Below are positions 1 through 41,859 of a DNA stretch of 41,859 nucleotides, piece after piece. A program made the translations under genes and the position numbers. Location of the stretch: NCBI GenBank assembly GCA_012974445.1, contig JAAXQG010000056.1:1-41859 (forward strand), given 5' to 3'. The notes under the pieces were generated by a model. It saw only the letters and a program-made list of their open reading frames with translations, had not been told where the DNA came from and made no database searches. This DNA comes from Desulfuromonadales bacterium (GTDB taxonomy: Bacteria; Desulfobacterota; Desulfuromonadia; Desulfuromonadales; JAAXQG01). Position 1 is the stretch's first letter. Each line of letters starts with the position of its first letter.

Positions 1-19
1 AGATGTGTATAAGAGACAG
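1..19. other. Nextera/Tn5 mosaic-end adapter remnant
   Basis: The first 19 bases match the Tn5 mosaic end used in Nextera libraries (AGATGTGTATAAGAGACAG). On the minus strand they interrupt the hoxF/nuoF reading frame right after its conserved GLRGRG residues, where the family normally continues with a glycine-rich FMN/NAD-binding stretch. The adapter-derived codons read LSLIHI, which is unrelated to the family. This is sequencing residue left at a contig end, not biology. Confidence 0.95.
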
Positions 20-562
20 TCCCCGTCCCCGCAGCCCCGAGTTGCGGATCTCCTCGCAGGCCTGCTCCGGGGTCATCTCCTGGAGCACCCGGGATAGAGC
101 TGCATATCCCCCTTGCGCCAGGGCATCTTCCAGGCGCTCGGGATCGATCTGACCGCAGTTGGACAGAACAACCTTCTGCTGCTTGCTGAAAAAAGCAATG
201 CTGGGATCGAGGCGGAATTCATCAACGGCAGTCCGGGCATGGGCGGCAGCGCCGGCGTCGAGATGAGCCGCCAGAATGCTGGAGGCCAGCTCCGGGGCGA
301 CACGCTCATAAACCGTCTCATGATCTCCCTGCTGGATCGTCACAAGAGGCCCACGACTGCAAGGCCCCATGCATCCGGTTCCAGAGACCTGAATCTGCGC
401 CGAAGCGTCACGCTTCTTGATTTCCTTTACAAAGGCGGCTCGGACCGCCTCCGCCCCGGCCGAAAGACAGGGAGTGCTGTAACAGATGAGAACACGCAGC
501 AGCGCGCTTCGTCGTTTTTCCATCTCTGCCTGAGCAACCTGGCTGAGTTCCTGAGAATTCAT
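20..562 (-). CDS. HoxF/NuoF-type NADH-binding diaphorase subunit, 3'-truncated by contig end
   Basis: The frame is open from the ATG at 562 to the contig edge and gives 181 genomic residues. The N-terminal part is a thioredoxin-like [2Fe-2S] domain with C27-x4-C32 and C64-x3-C68. It is followed by the linker typical of HoxF/NuoF proteins, NCGQIDPE near residue 136 and GLRGRG at the break, just before the FMN/NADH-binding Rossmann region. The family oxidises or reduces NAD(H) through FMN and Fe-S clusters, in complex I or as the diaphorase of bidirectional or bifurcating hydrogenases. Its ATG overlaps the stop of the upstream hoxE/nuoE-like gene (ATGA), so the two are translationally coupled. 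Whether the complex is a Hox hydrogenase, a formate dehydrogenase diaphorase or a bifurcating [FeFe] hydrogenase cannot be decided, because the downstream genes lie outside the window. Confidence 0.88.
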
Positions 563-1053
563 GCGCTCCCCCCTGCCTGTTTAAGTCGCTTGTCAATCGC
601 AGCGAGTGTCTCGCCTGAGCCCTGACGCCCCAGGACCTCCCCGTCGAGGGTGAGCATGGGAGCGAGACTGCAGTTACCCAGGCAGCGGGCCGTCTTCAGG
701 GTGAACTTGCCGTCTTCTGTGGTCGCCCCGTCGGCCACCGAAAGTTCTTTCTCGATAGCAGCTACAATATCGGCCGCGCCTTTGACGTAACAGGCCGTCC
801 CCATACAGACCACGCAAGTATGTTCGCCTTGCGGATCCAGGGTAAAAAAGTTGTAAAAGGTCGCCACTCCGTAAACCCAGCTGGGAGGCAATTTAAGCTG
901 CAAAGACACATAATCGAGCAGCTCTTCATCCAGATAACCGAAGGCCTCCTGTGCGGCATGCAGAATTTCAATCAAGGCATCTTGCCGGTACTGAAACTTC
1001 TTCAGCGTCAGATCCAGAAGCCCCGCCCAGGGCTTTACTTCATCCACTTCCAT
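559..1053 (-). CDS. HoxE/NuoE-type [2Fe-2S] subunit
   Basis: This 164-residue protein is a thioredoxin-fold ferredoxin of the NuoE/HoxE family. The four cluster ligands are visible as C83-x4-C88 (CMGTAC) and C124-x3-C128 (CLGNC). The segment [15 protein letters not shown] near residues 56-70 is the family's conserved helix-turn before the cluster. It would pass electrons between the NADH/FMN subunit (HoxF/NuoF, next gene, ATGA overlap) and partner Fe-S subunits. The full 16S-complementary sequence GGAGGTGAT directly abuts the ATG, giving short spacing. A GTG two codons later (1047) would have about 9 nt spacing, so the true start may be either. It lies 118 bp downstream of the hydrolase gene on the same strand. 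Confidence 0.92.
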
Positions 1054-1171
1054 ATCACCTCCACCGCTCTGGCGTCAGACTTCCCTACAGTAACAGCCGT
1101 ACCCACTCAAACGAATCCGTGAATTATGACACACTCACAACGATGAATCTACAGTTGGACAATTTCGCTCA

Positions 1172-1978
1172 TTAAAAAGAAGACGCTCTCAATTCTCCGA
1201 GAAACCCCATGAGGCAATCGTTGAATATTTCAGGTTGCTCCAGATTGGCCATATGACCTGCGTCAGCAATGATACAGGTTCGATTTTCGCACAGGCCCTT
1301 CTCGAAAAGCAGGATCTCATCCATGGGTACGGCACGGTCCTGGTCGGCGCCGATCACCAGCGAGGGAGCAGTTATAGCGTCCAGGCTCCGGGAATAGTCC
1401 CTGCGGTCGCGCATGGCCATGAGCGCATCGGCAAGGCCCTCGGGGCTGGCCTGGAGCATCCACTTGCGCACAGTCGCAACGAGCGAAGGTCGATCAAGAA
1501 GGGTGCTCTCGGCAAAAACCAGCGAGGCAAAACTGTCGCTGATAATTCGCGAGCCTCCTCCAAGAGCCTGCTGCGCCATGGCCTTACGCCTGATGCGGCC
1601 AGTCTCATCATCCCCGGCGGCCCGGGTGAGAAAAAAACCTGCGGCACGGATCCGCTCAGAATAACGCTCAAGCATGTTGAGAAGCACATAGCCCCCCATG
1701 GACATCCCCCCTACGATGGCGCACTCAATGCCCAGGCTGTCCATCAGGGCGATCTGATCATCAGCATAATCGTCCATGCTCACAGGGCTCTGCCCCCGAC
1801 CACTTCGCCCCATCCCCCGCAGATCGGGGATGACGACCCTGTAGCCCTGCTCAACCAGAACCTTCCTCTGGGGCTCCCACATGGCTCCACACAGGGGAAA
1901 TCCATGAATCAGCAGAACGTCCGGCCCCTCTCCTTCGATTTCATAGGCAATATCCACACCGTTGATAAGATCATTCAC
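1172..1978 (-). CDS. alpha/beta-fold hydrolase
   Basis: This 268-residue protein has the classic alpha/beta hydrolase layout of 3-oxoadipate enol-lactonase or haloperoxidase-like enzymes. It carries the oxyanion HGFP motif at residues 25-28, PDLRGMGRSG near 51-60, the nucleophile elbow GMSMGG with Ser93, a likely acid at Asp214 and the catalytic His242 in AGHMANLEQP. No signal peptide or membrane segment is visible, so it is probably cytoplasmic. The start is GTG at 1978, preceded by AAGGAG about 10 nt upstream. It lies between the nitronate-monooxygenase-like gene and the hoxE-like gene on the same strand, but the 118-bp gap below it and the terminator above it suggest it may be transcribed separately. 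The substrate cannot be read from the sequence. Confidence 0.85.
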   Translation of the reverse strand: MNDLINGVDIAYEIEGEGPDVLLIHGFPLCGAMWEPQRKVLVEQGYRVVIPDLRGMGRSGRGQSPVSMDDYADDQIALMDSLGIECAIVGGMSMGGYVLLNMLERYSERIRAAGFFLTRAAGDDETGRIRRKAMAQQALGGGSRIISDSFASLVFAESTLLDRPSLVATVRKWMLQASPEGLADALMAMRDRRDYSRSLDAITAPSLVIGADQDRAVPMDEILLFEKGLCENRTCIIADAGHMANLEQPEIFNDCLMGFLGELRASSF

Positions 1979-2060
1979 GGCTAAAGGCTCCTTGATTTTC
2001 GTGCCGAAACGGCAAAATTATGATTCAAACAATAAAAAGAACAGCACCCGGCAACAAGGT

Positions 2061-2103
2061 AAAAAAACAGGGACAAATTTCAATAATGAAATTTGTCCCT
2101 GTT
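2061..2103 (-). terminator. strong rho-independent terminator / palindrome
   Basis: A perfect 17-bp inverted repeat (2066-2082 pairing with 2087-2103) has the loop ATAA. On the minus strand the stem is followed by seven T (2067-2061). It lies 44 bp past the stop of the minus-strand nitronate-monooxygenase-like gene and fits an intrinsic terminator. The stem core GGGACAAATTT is unusually long and AT-rich, so it may also be a copy of a dispersed palindrome. Confidence 0.8.
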
Positions 2104-2146
2104 AGTTTATGCTTTATAGGTATCTGCCTGAAGGAAAACGCTCTGT

Positions 2147-3226
2147 TCAGGCGGGCTCGCCATCCTTGAGGGCAAATAGTTCATCAAACACCCCTTGAAC
2201 CGTCTCCATATGGTCGGCGCGCCAGGCGTTGGTGCCGCAGAAGATAATCCCGGTCTCCACGTCGCCGCGCTGGGCTCGATCCAGAGCATGAACGATGCAG
2301 AACCGCTCCTGATTGGCTTTGTAGGTACATTTTTTAAGACAACCCGAAGGACAACGAATGCCGCGGTCCTTATCATAGGCCAGCACCTTGTCTATGTTGG
2401 GCAGCAGAGCACGACCGGGCAGGCCCGCAGGGCTCATCACCAGGCCGATATCTTCCTTGCGACAGTCGAGATAAGCCTGCTTGTAGGCATCGGCGGCGTC
2501 ACACTCCCTGGTGGTGACAAAGCGGCTGGCCATCTGAACCGCATCGGCACCCTCCGTAAGGGCATGGAGCAAATCAACACGATCCCAGACGCCACCGGCG
2601 GCAATCACGGGGATATCCAGCTGCCATGCCTGCCTGAAATAGGCCTTGACGGCTCGGACGGTTTCATACTGGTCATAGAGCCCCACTCCAATATTCTCGA
2701 GCTTCTCCCCCAGGTGCCCCCCGGCAGTCTCGGGATCTTCCACCACCACAGCGTCGGGCAGACGCCCCCAGCCCTTGTGCCACTTGCGGGCGATGAGCTC
2801 GGCAGCCTTGACGGAGGAGACGATGGGCACCAGGGCCACATCGGGATAATCACTAGTCAGCCCAGGAAGTTTAAGTGGCAACCCGGCGCCGGTCACGATG
2901 AGCTTGGCACCCGCCTCGCAGGCCACCTTGACCGCATGGTCGTAGTTGGAGACCGCCACCATACAATTGACACCAATCACACCGTCCGGTGCGATCTCGT
3001 AGGCTTTTTTTAATTCATCAGCCAGAGCCAGAGGGTCCGCGGTAAAGAAATTGCGACCATCGTAGTGCGGGCTGTTAAGTCCGACGCCGGCAGCGGCCAC
3101 AAGACCGATACCGCCACAGAGGGCCACATGCCCGGCCAGCCCGGCGCCCGAGATACGGACCCCCATTCCCCCCTGGATGAGAGGAAATTTTGCAACATGT
3201 TTTCCGATGGTCAGCGGCTGGGTCAT
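2147..3226 (-). CDS. nitronate monooxygenase-like NAD(P)H-dependent flavin oxidoreductase
   Basis: This 359-residue TIM-barrel flavoprotein belongs to the nitronate monooxygenase / 2-nitropropane dioxygenase family. Visible marks are IQGGMGVRISG near residues 17-27, the active-site-like His171 in TAGGHLG, and the FMN-phosphate-binding segments PVIAAGGVWD (206-215) and GADAVQMASRF (226-236). The C-terminal part has a cysteine cluster C292-x3-C296-x3-C300-x9-C310, as in many anaerobe homologues, which could bind metal or an Fe-S cluster. I chose the ATG at 3226 because AAGGAG sits about 7 nt upstream; a longer in-frame ATG 14 codons earlier lacks this. The gene is monocistronic, divergent from the kinase gene at 3362 and ended by the hairpin at 2061-2103. 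The physiological substrate is unknown; many relatives are general flavin oxidoreductases. Confidence 0.88.
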   Translation of the reverse strand: MTQPLTIGKHVAKFPLIQGGMGVRISGAGLAGHVALCGGIGLVAAAGVGLNSPHYDGRNFFTADPLALADELKKAYEIAPDGVIGVNCMVAVSNYDHAVKVACEAGAKLIVTGAGLPLKLPGLTSDYPDVALVPIVSSVKAAELIARKWHKGWGRLPDAVVVEDPETAGGHLGEKLENIGVGLYDQYETVRAVKAYFRQAWQLDIPVIAAGGVWDRVDLLHALTEGADAVQMASRFVTTRECDAADAYKQAYLDCRKEDIGLVMSPAGLPGRALLPNIDKVLAYDKDRGIRCPSGCLKKCTYKANQERFCIVHALDRAQRGDVETGIIFCGTNAWRADHMETVQGVFDELFALKDGEPA

Positions 3227-3361
3227 GTAAACTCCTTGTATCTTTAAATAGATTCGGAGCCGCACCATATCAAACTGCGGTTTTTTTTTCTGTAAAACTT
3301 ATGTAAAAGCACCCGCCGAAAGCCCTTGCCCGCCCCCCGGTCGGGATGCTAAAGAGACTGC

Positions 3362-4309
3362 ATGAAACTGCTGAGATCCCTCATCCATCCCCTGTTTGCC
3401 ATGATCGCTATTCAGCTTGCCTGGATTATCGTCGTGCTGAGCTGGATTTACTGGTTTTTGGGTACCCAGAAACGTCTGCGCAACCTGGCGCAGCAGTACC
3501 GCCCCGAGCTGCTCAACACCAGTACCGACTGGATCATCATGGTTGAGGGGCTGGTTCTGCTGGTTATGATCCTGGCCGGGGTCTATGTCATCTTTCTTTA
3601 CTGGAACCGGCAGCGCTCCCTGCTCAAGGAGCAGAAGAACTTCATCTCCCAGGTCACCCATGAGCTCAAATCTCCCCTGGCCTCCATCCAGCTCCACCTC
3701 GAAACCATCCAGCTTCGTCACCCCGAACCGGGAAAACTCGATTCCTTTGTCGAAACCATGCTGGAGGACACCAGTCGACTCCACAGCCTGATCAGCAATC
3801 TGCTCACGGCCAGCCGGTTCGAACAGCGAGGACTCAAACTCAGCCTGCGCCGCATCGATCTTTCACGCTTTACTCACAGCTATTTCGAAGGGCAGCGCAG
3901 CTCCCTGCCCCCGCAAAGCCGGATGGACCTCGAAATCAGCCCGGGGATTTGGGCCAATGTGGAGACCGAATCGCTCTCCATCGTCTTTCGCAATCTGCTG
4001 GAAAACGCCGTCCTCTACTCCCCCTCGCCACCGACACTGAAAATCGAGCTATTCTCTCAAGGCGGAGCCTGTCACCTTCGCTTCTGTGACCAGGGGCGCG
4101 GCATCTCCGAACCTGACAGGAAAAAGATTTTCCGTATGTTTTACCGGGTTCGCCGCGGTGGAGAGACCATTCAAGGCACCGGTCTTGGGCTCTTCATCGT
4201 GCGAGCCATAGTGCTGCGCCACAAAGGTAAAGTCTCCGTAGAGAGTGAGGGTGAAAATAAGGGGACCACATTCCACATCCAGCTGCCAATGGCGCAGGAG
4301 GCACAATGA
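3362..4309 (+). CDS. membrane sensor histidine kinase
   Basis: This 315-residue kinase has two predicted membrane helices (about 9-33 and 57-80) flanking a very short 24-residue periplasmic loop, then the transmitter domain. The H box is ISQVTHELKSP with phospho-acceptor His100. The N box has Asn211 and Asn215, G1 is DQGRG (243-247), the F box is around 254-261 and G2 is GTGLGL (272-277). With almost no extracytoplasmic domain it resembles kinases that sense the membrane or an internal partner. Its stop overlaps the start of the OmpR-type regulator (ATGA), so the two form a cognate pair. The input signal is not evident. Confidence 0.93.
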   Translation: MKLLRSLIHPLFAMIAIQLAWIIVVLSWIYWFLGTQKRLRNLAQQYRPELLNTSTDWIIMVEGLVLLVMILAGVYVIFLYWNRQRSLLKEQKNFISQVTHELKSPLASIQLHLETIQLRHPEPGKLDSFVETMLEDTSRLHSLISNLLTASRFEQRGLKLSLRRIDLSRFTHSYFEGQRSSLPPQSRMDLEISPGIWANVETESLSIVFRNLLENAVLYSPSPPTLKIELFSQGGACHLRFCDQGRGISEPDRKKIFRMFYRVRRGGETIQGTGLGLFIVRAIVLRHKGKVSVESEGENKGTTFHIQLPMAQEAQ

Positions 4310-5007
4310 ATACTCCAATACGTCACCAGATTCTGCTGGTAGAAGACGAGATGCATATCGCCCAGGGGCTGATTTTCAACCTGGAACGGGAGAATTTCCA
4401 GGTAACGCATTGCACTTCGGGAGAAGAGGCGCTGAGACTTTTCAACGAACAGAACTTCGACCTGATCATACTTGACCTGATGCTTCCGGGCATCAGCGGG
4501 TTCGAGGTATGCAGGCAGATCCGCATCGATGCCCCCCGACTCCCGGTGCTTATGCTCACCGCCATGACCGGGCAGGATCAACTGCTCAAGGGGCTCTCCG
4601 AAGGAGCCGATGACTACATGACCAAGCCTTTCAACCTGGCCGAGTTCCTGTTGCGGGTCAGGGGGATGCTCAAGCGCTCAAGATGGTACGCAGAACGCAC
4701 AACGGAGCAGGTTTTACACTTCGGGACCAATGAAATCGATCTGGAGCGACGACAGGCCAGGACCGCCCGGGGGGAACTACAGCTGACGGAACTGGAGGTG
4801 AAGATCCTCAGAACGTTCTTTGATCGAAGCGGCGAGGCCATCTCCCGCGCCGAGCTTCTCAGCTCCGTCTGGGGCATGAGCCCTGAAACCGAGACCCGCA
4901 CCCTGGACAACTTCATCGTCAGGCTGCGTAAATACTTCGAAGACGATCCCGCCAAACCCGTCCATTTCATCACCGTACGAGGCCAGGGGTACAGGTTTCA
5001 GCCCTGA
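4306..5007 (+). CDS. OmpR/PhoB-family response regulator
   Basis: This 233-residue regulator is the partner of the preceding kinase (4-bp ATGA overlap). The receiver domain covers about residues 8-120, with acidic pocket Glu13/Asp14, phospho-acceptor Asp57 in LDLMLPG, Thr85 and Lys107 in DYMTKPF. The C-terminal winged-helix DNA-binding domain (about 135-232) has the typical LTELEVKIL and TLDNFIVRLRKYF helices and ends in the hairpin GQGYRF. It would bind direct-repeat operators after phosphorylation. No target site is identified in the window. No clear terminator directly follows; transcription may run into the repeat-rich gap. Confidence 0.95.
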   Translation: MNTPIRHQILLVEDEMHIAQGLIFNLERENFQVTHCTSGEEALRLFNEQNFDLIILDLMLPGISGFEVCRQIRIDAPRLPVLMLTAMTGQDQLLKGLSEGADDYMTKPFNLAEFLLRVRGMLKRSRWYAERTTEQVLHFGTNEIDLERRQARTARGELQLTELEVKILRTFFDRSGEAISRAELLSSVWGMSPETETRTLDNFIVRLRKYFEDDPAKPVHFITVRGQGYRFQP

Positions 5008-5090
5008 AAAAAATCTGAGCATCTCGAATCTTCCGCTGGTGTACTAAACTGTCAATCCCGACGAGATGTTTCAAACAAAAAACCATTGAA

Positions 5091-5171
5091 CAGGGATGAA
5101 CGGGATATAAAGTCAATGGCAGCGAGCCTGATGTTTGACTGATCTTATCCCCTTCATCCCCTTCATCCCTG
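5091..5171. repeat. imperfect 16-bp inverted repeat (ggatgaa/ttcatcc type)
   Basis: CAGGGATGAACGGGAT at 5091-5106 pairs with 5156-5171 at 15 of 16 positions around a 49-nt centre. The right arm also contains a short tandem (CCCCTTCATCCC CTTCATCCC). It is probably a degenerate dispersed intergenic repeat. A role as terminator of the regulator gene is possible but there is no T-run. Confidence 0.45.
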
Positions 5172-5304
5172 CAACCTTATCATCGAAAATCAGCGTGTAT
5201 CAGCGGTCAAAGAGCCTAAAAACCCATTAGCCGCGGATGGACGCCGATAAACGCGGATAAAATCTGAAATCAAAAAAAATGGGACTTTCGGTTTACTGAC
5301 TAGT

Positions 5305-5448
5305 ACTAATCTTCCGCTCTGGTTCTTTTGTCCACACCCGTCATGCCCGCGAAGGCGGGTATCCAGAGTTTTACTAAGATTTCTGGACTCCCGCTTTCGC
5401 GAGAGAGGCGACCCGTAAGGTTGTCTTCAGGAGCATCGGAAGATTGGT
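5305..5448. repeat. small nested inverted-repeat element (MITE/REP-like)
   Basis: The ends ACTAATCTTCCG (5305-5316) and CGGAAGATTGGT (5437-5448) are inverted at 11 of 12 positions. Inside are a hairpin around ATGCCCGCGAAGGCGGGTAT (5343-5362) and a partly complementary arm GGACTCCCGCTTTCGCG (about 5384-5400). The CCCGCGAAGGCGGG / CCCGCTTTCGCGGG motif is a type found dispersed in many proteobacterial genomes. No open frame suggests a transposase, so it would be non-autonomous. Confidence 0.5.
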
Positions 5449-5467
5449 GCAGATTGGTGCTAATCAG

Positions 5468-5503
5468 AAAAAAAATGAGGCCCCGCGAGAGGCCCCATTT
5501 TTT
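5468..5503 (-). terminator. bidirectional-looking intrinsic terminator
   Basis: A 13-bp stem with one mismatch (arms AAAAAATGAGGCC and GGCCCCATTTTTT) encloses the loop CCGCGAGA, with A-run and T-run on the two sides. It lies about 33 bp beyond the stop of the minus-strand siroheme protein gene. It could also stop plus-strand transcripts coming from the response-regulator gene. Confidence 0.75.
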
Positions 5504-5535
5504 CTGCGCTTCAACCCTTGTGTGATATCTGGGTC

Positions 5536-6213
5536 TCAGAGTTTTACGTCCTGAAAAACTTCTTTTTTAAAGGTCTCAAGGTCCGTCTCCTCCAGCAGCT
5601 TCCCAAGACGACAACGCCGATCCTGACGAGCAAACCAGTTCACCACCAGATCAACCATTTTGAGCGCCTCTTCGTCAGAGGGGATGTGCTCCAGGACCTT
5701 CTGCGAGAGTCTCGGACGCGCCCCCCCGTTGCCCCCGACCACCAGATTCCAACCCTTGGGGGTTCCAATCAGGCCGATATCCTTGATACAGGCCTCACCA
5801 CAATCGTTGGCACAACCCGAAACGCCCATCTTCAGTTTCCAGGGCAGCTCCCGACCATGATAGCGCGTATCCATCGTCAGACCCACGGCGACCGAATCCT
5901 GCTGGCCACGTTTGCAGAAATCCGTACCGGGGCAGATCTTCACGGAGCGAACACAGAGCCCGATAGCCGCCCCAGGCTTCTCGCCAAGTTCTCCCCAGAT
6001 TTCGTCAAGTTTATCCTCGGCCAGTCCGACAATGGCGATGCGCTGGGCGCTGGTTATTTTCAGCGCCTTGGCACCGAAACGATCTGCCACATCGGCAATG
6101 CAGCGAAGCTGGTCTGAACTGGTCAGACCGCCAGGAATATGAGGCGCAATAGCATAGGTCTCATTATCGCGTTGAATAATGGCCCCTTTTTCACCGATAT
6201 CTTTTTTCATCAT
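5536..6213 (-). CDS. small stand-alone nitrite/sulfite-reductase-like siroheme [4Fe-4S] protein
   Basis: This 225-residue protein has the siroheme/[4Fe-4S] ligand pattern C94-x5-C100 (CPGTDFC) and C134-x3-C138 (CANDC), and an N-terminal ferredoxin-like half (LTSSDQLRCIADVADRFG) as in the C-terminal unit of NirB and in sulfite reductases. It has only one reductase unit, whereas assimilatory enzymes contain two pseudo-symmetric copies, and no flavin or ferredoxin domain is fused. Similar short proteins occur in anaerobes; their substrate is generally undefined. I chose the ATG at 6213 because AAGGGGA lies about 7 nt upstream; the longer frame would begin with 29 unconserved residues. It stands alone on the minus strand, ended by the hairpin at 5468-5503. 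Confidence 0.85.
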   Translation of the reverse strand: MMKKDIGEKGAIIQRDNETYAIAPHIPGGLTSSDQLRCIADVADRFGAKALKITSAQRIAIVGLAEDKLDEIWGELGEKPGAAIGLCVRSVKICPGTDFCKRGQQDSVAVGLTMDTRYHGRELPWKLKMGVSGCANDCGEACIKDIGLIGTPKGWNLVVGGNGGARPRLSQKVLEHIPSDEEALKMVDLVVNWFARQDRRCRLGKLLEETDLETFKKEVFQDVKL

Positions 6214-6376
6214 GCACGAATCCCCTTGCAAGTTTAAATAATCCATATGAAACGATCGGAAAAAATAAAGAATAGAACAAAGATAAGCACAGGTTGTCAA
6301 GACGGTTGCACGAATCGAAAAGTATCAGGAGTATTTCAGGGCAGGGAGGGAGACGGGCGAAAACGGATCGGACAAA

Positions 6377-6742
6377 TCAGCGGGTGTGGGTCTCAACGCG
6401 GCTTCTTAAATCAGCCAGACTGAAGGGTTTGGTCAGGTAGTCATCCACTCCGGACTCATGAGCTTTCTGACGGTCAGCCTGCTGCACCTTGGCCGTCATG
6501 GCAATGATGGGGCAGCGCGATGTCTGGGTGTCGGCCTTGAGAATACGTGAGGCCTCAAAGCCATCCATGCCGCCAGGCATCATGATGTCCATGAGAATCA
6601 GGTCGGGAAGTTGCTGATGCGCCAGTTCAATAGCCTCTTCACCACTCTGGGCCTCGATGACCTCACAGTTATCGTTCATCAGCGTGACTCGAACCAGCTC
6701 CCGCAGCAGAGCCTGATCATCAACCACCAGAATTCTTTTCAC
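6377..6742 (-). CDS. single-domain (CheY-like) response regulator
   Basis: This 121-residue protein consists of a receiver domain only. It has the acidic pair Asp8/Asp9, phospho-acceptor Asp52 in LMDIMMPGG, Thr83 and Lys105 in DYLTKPF, so it should be phosphorylatable. No output domain is present, so it would act by protein-protein contact, as a phosphorelay intermediate or on a motor or enzyme. No kinase gene is adjacent; the nearest are the kinases at 3362 (with its own regulator) and the orphan at 39383. It is separated by 163 bp from the siroheme gene downstream and 83 bp from the rubredoxin-DUF2231 gene upstream, so co-transcription with the latter is possible. Confidence 0.92.
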   Translation of the reverse strand: MKRILVVDDQALLRELVRVTLMNDNCEVIEAQSGEEAIELAHQQLPDLILMDIMMPGGMDGFEASRILKADTQTSRCPIIAMTAKVQQADRQKAHESGVDDYLTKPFSLADLRSRVETHTR

Positions 6743-6825
6743 GCGACCTCACCAAAGAAAAGGTTTCTTCATTCTTAATGCGCTTTTATAACCCACAGAG
6801 TTAGAAATTTTCAAGGGTATTAATT

Positions 6826-7398
6826 TTATTTCTTTCCCTTTTCTGTAGGCCAGAGATGAACGATTTTCGCGCCGTAATGACCCAAAAGGGTCACTAAAGC
6901 CACAAGCGCCATTATAAGAAGGCCATAGAGGGATTTTTTCCATAGAACCTCATACCATAAATCTGTATCGAAAAAGCGCCACACCACGGCAACCCAGCAA
7001 AGGGCAACCAGCAGGAGTCCAAGAGCTTTCTTGAGCTGAAACACCGGTGCAATCTTGGCCCTGTAGAGTCTTCGCCAGTCGGAAAACCCGGTAAACCACA
7101 CCGCGGGAACGCTCAAGGCACTGAGACAGAGCATGGCGTAGGCCGCCTTCTCGAAGAAGGGATCATCGAAAATCATCGCTAGCGCCAGAAACAGGGCAGC
7201 TACCGGGAGCAGGGCCGCAGGGAAATGGCTTAACACCACATGAGGAACAACGATTTCACGAAATTCCCGGACCAACTCCCGCAATGGGGATTCGACCCGA
7301 ACAAACAAGCTGGCATCCACACCACAGCGCGGACAGATCTCAGGTGGGCCCTCTCCCTCATGGATATAATCGCAAACCACACAGCGCCAGCGACTCAT
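6826..7398 (-). CDS. rubredoxin-like domain fused to a DUF2231 membrane protein
   Basis: This 190-residue protein begins with a rubredoxin-like iron site of the rubrerythrin type, C6-x2-C9 and C22-x2-C25, in the pattern WRCVVCDYIHEG...PPEICPRCG. It is followed by about four membrane helices (roughly 52-78, 85-104, 122-142, 157-176) resembling the DUF2231 family. Histidines in or near the helices (His53, His58, His174, His181) could ligate haem b, but that is inference. The layout suggests a membrane redox protein with a cytoplasmic iron-sulfur-type electron entry. ATG at 7398 is chosen because it begins the conserved rubredoxin domain; a GTG at 7416 would add six residues. It is divergent from the oxidoreductase gene at 7564. 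Confidence 0.83.
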   Translation of the reverse strand: MSRWRCVVCDYIHEGEGPPEICPRCGVDASLFVRVESPLRELVREFREIVVPHVVLSHFPAALLPVAALFLALAMIFDDPFFEKAAYAMLCLSALSVPAVWFTGFSDWRRLYRAKIAPVFQLKKALGLLLVALCWVAVVWRFFDTDLWYEVLWKKSLYGLLIMALVALVTLLGHYGAKIVHLWPTEKGKK

Positions 7399-7563
7399 AA
7401 CTGCCACCTGGAGCACCGACAGGACGGAGTTGCGCCTTTAGTTATTGAAAGCTGGACCCAAAACACTATAATCGTGCGATTATCTGCCATAACATCCATG
7501 CGTAAACTCCTGCTACAAAATCTGTACTGAGTGCAGCCGCAACCTTAAAAAGGAGAGAGATCC

Positions 7564-8553
7564 ATGAAAGCCGTACTGCTCAATGGTTTCGGAGGGCTCG
7601 ATGTCCTCAAGATCGGTGAAGTCGAAAAACCCGCTCCGAAAGACGACGAAGTTCTCATCAAGGTGATGGCCAGCTCCATCAACCGCCCTGACCTGGTTCA
7701 GCGCGAAGGGAAATATCCCCCTCCGGCGGGAGAGTCAGAGATTCTCGGGCTGGAAGTCGCCGGAATCATCGAAGCTCTGGGTAAGGACGTAACCGGCTGG
7801 CAGGTCGGCGATCGGGTCATGACCCTGGTGGGCGGCGGCGGATATGCCGAGTACGCAACGGCCTATGCCTGCCACCTGATGGCGATGCCCGAAAACATGA
7901 GCTTCGAAGAAGCTGCCTGCGTGTGCGAATCCTATATTACAGCATTTCTTAACGTTTTCATGATCGGCGGACTCGAAGACGGCCAGACGGCCATCCTCCA
8001 CGGCGGAGGCGGCGGTGTAAACACGGCCGCGATCCAGCTGGCCAAGGCCCTGACCCCCAACGCCAAGCTCATCGTCACCGCACACCCCAGCAAGATCGAC
8101 CGGGTCAAGAAGCTGGGCGCCGACCTGGTGATCGATTTCACCACCACCCCCGATTTTGCCGACAACGTGAAGGAGTTCACCGGCAAGAAGGGGGTCGATG
8201 TAATCCTCGACCATGTGGGCGCCAAGTATCTGGCCCCCAACATGAAGTCCCTGGCCTACAAGGGCAAACTGGTCATCATCGGCATCATCAGCGGCTTCAA
8301 GGCTGAGCTCAACCTGGCCCTGATGATGGTCAAGCGTCAGCAGATCATCGGTTCGGTGCTCCGGTCCCGCCCCATCGAGGAAAAAGCCGAGATCGTCGCG
8401 GAGTTCACGCGCCGGGCCCTGCCGAAATTCGCCGATCGCAGCATCGTGCCCATCATCGAAAAGTGCTTTACCCTTGAGGAAGTGGCTGACGCCCACGCAA
8501 TGATGGAAGCGGATACGCATTTCGGCAAAATAGTTCTGACCACGGAGCCCTGA
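7564..8553 (+). CDS. NAD(P)H quinone oxidoreductase-like, zinc-less MDR-superfamily protein
   Basis: This 329-residue protein belongs to the medium-chain dehydrogenase/reductase superfamily, PIG3/quinone oxidoreductase branch. The N-terminal GroES-like domain has SSINRPDLVQREGKYPPP (about 36-53) and LGLEVAGII. The Rossmann domain has the glycine-rich HGGGGGVNTAAIQLAK near 145-160 and a later VDVILDHVGAKY. The catalytic zinc ligands of alcohol dehydrogenases are absent, as expected for this branch, which reduces quinones or enones with NADPH. The start at 7564 has AAGGAGAGAG just upstream. The stop is one base from the TTG start of the shikimate-kinase-like gene, indicating an operon. Confidence 0.92.
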   Translation: MKAVLLNGFGGLDVLKIGEVEKPAPKDDEVLIKVMASSINRPDLVQREGKYPPPAGESEILGLEVAGIIEALGKDVTGWQVGDRVMTLVGGGGYAEYATAYACHLMAMPENMSFEEAACVCESYITAFLNVFMIGGLEDGQTAILHGGGGGVNTAAIQLAKALTPNAKLIVTAHPSKIDRVKKLGADLVIDFTTTPDFADNVKEFTGKKGVDVILDHVGAKYLAPNMKSLAYKGKLVIIGIISGFKAELNLALMMVKRQQIIGSVLRSRPIEEKAEIVAEFTRRALPKFADRSIVPIIEKCFTLEEVADAHAMMEADTHFGKIVLTTEP

Positions 8554-8554
8554 T

Positions 8555-9082
8555 TTGTCCCCTGCCACCCGCTCCAACCTCATACTCATCGGCATGCCCG
8601 GAGCGGGCAAGAGCACCGTGGGTGTCATCCTGGCCAAACGACTGGGTATGGCCTATGTCGACACCGACCTGCTGATCCAGGTCCGGCACGAAAAAAGCCT
8701 CCAGGCCCTCATCGATGAGAGGGGTCTGGAGGCCTTTGGCTGTATCGAGGAAGAGGTACTCTGCGGGCTCGATGTCCGCAGGTCGGTTATTTCCACCGGA
8801 GGTTCAGCCGTCTATAGCGACGCCGCCATGAAAGTCCTCCGGCAACAGGGGCGGACCCTGTTTCTGGATGTCCCCCTGCCCCAGCTCAAAGAACGCATCA
8901 CCAACATGGGGGACCGGGGCATGGTGATCGCCCCAGGCAGCAGCCTAGAGGATCTCTACCGGCAGCGACACCCCCTCTACCGACGCTATGCCGACCTGTA
9001 TCTGGATGCCTCCGAAGGCTCGGCCGAGCAGATCGCGAGGAAGGCGGCGGAGCTTTGGCTGAAGCGTTCAGAACTGCCCTGA
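8555..9082 (+). CDS. shikimate kinase-like P-loop kinase
   Basis: This 175-residue protein has the shikimate kinase fold markers: Walker A GMPGAGKST (13-21), DTD motif with Asp36/Asp38, and the STGGSAV glycine pair at 82-83. The helix RHPLYRRYADL near 137-147 resembles the adenine/substrate helix. The motif that is normally FRxxE is here FGCIE (61-65), so the arginine that binds the shikimate carboxylate in characterised enzymes is missing. The protein may act on another alcohol, or use a different arginine. The start is TTG at 8555, the only start giving the Walker A motif a proper N-terminus, with GGAG about 8 nt upstream inside the preceding gene. It is coupled to the oxidoreductase gene rather than to aroB or aroC. 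Confidence 0.8.
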   Translation: MSPATRSNLILIGMPGAGKSTVGVILAKRLGMAYVDTDLLIQVRHEKSLQALIDERGLEAFGCIEEEVLCGLDVRRSVISTGGSAVYSDAAMKVLRQQGRTLFLDVPLPQLKERITNMGDRGMVIAPGSSLEDLYRQRHPLYRRYADLYLDASEGSAEQIARKAAELWLKRSELP

Positions 9083-9457
9083 AAAACTTTCGAAGCGGCA
9101 ACTATCCTGACACAGGGGGATCGCGCTTGTGCCAAAACAGGGCGCGGCAAGCAGCGCCCCTACAGGTGGCAGTGCTTTTCTCGGCCCTTCTCTGTGAACT
9201 CTGTGGTGAAAAAACCTGGTGTTGGTCAAAATCTCTTGCACCACTGAGCTCACAGAGGGAAAACCGGGCCTTCATCCGACTTGCAACCGATAACAGTAAC
9301 TACTTTCTTCGCCCCCCCCCAATGCCTCTTCGGGGCGAAAGGCTCCCTCTCCCTTGACGGGAGAGGGCTGGGGTGAGGGTGATGTCTCGACAATTTTTAA
9401 AGTCTATGATTTTCGTCAATCCTCGCTCCAGCCTGAAGTCAGCACAATCCTTACGCC
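9083..9457. other. 375-bp intergenic region with dispersed-repeat fragments
   Basis: No supported gene is seen. The stretch contains fragments of a type found scattered in many proteobacterial intergenic regions: GGGCGCGGCAAGCAGCGCCCC around 9137-9160 and a CCCTCTCCC...GGGAGAGGG hairpin at 9345-9367. It lies between the convergent shikimate-kinase-like gene and priA. Confidence 0.6.
9345..9381. repeat. dispersed-type hairpin repeat (ccctctccc...gggagaggg)
   Basis: A perfect 9-bp stem (9345-9353 with 9359-9367, loop TTGAC) is followed by CTGGGGTGAGGGTG. This CCCTCTCCC-GGGAGAGGGCTGGGGTGAGGG sequence is a type seen as a dispersed repeat in many proteobacterial genomes. It sits at the 3' side of priA (minus strand) and might serve as a weak terminator, although no clear T-run follows. 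Confidence 0.5.
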
Positions 9458-11653
9458 CTACAACATATCCATGGGATCCACATCCACCGTGAGCCCCACC
9501 CCGGCGGTGGTCTTGCGCCGCTGCTGCAGCAGGGTCAGAATCCGGCGCATGCCGTGGCGACTGTCGGCCTTGAGCAGCAGCTGCACCCGGCTCTTGCCCC
9601 GCAGCCGGGAAAGGGGGCAGGGCGCCGGGCCCAGAACCTGGGCCTCCCCGGCCATGGACAAAAGCTCTGAGGCCAGTCGGTTGGCCTCCTGAGCAACCTG
9701 CACGGTATCATTGCCGGAGAAAACCAGATTGGTCAGGTAGCCGAAAGGGGGGTAGCCGAGCTCCTTCCGGAAGGCAATGTCCTCGGCGTAAAATGCTTCG
9801 AAATCATGACTGGCAGCACAGCTGAGGGCGTAATGCTCCGGAGCATAGGTCTGGATGAAGACCTGTCCGGGGCGATCGGCCCGCCCTGCCCTGCCGGCGA
9901 CCTGGGCCAGCAACGCAAAGGTGCGCTCGGCACTGCGGAAGTCGGGAAAATTGAGGCTGCTGTCGGCATTCATCACCGCCACCAGCGTCACCCCGGGAAA
10001 GTCATGTCCCTTGGCGACCATCTGGGTCCCCACCAGGATATCAACCTCCCCCTTTCGCATTCTCGTTGTGAGTTCCTCGTGAGATCCCTTACGAGTGAGG
10101 CTGTCGCGGTCCATACGGGCAATGCGAGCCTCGGGAAAGAGGCGCTCCAAGTCCTCTTCAAGACGCTCCGTTCCCGCGCCTGCGGGCTGGATCTGCTGCC
10201 CCGCGCAGCGAGGACAACGATCCGGGGGTTGGTCATGGTAGTCGCAGTAGTGACAGCGAAGCGCCCGGTTTCTCTGATGGTAGGTCAGGGTAATCTCACA
10301 ATTGGGGCAGCGGAAGCTATGGCCGCACTCCTCACAGAGCAGAAAAGGGGCAAACCCCCGGCGGTTAAGCAGCACGATGGACTGCTCCCCTCGCGCCAGA
10401 GTCGCGACGATGGCCTCATGGACGGGCTCGGAGAGCAGATCTTCCCCCTTGTGCCCGCTCATATCAACCAGCTGAACCTCGGGCATGGGGCGCGCCTTGG
10501 GACGCTCCTTCAGACTCAGAAGCTCTATGACGCCTTCGGTCGCCCTATGGTAGCTGGTCAACGACGGGGTGGCGCTGCCCAGCACCACCGCAGCACCCGT
10601 CATCTGCCCCCGGAGCAGGGCCAGGTCCCGGGCATTGTAGCGAAACCCTTCCTGCTGCTTGTAGCTGCTTTCGTGCTCTTCATCGACCACGATGATCCCG
10701 AGCCGGGGCAGGGGCGCAAAAACGGCAGAGCGGGCCCCGATCACCATGCGCACATCCCCCTTGGCGATACGTCGCCAGCCGTCGTAGCGCTCGCCGTCGG
10801 AGAGCCCCGAGTGCAGCACCGCCATCTCCTTTTCCATGCCATGAAAACGGGCTCGGAAACGCTGTACCAGCTGAGGGGTCAGGGCAATTTCCGGCACCAG
10901 AATAAGGGCGTCTCGCCCCAGCCTCAAGGCCTCGTCGATGGCCCGAAGATAGATCTCGGTCTTGCCGCTACCGGTCACGCCGTGGACCAGAAAAGGAGAA
11001 AATTTCCCTGAATTCAGCACCTGGCATATAGGGGTCAGAGCAGTTTGCTGCTCGGCGGTAAGATCAGGCGGGGTATCCGGAGCGATACTGTGGCGAAGAA
11101 AGGGGTCCCGACAGAGCTCCTGCTCTTCGACCTGCAAAAAACCCAGCTCTACAAGACGGGCAAGAGCCTGATGAGGGGCGCCAAAGCGCCCCCGAAGGGC
11201 GCTGAGAGGGGTGCGCCCCTGGCGAAGAACCTCTTCCAGAATCTCTCGCTGACGCAGTCCCTGAGGGCTTCCCGGGGCGCTGCCTGCAGAATAAACTTTT
11301 TCCTTCAGGATTTTCGGAGCCCCGTCGAGCCCGCCAAGCCCGGCAGGCAGGGCTGTCTTGACGCAGTACCCGATGGGATGAAGGTAGTAGGCGGCAGTCC
11401 GTTCGAAAAAAGGGACCAGGTCCGCTCCGAAGAGCGGCGCCCGGTCCATGATCTCGACGATATTCTTAAGCCCCTCAGCACTACCCCGCGAGAGTTCAAG
11501 CACAAAGCCCACGACCTCGCGGCGCCCCAGGGAAACCCGGACCCGGCAGCCGATTTCAATCAGTTCGGCGAGGGCATCGGGCACGGCATAGGAAAGGGCC
11601 TTGTCAATGGGGGCGGCCACAGCGATGCGGGCCAGGGTCGACAGGTTGTCCAA
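9458..11653 (-). CDS. priA: primosomal protein N' (replication restart helicase PriA)
   Basis: At 731 residues this is close to the usual PriA length. The N-terminal fork-binding domain begins with LARIAVAAPIDKALSYAVP. The helicase core has Walker A GVTGSGKT (225-232) and DEEH box (324-327) followed by the aromatic-rich ESSYKQQ. Inserted in the second helicase lobe is the zinc-binding module with four CxxC pairs (CEEC, CPNC, CHYC, CPRC). The longest open frame would start at 11851 inside the upstream gene. I choose the TTG at 11653 because GGAG lies 5 nt upstream and the protein then starts at the conserved region, 20 bp after the flavodiiron gene stop. PriA reloads the replisome at stalled forks. 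It is last in an apparent aminotransferase-aroF-fprA-priA run. Confidence 0.96.
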   Translation of the reverse strand: MDNLSTLARIAVAAPIDKALSYAVPDALAELIEIGCRVRVSLGRREVVGFVLELSRGSAEGLKNIVEIMDRAPLFGADLVPFFERTAAYYLHPIGYCVKTALPAGLGGLDGAPKILKEKVYSAGSAPGSPQGLRQREILEEVLRQGRTPLSALRGRFGAPHQALARLVELGFLQVEEQELCRDPFLRHSIAPDTPPDLTAEQQTALTPICQVLNSGKFSPFLVHGVTGSGKTEIYLRAIDEALRLGRDALILVPEIALTPQLVQRFRARFHGMEKEMAVLHSGLSDGERYDGWRRIAKGDVRMVIGARSAVFAPLPRLGIIVVDEEHESSYKQQEGFRYNARDLALLRGQMTGAAVVLGSATPSLTSYHRATEGVIELLSLKERPKARPMPEVQLVDMSGHKGEDLLSEPVHEAIVATLARGEQSIVLLNRRGFAPFLLCEECGHSFRCPNCEITLTYHQRNRALRCHYCDYHDQPPDRCPRCAGQQIQPAGAGTERLEEDLERLFPEARIARMDRDSLTRKGSHEELTTRMRKGEVDILVGTQMVAKGHDFPGVTLVAVMNADSSLNFPDFRSAERTFALLAQVAGRAGRADRPGQVFIQTYAPEHYALSCAASHDFEAFYAEDIAFRKELGYPPFGYLTNLVFSGNDTVQVAQEANRLASELLSMAGEAQVLGPAPCPLSRLRGKSRVQLLLKADSRHGMRRILTLLQQRRKTTAGVGLTVDVDPMDML

Positions 11654-11672
11654 CGCAGCTCCGAGGATAGGA

Positions 11673-12869
11673 TCAGCCCTGAGACAACAGGGAGTCGGCC
11701 AGTTTTCCGGCAAACTCCCGGCATTCCTGAAGATTCTCTTCCGTAGGATGGAAACGGTAGCAGAGCCCCTCGGCCATGAGCTTGAACTTGACCCCCTTGA
11801 GACGATCCTCCACCAGCTTGACGGCCTCGCCGCTCCAGCCGAAAGAGCCAAATACCGCGGCCTTGCGCCCCTTGGGAGTCACCGAAGAGAGCAGCGAGAG
11901 GGCACGCCAGATCGGTGGCGGAGCGTCGCGGTTGATGGTGGGAGTGCCGACCAGCAGGGCATCAGCGCGCTCGATTTCGTCGCGCAGCTCGTTATCCGGC
12001 GTCTCATAGGCGGCCTTGGCCACCGTATCGATGCCCCGAGCCTGCAGAACCTCCTCGATAGTCCGGGCCATGGTGCGGGTATTGCCATGGGGGGAGAGGG
12101 TCAGAAGCAGCACCCGGGCCCTGCCGCCGTTATCCGGCGCCTTGGACCACTGCGCGTAGTTTCGAACGAAGCTCATGGGGTTGCTGCGCAGAATCGGCCC
12201 ATGAGAGGGGCAGATCATGGCGATATCGAGCTTCTCCACCTTGGCCACGGCCTCACGGACCTTTTCCTTGAAGGGGCGCATAATGGAATCAAAGTAGAAG
12301 GCGAACTCGGTGGAGTAAGCTCCCGTCTCGTCGTTGTAGAGCCCTTCGCCGCAGTAGTGAGCGCCAAAAGCGTCACAGGAAAACAGCAGGCCGTCCTCCG
12401 GCAGATAGGTAAACATGGTGTCGGGCCAGTGCAGCGAAGGGGCCAGAACGAACTGAAGCGTCTTGCCCCCCAGCTCCAGAGTCTGTCCCTCGGTCACGGT
12501 CACCGTATTGAGACTGCGGTTGTAGAGCTGCTCGAGAAATTTTTCTCCCGCCTTGGTGCAGTAAATCTGCACATGGGGATTGGCCTCCAGCAGTTTGCCC
12601 AGCGCCCCTGAATGATCGGGCTCGGTATGGTTGACCACGACCAGGTCGATATCCCCCAGATCTACGTGCTCACGGAGCTTGTCCAGAAACGCGTCGGCAA
12701 ACATCCCTTTCACCGTATCGATCAGGGCAATTTTCTCCGAGCCCTTGATCAGGTAGGAATTGTAGGTAGTGCCGCAACGGGTGGGGAAAAGTTCGTCAAA
12801 GACAGTGAGCTCTGGGTGTCGGGAGCCGACCCAGTGCACACCGCTGCAGATTTCAACAGTTTCAGACAT
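11673..12869 (-). CDS. FprA-type flavodiiron protein (A-type flavoprotein)
   Basis: This 398-residue protein joins an N-terminal metallo-beta-lactamase-like di-iron domain to a C-terminal flavodoxin domain. The di-iron ligands are visible as H81-x-E83-x-D85-H86, His147, Asp166 and His223. The FMN-binding loop begins at TLSPHGNTRTMA near 262-273. Such proteins reduce O2 to water or NO to N2O in anaerobes and receive electrons from rubredoxin or coenzyme F420, so this is probably an oxygen/NO-stress enzyme. The rubredoxin-domain protein at 6826 could be a partner but is not adjacent. Start at 12869 has AAGGA about 8 nt upstream; the longer GTG version adds seven residues. It lies 46 bp downstream of aroF. 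Confidence 0.93.
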   Translation of the reverse strand: MSETVEICSGVHWVGSRHPELTVFDELFPTRCGTTYNSYLIKGSEKIALIDTVKGMFADAFLDKLREHVDLGDIDLVVVNHTEPDHSGALGKLLEANPHVQIYCTKAGEKFLEQLYNRSLNTVTVTEGQTLELGGKTLQFVLAPSLHWPDTMFTYLPEDGLLFSCDAFGAHYCGEGLYNDETGAYSTEFAFYFDSIMRPFKEKVREAVAKVEKLDIAMICPSHGPILRSNPMSFVRNYAQWSKAPDNGGRARVLLLTLSPHGNTRTMARTIEEVLQARGIDTVAKAAYETPDNELRDEIERADALLVGTPTINRDAPPPIWRALSLLSSVTPKGRKAAVFGSFGWSGEAVKLVEDRLKGVKFKLMAEGLCYRFHPTEENLQECREFAGKLADSLLSQG

Positions 12870-12915
12870 GATTGTTATCCTTTCGCACAAGGGCTGTAAT
12901 GAAAAGAGCAGGTTT

Positions 12916-13926
12916 TCAATATCCCAGATATTTCATGAGGCTCTGCATTTCCTGCATCAATTGCGAGAACCCATCCCCGGTGAGGCTCTGGGCGCCATCG
13001 CAAAGGGCCTTTTCCGGCTCGGGATGAACCTCGATCATCAGGCCATCGGCCCCGGCCACCAGAGCCGCCTTAGACATCACCGGCACCAGACTGCGCTTGC
13101 CCGTGGCGTGACTGGGGTCGACGATAACCGGCAGATGAGACATTTCGTGCAGCAGGGGCACAACACTCAGGTCCAGACTGTTGCGGGTCGCCCGCTCGAA
13201 GGTGCGAATTCCCCGCTCACAGAGGATGACCTGATCGTTACCTTCGGCCACAATGTACTCAGCAGCGCCTAAAAATTCTTCAAGGGTCGCGCTCATGCCC
13301 CGCTTAAGCAGCACCGGCTTGCCGAACTTTCCCACTTCCTTGAGCAGGTCGAAGTTCTGCATATTGCGAGCGCCGATCTGCAGCACATCGGAGTAGCGGC
13401 TCACCAGCTCCAGCTGCTCGATGCGCATCACCTCGGTGATCACCGGCATGGCAGTCTCGTCACCGGCCTGACGCAGAAACTTAAGCCCCTGCTCTCCCAG
13501 CCCCTGAAAAGAATGGGGCCCGGTGCGAGGCTTGAAAGCCCCACCCCGCAGGATGTGGGCTCCGGCTGCCTTGACCTCCCGGGCGGCGCGCATCATCTGC
13601 TCTTCGCTCTCGATGGAACAGGGGCCCGCCATGATCACGGGAGCGGCACCGCCGCCGATCTCGAACGCCCCAACCCGGACCCGGGTGGATTCGGGATGAA
13701 AATCCCGCGAAACCATCTTATAGGGTTTGCTTACATGGATAACCTCGCGCACCCCGGCAAGTTCCCGGATCGTGGAGTCGTCCACATAGCCCTGATTGCC
13801 CAGCACGCCAATCGCCGTGCGCTGCTGTCCCGGAATCGGCTCGGCCCGAAAACCCAGCGCCTCCACGGCCTCACGCACCTTCTGCAACTGCTCATCCGTA
13901 GCCTGCGGATCCATCACAATCAGCAT
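12916..13926 (-). CDS. aroF: 3-deoxy-7-phosphoheptulonate (DAHP) synthase, type I-beta
   Basis: This 336-residue enzyme catalyses the first step of aromatic amino acid synthesis (phosphoenolpyruvate plus erythrose 4-phosphate). The N-terminal 70 residues form a ferredoxin-like regulatory domain as in Thermotoga-type enzymes, suggesting feedback inhibition by Tyr or Phe. The barrel has AGPCSIES (about 99-106), GGAFKPRTGPHSFQG (about 128-142), the metal-site cysteine region earlier in the barrel, and PSHATGKR near 279-286. The start lies immediately after the aminotransferase stop; the GGAG ribosome site overlaps that stop. This places an aromatic-pathway enzyme next to a PLP aminotransferase, consistent with tyrosine/phenylalanine synthesis. 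Confidence 0.95.
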   Translation of the reverse strand: MLIVMDPQATDEQLQKVREAVEALGFRAEPIPGQQRTAIGVLGNQGYVDDSTIRELAGVREVIHVSKPYKMVSRDFHPESTRVRVGAFEIGGGAAPVIMAGPCSIESEEQMMRAAREVKAAGAHILRGGAFKPRTGPHSFQGLGEQGLKFLRQAGDETAMPVITEVMRIEQLELVSRYSDVLQIGARNMQNFDLLKEVGKFGKPVLLKRGMSATLEEFLGAAEYIVAEGNDQVILCERGIRTFERATRNSLDLSVVPLLHEMSHLPVIVDPSHATGKRSLVPVMSKAALVAGADGLMIEVHPEPEKALCDGAQSLTGDGFSQLMQEMQSLMKYLGY

Positions 13927-13929
13927 GAT

Positions 13930-15105
13930 TCACTCCTGTCCGGTAAGGGGTTTGACGCTGCGACCACGCAGGTAGCGCTTCAAGCGCCCAAGGGCATCTT
14001 CTATTTTATCGAGAGAATTGGCGTAGGAAAAGCGCAGGAAACCTTCGGTGGCCTCCCCAAAATCAATCCCAGGAGTCACCGCCACCCCTGTAGCCTCCAG
14101 GATTTCGCGGCAGAGCCTGCGGGAATCGCCGCTGATGTGCCTGGCATCTGCCAGGACATAGAAGGCACCTTCGGGAACCCGGGCGACGCCCAGGCCGATG
14201 GCCCGCAGCCCCTCGACCATCAGGTGGCGACGCTTGTCGTATTGCTGGCGCATCTGCTCCACTTCGGCGTCGCACTGGCGAAGGGCGGCGATTCCGGCCT
14301 TCTGCACGAAATGATTGGCGCAGATATGAAAATTCTGGTGCAGGATCTGAAGCTGACGGACACAGCTCTCGGGGGCAATCAGATAACCCAGACGCCAGCC
14401 CGTCATGGCGTAGGTCTTGGAGAAGCCGCCGAGCACAAAGGCTTGATCGGTATATTCCAGAAGACTGTGCTCCGCCCCTTCGTAAGTCAGCCCCTGGTAG
14501 ATCTCGTCGGAGACCAGCGCAAGAGGTAGCCTGCTATACTCCTGCAGCCATTGCGGCGGGATCAGGGAACCCGCGGGGTTGGACGGAGAGTTAATCAACA
14601 GCGCCCGGGTTCGGGGGCTCATTTTTTCCCGCACGGCCTCGGGGCGCATCTGAAAACCATCCTCGGCCCTACCGGCCACCGTCACCGGCACACCGCCGAC
14701 ATAACGGATAAAATTGGGATAGCAGGCATAGGCCGGATCGCCCAACAGGACCTCGTCCCCCTCTTCGAGCAGCGCGGAGAATAGCATCTGAAGCAGAGGA
14801 CTGGTCCCGGAAGAGACGAGAATACGCTGCGGCGACACCTCGACGCCGTAGCGCCGCAGGTACCAGGCGGAGATTTCCTCGCGCAGCTCCAGCAGCCCCA
14901 GGGAATGAGTATAGGTCGTCGCACCGGCCTCCAGGGCCTGCGTGGCGGCACGGATCACCGGCTCGGGGGTAGGAAAATCAGGCTCACCAAGACAGAGATA
15001 GATGATGTCGGCCCCGGCCGACTCCAGAGCGCGAGCCTGCTCCATGACTTCCATGGCGAGAAAGGGCTTGACCCGGTGGACACGGGAAGCCAGCTTTATA
15101 GTCAT
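13930..15105 (-). CDS. class I/II pyridoxal-phosphate aminotransferase
   Basis: This 391-residue protein is a fold-type I aminotransferase of the AspC/aromatic branch. It has the PLP Schiff-base Lys230 in GGFSKTYAMTGWRLGY, cofactor residues Asn176 (NSPSNPAG) and Asp200 (VSDEIYQG), a tyrosine-rich YTHSLG loop near 65-70, and a C-terminal carboxylate-binding Arg in GFLRFSYAN. Its adjacency to DAHP synthase, with only 3 bp between the genes, suggests transamination of prephenate, phenylpyruvate or 4-hydroxyphenylpyruvate, though aspartate or alanine specificity cannot be excluded. ATG at 15105 is preferred over a GTG five codons earlier because GGAGAG precedes it by about 4 nt. It is first in a minus-strand run with aroF, the flavodiiron gene and priA. 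Confidence 0.9.
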   Translation of the reverse strand: MTIKLASRVHRVKPFLAMEVMEQARALESAGADIIYLCLGEPDFPTPEPVIRAATQALEAGATTYTHSLGLLELREEISAWYLRRYGVEVSPQRILVSSGTSPLLQMLFSALLEEGDEVLLGDPAYACYPNFIRYVGGVPVTVAGRAEDGFQMRPEAVREKMSPRTRALLINSPSNPAGSLIPPQWLQEYSRLPLALVSDEIYQGLTYEGAEHSLLEYTDQAFVLGGFSKTYAMTGWRLGYLIAPESCVRQLQILHQNFHICANHFVQKAGIAALRQCDAEVEQMRQQYDKRRHLMVEGLRAIGLGVARVPEGAFYVLADARHISGDSRRLCREILEATGVAVTPGIDFGEATEGFLRFSYANSLDKIEDALGRLKRYLRGRSVKPLTGQE

Positions 15106-15245
15106 TCTACTCTCCGACACCAGGCACTTGCCCGATCAATATATTAAAAGGAAGACGAGCCCAGATGGACAATGTGAAAGTATTTGAGCAAAGAAGACAA
15201 AATACTTGGGCTTCCTGAGTCAATGCAACCCTTTTCGCGATTCCT

Positions 15246-15275
15246 TTGCCAAAGGCCCTTGTCCTGTTTTATAAT
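15246..15275 (+). promoter_or_regulatory. sigma-70-like promoter for the cytochrome gene
   Basis: TTGCCA (15246-15251) and TATAAT (15270-15275) are separated by 18 bp. The -10 is a perfect consensus. Transcription would begin about 15282, leaving a leader of about 60 nt before the cytochrome start at 15344. Confidence 0.45.
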
Positions 15276-15343
15276 GCGGACCTGTTGAAAAATCTTCCAA
15301 AATGTCCGAATAATGAAATCCTCTTTCGTGGAGACTTGTCCAT

Positions 15344-15655
15344 ATGATTAAAACAGGATCGATTCTCATCGCAGCCCTTGTGCTTGCTGGCGCTGCCACT
15401 GCGTCCACCACCCAGATGCGCGGAGCCGAACTGGTCAGCGCCAACGGCTGCCGTGGCTGCCATGTCATCGGAGAAGACGGTGGAAGTATCGGCCCGTCCC
15501 TCAACGGGCTAAGCGAGCGCATGAGTCCCGAAATGATCAAGGCTCAGCTGATCAACCCCAAAACAATCAACCCGAACTCCTTCATGCCCTCCTTTGTGGA
15601 TCTGCCCGAAGAAGACATGACGGCCCTGGTCAATTATCTCTCGGAGCTCAAGTAG
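15344..15655 (+). CDS. small periplasmic monohaem c-type cytochrome
   Basis: This 103-residue precursor has an N-terminal signal peptide (hydrophobic about 5-19, likely cleavage after ATA near residue 20). The haem-attachment motif CRGCH (36-40) and a probable axial Met81 in NSFMPSF give a class I small cytochrome c. The mature protein of about 80 residues would be a soluble periplasmic electron carrier. The pattern resembles the small cytochromes of metal-reducing and sulfur-reducing deltaproteobacteria. A GGAG lies about 11 nt before the ATG. It is followed after 62 bp by trmB, with no convincing terminator between, so read-through is possible. Its redox partner is unknown. Confidence 0.92.
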   Translation: MIKTGSILIAALVLAGAATASTTQMRGAELVSANGCRGCHVIGEDGGSIGPSLNGLSERMSPEMIKAQLINPKTINPNSFMPSFVDLPEEDMTALVNYLSELK

Positions 15656-15717
15656 CCCCGGGCTCTTTTATCAATCCAGCTGATCTTCAAGCAAACCACA
15701 GGAACCAGAACACCGCC

Positions 15718-16437
15718 ATGACCCAGCGCGTCATTGAAAATCACTCCCCATCCTTTATCGCGGAAGAAGACCTGACGCAGTTCAACGGTTGGGCTGATAT
15801 CTTCGGAAACGCCAACCCGGTATCTCTGGAGATCGGTTGTGGAACCGGCGATTTCATCGCCTCTTTGGCCCAGCAGAACCCGGATCGTAATTTTCTGGCC
15901 ACCGACATCTACAACAAGGGATGCCTTAAGACCTGCCGAAAAGTCGATGCAAAAGGACTGGCCAACGTACGGATTCTGCGTATAGAGGGTCGGCATCTGC
16001 TGAGCAATTTTTTCAAGCATGAAGAGCTGGCTGCGCTCTACGTCAACTGCCCTGATCCCTGGCCTAAAAAGCGCCATCGTTCAAGACGCCTTGTCCAGAG
16101 AGCCTTTCTTGACCTGGCCCTCTTCTTTCTCCGCCCAGAGGGAGAGTTCTATTTCGCCACGGATTTCTGCGATTACGGAGAGCAGGTAGCCGAGCTGTTT
16201 CAATCCACACCCGGTTATCGAAATCAGTTCGAGTCGGCCTACAGTCATGGACTTCCAGGATATCCCTCCTCCAAATACATGGACCGGTTTCTGGATCTGG
16301 GGCAGCCCATCTACTATGTACACCAGCGTAAGGAGGCAAGCTTCCAGGCTACCGAAGCCCTGCTGAACAAGGATCTTGGGGGCTTTCGGGTATACCAGTT
16401 GCGAAATTTCCAGGATGCGATTGCAGCTGAAGGCTGA
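15718..16437 (+). CDS. trmB: tRNA (guanine(46)-N7)-methyltransferase
   Basis: This 239-residue protein is a class I SAM methyltransferase of the TrmB family. Motif I is LEIGCGTGDF (about 37-46). The family signature NCPDPWPKKRHRSRRLV is at about 109-125, with the Asp and the basic residues that contact tRNA and SAM. The C-terminal half is less typical, extending into YPSSKYMDRFLDLGQPIYYVHQRK, but such an extension is known in related deltaproteobacterial proteins. It installs m7G46 in the tRNA variable loop. The ATG at 15718 starts the conserved region. Confidence 0.93.
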   Translation: MTQRVIENHSPSFIAEEDLTQFNGWADIFGNANPVSLEIGCGTGDFIASLAQQNPDRNFLATDIYNKGCLKTCRKVDAKGLANVRILRIEGRHLLSNFFKHEELAALYVNCPDPWPKKRHRSRRLVQRAFLDLALFFLRPEGEFYFATDFCDYGEQVAELFQSTPGYRNQFESAYSHGLPGYPSSKYMDRFLDLGQPIYYVHQRKEASFQATEALLNKDLGGFRVYQLRNFQDAIAAEG

Positions 16438-16529
16438 TCCGGGACCCAACCGCCGGATCAAAAAAAGTTTTTGGGTACAGAAACAATGAAAAAAACTTAT
16501 AAACCGCCTTGGAGCTCCATGCTGTTTCC

Positions 16530-16558
16530 TTGACATCAGGGGGCCAATCGCCCAGAAT
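16530..16558 (+). promoter_or_regulatory. possible promoter for the IclR-type regulator
   Basis: A perfect -35 hexamer TTGACA (16530-16535) is followed after 17 bp by CAGAAT (16553-16558); shifting by 1-2 bp gives AGAATA or GAATAT. The gene start is at 16636, leaving a leader of about 70 nt. The -10 is weak, so the call is tentative. Confidence 0.35.
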
Positions 16559-16635
16559 ATGTTTTTAAAATTTCATTGACTTTATCCCCCTGCATCGACG
16601 GCAAGGGGAATCTCAGAAAAAGTGAGAAAGCGACC

Positions 16636-17418
16636 ATGGCTAAAAAGGATAAATCTGAATATATCATTCAGGCGGTCTCACATGCCCTCGACCTTCTGGA
16701 ACAATTCCACGGTGAAGTTGACGAGCTGGGCGTCACAGAGCTGAGCAAACGCCTCAGCCTGCATAAAAACAACGTCTTTCGCCTCCTGGCAACCCTGGAA
16801 TCACGGGGATATATCGAACAAAACAAAGCCACGGAGAACTACCGCCTCGGACTCAAGGCGCTGGAACTGGGACAGACCTTTATCAAGCAAATGGGTCTGC
16901 TTCGTCAGGCTCAGCCTATTCTCGAAGATCTGGTTCAGCAGTGCAATGAGACTTCCTACGTCTCTATCTTCAAAGATAACAACGTCGTCTATCTCGATGC
17001 CGTCGAGTCAGACATGACCGTGCGAGTCGTCTCCAGGGTCGGGTCCCGCCTTCCGACCTATTGCACTGCCGCAGGAAAAGTGCAGCTGGCGTTTATGCCT
17101 GAAGAAGAGGTCAACGCCCTGCTCAGTACTCAAGAGATCAAGAAGCATACTCCCACGACTCTTGCCAACATTGAAGAGCTGAAGAAACAGTTGCCCATCA
17201 TCTCCGAGAGGGGGTACGCCATCGACGATGAAGAGCTCGACGCCGGCGTGAAATGCGTCGCCGCCCCCATTCGGGATTACACCCGCAGGCTTGTGGGCGC
17301 CCTGAGTATTTCCGGCCCCTCCATGCGTTTCGAAGATGACCGTATCGAGAAGGATCTCATCCCCAAGGTCGTCCAGGCCGCTCGGGATCTCTCCCTCCGC
17401 CTGGGCTACCAGCCCTGA
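16636..17418 (+). CDS. IclR-family transcriptional regulator
   Basis: This 260-residue protein has an N-terminal winged helix-turn-helix (about 10-75: LGVTELSKRLSLHKNNVFRLLATLESRGYIE). The C-terminal IclR effector domain (about 90-258) carries the characteristic VGSRLPTYCTAAGKVQLAF and GYAIDDEELDAGVKCVAAPIRD. IclR proteins bind small organic acids and repress or activate catabolic operons; the effector here is unknown. The ATG at 16636 is chosen because the DNA-binding domain begins directly after it; an earlier TTG would add 20 poorly conserved residues. It may regulate the hydrolase gene 56 bp downstream or the cytochrome/trmB region upstream, but no operator was identified. Confidence 0.93.
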   Translation: MAKKDKSEYIIQAVSHALDLLEQFHGEVDELGVTELSKRLSLHKNNVFRLLATLESRGYIEQNKATENYRLGLKALELGQTFIKQMGLLRQAQPILEDLVQQCNETSYVSIFKDNNVVYLDAVESDMTVRVVSRVGSRLPTYCTAAGKVQLAFMPEEEVNALLSTQEIKKHTPTTLANIEELKKQLPIISERGYAIDDEELDAGVKCVAAPIRDYTRRLVGALSISGPSMRFEDDRIEKDLIPKVVQAARDLSLRLGYQP

Positions 17419-17435
17419 GGTCCACAATGACTTGA

Positions 17436-17459
17436 AGGGTCCGCCTCCGGGCGGACCCT
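17436..17459. repeat. perfect GC-rich hairpin in the iclR-hydrolase gap
   Basis: AGGGTCCGCC (17436-17445) pairs perfectly with GGCGGACCCT (17450-17459) around the tetraloop TCCG. No T-run follows, so it is not a standard terminator. It resembles a REP-type palindrome and lies just before the AGGATA ribosome binding site of the hydrolase gene, where it could dampen downstream expression or stabilise the upstream mRNA. Confidence 0.55.
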
Positions 17460-17474
17460 ACAGGATATCAGCCG

Positions 17475-18299
17475 ATGTCCCTGATCCACAATGAGATCGA
17501 TCTGGCACGCCGCGAAGGCGTTACCCTCCCCGAGAACCTCCCCTTTTACATTCCGTCCACCTCCCCATCGGACGCCGCCGTCCTGCTGACTCATGGCTTC
17601 AGTGCCTCCCCCTGGGAGATGATTCCGCTGGCTCGCCATCTCTCCAAAGCCGGATTTCACTGCTTTGCTCTTCGCCTGCCCGGCCATGGAACAAACCCCT
17701 CGGATCTCAAGACCCGCAGCCTTGAAGACTGGCGCAAAGCCCTCTGTCGAGGCTATAGATGCCTTGAGACGGTGGCGACACGCATCTACGGCGTTGGGCT
17801 GAGCACCGGAAGCCTCCTGACTCTCGATCTGTCCCTGAGAGAAAAACTCTCCGGGCAAATTCTGCTGGCTCCCTTTTTATGCATAAACCACCGCCTGGCC
17901 CCCCTGGCTGGAGTGCTGAGCCACCTGCGCCCCTTCCAGGCACGGCCGGTTTCCGATGCGCTGAAACCCTATTACTATGAGAGACATCCCCTCAGAGGAA
18001 TTCACCAGATCAATCGCCTGACCTCCAGCCTGAGAAGAAATCTCGATAGCGTCGAGACACCGACTCTGGTCATGCTCAGCCTGGGAGACCAGACCGTTGA
18101 CCCCGAAAGCGGACTGGAACTCTTCAAGAGCCTGGGCACCTCAAGGCGCCAGTGCCACATCTTCGGCCCGGAGATCCCCCACACCCTTTGCACTCCCTCC
18201 AATCCAGGCCTCGACGAAGTACTGAACCTCAGCACAGCCTTTCTCAGAAAGTTGGAGACGGATCGCCTTGTGGCGCCAGGCGCCTCCACAGAGCCCTGA
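17475..18299 (+). CDS. alpha/beta-fold hydrolase (carboxylesterase / lysophospholipase type)
   Basis: This 274-residue protein has the alpha/beta hydrolase oxyanion motif LTHGFSASP near 38-46, FALRLPGHGTNPSDL near 64-78, the nucleophile elbow GLSTGS with a serine near residue 111, an acid probably in LSLGDQTVDP near 200, and a histidine in GPEIPHTLC near 236. It resembles Est30-type carboxylesterases and monoacylglycerol-lipase-like serine hydrolases; the substrate is unknown. No signal peptide is seen. AGGATA precedes the ATG by about 10 nt. Its last 56 bp overlap the 3' end of the convergent coaE gene. Confidence 0.87.
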   Translation: MSLIHNEIDLARREGVTLPENLPFYIPSTSPSDAAVLLTHGFSASPWEMIPLARHLSKAGFHCFALRLPGHGTNPSDLKTRSLEDWRKALCRGYRCLETVATRIYGVGLSTGSLLTLDLSLREKLSGQILLAPFLCINHRLAPLAGVLSHLRPFQARPVSDALKPYYYERHPLRGIHQINRLTSSLRRNLDSVETPTLVMLSLGDQTVDPESGLELFKSLGTSRRQCHIFGPEIPHTLCTPSNPGLDEVLNLSTAFLRKLETDRLVAPGASTEP

Positions 18300-18858
18300 G
18301 CTGCTCGACAAACTGCTCCTTCGAACCTGAATTGTCGATGAGGTAATCGGCGCGGGAAACCTTTTCATCCTGGGGCATCTGGGCCTCGATTCTCTGCAGG
18401 GCCTCCGTCCGCGTGAAACCGTCTCGAGCCATAAGACGACTTAACTGCACCTGCGAATCGACGCTGACTACCAGCACCCTATCCACCCTGTCCTGAGCCC
18501 CGGCCTCAAAGAGCAGCGGAGCCTCGTAGACGACCAGAGAGGCGCCGCAATGGCGCGCAGCGGCCAGTCGCTGCCGGGACAGAGCCGCAATGGCTGGATG
18601 GGTAATCGCCTCCAGGTCTCTTCTGGCCTCGGGGTCGGCAAAGACGATGCTGGCGAGCATCTGCCGATTCAGGGCTCCGCCCTCATCCAGGAGCTCAGCA
18701 CCGAAGCGCTCGATCACCGCCCGAAGCCCCAGGGAGCCGGGTGCGACCACCTCCCTGGCAAGTTCGTCGGCACAGATCCGAATAGCACCCTGCTGCTCAA
18801 AAAAACTCCCCGCCGTGCTCTTGCCCGAAGCGATGTTACCCGTTATCCCCAGAATCAC
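18244..18858 (-). CDS. coaE: dephospho-CoA kinase
   Basis: This 204-residue P-loop kinase catalyses the last step of coenzyme A synthesis. Walker A is GNIASGKST (7-15). The CADELAREV segment near 29-37 matches the conserved ADxxxR of CoaE, THPAI is near 86-90, and the EAPLLFE motif near 111-117 marks the dephospho-CoA pocket. The start is GTG at 18858 with AAGGAAAT about 8 nt upstream; this places the Walker A at the normal distance from the N-terminus. The 3' end overlaps the convergent hydrolase gene by 56 bp, so the two transcripts are antisense there. Confidence 0.95.
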   Translation of the reverse strand: MILGITGNIASGKSTAGSFFEQQGAIRICADELAREVVAPGSLGLRAVIERFGAELLDEGGALNRQMLASIVFADPEARRDLEAITHPAIAALSRQRLAAARHCGASLVVYEAPLLFEAGAQDRVDRVLVVSVDSQVQLSRLMARDGFTRTEALQRIEAQMPQDEKVSRADYLIDNSGSKEQFVEQLRALWRRLAPQGDPSPTF

Positions 18859-18941
18859 TCGAAATTTCCTTTCTTTAAAAAACTTTCGCAGGGTTCACCC
18901 CAGGCGAATATAGGATAGTATTATGCGAAACAGGAGGTCTC

Positions 18942-20777
18942 ATGAACACAAGTCTTCCCCAGATGGTACTGGCGAGATGCGAACGGGACCCGGCCGGGAC
19001 CGCACTCAAGGAGCGAGCAGGAGGGAAGTATCGTTGCATCTCCCGCCGCGAGCTGCACTTGCGAATCCGAACCCTGGCAGCGGCCCTTCTGTCCATGAAA
19101 ATCCAGAAGGGGGACCGAGTGGCTATCCTGGGCCCCAACGGCCCACACTGGGTCACGGCCGACCTGGGCGCCCTGCTCTGTGGGGCCATCACCGTTCCCA
19201 TCTATCATAACGACAGCCTGAGCGCCACCTTTCACATACTGGAGGATTCAGAAGCCTGCATCCTGTTCTGCCACAGTACCGCAACGGCCCTGGAAATACT
19301 CCAACAGCGCCAGAGACTCCCCGAGCTACAGACCGTCATTACCATGGACGGAGAGGGGCCCTCGGCAGGGCTCAAAGACATCTCAGAACTTCTGGGCACC
19401 GTACCGCCAGAGCCGCTGGATGAGCGCACACTCCTTGGCCGTATCGACTCTGGCCATCCGGCTACCCTGGTCTATACTTCTGGAACCACCGGCAAACCCA
19501 AGGGCGTCTATCTCAGCCACGGCAATATGATCTCCAACATCGAAGCCTGCGCCGCCATATTTCCCCTGGATGAGAGAGACTGTTGCCTCTCCTTCCTGCC
19601 ACTGGCACACGTCTTCGAGCGCATGGCAGGTTATTATTTCATGCTCAGTCAGGGCGTCACCATCGCCTACGCCGAATCGCTGGCCACTGTTCCCCGGGAT
19701 ATGCGCGATATAAACCCCACGGTCATCATCAGCGTACCCCGACTCTTCGAAAAAATATTTGATCGCATCCAGCTGGGGCTGCGCCAGAGCGGGGAGCTCA
19801 AGCAGTCTCTCTTTAACCACGCCCTCGAGCTGAGCCTTGCACGCTGGCGAAGAGAACTCCAGGGACTGCCGCCTACAGAAGGCCAACGCTTCCTGCTGCC
19901 TCTTGCCGAACAAATTCTGTTCCGTAAAATCCGCAATCGCCTTGCCGGCAACCTGCGCTTCTTCGTCTCCGGAGGTGCCCCCCTTCGGCTGGAGATCGCC
20001 CAATTTTTCCTCGGCATCGGGCTGCCGATTTACGAGGGATATGGCCTTACCGAGACTTCTCCGGTGATTGCCGCCAACCGCCCCGGCGCACACCGCCCCG
20101 GCACCGTAGGGCGCCCCCTGGTGGGAACGGAGGTTCGCATCGCCGAAGACGGAGAGATCCTCGCCCGGGGGCCAGGCATCTTTACTGGTTACAGGAACCG
20201 CCCGGCTGAAACTGAAGCGGCACTTGCTAACGGATGGTTTCACACCGGTGACATTGGAGAGCTTACCGCGGAAGGATATCTGCGAATCACCGATCGCAAA
20301 AAGGACCTGATAGTTACCGCCGGTGGGGAAAATATCGCCCCCCAGAACATCGAGGCAATGCTGAAGGATATTCCCCTGATCAGCAGCGCTCTGGTATACG
20401 GAGATCGCCGTCCTTATCTCAGTGCCCTGATCGCGCCGGAGCTCGATCAACTCCGAGCCCTGGCGCGCAAGCTGGGGCAGCAGTTCCAGGACGACTGCGA
20501 GCTCGTCTCGGCTCCCGCCATACTCAGCAGACTCCGAGATCTCATCGATGAACGCCAGAAAAGCCTGCCTTCCATCGAGCGGGTCAAGCGCTTCACCCTG
20601 CTGTCGCGTGATTTTTCCCAGGACAGCAATGAAGTAACTCCCACCCTGAAACTCAAACGCCCCGTGATCTGCCAACGCTTCAGCTCCGTAATCGAAGGGA
20701 TGTACGGCGCCCAGGACCAGAACCGGCATGATGCCGGACTCTGCGTCATCGAAGAGTTAAGTCCCGATGAAGAATGA
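18942..20777 (+). CDS. long-chain acyl-CoA synthetase (AMP-forming)
   Basis: This 611-residue protein is of the FadD/ACSL branch of the adenylate-forming superfamily. The P-loop-like A3 motif TLVYTSGTTGKPKG is at 175-188, the FLPLAHVFER linker motif of long-chain synthetases follows near 218-228, the A5 motif YGLTETSPV is near 365-373, and DRKKDLIVTAGGENIAPQNIE near 450-470 carries the hinge and the loop leading toward the catalytic lysine region. It activates fatty acids with ATP and CoA for beta-oxidation or lipid synthesis. A strong AGGAGG lies 5 nt before the ATG. It is divergent from coaE and stands 100 bp upstream of the HEAT-repeat gene. Confidence 0.94.
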   Translation: MNTSLPQMVLARCERDPAGTALKERAGGKYRCISRRELHLRIRTLAAALLSMKIQKGDRVAILGPNGPHWVTADLGALLCGAITVPIYHNDSLSATFHILEDSEACILFCHSTATALEILQQRQRLPELQTVITMDGEGPSAGLKDISELLGTVPPEPLDERTLLGRIDSGHPATLVYTSGTTGKPKGVYLSHGNMISNIEACAAIFPLDERDCCLSFLPLAHVFERMAGYYFMLSQGVTIAYAESLATVPRDMRDINPTVIISVPRLFEKIFDRIQLGLRQSGELKQSLFNHALELSLARWRRELQGLPPTEGQRFLLPLAEQILFRKIRNRLAGNLRFFVSGGAPLRLEIAQFFLGIGLPIYEGYGLTETSPVIAANRPGAHRPGTVGRPLVGTEVRIAEDGEILARGPGIFTGYRNRPAETEAALANGWFHTGDIGELTAEGYLRITDRKKDLIVTAGGENIAPQNIEAMLKDIPLISSALVYGDRRPYLSALIAPELDQLRALARKLGQQFQDDCELVSAPAILSRLRDLIDERQKSLPSIERVKRFTLLSRDFSQDSNEVTPTLKLKRPVICQRFSSVIEGMYGAQDQNRHDAGLCVIEELSPDEE

Positions 20778-20877
20778 GAGATTTCCCTTGCTCGGGAAAA
20801 TATGAAATAATGCCGGCTAATATCTTCACAGGTTCCGAATACCGGGCCTGCTCTTCTTCCTCGAGGCAACGCTTTTC

Positions 20878-22425
20878 ATGGTAAACACGCAGGACATCCA
20901 GAGAGTAGAGAGCTGCCTGACAGGGCTGGGAAAGCTGATCAAGGCCGGGCAATTCTACCCCCCCGAGCACCCTGCCTTCGAAGCCGCGCTCCAGCATGAG
21001 CTCTCAGCCCTGCGCCCCCTGGCAAAGGAAAGCGGCTTGCTGATCGAGGTTTCCCGTGAGAGCTTCCGCTTTGAGGACAAGCCTGTGGCCCCGGGCAATG
21101 TATCCCTGAAAAAAATGGCGGCATTTTTTTTCACTCGACGCATTCGGAGTCTGCTCTTTCTGCCTCAAATTGAGGCGGAGGATCTGCGAGAGCTCAGCCT
21201 GATCATCGGGCTGGAAACAGCCGAGATACTGAATCAGGGGGGAATCCAGCAGATCCTGAGGCATCGGGAACTAAGGGCCATCCAGGTCAATGAACTGGAT
21301 CCTCTCAAAAACTTGATAAAAACCCCCTCTTTCCAGGGGGAAATGCACGAAAAGCAGGCGAGTTCCCTTGCGCAGAAAAAAAAGGCCGAACTACCTCAAA
21401 ACCTTGCCCAACTCCTGGAGAGGCTTCAGCAGAGTTTTACCAGCGAGCACTACGTCGAGCTACTCAAAATCGTCCCCCGCCTGGCGCTGCGCGAACTCAC
21501 CCCGGCCGGTGCCGAGTCTTTGACGGAGCTCTGCTGCCTGCTCGGCGGCCATGCAAGGGCTGAAAAATTTACCGAAGTGATGCAAAAAGCGGCGTTGCAA
21601 ACCCTTGATCAGCTGCTCACCCCCGACCATCTTCACCTGAGCCTTGAAAAACTCTGCAGCAACCAGCTCAGCTCAAAAGATGAGAAACGCTTTGTCGCAG
21701 CCCTTCTACTTCATGATGAGAAAGTTTTTTTCCCGACCCTCGAAGAGCTCGCACTGGCCCGGGATCCGGTGCTCAGAGAAGGTCTCACCCAGCTTGCGAT
21801 CCAACTCTCTGCTGGCAGAACCAAACACCTGATAGGCCTGCTTCGCGAGGAGCGCCTGCCCATCCGACAGGTGGCCCTGCGCCTGCTGGGAAGGCTCAGG
21901 GCGCAGGAGGCGGTGGATGTCATCGTTGAGCTACTTGACGAAGTCGAACACGATCTTCATCGGGAGCTGCTCGGCACCCTTGCCCGCATTGGCGGAGAGC
22001 AAGCACAGAGAGCTCTCATCGATCTGGCGACATCCCGGGACTCTGAGCTTCAGACCCAGGCCATCCTGACGCTGGGGGCCATGCGAAGCCAGAAAGCCAC
22101 CGGTGCGCTGCTGAGGATTCTGGAAAAGGTCCGACTCAAACAGACCAACCTTGAACTGATGCGCACACTGGTCAAGACCCTGGGGCAGATCGGTTCACCG
22201 GAAGCGGTCCCCTTGCTGGCAAAGGTGCTGAAGAAAAAATCATTTTGGAAACGAACACTCAGAAATGACTATCGCTGCGCCCTGGCACTGGCCCTGGCGG
22301 AGATCGGGGGAGATGAGGCGAGACAGGCGCTGGAGCAGGCCTCTCAGGATCGCAATTCCCGTGTGGCGGACTGTGCCAGTCGTGCCCTGATAAAATTACC
22401 TAGAAATGAATCCCATGAATATTGA
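20878..22425 (+). CDS. HEAT-repeat protein with an N-terminal domain shared with the next gene product
   Basis: This 515-residue protein is not assigned to a characterised family. Residues about 10-110 resemble the N-terminus of the following HD-GYP protein: both have a helix ending FYPPEHPA / LYPARHPA, then an FRFEDK / LYFEEY strand, then RIRSLLFLPQIEAEDLREL / ALEFHIGLSERELLIF. Residues about 165-255 are helical and charged. The C-terminal half (about 280-510) is a row of HEAT/PBS-lyase-type repeats, such as IRQVALRLLGRLRAQEAVDVIVELL and ALIDLATSRDSELQTQAIL. No membrane segment or signal peptide is visible. HEAT arrays usually bind proteins, so this is probably a scaffold working with the HD-GYP protein, whose gene overlaps it by 20 bp. 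The ribosome binding site is weak (GAGG about 12 nt upstream). Confidence 0.8.
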   Translation: MVNTQDIQRVESCLTGLGKLIKAGQFYPPEHPAFEAALQHELSALRPLAKESGLLIEVSRESFRFEDKPVAPGNVSLKKMAAFFFTRRIRSLLFLPQIEAEDLRELSLIIGLETAEILNQGGIQQILRHRELRAIQVNELDPLKNLIKTPSFQGEMHEKQASSLAQKKKAELPQNLAQLLERLQQSFTSEHYVELLKIVPRLALRELTPAGAESLTELCCLLGGHARAEKFTEVMQKAALQTLDQLLTPDHLHLSLEKLCSNQLSSKDEKRFVAALLLHDEKVFFPTLEELALARDPVLREGLTQLAIQLSAGRTKHLIGLLREERLPIRQVALRLLGRLRAQEAVDVIVELLDEVEHDLHRELLGTLARIGGEQAQRALIDLATSRDSELQTQAILTLGAMRSQKATGALLRILEKVRLKQTNLELMRTLVKTLGQIGSPEAVPLLAKVLKKKSFWKRTLRNDYRCALALALAEIGGDEARQALEQASQDRNSRVADCASRALIKLPRNESHEY

Positions 22426-23746
22426 TCCCCTTCGTCAAGCCGTCCAGGCCCTGGCAGGAACCTTCAAGAGTCTCCAGCTCTATCCGGCTCGCCACCCGGC
22501 GGTCGCAAAACAGATCGGCCTGGTGCAGCTGCTTCTGCAACGACTCTTCGCCGACAAGCAAAGTCTCAAACTCGGAGTGATTGAAGGCAGCCTGTACTTC
22601 GAGGAATATCTCGCCGAAGAAAAACATGGCGCAGCCGCCGAGGTCGCCCGAATCCTGGTCAGCCTCGGAATTGAGGCCTTGGAGTTTCATATTGGCCTGA
22701 GCGAAAGGGAGTTACTGATATTTCTCGACGCCGTCGCCTCGGGGCAGGACAAGGGAAAACGACTGGCCACTGAACTTCAGAGCCAGGGTGTCGAAAACAT
22801 AAGGATTTTGAGCCTGCGCAAAAAACCCCAGGAGGACAGGCGCGCTGCCCGCAAGGTATACGGACAGGCGCTGAAGGTCATGGAGGACATATTCCACGAC
22901 GTACGTCTGGGCACCATCCCCTCTACAGCTGAAGCAATAACAGTCATCCGTGAAATGACCCAGATCACCCTGGACGATCCGCACTCCATTTTTGCCCTCT
23001 CCCTGCTCAAGGACTACGATCAGTACACCTTTACCCATTCAGTGAACGTCTCAATCATCGCGCTGGCCGTGGGCCGGGCCTGCGAACTCTCCACCGACCG
23101 ACTCAGGCTACTGGGGCTCGGTGCGCTTCTGCACGATCTGGGAAAACTCAAGACCGACGTGCGCATCATCTGCAAGCCAGGAAAGCTCACTGCCGAAGAG
23201 TTCCATGAAATAAGAAAACATCCGGCAAATGGTGTCGCCATCGTCGAACAGATGGAAAGCATCCCCCCGGAAGTCCTGGACATCGTTCGCGGCCACCATC
23301 TGCATTTCGATCGTAGCGGATACCCCCCCGAGGCACTCCAACAGAAAACATCGGCTCTGGTAGAGATGACCGCCATCGCGGATACCTATGATGCAATGAC
23401 CACCCTGCGTGCCTACCAACGCCCCATGACCCCTAGACGAGCCATAGAGAGAATGCATCAGCTCTCGGGCAACTACCTTCATCCCGAGTATGTTCGACGA
23501 TTCGTCGCATCGCTGGGGGACTACCCCGTGGGAACCCTGGCTCGCCTGACCACCAACGAAATCGGACTGGTCACACGTGTCGGCAGGGGGCATGCCCCGC
23601 AGGCGCTGGATATTAAACTTATTTTCGATGCCCGGGGTCAGCGAATCCCCTCCCCTCCGACCCAGAACCTAGCCGAACGCGGCGTGGAAATCGTCGCCGA
23701 AGTCGATCCCCTGAGCAAGGGGATCGATATCTCAGACTTTCTGTAA
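22406..23746 (+). CDS. HD-GYP-domain phosphodiesterase-like protein with a novel N-terminal domain
   Basis: This 446-residue protein has about 110 N-terminal residues matching the start of the preceding HEAT protein, a helical linker, then an HD-GYP domain (about 195-370). Metal-site residues are present: His211 in HSVNVS, His243-Asp244 in HDLGK, His272, His297-His298 and an Asp in DTYDAMT. The GYP triad is at 305-307. The usual HHExxDGxGYP is here HHLHFDRSGYP, so the Glu and the first Gly differ. A c-di-GMP or 3',3'-cGAMP phosphodiesterase role is the family expectation, but the changed motif means activity must be tested. The C-terminal 75 residues form an extra beta-rich tail. The gene overlaps the upstream HEAT gene by 20 bp; start could be Met1 or Met4 (22415). 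Confidence 0.88.
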   Translation: MNPMNIDPLRQAVQALAGTFKSLQLYPARHPAVAKQIGLVQLLLQRLFADKQSLKLGVIEGSLYFEEYLAEEKHGAAAEVARILVSLGIEALEFHIGLSERELLIFLDAVASGQDKGKRLATELQSQGVENIRILSLRKKPQEDRRAARKVYGQALKVMEDIFHDVRLGTIPSTAEAITVIREMTQITLDDPHSIFALSLLKDYDQYTFTHSVNVSIIALAVGRACELSTDRLRLLGLGALLHDLGKLKTDVRIICKPGKLTAEEFHEIRKHPANGVAIVEQMESIPPEVLDIVRGHHLHFDRSGYPPEALQQKTSALVEMTAIADTYDAMTTLRAYQRPMTPRRAIERMHQLSGNYLHPEYVRRFVASLGDYPVGTLARLTTNEIGLVTRVGRGHAPQALDIKLIFDARGQRIPSPPTQNLAERGVEIVAEVDPLSKGIDISDFL

Positions 23747-23820
23747 TGCAGGGGGGAACAAGGCGAATGAAATCGGGATGGGACAGCGGTATTGCTCAGA
23801 AAAATGTGTATCAAAAAAAC

Positions 23821-24390
23821 TCAGGAGGGACGGAGTTTACCCAGAGCTCGGGCCGCCGCGGCCCGAACCTCGGGCCTTTTATCCTCCAGAGCCTTGAGCA
23901 GAGGGCCCTGAGCTTCCGGAGCACCGATGCTCCCCAGAGCCCCTGCCGCACAGCTGGCCAGATTTGAATCAGCTCCCCCGAGCAGGGGAGCGAGATAGGA
24001 AATCAGGCGTTTGTCCCCAAAGCCCCCCAGCGCCTCCGCCGCATAATAGCGTACGGAAGAATCGGGGTCCTTGAGGCGCTTGACCAGCTCTCCCAGCGTT
24101 TTGGGGTGCCTCTTGTGCCCCAACACCTGCACCGCGGCCACCCGGATATCGGCATCCATGTCTTCGAGCTGCTTGAGAAGGGGCTGGAAAATCCTGGAGC
24201 TGTCGATCTGTTGTGCAGAGAAAATAGCCTGAATCCTGCGCCCCCGGGCTCCTGAGCCCATCGAGGCAATCACCTCGTCGACACAAAGCAGAGACTCCAG
24301 CTGCTCCAGTGCTTCGGCCGCCGCATTGCGAACTTCCGGACTGTCATCCTTCAACATTTGCTTCAATGCCTGCCAGCGTTCGTTCTGCAT
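23821..24390 (-). CDS. small HEAT/PBS-lyase-repeat protein
   Basis: This 189-residue protein consists almost entirely of HEAT-type repeats, such as SPEVRNAAAEALEQL, ADIRVAAVQVLGHK, SSVRYYAAEALGGFGDKRLI and RPEVRAAAARALGKL. No catalytic motif, signal peptide or membrane segment is seen. Similar repeats occur in phycobilisome lyases and in scaffolds for signalling or cofactor enzymes. It is convergent with the HD-GYP gene (74 bp between the stops) and lies downstream of ssb but beyond that gene's terminator. Together with the large HEAT protein it makes two HEAT proteins flanking one HD-GYP protein, suggesting a common process, but function is unknown. Confidence 0.82.
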   Translation of the reverse strand: MQNERWQALKQMLKDDSPEVRNAAAEALEQLESLLCVDEVIASMGSGARGRRIQAIFSAQQIDSSRIFQPLLKQLEDMDADIRVAAVQVLGHKRHPKTLGELVKRLKDPDSSVRYYAAEALGGFGDKRLISYLAPLLGGADSNLASCAAGALGSIGAPEAQGPLLKALEDKRPEVRAAAARALGKLRPS

Positions 24391-24430
24391 CCTTTAGCCC
24401 CCTGCCTGAAATCTCCTGTTTATTCTACAA

Positions 24431-24468
24431 GAAAAAAGCCGCGAACAGTCAAGTCCGCGGCTTTTTTC
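24431..24468 (-). terminator. intrinsic terminator of ssb
   Basis: A perfect 13-bp stem (24431-24443 with 24456-24468; arms GAAAAAAGCCGCG and CGCGGCTTTTTTC) has a 12-nt loop. It gives a T-run on the minus strand, starting 31 bp after the ssb stop. It can also stop plus-strand transcription. Confidence 0.85.
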
Positions 24469-24498
24469 TTAGAATGAATAAATACGTAGAGTTACGGC

Positions 24499-25020
24499 CT
24501 AGAACGGGATGTCGTCATCAGGATTGAAGGTCGGCTCTTCGTAGGCCCCCTGGGAACCCTGGTTGCCTCGGGATCCTGAATCGGTACGCCCTGCGGCTGA
24601 TCCGCCGCCCTGACTGCCACCCTGACTGCCACCCTGACTGCCACCCTGGCCACCGCGGGAACCATACCCTCCGCCCTGGCCGCCATCGTCACCCCGACCG
24701 CCTAGCATCTGCATCTGATCCGCCACAATTTCGGTGATATAGCGCTTGTTACCGTCCTTGTCATCGTAACTGCGGGTCTGGATCTTCCCCTCGATATAGA
24801 CCTGCTTTCCCTTGTGCAGGAACTTGCCGCAGATCTCAGCCAGTTGCCGCCAGGCCACGATATTGTGCCACTCGGTTTTTTCCTGCTGCTGGCCGTCCTT
24901 GGACTTGAACCGTTCGCTGGTCGCAATGGAAAAAGTTGCCACGGCCGCCCCGGAGGGGGTATAGCGCAGTTCGGGGTCCTTGCCGAGATTTCCCACCAGA
25001 ATCACTTTATTGACAGACAT
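24499..25020 (-). CDS. ssb: single-stranded DNA-binding protein
   Basis: This 173-residue protein has an OB-fold of about 108 residues ([20 protein letters not shown], then [31 protein letters not shown]). A glycine- and glutamine-rich linker follows, and the conserved acidic tip ends DDDIPF. The tip binds replication and repair partners such as PriA, which is also encoded in this window. The linker contains three exact GGSQ repeats encoded by a 12-bp tandem. The start has GGAGAG 4 nt upstream. It is monocistronic, with a terminator directly downstream. Confidence 0.97.
24611..24646. repeat. 12-bp tandem repeat (x3) inside ssb
   Basis: TGACTGCCACCC is present three times head to tail with no mismatch; on the coding strand it encodes GGSQ repeats in the disordered SSB linker. 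Copy number can change by slippage without frameshift. Confidence 0.85.
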
Positions 25021-25142
25021 GCAGCTCTCCTAAAAAACGTAAATTTTGCCGCCGAGTCTAGCCCAAAGAGCAAGGGGTGTAAAGACCCCAGAGGCATACC
25101 CCTTAAAACAGGGATTTATCTCGAACAGATGGAGTTGCCACA

Positions 25143-25847
25143 TTGTTTCGCACCCTGATTTTTTTTCTTCTCTTCTGGCCTATGACCGCCTTTGTATCAC
25201 TTACCGGCATACTGGTTTCGCTGCTGAGTCCCGACCTCTTCCACAGCTACAGTCGCCTCTGGGCAAAGGCCTCCTTGCTCCTTGCTGGGGTGCGCCTCAA
25301 GGTCGAAGGGCTGGAGCTGCTGCCCAGAGACCGGCCGATCATCCTAATGGCCAATCATCAAAGTAATTTCGATATCTTCGCGCTGCAGTGGGCGCTGCCC
25401 ATCCAGTTTCGGTTTCTGGCCAAGGCTGAGCTTTTTCGCATCCCCCTGGTGGGGATCGCCATGAGCCGCATCGGCCACATTCCGGTGGACCGCTCGGATC
25501 GCCGCAAGGCGATGCACAGCATGATCGCGGCGGGCAAGAAGATCTCGGCAGGCACCTCGGCGGTAATTTTCCCCGAAGGAACCCGCTCCAGCCAGGGAGA
25601 ACTGCTCCCCTTCAAGAAGGGAGGCTTTCTCCTGGCGCTGCAGGCCGCAGTCCCCATGTTTCCAGTCTCTATCGATGGCAGTCACAGCATCATGCCCAAG
25701 GGCACCAGACGGATCTATGGCGGTACCATCCACCTGCACATTCATCCCCCGGTGGAAACCACCGGTCTGGACCGCCATGCCTGCGCAGAGCTGATGAAAC
25801 AGGTGCGAACCCCCATTGAACAGGCACTTTCGAGGTCGATCTCATGA
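25143..25847 (+). CDS. plsC: 1-acyl-sn-glycerol-3-phosphate acyltransferase (PlsC family)
   Basis: This 234-residue protein has a hydrophobic N-terminal anchor (about 3-28). The acyltransferase block I is His72-x4-Asp77 (NHQSNFD), and block III is FPEGTRS near 143-149, with the FLAKAELFRIPLVG helix between. The family moves an acyl chain from acyl-ACP or acyl-CoA to lysophosphatidic acid in phospholipid synthesis. The start is TTG at 25143 with GGAG 9 nt upstream; the first ATG (25182) would cut off the membrane anchor. Its stop overlaps the start of the RNase J gene (ATGA). Confidence 0.92.
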   Translation: MFRTLIFFLLFWPMTAFVSLTGILVSLLSPDLFHSYSRLWAKASLLLAGVRLKVEGLELLPRDRPIILMANHQSNFDIFALQWALPIQFRFLAKAELFRIPLVGIAMSRIGHIPVDRSDRRKAMHSMIAAGKKISAGTSAVIFPEGTRSSQGELLPFKKGGFLLALQAAVPMFPVSIDGSHSIMPKGTRRIYGGTIHLHIHPPVETTGLDRHACAELMKQVRTPIEQALSRSIS

Positions 25848-27559
25848 GTCTCCTGCCTGCTCTCGACAATCCAGATCTGATCCGACTCCTGCCCCTTGGC
25901 GGTCTGGGCGAAATCGGTCGCAATCTCATGGTGCTGGAATCCCGGGGTAAGCTGCTCATTATCGACTGCGGCCTCATGTTCCCCGATGCCCATATGACGG
26001 GAGTCGACCTGATTCTTCCTGACATTGCGCCAATTTTGCACCGGCGCGAGGACATCACGGCAGTGGTGCTCACTCACGGGCACGAAGATCACATCGGCGC
26101 CCTGCCCTACCTCATGGAACAACTGGGCCATCCCCCGGTCTACGCCAGCCGCCTGACCCTGGCCATGCTGGCAGGGCGGCTCAAGGAGCGAGGAATCTAC
26201 CGCGCCTCGGACCTGCACAGGGTGGATGAGCACAGCAGCGTCGAGGTCGGCCCCTTTACTCTTGAATTTTTCTGCGTCGCCCATTCCATCCCCGACGCCC
26301 TGGGGCTGGCGATTCGCACCCCGGCGGGGCTGGTGATCCACAGCGGTGACTTCAAGCTCGACCCTGCTCCAGTGGACGGTCGCCGCACCGACCTGGGGCG
26401 TCTCGCCCGATACGGCGACGAGGGCGTTTTGCTGCTGATGGCCGACTCCACCAACGTGGAGCAGCAGGGGCACACAGCCTCGGAGAGCAGCGTGGGGCCA
26501 CACATCGAGGCGATCCTGCACCGCTGCGCAGGGCGGGTCATTGCCACCACCTTCAGCTCCAATCTCCATCGCATCCAGCAGCTCATGGATGCGGCGCGGG
26601 GCAGCGGGCGGGCTATCGCCCTTTCGGGGCGCAGCCTGGAGACCAACGTGGCCATCGCCCGATCCCTGGGAATTCTCAAGGTACCTGACGAAGCTCTGAT
26701 CTCCATGAAACGGGCGAAGGATCTGCCCTACGAGCACCTCTTCGTGCTCACCACCGGATCGCAGGGAGAGCCCCAGAGCAGCCTGATGCGCATGGCCAGG
26801 GCAGAACACAACGACCTGGAACTGGGCGCAGGCGACAGCGTCATCCTCTCATCGAAGATGATTCCCGGCAACGAAAAGGCCGTCTACTCCCTGGTCAACA
26901 ATCTGCTGCGCAGCGGCGCCGAGGTCTTTTTCGAAAAGAACGCCCCGGTCCACGTCTCCGGCCACGCCTCGCGCGAGGAACTGCGGACCCTGCTTCAGCT
27001 GGTGCGGCCGCACTATTTCGTTCCTGTACACGGCGAATTCCGTCATCTGCACCTCCATTCCCAGCTGGGGCAGGAGATGGGAGTGCCCCCCTCCAATACA
27101 GCGGTGCTGACCAACGGGGAGGCGCTGCGCATCTCGGCAAACGGACTGAACCGGGAAGAAACCCTGCCCCTTGCGACCATCCGCGTCTGCGGCCGCGGCG
27201 TCGGTGATATAGGTGAAGCCGAAGTCAAGGCCCGCAGCCAGATGGCGCATTACGGCCTGCTGCTTGTGCTGCTCAAGCTCGATGAGCAGGGGCGTCCAGC
27301 CGGCCGTCCCCGGCTTATTTCACGGGGACTCTGCGGACAAGAGCAGGGACAGGCATGGATAGCTGAAGCCACGCAGCTGCTGTGCGACCATCTTGAGGAA
27401 CTACCCCCGGAAATCTTCTCATCAACCCAGCTTCTAGAAGATGAGCTCAAACGCCCCTTAAAGCGCTATTTCAACCGAAAACATGACCGTCGGCCGCTGA
27501 TTCTCCCCCTGCTGAGCAGAGGCGATGAGCTACCGGCTACTCTCGAATACAAGGACTGA
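25844..27559 (+). CDS. rnj: ribonuclease J
   Basis: This 571-residue enzyme is a metallo-beta-lactamase/beta-CASP nuclease. Motif 2 is HGHEDHIG (His78, His80, Asp82, His83), His147 lies in VAHSIPD, and Asp169 in HSGDF; ADSTNVE and TTFSSNLHR motifs of the RNase J family follow, and the beta-CASP histidines are in HVSGHAS and VHGEFRHL. The protein has the usual C-terminal domain. RNase J does 5'-3' exonuclease and endonuclease processing of RNA. Start at 25844 has ATGA overlap with plsC; uppP begins 2 bp after its stop. This arrangement suggests the plsC-rnj-uppP-ftsK run is one transcript. Confidence 0.96.
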   Translation: MSLLPALDNPDLIRLLPLGGLGEIGRNLMVLESRGKLLIIDCGLMFPDAHMTGVDLILPDIAPILHRREDITAVVLTHGHEDHIGALPYLMEQLGHPPVYASRLTLAMLAGRLKERGIYRASDLHRVDEHSSVEVGPFTLEFFCVAHSIPDALGLAIRTPAGLVIHSGDFKLDPAPVDGRRTDLGRLARYGDEGVLLLMADSTNVEQQGHTASESSVGPHIEAILHRCAGRVIATTFSSNLHRIQQLMDAARGSGRAIALSGRSLETNVAIARSLGILKVPDEALISMKRAKDLPYEHLFVLTTGSQGEPQSSLMRMARAEHNDLELGAGDSVILSSKMIPGNEKAVYSLVNNLLRSGAEVFFEKNAPVHVSGHASREELRTLLQLVRPHYFVPVHGEFRHLHLHSQLGQEMGVPPSNTAVLTNGEALRISANGLNREETLPLATIRVCGRGVGDIGEAEVKARSQMAHYGLLLVLLKLDEQGRPAGRPRLISRGLCGQEQGQAWIAEATQLLCDHLEELPPEIFSSTQLLEDELKRPLKRYFNRKHDRRPLILPLLSRGDELPATLEYKD

Positions 27560-27561
27560 TC

Positions 27562-28365
27562 ATGAGTTTTTTTCAGGCTATATTTCTCGGCCTTATCCAG
27601 GGTATTACCGAGTTTCTCCCCGTTTCTTCCTCCGGCCACCTCGCCATCGCGCAGAGCCTGCTGCCCGGCTTTTCCCAGCCGGGGCTGCTCTTCGACATCC
27701 TGCTGCACGTGGGGACCATGGTGGCGGTATTATGTTTCTTCCGACGTGAGATTCTTCAGCTCATCGTTTCGCCCTTCAACCGCACCGATGAGGGGGCCCT
27801 GCATCGACGCATTCTCTACATGCTGATCCTCGCCTCAATTCCTACGGCGGTGATCGGCCTGACATTCAAGGATTTTTTCGAAGGCCTCTTCCATAATCTC
27901 ACCGTTGTGGCTTCCATGCTTCTGGTGACCGGAACACTGCTTTTCGTGGCTGAGAAGGCCCGCAAAGAAGGCAGACAGGAGGGCGAACTCACCTGGACCG
28001 ACGCCCTGGTGGTCGGAACAGTTCAGGGCTTCGCCATCATCCCCGGCATCTCACGCTCCGGCTCCACCATCGCGGCCCTGCTGCTCAAGGGGGTCAACGC
28101 CGAGACGGCCGCGCGTTTTTCCTTCCTGCTGGCTCTGCCTGCAGTCTTCGGCGCCGCCCTGCTCTCTCTGGGCGACCTTCAGGAGGTTACGGCCTCTGAG
28201 ATCCCCGCCTACCTGGCCGGGACCCTCGTCGCCTTTGGCAGCGGCCTGCTCTCCATCCGCTTTCTCATGGGAGTGATTCGCCGCAAACGGCTCATCTTCT
28301 TCTCAGCCTACTGCTGGGGCGCAGGGGGGCTATTGCTGGTTCTCTCCCTGTCCGGCATTCTCTAG
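27562..28365 (+). CDS. uppP: undecaprenyl-diphosphate phosphatase
   Basis: This 267-residue integral membrane protein dephosphorylates undecaprenyl diphosphate, recycling the carrier for peptidoglycan and O-antigen synthesis. The family motifs are LIQGITEFLPVSSSGHLAI at about 11-29 (catalytic glutamates and serine patch) and PGISRSGSTIAALLLKG near 160-176. About eight hydrophobic helices are visible. AAGGA lies 6 nt upstream of the ATG, within the end of rnj. The bacA name is also used for this family. Confidence 0.96.
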   Translation: MSFFQAIFLGLIQGITEFLPVSSSGHLAIAQSLLPGFSQPGLLFDILLHVGTMVAVLCFFRREILQLIVSPFNRTDEGALHRRILYMLILASIPTAVIGLTFKDFFEGLFHNLTVVASMLLVTGTLLFVAEKARKEGRQEGELTWTDALVVGTVQGFAIIPGISRSGSTIAALLLKGVNAETAARFSFLLALPAVFGAALLSLGDLQEVTASEIPAYLAGTLVAFGSGLLSIRFLMGVIRRKRLIFFSAYCWGAGGLLLVLSLSGIL

Positions 28366-28394
28366 TGCCCCCTGGGAAAAAAAGGACAGAAGCC

Positions 28395-30734
28395 ATGAGC
28401 GATACAAAAAACAAACCGGGGCTGGTCGATCGAATCAGCAAAGAGATTCTGGCCCTTGTTTTCTTTGCCCTGGGGCTCATTCTGCTGCTTTCGCTGGGCT
28501 CTTTCAACAGCGCGGACCCCTCCTTCAACAACAACTTCTCCCCTGACATCATTCACAACCTGGGGGGGACTGCGGGTTCCCATCTGGCCGACCTGCTCTT
28601 TCAGGTCTTCGGGCTCACCGCCTTCGTGCTGCCGCTGCTGTGCCTGCGCCTGGCCTGGAACCTCTTCCGGCTGCGCGCCAGCGTCCCCCATCCCCTGGTT
28701 TCCATCTCCTTCGTGCTCATGCTCTTTTGCCTCTCGGGGCTCATAGCACTGAATTTCGGTGAAATCACCGTGGGGCAGGGCACATTGCGAGAGGCGGGAG
28801 GGGGAATCGGCCGCCTGCTGGCAGGGGTGCTTTCCGGCTACTTCAACGCAACGGGTGCGACCCTCATGCTGCTGGTGGGCTTGCTCTCCACGGCGATGAT
28901 CTGCACCCGGGTCTCCCTGGTTCTTTTCCTCAAGGGCTGTGGCCGCCTGGTCATCCGGATGATAGAGCGCAGAGCGCAAAAAAAGGCACGGGCCCTGGAG
29001 CAAAAGAGCGAAGAGGTGCCACAGAAGCTGGAAAAGAAAAAACGCGCAGGCTCCAGAAAAGAGCCGGTCCTGGAGGCACCTGAGCAGCTGCGCAGCGAAC
29101 CGGCCATCGTCATGCCCGAGCCCAAGTATCTTCCCCCCCCCATCAGGGAGCCCAGTCCCAAAAAGAAATCCAGCTCAAACAAGGACCTGCTGCCCCCGCT
29201 CGAGATCATTTCCGCCCCGGGGGCCTATCGCCAGCCAACCCTTGAGTTGCTGGAACACGAAGGGGAAGCCGCGCTCCCCATCGATCGCGACAAGCTGATG
29301 GAAAATGCGCGCATCCTCGAATCAAAGTTCCGCGATTTCGGCGTGCAGGGGGAAGTCACCGAGGTCAAGCCCGGCCCCGTTGTCACCATGTACGAGTTCG
29401 CTCCAGCCCCCGGCGTCAAGGTCAACAAGATTTCCAGTCTCTCCGATGATCTGGCCCTGGCCCTCAAGGCTCAGTCCATCCGTATCGTGGCCCCCATCCC
29501 CGGCCGCGGCGTGGTGGGCATCGAGATTCCCAACCTTGATCGCGAGACCGTCTATCTCAAGGAGATTCTGGAATCCGATGAGTTTCAGAAAGCCGGCGGC
29601 AAGCTCCCCATGGCACTGGGCAAGGACATCTTCGGCCGTACCGTGGTCTCCGATCTTGCCAAGATGCCTCATGTGCTGGTGGCCGGCTCCACCGGCAGCG
29701 GTAAATCCGTCTCCATCAACACCATGATCCTGAGCCTGCTCTACCACGCCAGCCCCGAGGACGTGCGCATCATCATGGTCGACCCCAAGATGCTGGAGCT
29801 CAGTATCTACGAGGGCATTCCCCACCTGCTGCTGCCGGTGGTGACCGACCCGAAAAAAGCCTCCCTGGCGCTGAACTGGGCTGTGCGGGAGATGGAGCGG
29901 CGCTACAAGCTTATGTCCAACAAGGGCGTGCGCAACATCGACGGCTACAACAAGAAGATCGCCCTTGAGCAGGGGCGCAAGGCCGATCTGGCCGAGCAGG
30001 ACATACTGGAAGTGGAAGCCCTGCCCGAGGGAGATATCCCCTTCGAAGTCCCTCGGGAGGAGGAGCTGGAACACGGTCATCTGCCCTACATCGTGGTTAT
30101 CGTCGACGAGCTGGCCGATCTGATGATGGTGGCAGGGCGCGAGATCGAGGAGTCCATCGCCCGGCTCGCACAGATGGCCCGCGCCGCGGGAATCCACCTG
30201 ATCCTCGCCACCCAGCGCCCATCGGTGGATGTCATCACCGGCCTGATCAAGGCCAACTTCCCTACGCGCATCTCCTTCAAGGTTTTCTCCCGCATCGACT
30301 CGCGTACCATCCTCGACAGCATGGGCGCGGAGAACCTGCTGGGTATGGGAGACATGCTCTTTCTCCCCCCCGGCACCGGGAATCTCCAGCGGGCGCACGG
30401 CGCCTTCGTCTCCGAGGTGGAGGTGCAACGGGTGGTCGACTTCCTTAAGGTAAACGCCACCCCCGACTATGACGTAACTATCCTCGCTCCCCCGGCGGGA
30501 GATAGCGGCAGCAGCGGCGACGGCGAAGACGAGGGGTACGATGAGAAATGGGACGAGGCTCTGGCCCTGGTGGCCGAGAGCCGCATGGCCTCCATCTCCA
30601 TGCTGCAGCGGCGACTGCGCATCGGCTACAACCGCTCCGCCCGCATGATCGAGAAGATGGAGCAGGAGGGGATCGTGGGCCCCTCAGACGGCACCAGCCG
30701 CCCGCGAGAAGTGTTTATCAAGAAGCAGGAGTGA
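28395..30734 (+). CDS. ftsK: FtsK/SpoIIIE-family DNA translocase
   Basis: This 779-residue protein couples chromosome segregation to cell division. It has four N-terminal membrane helices (about 15-35, 65-90, 98-120, 148-180), a charged Lys/Glu/Pro linker (about 195-255), the motor with Walker A GSTGSGKS (431-438) and Walker B VIVDELADLMM, and the ATQRPSVDVITG signature. A C-terminal winged-helix gamma domain follows (about 715-779, MLQRRLRIGYNRSARMIEKME) that reads polar KOPS-type sequences. There is a roughly 40-residue acidic insertion before Walker B (after GYNKKI). The start is the ATG at 28395 with AAGGA about 9 nt upstream; a GTG overlapping the uppP stop would add ten residues. Confidence 0.96.
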   Translation: MSDTKNKPGLVDRISKEILALVFFALGLILLLSLGSFNSADPSFNNNFSPDIIHNLGGTAGSHLADLLFQVFGLTAFVLPLLCLRLAWNLFRLRASVPHPLVSISFVLMLFCLSGLIALNFGEITVGQGTLREAGGGIGRLLAGVLSGYFNATGATLMLLVGLLSTAMICTRVSLVLFLKGCGRLVIRMIERRAQKKARALEQKSEEVPQKLEKKKRAGSRKEPVLEAPEQLRSEPAIVMPEPKYLPPPIREPSPKKKSSSNKDLLPPLEIISAPGAYRQPTLELLEHEGEAALPIDRDKLMENARILESKFRDFGVQGEVTEVKPGPVVTMYEFAPAPGVKVNKISSLSDDLALALKAQSIRIVAPIPGRGVVGIEIPNLDRETVYLKEILESDEFQKAGGKLPMALGKDIFGRTVVSDLAKMPHVLVAGSTGSGKSVSINTMILSLLYHASPEDVRIIMVDPKMLELSIYEGIPHLLLPVVTDPKKASLALNWAVREMERRYKLMSNKGVRNIDGYNKKIALEQGRKADLAEQDILEVEALPEGDIPFEVPREEELEHGHLPYIVVIVDELADLMMVAGREIEESIARLAQMARAAGIHLILATQRPSVDVITGLIKANFPTRISFKVFSRIDSRTILDSMGAENLLGMGDMLFLPPGTGNLQRAHGAFVSEVEVQRVVDFLKVNATPDYDVTILAPPAGDSGSSGDGEDEGYDEKWDEALALVAESRMASISMLQRRLRIGYNRSARMIEKMEQEGIVGPSDGTSRPREVFIKKQE

Positions 30735-30763
30735 GGGGGGACTCTCAAGATTGAACAGATTAA

Positions 30764-30801
30764 AAAAGGCCGGACTTCCCTGAGGGGGTCCGGCCTTTTT
30801 C
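30764..30801 (+). terminator. intrinsic terminator after ftsK
   Basis: A perfect 12-bp stem (30764-30775 with 30790-30801; arms AAAAAGGCCGGA and TCCGGCCTTTTT) encloses a 14-nt loop and ends in a T-run, 29 bp after the ftsK stop. The A-rich left arm gives a T-run on the other strand too, so it may also end minus-strand transcripts from the chemoreceptor gene at 30973. Confidence 0.88.
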
Positions 30802-30972
30802 CACATTGGTGCTTTAGCTCCCTCGCCCAGCGGGGGAGAGGAACAAAGGCGCCTTAACGGATGAATCAGTGCGAAACAATGGCCTCTCTGCCGGGATTTC
30901 GCCCGCCGGGCCAACCCTCCTTCGGTGGAGAGTCGGCCCTCGCTTTATTACGACACCCGAAAAGCCCAGATG

Positions 30973-32751
30973 CTACGGCTGCTCATACCGGGGATCCTCC
31001 CCCCGCCTGTCCCCCATCGACAATTGCGCGCTGCCCGCTGGCAGGGCATTTCCTACCGCATTCTGACGCAGCTGGAAATGCTCCAGCATCTGCCGCAGCC
31101 GTTGCACCTGGCTGGAGAGCTGATCGGCCGAGGCCGCGCTCTCTTCGGCGGTGGCGGTATTGCGCTGGGTGACCTGCCCCACCTGACCCAAACCGTCGCT
31201 GATCTGCTCGATCCCCCGGGCCTGGTCTTCGGAGGCGCTTGCGATCTCCCCCACAAGGTCGGAGACCCGCCCGACACCCTGCACGATCTCCGTCAAGGCC
31301 TCGGCGGTGCGGGTGGCCACCTCACGGCCTTTACGTGCCTTGTCAACGGAGCTTGAAATGAGCTCCGAGGTCTCGGCGGCGGCTTTTGAGCTTCGGGCCG
31401 CCAGATTACGCACTTCTTCGGCGACCACGGCAAACCCCTTGCCGTGCTGCCCTGCCCGGGCCGCCTCCACTGCGGCATTAAGCGCCAGCAGGTTGGTCTG
31501 AAAGGCGATCTCGTCGATGGTTTTGATGATGCGGGAGATGCTTTCGCCTGCGACGTTGATATCTTCCATGGCCCCGTGCAGCTCGGCCATCTGTCCGTCG
31601 CCCCGTCGGGCGGACTCGGCGGCACCTAGCACCAGTTCTCGCGTCTGTGCGGCATTGCCCGCGTTGTGCCGGGTCTGGTCGGTGAGGGTCTCAAGAGATC
31701 CGCTAATTCTCTCCAATGAACTGGACTGCTCCGTGGCCCCTTCCGACAGGATCTGGCTCCCCTCGGCTACCTGGGCACTCCCCGCAGAGATTTGACGCCC
31801 TACATCGAAGATGCGGGCGATCACCTCATTGAGATCATCGGCTACCCGGGCCAGAGCACCTCGGACCAGATCCTGCCCGTCGCGGGGCCGGACCTCGAAC
31901 TGGAGATCCCCCCGGGAGAGTCGCAGCAGGGGTTCGACCACCTCATGCTGCAGGCTGTCGGCAAAAGCATCGGCGGCTCGGGCAGCTTCGCCAATTTCAT
32001 CGCCCTGAGTCATCTTGAGCCGGCTATCGAGGTGCCCCTGTTCCATCTGTTTCATCATGGCGGTCAGCCCCCTGAGGGGTCGGCTGACCTGTCGCCCCAG
32101 CAGCAGGTAAACACCGGCGCTGGCAAAAATCAGTCCGGCCAGCCCCGCCAGGATACCGCTCCAGGTTCCCTCGGTCACGGCATCGGAGAGGGAAGCGGCG
32201 ATCTGCTCCTGTGCTCCGAGAAGATCCTTCATCTCGTAGCGAACGTATAGAACTCCAGAGAGATCATCGCGCCGGGCCTCAAAATGGCATCGCAGGCAAT
32301 CCGGCTCCATCATGTGGGCACGCAGCAGAAAAAGCTCACCGTCTTTGCTGAGCTCGTACATCTGCCCTGCGGCGCTGGAGGCGGCCCCAAACATCCCCTT
32401 GTCCATCTGTGCTTCAACCCGGCCAGGGATGCTTGAGTAAACGATTTTACCCTGGGGGTCTGAGAGCCCGATCTCGGCAACTCCCGAAATCCCCCCAAGT
32501 TTATGAACAAGCTCCTGAAACACTTCCATCTCTCCGCGCTCAAGGGAGCCCTTGGTCCCCGTCTCGAGACTCGAAAAGATATTGCGAGCCTGCTTCATGG
32601 CCGAGTCGCCGATAGTCTTTCGGGCAAGTTCCGCGGTTTCAGACAAAAGAGAGCGTGTTCGATAGGCAGAGAACAGGGTGCTAACGGCGAAGGCCACCAA
32701 CAGAATGAGGGCAAGAACACCCCCGACCTTGGTTTGGATTCCCAGCTTCAT
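30973..32751 (-). CDS. methyl-accepting chemotaxis protein with periplasmic c-type haem site
   Basis: This 592-residue chemoreceptor has TM1 (about 8-30), a periplasmic sensor domain (about 31-195), TM2 (about 198-218), a HAMP-type linker (about 218-270) and a long cytoplasmic signalling domain. The latter contains the conserved hairpin tip ([22 protein letters not shown]) about residues 408-430. The sensor domain carries CLRCH (C152, C155, H156), a covalent haem-c motif that would be matured in the periplasm, with His146, Met147 and Met148 just before it as possible sixth ligands. Haem-c sensor domains are known from Geobacter chemoreceptors. Its ATG overlaps the stop of the hydrogenase small-subunit gene (ATGA), so receptor and hydrogenase are translationally coupled. 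I infer sensing of redox state or H2 through the hydrogenase. Confidence 0.93.
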
Positions 32752-33683
32752 GAAGTGACCTCCTTTCCCGACTCTTGGGATGCATTTTCATTGAACCGGA
32801 AAAAGGGAAATTCGGGATCAGCGGCGAAACCCGGTCTGGCGCAACCGATACAGACGGAACGGGCCTGCAGACACCAGCTGACGCCACCATTCCACCCCCT
32901 CCTGGAACAATCTGCCCGGGTTACCACTCCCTGACATCCCTGCTTGAACAGGCAGCCTTTTTCCCCGATGGCCGTAGCAAATCGCTTGGCCTGATAGTCG
33001 GCATAATAGGGGCACAGGTCATGGAGCAGCTGCCCGTAGGTACGCACCGGACGACGGTGTTCATCCAGCTCGGGCACCCCGACTTTAAGCAGATGTATCA
33101 GGGTCCCTACCATCCAGGCAGGATGGGGCGGGCAGCCAGGTAGATTGATCAGGGGTGTTGTGATCCCTACCTGTTTCAGAGCCTCAGCCACGGAAGTGGC
33201 CCCTGTGGGGTTGGGCGGGGCGGCAGGTATGCCACCAAAGGAGGAACAGGTCCCCACACTGATAACCGCCCGGGCCGAAGTGGCCGCCCTACGAACCAGC
33301 TCCGCAAAGGGCTCGCCGCCTATCACGCAGGCATCCTGCATCCCCAGTGGGACGGCGCCCTCCACGACAAGGATGGTATTTTTATCGCCAATGGCCTTCT
33401 CCACCGCCTTACGAGCAGAGGGTCCGGTGGCCGCAGACAGGGTCTGGTGAAAATAAAGGGACAGATAGCGGGTGAGCAACTCTGCCGGGCCGGGGCTCTC
33501 GCTGTTGAGCAGACTCACGGAGCAGCCCGAGCAGGACTGCCCCTGGAGCCAGAGGATGGGAGCGCGCCCCGTGGCCAGCTCTTCCAGAGCCGAGGCCAGT
33601 GAGGGTTTGAGAAGGGGCGAGAGCCCGAAGGAAGCGGCGATGAGGCCCGCATCCTTTAGAAATGTACGGCGACTGATGGTCAT
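32748..33683 (-). CDS. [NiFe]-hydrogenase small subunit, Tat-exported
   Basis: This 311-residue precursor has a twin-arginine signal (SRRTFLK at 4-10, hydrophobic 13-24, likely cleavage near ALAS-A around 32). It is therefore periplasmic. Fe-S ligands follow the group 1 layout. Proximal: C51, C54, C146 and C184. Distal: His221, C224, C244, C250. Medial: C259, C271, C278, C281. The C-terminus ends in a short charged tail with no membrane anchor helix, unlike HyaA/HupS, so the dimer should be soluble in the periplasm. The gene lies 29 bp after the large-subunit gene and overlaps the chemoreceptor gene by 4 bp. The order large then small is unusual, as most group 1 operons place the small subunit first. 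Confidence 0.93.
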
Positions 33684-33712
33684 GACTGATTTCCCCCGAT
33701 ACGGATTTGAGG

Positions 33713-35209
33713 TCAGTGGATCGCGCAGGCGATACAGGGATCGAAGGAGCGAACCACACGGGCGACCTCCATTCCTTCGTTCGCAGGCTCGATGGGCGTG
33801 TCCAGAAGGGCGGCCTCGACGGGACCGGGGCTGGTCTCGGAGCTGCGGGGCGAAAAATTCCAGGTGCTCGGCACCACCGACTGGTAATGGGAGATGCGGC
33901 CCTTCTCAACTTTCAACCAGTGCCCCAGAGCTCCCCGAGGGGCTTCGGTGAGCCCTTCGCCCTGACCATCCGCCTGGAATTCGTAGGGGGTCACCGAAGC
34001 CTTGCCCGGCTCCAGCTCGTCGAGCCAGGTTTCCATGCGCCGGGCAACCAGACGCGCCTCCAGGGCTCGGGCGGCGTGACGGCCCAGCACACTATCGAGC
34101 TGTGCAGCCTTAAGCCCCGTTGCAGCCAGCAAGCCGTCAACCTCAGTGCGCACCTCAGGCATCCCCTGATGATAGGCCACCAGAATCCTTGCCAGAGGAC
34201 CGACCTCAAAAGCCTCGCCTGCGTAGCGCGGCGCCTTGATCCAGGTGTAGGCATCAGCCTTGCCGCTCTGGGGTACGGTGCTGCCCATCGATGGATGAGC
34301 GGTATCCCCCTCATAACGGCTGAAGGCCAGCTCTTCGGTGATTTTCGAGCTGTCCAGGGAGGCATAGCGGCCATTGGCCACAGTCCCCGAGGGGAGGTAG
34401 ATGCCCCGGGATTCTTCAAAAACGCCATAACTCAGGAAGCGCCCCACCCCCTTGCCGATATCGGCGTATCCACTGTAATGGCGAGCCGCAAGGAGCACAT
34501 CAGGAATGTAGACGTTCTCGATGAAGCGACTGACAAGACGCAGACGGGAGCGGAAGTTTTCCACCTCTTCGACGTCAACACCACAGGTAACCCCGCCGGG
34601 GACCAGAGAGGCTGTATGAGGCATCTTGCCGCCGAAGATTGCCGCCATGCGGTGAGCTTCCTGGCGGACCTCAAGGGCTTCAAGGTAATGAGTCAGCGCC
34701 CCGATGTTCCAGTCGGTATCAGCCGCGTAGTCGCCAGGAATACGGGGAAGAAAAGGGGCCAGAGGAAGGACGCGGTTCGAGGCAAGCTCCTGAGAAGCCC
34801 AGGCCTTGACCTCCTTCAGCACAGGATCTTTTCCCTGATAGGCCAGGATTTTTTTCACATCCACAAAATCCAGGGCCGCCAGCTGGTAAAAATGCAGTAT
34901 ATGACTCTGCAGGAAATTGGCCCCCAGGGTCAGGCTGCGTAAAAGTCGTCCATTGCGACTAGGGGTAATCCCCAACGCCCCTTCCACCGCCAGACAGGAC
35001 GCCACCGCGTGACTGACGGGGCAAACGCCGCAGATGCGCTGAGTGATGACCGGAGCGTCAAAGGGATCGCGCCCGCTAAGAATAGACTCAAACCCCCGGA
35101 ACATCTCTCCCTTGCTCCAAGCCTCGGCTACCTTGCCTTGCTCCGTGCGCACATCAATGCGCAAGTGCCCCTCGATCCTTGTGAGGGGGTCCAAAACCAG
35201 TTTTGCCAT
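33713..35209 (-). CDS. [NiFe]-hydrogenase large subunit without C-terminal extension
   Basis: This 498-residue protein carries both Ni-Fe binding motifs: L1 RICGVCPVSHA with C60 and C63, and L2 DPCIACAIH with C492, C495 and the final His498. The stop codon comes directly after that histidine. Most large subunits carry 10-30 further residues that a dedicated protease removes after nickel insertion; H2-sensing HoxC/HupV proteins and some group 4 enzymes lack them, as here. ATG at 35209 is chosen for its AAGGAG 7 nt upstream, giving the typical MAKLVLDPLTRIEGHL start. It would be co-exported with the Tat-bearing small subunit. No hyp, protease or cytochrome b gene lies in the window, so maturation genes must be elsewhere. 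Confidence 0.95.
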   Translation of the reverse strand: MAKLVLDPLTRIEGHLRIDVRTEQGKVAEAWSKGEMFRGFESILSGRDPFDAPVITQRICGVCPVSHAVASCLAVEGALGITPSRNGRLLRSLTLGANFLQSHILHFYQLAALDFVDVKKILAYQGKDPVLKEVKAWASQELASNRVLPLAPFLPRIPGDYAADTDWNIGALTHYLEALEVRQEAHRMAAIFGGKMPHTASLVPGGVTCGVDVEEVENFRSRLRLVSRFIENVYIPDVLLAARHYSGYADIGKGVGRFLSYGVFEESRGIYLPSGTVANGRYASLDSSKITEELAFSRYEGDTAHPSMGSTVPQSGKADAYTWIKAPRYAGEAFEVGPLARILVAYHQGMPEVRTEVDGLLAATGLKAAQLDSVLGRHAARALEARLVARRMETWLDELEPGKASVTPYEFQADGQGEGLTEAPRGALGHWLKVEKGRISHYQSVVPSTWNFSPRSSETSPGPVEAALLDTPIEPANEGMEVARVVRSFDPCIACAIH

Positions 35210-35704
35210 AAAGAACTCCTTTGCAGTCATTGCATATTGAATACATGTTGAAACGAATTTAAGTTGCCCTGATCTTCCCGCAAGCGAAAGCAGCGTTCGG
35301 GGTAATCGTCAGTACAAAGAGCTTCGGTGATTATAGGGTTGCTGCTCAGCAAACACATATAAGTATCACTCCAGCGTTAATGGAGCGTTAATACCGATTC
35401 AACTATTCAGATACCTGTCTGGGCAAAAATGAGCACGCCAGAATTGTGTCAACCAGAGGTGCCCAAAAATCGAAGCCGCTGGAGATCGGTGTCATCCAAA
35501 AATCTAAATAATGCCCATCTAATCACCTCAGTCCAACCTAACAGAAAACAAAACTTATTATAATATCACATTCTCCCACACCAACATTTGACACATTTCC
35601 TCCAAAAGTCTCTCGAGGGCAGGCCCTATGTCTTTGAAATAGACTCCATTGCCTGCTATGCTTTGCGCTTTCTTAAATTCAGCCTCTGCGTCTTCGGAGA
35701 ATCT
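35210..35704. other. 495-bp divergent intergenic region between hydrogenase and larB
   Basis: This region separates the minus-strand hydrogenase-chemoreceptor operon from the plus-strand larB operon and should contain both promoters. Visible elements are a direct repeat (35373-35392) with a TATAAT facing the hydrogenase (35335-35330), and a TATAAT facing larB (35559-35564) without a recognisable -35. No sigma-54 site of proper spacing was found. No gene was recognised; an in-frame extension of larB back to 35588 lacks support. Confidence 0.6.
35330..35392 (-). promoter_or_regulatory. candidate activator-dependent promoter of the hydrogenase operon
   Basis: On the minus strand ATTAACGCT occurs twice in tandem with an 11-bp period (35392-35384 and 35381-35373). 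About 38 bp downstream lies a perfect TATAAT (35335-35330) with no good -35. The repeats centre near -60 relative to the predicted start, the position where an activator dimer or tandem monomers would sit. The binding protein is unknown. This is an inference from layout. Confidence 0.3.
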
Positions 35705-36466
35705 ATGAATCCCAGCGATCTTAAACATCTGCTCAGCGCCCTCTCGCGCGGCGACCTCAGCGTCGACGAGGGGATGGAGCGCCTGAAAACCCTGCCTTTC
35801 GAGGATCTGGGCGTGGCCACCGTCGACCACCACCGGGCGCTGCGTCAGGGGGCCCCCGAGGTCGTCTTCGGGCAGGGCAAATCCATCGACCAGCTGCTGC
35901 TCATCACTGAAGCTATGGCCAAACACAAGAGCGACATCCTGATCACTCGCCTCGATGCTGAAAAGGGTGCGGCGCTCTGTGAGCGCTTTCCCGAAGGGGA
36001 ATTTGACGAGCTGGCACGAACATTCGTGCTTCGACAGTCCCCGGAAGAAATCAAGGGCTACGGGACCATTCTGGTGATCTGCGCAGGCACTTCCGACCTG
36101 CCCGTGGCGCGGGAGGCGGCCGTGACGGCTCGGGCACTGGGGCACGAAGTGGAAGAGATAGCCGATGTGGGCGTGGCTGGTCTGCACCGCCTGCTGGCAA
36201 AATCGGAAAATCTGAACCGCGCTGCGGTGATCATCGTGGTGGCGGGGATGGAAGGGGCTCTGCCCTCGGTGGTGGGAGGACTCGTCTCTGTGCCGGTCAT
36301 CGCCGTACCCACCTCGGTGGGGTACGGCGCGGCCTTCGGCGGCACGGCGGCACTTTTGGGAATGCTCAACTCCTGCGCCAGCGGGCTTACGGTGGTGAAT
36401 ATCGACAACGGATTCGGCGCGGGCTTTGCCGCTCATCGCATCAACGCCCGGCGCGAGACGCCATGA
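35705..36466 (+). CDS. larB: LarB, nickel-pincer nucleotide cofactor synthesis (carboxylase)
   Basis: This 253-residue protein carboxylates and hydrolyses nicotinic acid adenine dinucleotide to pyridinium-3,5-biscarboxylic acid mononucleotide, the first step to the nickel-pincer cofactor. Family marks are YxxLxxVDHHRALRQG-like sequence (here FEDLGVATVDHHRALRQG near 37-54), PEVVFGQGKS, and the PurE-like C-terminal half with VICAGTSDLPVAREA, VPVIAVPTSVGYGAAFGG and NIDNGFGAG. ATG at 35705 is chosen because GGAG lies about 6 nt upstream and homologues start there. It overlaps larC by 4 bp (ATGA). LarE is not in the window. The cofactor was first described in lactate racemase, but wide distribution of larBC implies other enzymes. 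Confidence 0.92.
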   Translation: MNPSDLKHLLSALSRGDLSVDEGMERLKTLPFEDLGVATVDHHRALRQGAPEVVFGQGKSIDQLLLITEAMAKHKSDILITRLDAEKGAALCERFPEGEFDELARTFVLRQSPEEIKGYGTILVICAGTSDLPVAREAAVTARALGHEVEEIADVGVAGLHRLLAKSENLNRAAVIIVVAGMEGALPSVVGGLVSVPVIAVPTSVGYGAAFGGTAALLGMLNSCASGLTVVNIDNGFGAGFAAHRINARRETP

Positions 36467-37644
36467 GGATCCTCTATCTCGACGCCTTCAGCGGCATCTC
36501 CGGCGACATGTTTCTGGGGCTGGCCCTGGATCTGGGGTTGGATCTTGCGCAACTGAAAAACGAGCTGTCACGGCTGCCCTTCGAAGGCTATCGCCTGAGC
36601 GCCGAGCGTCAGCTGCGTCAGGGAATCAGCGGCACCTACCTGAGTGTCGAGGCCGAAGACGATCATCCCCATCGGCACTGGCGGGACATCGACGCCATGC
36701 TCGAAGCCAGCAACCTGCACCCCGATGACAAAAAACTTTCGAGAAGACTCTTTAGCCGCATCGCCCAGGCGGAAGGCAAAATTCACGGCATCGCTCCGGA
36801 GAAGGTGCATTTTCACGAGGTAGGGGCCGTCGACTCCATCATCGATCTGGTGGGGGCCGCAGTAAGCCTGCGCCTGCTGGGGGTGCAGAAGCTGATCTGC
36901 TCTCCCCTGCCGCTGGGACGGGGCCTTGTGCAGTGCGCCCACGGCAGCTTCCCCCTGCCCGCCCCGGCCACCCTGGAGCTTTTACGCGGGGCGCCGGTGC
37001 TGCCCGACGACTGCGACAAGGAGCTGGTCACCCCCACGGGGGCAGCCATCGCCGCGGAGCTGGGCAGTTTCGAAGCCATGCCAGCCATGAAGCTCTCGGC
37101 GGTGGGATACGGCCTGGGCACCCGCCATCTTCAGGATCGCCCCAACGTACTGCGGGGGATGCTGGGGGAGATCGACAGCCCTGCGGGGCTGGAGACGGAC
37201 CGGATCTCCGTGCTGGAGACCCACCTGGACGACTGCCCCGGAGAATGGATGGGAGCACTGTGCCAGCAGCTCATGGAAGCCGGGGCCCTGGATGCGGCCA
37301 TTGCCCCCCTGACCATGAAGAAGGGACGCCCCGGCTTTGCGCTTACGGTGCTTTGCGAATTGGGGCGGGAGAAGGAGCTGGCCGAACTGATCCTTAGGGG
37401 CAGCAGCGCCATCGGAGTGCGCTTTTCTCAGAGCCGCCGCTTCAAGCTGAACCGGCAATGCGCAGAAATCGAGCTGGAAGGTTCCCGGATAAGGGTCAAG
37501 CTCATCAGCCTGGGGGATGAGCCCCTGCGTATCACCCCTGAATTTGACGACTGCCAGAGGCTCGCCCGCACGCTGGGACGCCCCCTGCCCGAGATTTACC
37601 GCCGGGTGGAGCTGGCCGCCGCCCATCTTCTGAACCTGCAATAA
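36463..37644 (+). CDS. larC: LarC, nickel insertase of the nickel-pincer cofactor
   Basis: This 393-residue protein inserts nickel into the thiolated pincer nucleotide using CTP. It starts with the family's ILYLDAFSGISGDMFLGLALDLG-like sequence, has a His-rich segment DDHPHRHW near 66-73, EKVHFHEVGAVDSIIDLVGAA near 115-135, and TPTGAAI near 191-197; the LarC2 part follows (ETHLDDCPGEWMG, LTMKKGRPGF). It is one continuous frame, unlike the split larC1/larC2 of Lactobacillus. Translation is coupled to larB (ATGA). pgpA begins 18 bp downstream. Confidence 0.94.
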   Translation: MRILYLDAFSGISGDMFLGLALDLGLDLAQLKNELSRLPFEGYRLSAERQLRQGISGTYLSVEAEDDHPHRHWRDIDAMLEASNLHPDDKKLSRRLFSRIAQAEGKIHGIAPEKVHFHEVGAVDSIIDLVGAAVSLRLLGVQKLICSPLPLGRGLVQCAHGSFPLPAPATLELLRGAPVLPDDCDKELVTPTGAAIAAELGSFEAMPAMKLSAVGYGLGTRHLQDRPNVLRGMLGEIDSPAGLETDRISVLETHLDDCPGEWMGALCQQLMEAGALDAAIAPLTMKKGRPGFALTVLCELGREKELAELILRGSSAIGVRFSQSRRFKLNRQCAEIELEGSRIRVKLISLGDEPLRITPEFDDCQRLARTLGRPLPEIYRRVELAAAHLLNLQ

Positions 37645-37662
37645 AAGGATTTCTAAAACCCT

Positions 37663-38112
37663 ATGCGACGTTTTATTTTGTGCCTCTCCAGCAATTTCGG
37701 TCTCGGCTACGCTCCGGTAGCCTCAGGGACCTTCGGTACCCTGGCTGGAATCCCCGCCTTCTGGCTCATGGCGAACTTACCCGCCCCTCTTCAACTGCTG
37801 AGCCTGGCGGCCTTGATCGCCCTGTCCTGCTGGCTCTCGCAGAAGGCTGGGGAGTATTACGGCGTGGTGGACGACGGACGCATCGTGGTGGATGAGCTGG
37901 CAGGCTACATGGTCACCGTGGCGCTGCTGCCTTTTACCTGGCCGGCAGCTATCCTGGGTTTTTTCTGGTTCCGCCTCTTCGACATCACCAAACCGCAACC
38001 GGCCCGCTACTTTGATCGCCAGGTGAAAAACGGCATCGGCGTCACCATGGACGATGTGGTCGCTGGCATCTATGCGGCTATCGCCCTGCGACTCTGCCTG
38101 TATTTCCTTTAA
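37663..38112 (+). CDS. pgpA: phosphatidylglycerophosphatase A
   Basis: This 149-residue membrane protein removes phosphate from phosphatidylglycerol phosphate. It shows the family's FGLGYAPVASGTFGTLAG (12-29), the acidic IVVDELAGYMV (about 74-84), FRLFDITKPQPARYFDR (about 103-119) and GVTMDDVVAGIYAA (about 125-138). Three to four hydrophobic segments are visible. It lies 18 bp after larC and 18 bp before cinA in one tight operon. Confidence 0.96.
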   Translation: MRRFILCLSSNFGLGYAPVASGTFGTLAGIPAFWLMANLPAPLQLLSLAALIALSCWLSQKAGEYYGVVDDGRIVVDELAGYMVTVALLPFTWPAAILGFFWFRLFDITKPQPARYFDRQVKNGIGVTMDDVVAGIYAAIALRLCLYFL

Positions 38113-38130
38113 CTCTGAGAGACGACTATC

Positions 38131-39363
38131 ATGGCTCTTGATCTTGCCATTTTGACCATCGGAGACGAGCTGCTCAGCGGCGAGATATCCGACACCAACA
38201 CCCGTCGCATCGCCGGGCACCTGGCCTCCAGGGGCTGGCGCATCGCCGAGGCTCGTACCGTTGCCGATCGCAACGCCGACATCGCCCAGGCCCTGATCAC
38301 CATGGCCGGAGAGCGCGATGCCGTCATCGTCACCGGGGGGCTCGGCCCCACGGAGGATGATCGCACCGCCCGGGCCGCCGCCGAGGCCTTTGCACTGCGC
38401 CTGACACCCAGCAACGAAGCCCTGGTTCAGATTCGGGCCTACTTCGAAGAGCGAGGCAGAGTTATGGCTCCCGCCAACGAAAAGCAGGCCCTGCTGCCCA
38501 AAGGCACCGAGGTGCTGCCCAACAGTTGCGGCACGGCTCCAGGTTTTTCTCTCAACTACGGCGATACTCTCTTTTACTTCCTTCCGGGAGTTCCCATCGA
38601 GATGGAGACGATGCTCCTGGAGCAGGTTCTGCCCAGGGTGCAGCAGAAGTTCCCCAAGGCCGCCGCGCTACGGGAGCGGCACATCCGGATTTTCGGTCTC
38701 TCCGAGCCCAAGGTGGAAGAGCTGCTCACCAGCCGCCCCATGCCGCCGGGCATCGAACTAGGTTTCGGTGTCGATTATCCCCTGGTCATCGTCAAACTCA
38801 GGGGCAGCGACGAAGCCCTGCTGGACAGGATGGCCGCCAACGTCGAGCGACTGCTGGCGCGCTTCGTGGCCGCCCGGGGGGATCAGAGCCCCGCGGCCTA
38901 TATGGGGGAACTGCTCCGCGGCAAAGGCAAACGTCTGGCGCTGGCCGAATCCTGCACCGGCGGGCTCATCGCGCAGATGATCACCGATGCTCCCGGCGCC
39001 TCCGACTACTTCATCGGCGCCGCCGTCACCTACCACAACAAGGCCAAACAAGCATGGCTCGGCGTCCCGCCTGAGCTGCTCGATACCCATGGAGCCGTAA
39101 GCGCCCCCTGCGCCGAAGCCATGGCTCTGGGAATGCTGCGGACCTCCGGAGCCGACCTGGCCCTGGCAGTCACCGGCATTGCGGGCCCCGATGGTGGCAG
39201 CGAAGAAAAACCCGTAGGCACCGTCTTTATCGCTCTGGCCTGCCGGGGCGGGGATCCGGTGCGGGTGCAGCAATTCGAGTTTGGTGGCGACCGTCACAAG
39301 GTTCGTCGCATGACGGCCCACATGGCCATCGACTGGGTGCGACAGAACCTGCTTCAGAGCTAA
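38131..39363 (+). CDS. cinA: CinA-family nicotinamide-nucleotide amidase / competence-damage protein
   Basis: This 410-residue protein has an N-terminal MoaB/MogA-like domain (about 1-170; ILTIGDELLSGEISDTNT, TGGLGPTEDDRTA) and a C-terminal PncC-type amidase domain (about 250-408; LAESCTGGLIAQMITDAPGAS, AVTGIAGPDGGSEEKPVG). The family deamidates NMN in pyridine nucleotide salvage and hydrolyses ADP-ribose. In many bacteria cinA sits just upstream of recA; here a histidine kinase and thpR lie between. Confidence 0.95.
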   Translation: MALDLAILTIGDELLSGEISDTNTRRIAGHLASRGWRIAEARTVADRNADIAQALITMAGERDAVIVTGGLGPTEDDRTARAAAEAFALRLTPSNEALVQIRAYFEERGRVMAPANEKQALLPKGTEVLPNSCGTAPGFSLNYGDTLFYFLPGVPIEMETMLLEQVLPRVQQKFPKAAALRERHIRIFGLSEPKVEELLTSRPMPPGIELGFGVDYPLVIVKLRGSDEALLDRMAANVERLLARFVAARGDQSPAAYMGELLRGKGKRLALAESCTGGLIAQMITDAPGASDYFIGAAVTYHNKAKQAWLGVPPELLDTHGAVSAPCAEAMALGMLRTSGADLALAVTGIAGPDGGSEEKPVGTVFIALACRGGDPVRVQQFEFGGDRHKVRRMTAHMAIDWVRQNLLQS

Positions 39364-39382
39364 GGGGAAAAGGGAGTTCACC

Positions 39383-41203
39383 ATGACAGCAAGATCAAGG
39401 CGCTCCCTGTACAGTCTCCGAAATTCGAACCCCTCTGTGCCAAGACGCCGCAGCCAGAAGCAATGTTCACGACTGGATCAGGCCATTGAACTGGCTTCAA
39501 GTCGCTACCACAGCCTGCTGCACCACACCAGCGATGCCGTCTTCCTCATCGATCCCGACAGCGGCCAGCCTCTGGAGATCAACCCCGAAGGGGAAAAAAT
39601 CCTGGGATACAGCCAGTCCCAGCTCCAGACATTGAAGCTCTCGGACATCTTCGCCTCCCGGGAGAAGAGACGCTACCTGAGTCTCTTGGGGCGCACCCTG
39701 CGCGATGGGGAAGCCCAGGAGCAGAATCTGCGGATGCGGCGCAAAGACGGCAGCAAACGCAGCATCCACGTCCGCGCCCGGCTGCTGCATCTGGGAGGCG
39801 AGACCCTGGTGCTGGGCATTCTCAGGGACCTCACCGGCACCCGGCAGACCCAGGAGCGACTGCTCCAGAAGAACCTCAATCTTCAGCTGCTCAACCGCAT
39901 CGTCCACCAGGTCTCCGGGGATCTCGATCTGGATACCATGCTCGAGAATATCCTCACGACCCTGCTTTCGACCTTTGAGGCCGACGGCGGAGGCGTCTAT
40001 CTCAAGGCCTCCGAAAGTAAGGAACTCGAGCTCTGTGCCGAGCAGGGAATCGACCCGGAGCTCCGAGCGCAGATAGCCTGCGTCCTGCCCGGACAGGGGC
40101 TCATCGGTCGCACCGCCAGCACCGGGCAGCCCCGCTTTTCTACTCAGCTGAGCAAAGACCCCAGATTGCTGCACCCCGCCGTCATCGCACGGGGCTGGCG
40201 AAGCTTCCAGGCGGTTCCCCTGATCGCTCGCGGCGAAACCCTCGGAGTGCTTTTCTTCTTCTATCTTCGGGAGAGAATTTTAACCCGCGAAGAGGTGGAG
40301 CTGCTTTTGAACATAGGGCGCCAGGCCGGCTCGGCCGTGGAGAGGGCCGAGCTGTTCGAGACCATCAAGCTGCAACACCAGGTGGCCGAGGCCGGACACC
40401 GGGAGCTGGCCCGACTCGAGAGAATGAAGACCAACTTTCTGGCCATGGCCTCCCATGAGCTGCGCACCCCCACCACCTGCGTCCTGGCCGGGGCGGAACT
40501 GCTCAAGGAAAAACTCGATGAGACGCAGAATCCTGAGGCCTCAAAAATCCTGAGGGTCATCCACGAAGGGGGACTTAGGCTGCAGCACATCATCACCGAG
40601 ACCCTTGAGGTCGCCCGCATCGAATCGCGCGGCCTGGAGCTTCACCCTCAGCGGATCAACTTGCCCGAACTCCTTACCCAGGTCTGCCTGCAGTCCCGCA
40701 AAAACATGGATGAGCGGGGGCTGCGCCTGATCCAGGGCCCCACCGCCTGCCCTCCGACTCTTCGGGCCGACCCCCATCATCTTCACCGAACCCTGAACCG
40801 GCTGCTGGAAAACGCCCTGAAAGCCACTCCCACGGGGGGAGAAATCCATCTCGGAGCCCGAATGATCCGAGAGCAGGAGCTGGAAACCCGAGCACAGATC
40901 CTTGAACGCTTCCGCCCCGGGTTTCTGGTTCCAGGGCGAAAGCGTGAATTTGTCTGCATCGAGCTTCGGGATACCGGCATCGGCATCGAAGCGGAAGAGC
41001 AGCTGCGTATTTTCGACAAGTTTTACGAAATCGGCGACTTCACCCAGCACTACAGCTCCCGCACCGCCTTCGGCGGAAAAGGGGTAGGGTTGGGGCTGTC
41101 TCTGGTGCGGGGGGTCATCGAGGCCCACGACGGAATGGTCTGGATGGAGCCCCCGGCCGATGGCGGCCCTGGAAGCTGTTTCCATCTGCTGCTGCCGCTG
41201 TGA
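39383..41203 (+). CDS. soluble PAS-GAF sensor histidine kinase
   Basis: This 606-residue protein has a PAS domain (about 40-155; DAVFLIDPDSGQPLEINPEG, with a PAC-like GTRQTQERL end), a GAF domain (about 165-325; ADGGGVYLKAS, LPGQGLIGRTASTGQPR) and a histidine kinase core. The H box is MASHELRTP with His358, the N box has Asn477, G1 is DTGIG (530-534) and G2 is GKGVGLGL (565-572). A roughly 30-residue charged insertion lies between the N and G1 boxes. No membrane segment is visible, so it senses a cytoplasmic signal. No response-regulator gene is adjacent. GGGAG precedes the ATG. It lies 19 bp after cinA and 18 bp before thpR. Confidence 0.94.
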   Translation: MTARSRRSLYSLRNSNPSVPRRRSQKQCSRLDQAIELASSRYHSLLHHTSDAVFLIDPDSGQPLEINPEGEKILGYSQSQLQTLKLSDIFASREKRRYLSLLGRTLRDGEAQEQNLRMRRKDGSKRSIHVRARLLHLGGETLVLGILRDLTGTRQTQERLLQKNLNLQLLNRIVHQVSGDLDLDTMLENILTTLLSTFEADGGGVYLKASESKELELCAEQGIDPELRAQIACVLPGQGLIGRTASTGQPRFSTQLSKDPRLLHPAVIARGWRSFQAVPLIARGETLGVLFFFYLRERILTREEVELLLNIGRQAGSAVERAELFETIKLQHQVAEAGHRELARLERMKTNFLAMASHELRTPTTCVLAGAELLKEKLDETQNPEASKILRVIHEGGLRLQHIITETLEVARIESRGLELHPQRINLPELLTQVCLQSRKNMDERGLRLIQGPTACPPTLRADPHHLHRTLNRLLENALKATPTGGEIHLGARMIREQELETRAQILERFRPGFLVPGRKREFVCIELRDTGIGIEAEEQLRIFDKFYEIGDFTQHYSSRTAFGGKGVGLGLSLVRGVIEAHDGMVWMEPPADGGPGSCFHLLLPL

Positions 41204-41221
41204 CATTAAAGAAGAAATGCC

Positions 41222-41779
41222 ATGGAAGAATCACATCGGGCCTTTATCGCCCTGCCCCTGCCGCAGGCGCTCATCGCAGAGATCACCAGAGTGCAACAGG
41301 CGCTGGCGCTGAGCTTTCCCGAGCTGCGCTGGAGCCGGCCAGAAACCCTGCATCTGACCCTGCGCTTCCTCGGGAATCTCACCGAAGAATCCCTTGATTG
41401 TGTCGCAAAAACTGTGCTATCCGTAGGGCTTTCGACCGCTGCATTTTCCGTGAAAATCAGCGATCTTGGCGCTTTTCCCGGCGGCCAGCACCCCCGGGTC
41501 TTCATCCTGGCTTTGGCCCCCTGCCCTGCACTCACAGATCTCCACCGGAGGCTGGAAGCGCAGCTGGAGACACTGGGTTTGCCGCCGGATCCGCGCCCCT
41601 TCAGACCGCACCTGACCCTGGGACGCGTGCACAAGAGACTCTTGAGCTCCCCACCCCCTGAAGGCTCATCTCTGGCGGAGAAGCGCTGGGAAGCCCGGGA
41701 GATGGTTCTCTACACCAGCCGCCTCACGGCGCACGGGCCCTTTCACACCCCTGTGGCTCGGGGTATTTTTCACGACTGA
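41222..41779 (+). CDS. thpR: RNA 2',3'-cyclic phosphodiesterase (LigT/ThpR)
   Basis: This 185-residue protein belongs to the 2H phosphoesterase superfamily. The two HxTx motifs are HLTLRFLG (His44, Thr46) and HLTLGRV (His130, Thr132), the latter preceded by the expected FRP. It hydrolyses 2',3'-cyclic phosphates of RNA and was first seen as a 2'-5' RNA ligase. The ATG at 41222 is followed by the conserved RAFIALPLP. The recA-like start is 54 bp downstream. Confidence 0.94.
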   Translation: MEESHRAFIALPLPQALIAEITRVQQALALSFPELRWSRPETLHLTLRFLGNLTEESLDCVAKTVLSVGLSTAAFSVKISDLGAFPGGQHPRVFILALAPCPALTDLHRRLEAQLETLGLPPDPRPFRPHLTLGRVHKRLLSSPPPEGSSLAEKRWEAREMVLYTSRLTAHGPFHTPVARGIFHD

Positions 41780-41833
41780 CTTCTCGTTTACTACTTTACT
41801 TGCATACACGGATTCTGACAGGGAGACCGACAC

Positions 41834-41859
41834 ATGGCGGATAACAATAAAAACAGGGC
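41834..41859 (+). CDS. recA: probable recA, first 8 codons (cut by window end)
   Basis: Only MADNNKNR is available, preceded by AGGGAG about 9 nt upstream of the ATG. The identification rests on gene order: cinA-thpR-recA is conserved in this group of bacteria, and a short hydrophilic N-terminus is usual for RecA. The sequence itself does not prove it. No LexA-type box was recognised in the 54-bp gap. Confidence 0.55.

Follow-up and report, generated by a model that had tools for sequence, protein, structure and literature searches.

Two overlapping genes and a third facing them encode N-HEAT, N-HD-GYP and HEAT3 in a 41,859-nucleotide stretch of Desulfuromonadales DNA (contig JAAXQG010000056.1, the window). 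The N-terminal domains (N-domains) of N-HEAT and N-HD-GYP are homologous, the gene order is conserved, the genes are retained together, their evolutionary rates are correlated and the metal site of the HD-GYP domain is intact. We judge it somewhat probable that the locus is a dedicated three-protein cyclic-dinucleotide signalling module, made up of N-HEAT and N-HD-GYP joined by their N-domains together with HEAT3, and containing a two-metal phosphodiesterase. The features of the locus are as follows.

20878..22425, + strand: N-HEAT (HEATn), 515 aa; N-domain, then a linker modelled with low confidence, then HEAT repeats in the C-terminal part (ORF; HEAT_2, 1.4e-16)
20878..21303, + strand: N-domain of N-HEAT, about residues 1-142, motif YPPEHP (hhalign probability 98.6%, P 1.3e-15)
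22406..22425, + strand: N-HEAT/N-HD-GYP overlap, 20 nt; the N-HEAT TGA at 22423 lies past the N-HD-GYP ATG
22406..23746, + strand: N-HD-GYP, 446 aa; N-domain followed by a helical linker, the HD-GYP domain and a small beta-rich tail at the C-terminus (ORF; HD_5, 1.5e-18)
22406..22825, + strand: N-domain of N-HD-GYP, about residues 1-140, motif YPARHP (hhalign)
23003..23476, + strand: HD-GYP catalytic core with H211, H243/D244, K247, H272, H297/H298, GYP 305-307 and D326 (Pfam placement, conservation)
23821..24390, - strand: HEAT3, 189 aa; small protein of HEAT repeats, its gene convergent with the pair (ORF; HEAT_2, 7e-33)

The open reading frames and Pfam matches (HEAT_2, HD_5) agree with the earlier note, made from the DNA letters, which had described a HEAT gene overlapping an HD-GYP gene and a third HEAT protein converging on the pair. 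The overlap measures 20 nt when N-HD-GYP is taken to start at the ATG at 22406 and 11 nt with the ATG at 22415 as its start, and is compatible with translational coupling. The surrounding genes (coaE, acyl-CoA synthetase, ssb, plsC, RNase J and bacA) are housekeeping genes without a signalling role, and a search of the window for riboswitches or other RNAs found none. Both HEAT proteins exceeded the Pfam gathering score for HEAT_2 / HEAT_PBS (60.9 bits for N-HEAT and 113.2 for HEAT3, vs. 27.7). They have HEAT arrays in common with the PBS-lyase-like proteins (PF13646, NblB, CpcE), but they score far below what the curated thresholds demand of NblB and the named lyases (50.6 vs. 300 bits for the NCBIfam equivalog), which led us to reject a phycobilin lyase or NblB identity, and those families have no annotated N-domain of the N-HEAT kind. 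A defence-system role for HEAT3 was likewise rejected, as it matches only generic HEAT.

The shared N-terminal domain

We compared the two N-domains by hhalign, using profiles built from 32 and 34 homologues. This comparison, which the earlier note had proposed as a check, was decisive: the N-domains matched each other with probabilities of 98.2-98.6% (P 3e-14 to 1.3e-15) over 110-132 columns, whereas controls against the HEAT array, the HD domain and HEAT3 gave at most 3.7%. The homology recurred among four subgroups (98.6-99.8%), which rules out chance similarity. Pairwise BLASTP had been suggestive only (31% over 32 aa, E=0.008). The homology claimed for the first ~110 residues was thus correct, although the shared domain is longer, at ~130-140 residues.

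The AlphaFold models (mean pLDDT 88.7 for N-HD-GYP and 87.4 for N-HEAT, with N-HEAT residues 142-169 below 50) predict these helices (H) and strands (E):

N-HD-GYP: H7-25 H31-47 E53-59 E62-65 H75-86 E91-95 H100-112 H117-126 E132-135
N-HEAT: H4-26 H32-49 E54-58 E63-65/68-70 H75-86 E91-94 H100-110 H114-119 H123-129 E135-137

Compared along the sequence, the elements follow an identical order with near-identical boundaries. Foldseek matches of both whole models come mostly from the HD-GYP domain and the HEAT arrays and are uninformative on the N-domain. Sequence searches of Pfam, NCBIfam and the PDB found no relatives of the N-domain. DUF3391, the N-terminal domain of other HD-GYP proteins, was rejected as its identity, since it scored 22.1 bits against a gathering score of 27.8 and only two of the 34 members matched at all.

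Pairing and rate correlation

Our survey covered the class Desulfuromonadia plus loci from the wider phylum. In tests of co-occurrence and evolutionary rate that ignore phylogeny and the linkage of adjacent genes, 131 of 194 Desulfuromonadia genomes carried both genes, 57 neither, two the HD-GYP gene alone and four the HEAT gene alone, while rates computed after removing coaE and ssb gave a correlation of 0.74 between HEAT_N and HD_N (within-protein values, 0.74 and 0.70) and of 0.85 between HD_C and HEAT3. The between-gene correlation of the trio therefore matches the level found between domains of a single protein. N-HD-GYP lies directly downstream on the same strand for 127 of the 137 N-HEAT copies in the class, at a median spacing of 13 nt measured between matches, and HEAT3 is convergent with the pair in 30 of 33 order-level loci. 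Across the wider phylum, where pairs exist in short and long versions, adjacent pairs occupied 34/40 fetched loci and 13/20 further loci. In all, the survey yielded more than 150 pairs of adjacent genes. Some copies lack a partner, including N-HD-GYP at L096-L099 and others and long N-HEAT at L233, L240, L241 and L251. An N-domain tree of 123 rows split HEAT-borne from HD-borne domains with four changes, compared to 41 for shuffles. The heterotypic pair therefore appears to be old and to have been duplicated in one piece.

These results support the idea of a duplicated domain carried by both a scaffold and a phosphodiesterase, for which the hhalign match, its repetition in four subgroups and the tree all speak. 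Co-retention, adjacency and correlated rates support the pair as a functional unit, and the suggested neighbourhood survey ruled out the possibility that the homologues never occur together, as only six genomes hold one gene alone.

Outside the order, we rejected a recurrent functional neighbour, the flanking genes being mostly of housekeeping type. A REC-GAF-GGDEF gene lies directly upstream of the long paralogous pair in one genome (L100), and in a second genome (L222) the long pair has a GGDEF gene downstream; because GGDEF adjoins only these two long-pair loci, a general GGDEF partner gene was also rejected. GEMM-I riboswitches are present in 181/194 genomes, so that a link of the trio to GEMM-I cannot be discriminated. 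A flagellar role was rejected as well, since a flagellin match occurs in 140/194 genomes of the class and is absent from the window's genome and from many trio-bearing genomes.

The HD-GYP domain and the proposed complex

We scored residue conservation on 141 short-type N-HD-GYP homologues, adding 10 long-type copies for the metal ligands. The ligand set H...HD...H...HH...D is intact in every copy (141/141 and 10/10). Equivalents of H189, H221, D222, H250, H276, H277, D305, Lys225 and the GYP Tyr are invariant (141/141), as is that of Arg314 among the short-type copies examined; the GYP loop keeps Y and P in 141/141 and G in 140/141. The E185 equivalent is Tyr in 141/141, at odds with a trinuclear centre, which is confined to one of the two HD-GYP subfamilies. 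Tyr at this position marks the Y/F, predicted binuclear HD-GYP subfamily (PMC4159591), to which N-HD-GYP belongs by sequence. The extended motif HHExxDGxGYP is not retained: the Glu of HHE is replaced by L in 101, I in 17 and M in 10 of the 141 copies, the Gly of DG by R in 107, and the guanine-contacting Lys (K317 equivalent) by Gln in 116. HHE and K or R are kept in the other HD-GYPs checked, most of which come from the genome of the window. Since the fold persists along with the metal ligands and the GYP loop, we file N-HD-GYP as a divergent HD-GYP, and the three altered positions mean that its activity or substrate may differ.

By Foldseek, the N-HD-GYP model matched the HD-GYP structures 4mcw, 3tm8, 9rbz and 4r8z, and its closest PDB relatives are cyclic-dinucleotide enzymes or receptors, Bd1817 excepted. 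The Y/F-subfamily proteins PmGH (4MCW/4MDZ), PA4781 (4R8Z) and Bd1817 (3TM8), at Foldseek E 1e-8 to 1e-6, share the HD fold, ligand set and GYP with N-HD-GYP, which differs from known HD-GYPs in its HHL, DR and Gln substitutions, in an uncatalogued N-domain where those have REC/GAF/PAS, and in a near-obligate neighbour, the HEAT protein with a matching N-domain. The Myxococcus xanthus HD-GYP PmxA is most active on 3',3'-cGAMP, a selectivity attributed to a Gln near its active site (PMC8177086). Most N-HD-GYP copies have a Gln at the K317 equivalent, which may correspond to the position of PmxA's Gln. PmxA has another N-terminus and, to our knowledge, no HEAT partner.

Joint conservation, the common N-domain and the facing HEAT3 gene suggest that the three proteins probably form a dedicated signalling complex, most likely a heteromeric cyclic-dinucleotide phosphodiesterase on a HEAT scaffold. 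We infer subunit contact, catalytic activity, a substrate, a client and local action as follows. N-HEAT and N-HD-GYP, made from overlapping genes, would probably associate through their homologous N-domains into a heterodimer or a mixed oligomer, the ancestor of these domains having formed homodimers. N-HEAT would use its HEAT array as an arm that docks the complex onto a client or signalling partner; HEAT3, probably a regulator or a third subunit, would contact the HD-GYP part. The HD-GYP domain would act as a two-metal phosphodiesterase, hydrolysing its cyclic dinucleotide where the scaffold holds it; the substrate may be c-di-GMP or, considering the Lys-to-Gln change at the guanine-contacting position, 3',3'-cGAMP.

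Alternatively, the N-domain could sense a small ligand or redox state, and sit on two separate effectors that belong to one pathway but form no complex, the genes being co-regulated and co-retained since both proteins read one signal. The N-domain also heads a PAS-histidine kinase (L252) and may thus be a sensor rather than a dimeriser; each partner has solo copies, and the HD-GYP protein is laid out as sensor, linker-helix and output (AlphaFold helices 141-167 and 174-190). However, sequence searches gave no pocket or ligand-binding family match for the N-domain, HEAT arrays are usually binding surfaces and seldom outputs, and the near-perfect co-retention, adjacency and rate correlation fit a complex at least equally well, so we regard this explanation as somewhat unlikely.

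We think it unlikely, too, that N-HD-GYP is a non-enzymatic cyclic-dinucleotide receptor that switches the HEAT scaffold, like LapD or DvhD. Receptor-type HD-GYPs exist: DvhD, a PAS/HD-GYP c-di-GMP receptor of Desulfovibrio vulgaris, has SQ for HD, has lost HH and is inactive (PMC13090378). It resembles N-HD-GYP in being an HD-GYP tied to a partner protein in a sulfate-reducing bacterium. The HHE, DG and Lys317 positions, altered in most N-HD-GYP copies, would suit a receptor; the other HD-GYPs checked keep HHE and K or R. Unlike in DvhD, the metal ligands of N-HD-GYP are invariant, and this invariance, with that of Lys225 and the GYP Tyr, is expected under selection for catalysis. The altered base-contact residue and extended motif, together with trios in genomes without detected GEMM-I riboswitches (G004, G018 and G357), could also indicate a substrate other than a cyclic dinucleotide, such as pGpG or another phosphoester. 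We consider this very unlikely, given the invariant Arg314 equivalent, the GGDEF genes adjoining long pairs and the cyclic dinucleotides handled by the nearest PDB relatives other than Bd1817. The cyclic-dinucleotide chemistry suggested as a possibility in the earlier note is supported by the invariant metal ligands, the GGDEF genes beside long pairs and a genome rich in GGDEF and GEMM-I.

The earlier note recognised no name for this arrangement, and our search, which covered part of the literature, found no description of it; the signalling complex proposed for the trio thus appears to be undescribed. A broader version, in which a phylum-wide scaffolded signalosome is built on an unnamed hetero-oligomerisation domain and its HD-GYP subunit, placed by the HEAT arm, serves Geobacter and relatives as a dedicated 3',3'-cGAMP phosphodiesterase, strikes us as distinctly improbable. 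GGDEF proteins number in the dozens in these bacteria, and this pair bears on the question of what confines a single cyclic-dinucleotide enzyme to one pathway. An enzyme and a scaffold with one N-domain, retained across a phylum, offer a clean and genetically tractable test case for local signalling, and the N-domain itself is a family that can be named, absent from the libraries used. In Geobacter, whose extracellular metal respiration is controlled by cGAMP (PMC6456294), the trio also supplies a candidate enzyme for degrading cGAMP or c-di-GMP.

Two overlapping genes and their N-terminal domain

The genes of the trio in the window are as follows:
20878-22425, + strand: ORF for N-HEAT (515 aa), N-domain followed by HEAT repeats
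22406-23746, + strand: ORF for N-HD-GYP (446 aa), N-domain followed by HD-GYP
23821-24390, - strand: ORF for HEAT3 (189 aa)

All three ORFs lie just where the earlier note had located the cluster, and the overlap it described between the two forward genes amounts to 20 nt, or 11 nt when counted from the second in-frame ATG. An antisense 448-aa ORF across the acyl-CoA synthetase gene (19383-20729, - strand) looks like a coding-strand shadow. Pfam recognised HEAT repeats and the HD domain in the three proteins and gave no above-cut-off match in the N-termini of N-HEAT or N-HD-GYP; NCBIfam and PDB sequence searches likewise returned no relative of the N-domain.

Pairwise BLASTP between the two N-termini was only suggestive (E=0.008). 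We gathered homologues from 38 same-order genomes, fetched their loci and built full-length alignments of the N-HEAT family (A1, 32 sequences) and the N-HD-GYP family (A2, 34 sequences). The N-terminal regions of A1 and A2 matched in hhalign with 98.2-98.6% probability (P 3e-14 to 1.3e-15, 110-132 columns), compared to <4% in all six controls (N-domains vs HEAT arrays, HD domains and HEAT3), which bears out the homology proposed in the earlier note. AlphaFold2 models (pLDDT 88.7 for N-HD-GYP, 87.4 for N-HEAT) agree with this proposal, predicting for both N-domains the order helix-helix-hairpin-helix-strand-helix-helix-strand at nearly equal residue numbers, with the YPxxHP motif predicted between helices 1 and 2.

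The N-domain is also borne by a PAS-histidine kinase (L252:2284-4656, - strand), fused there to PAS-HisKA-HATPase, and a GAF histidine kinase gene follows. Three further proteins of ~740 aa each (L270, L271 and L273) carry the N-domain, and their other 600 residues, which lack a Pfam match, are possibly diverged HEAT arrays.

Conservation and paralogues of the pair

N-HEAT adjoined N-HD-GYP in 33 of 33 order-level loci (one N-HEAT being split into two ORFs and another truncated where its contig ends), and HEAT3 converged on the pair in 30, as the earlier note had described for the window. The trio is flanked by coaE/acyl-CoA synthetase on one side and ssb/plsC/RNase J/bacA on the other. The split N-HEAT of locus L093 (genome G013, 6968-8631), found as two ORFs in a single-contig genome, suggests frameshift or decay. 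All 80 loci from a scan of named genomes belonged to Desulfuromonadales/Geobacter-type records or unplaced delta-proteobacterial MAGs; N-HEAT lay upstream in 76, and contig ends explain three of the four exceptions. At Geobacter-type loci the neighbours vary and the pair is kept, usually with HEAT3.

Across the phylum, the N-domain profile matched in 123 of 297 genomes, and N-HEAT preceded N-HD-GYP in 34 of 40 fetched loci and 13 of 20 further ones. The pairs form two main size classes, short (~530 + 445 aa, HEAT3 often present) and long (~720-800 + 380-420 aa, without HEAT3); some long N-HEAT genes are solitary. Separating HEAT-borne from HD-borne N-domains required 4 changes in a tree of 123 N-domains with few well-supported branches, compared to 41 in shuffles, so duplication of the domain onto scaffold and enzyme looks older than the short/long split.

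Among 194 class genomes, short-type N-HD-GYP was present in 133 and N-HEAT in 135, with the pair complete in 131 and both absent in 57 (Fisher P 1e-41, uncorrected for phylogeny). N-HD-GYP lay directly downstream on the same strand for 127 of 137 N-HEAT copies, several of the other ten being contig ends or fragments; the homologues thus do occur together in the neighbourhood survey that the earlier note had suggested. Since genomes without the pair are scattered over several families (f7, f8, f19, f22, f23, f115 and f116), joint loss probably happened repeatedly.

The window's genome also holds a frameshifted, truncated long-type N-HEAT remnant (G000:C323:28589-28986; L280/L281/L282) adjoining a 2-oxoacid dehydrogenase E2 gene; the long pair has apparently been lost from it, leaving the short pair alone. 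Elsewhere, a long pair (L102:6321-12912) immediately precedes plsC-RNase J-bacA, a set of genes also found beside the window's short trio. Paralogous N-HD-GYP genes stand alone at L096-L099; at L096-L098 the neighbouring ORF sizes fit a glutamate-synthase/FeS-flavoprotein cluster, which was recognised through Pfam matches at L096.

The HD-GYP active site

We mapped residues in 141 short-type copies by alignment to PmGH, an HD-GYP phosphodiesterase structure (4MCW/4MDZ; PMC4159591). Equivalents of H189, H221, D222, H250, H276, H277, D305, Lys225 and the GYP Tyr were invariant in all 141. The E185 equivalent was Tyr in every copy, a mark of the predicted binuclear Y/F HD-GYP subfamily (PMC4159591). 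These invariant metal ligands make the family look unlike a dead receptor: the inactive receptor DvhD has lost the HD and HH (PMC13090378) that the short-type family keeps in 141 of 141 copies.

The family departs from other HD-GYPs in three places: HHE becomes HHL/I/M, DG becomes DR, and Lys317, which in PmGH contacts guanine O6 (PMC4159591), becomes Gln (116 of 141 copies). In the HD-GYPs outside the family that we compared, most of them encoded in the same genome as the window, readable motifs retained HHE, a Gly following the D/N, and either Lys or Arg at the third place. In PmxA, selectivity for cGAMP has been attributed to a Gln near the active site (PMC8177086), which may or may not correspond to the Gln of N-HD-GYP; we consider cGAMP an unlikely substrate.

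A candidate phosphodiesterase complex

Pairwise distances over 31 loci plus the window correlated at 0.87 between the N-terminal parts of N-HEAT and N-HD-GYP, and at 0.74 after removal of coaE and ssb, which only partly removes linkage and shared ancestry. This is the level seen between N- and C-terminal parts within one protein (0.74 for N-HEAT, 0.70 for N-HD-GYP). The highest correlation, 0.85, joined the C-terminal part of N-HD-GYP with HEAT3, hinting that HEAT3 acts on the HD-GYP domain.

The window's genome, 85.5% complete, contains 31 GGDEF matches, 8 HD_5 matches and 4 GEMM-I riboswitches. GGDEF genes were not borne out as general neighbours of pairs; they stood beside long pairs at L100 (a REC-GAF-GGDEF gene immediately upstream) and L222 (downstream). 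A flagellar role was ruled out, since flagellin is absent from this genome and from many other trio-bearing genomes.

Our searches found no description of the HEAT/HD-GYP pair in literature that largely excluded subscription journals. The enzyme class and the repeat class are known already; no earlier account seems to exist of the N-domain, of the pairing or of how it is conserved across the phylum.

The N-domains are homologous, gene order and co-retention hold across genomes, and the metal site is intact; the locus is very probably a functional module of some kind. The simplest account, which we favour by a small measure, is a heteromeric cyclic-dinucleotide phosphodiesterase complex, for which we infer contact, catalysis, substrate and client. 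The N-domains would tie the enzyme to its scaffold, the HEAT arm would recruit a client, HEAT3 would touch the enzyme, and the HD-GYP domain would break down the messenger locally.
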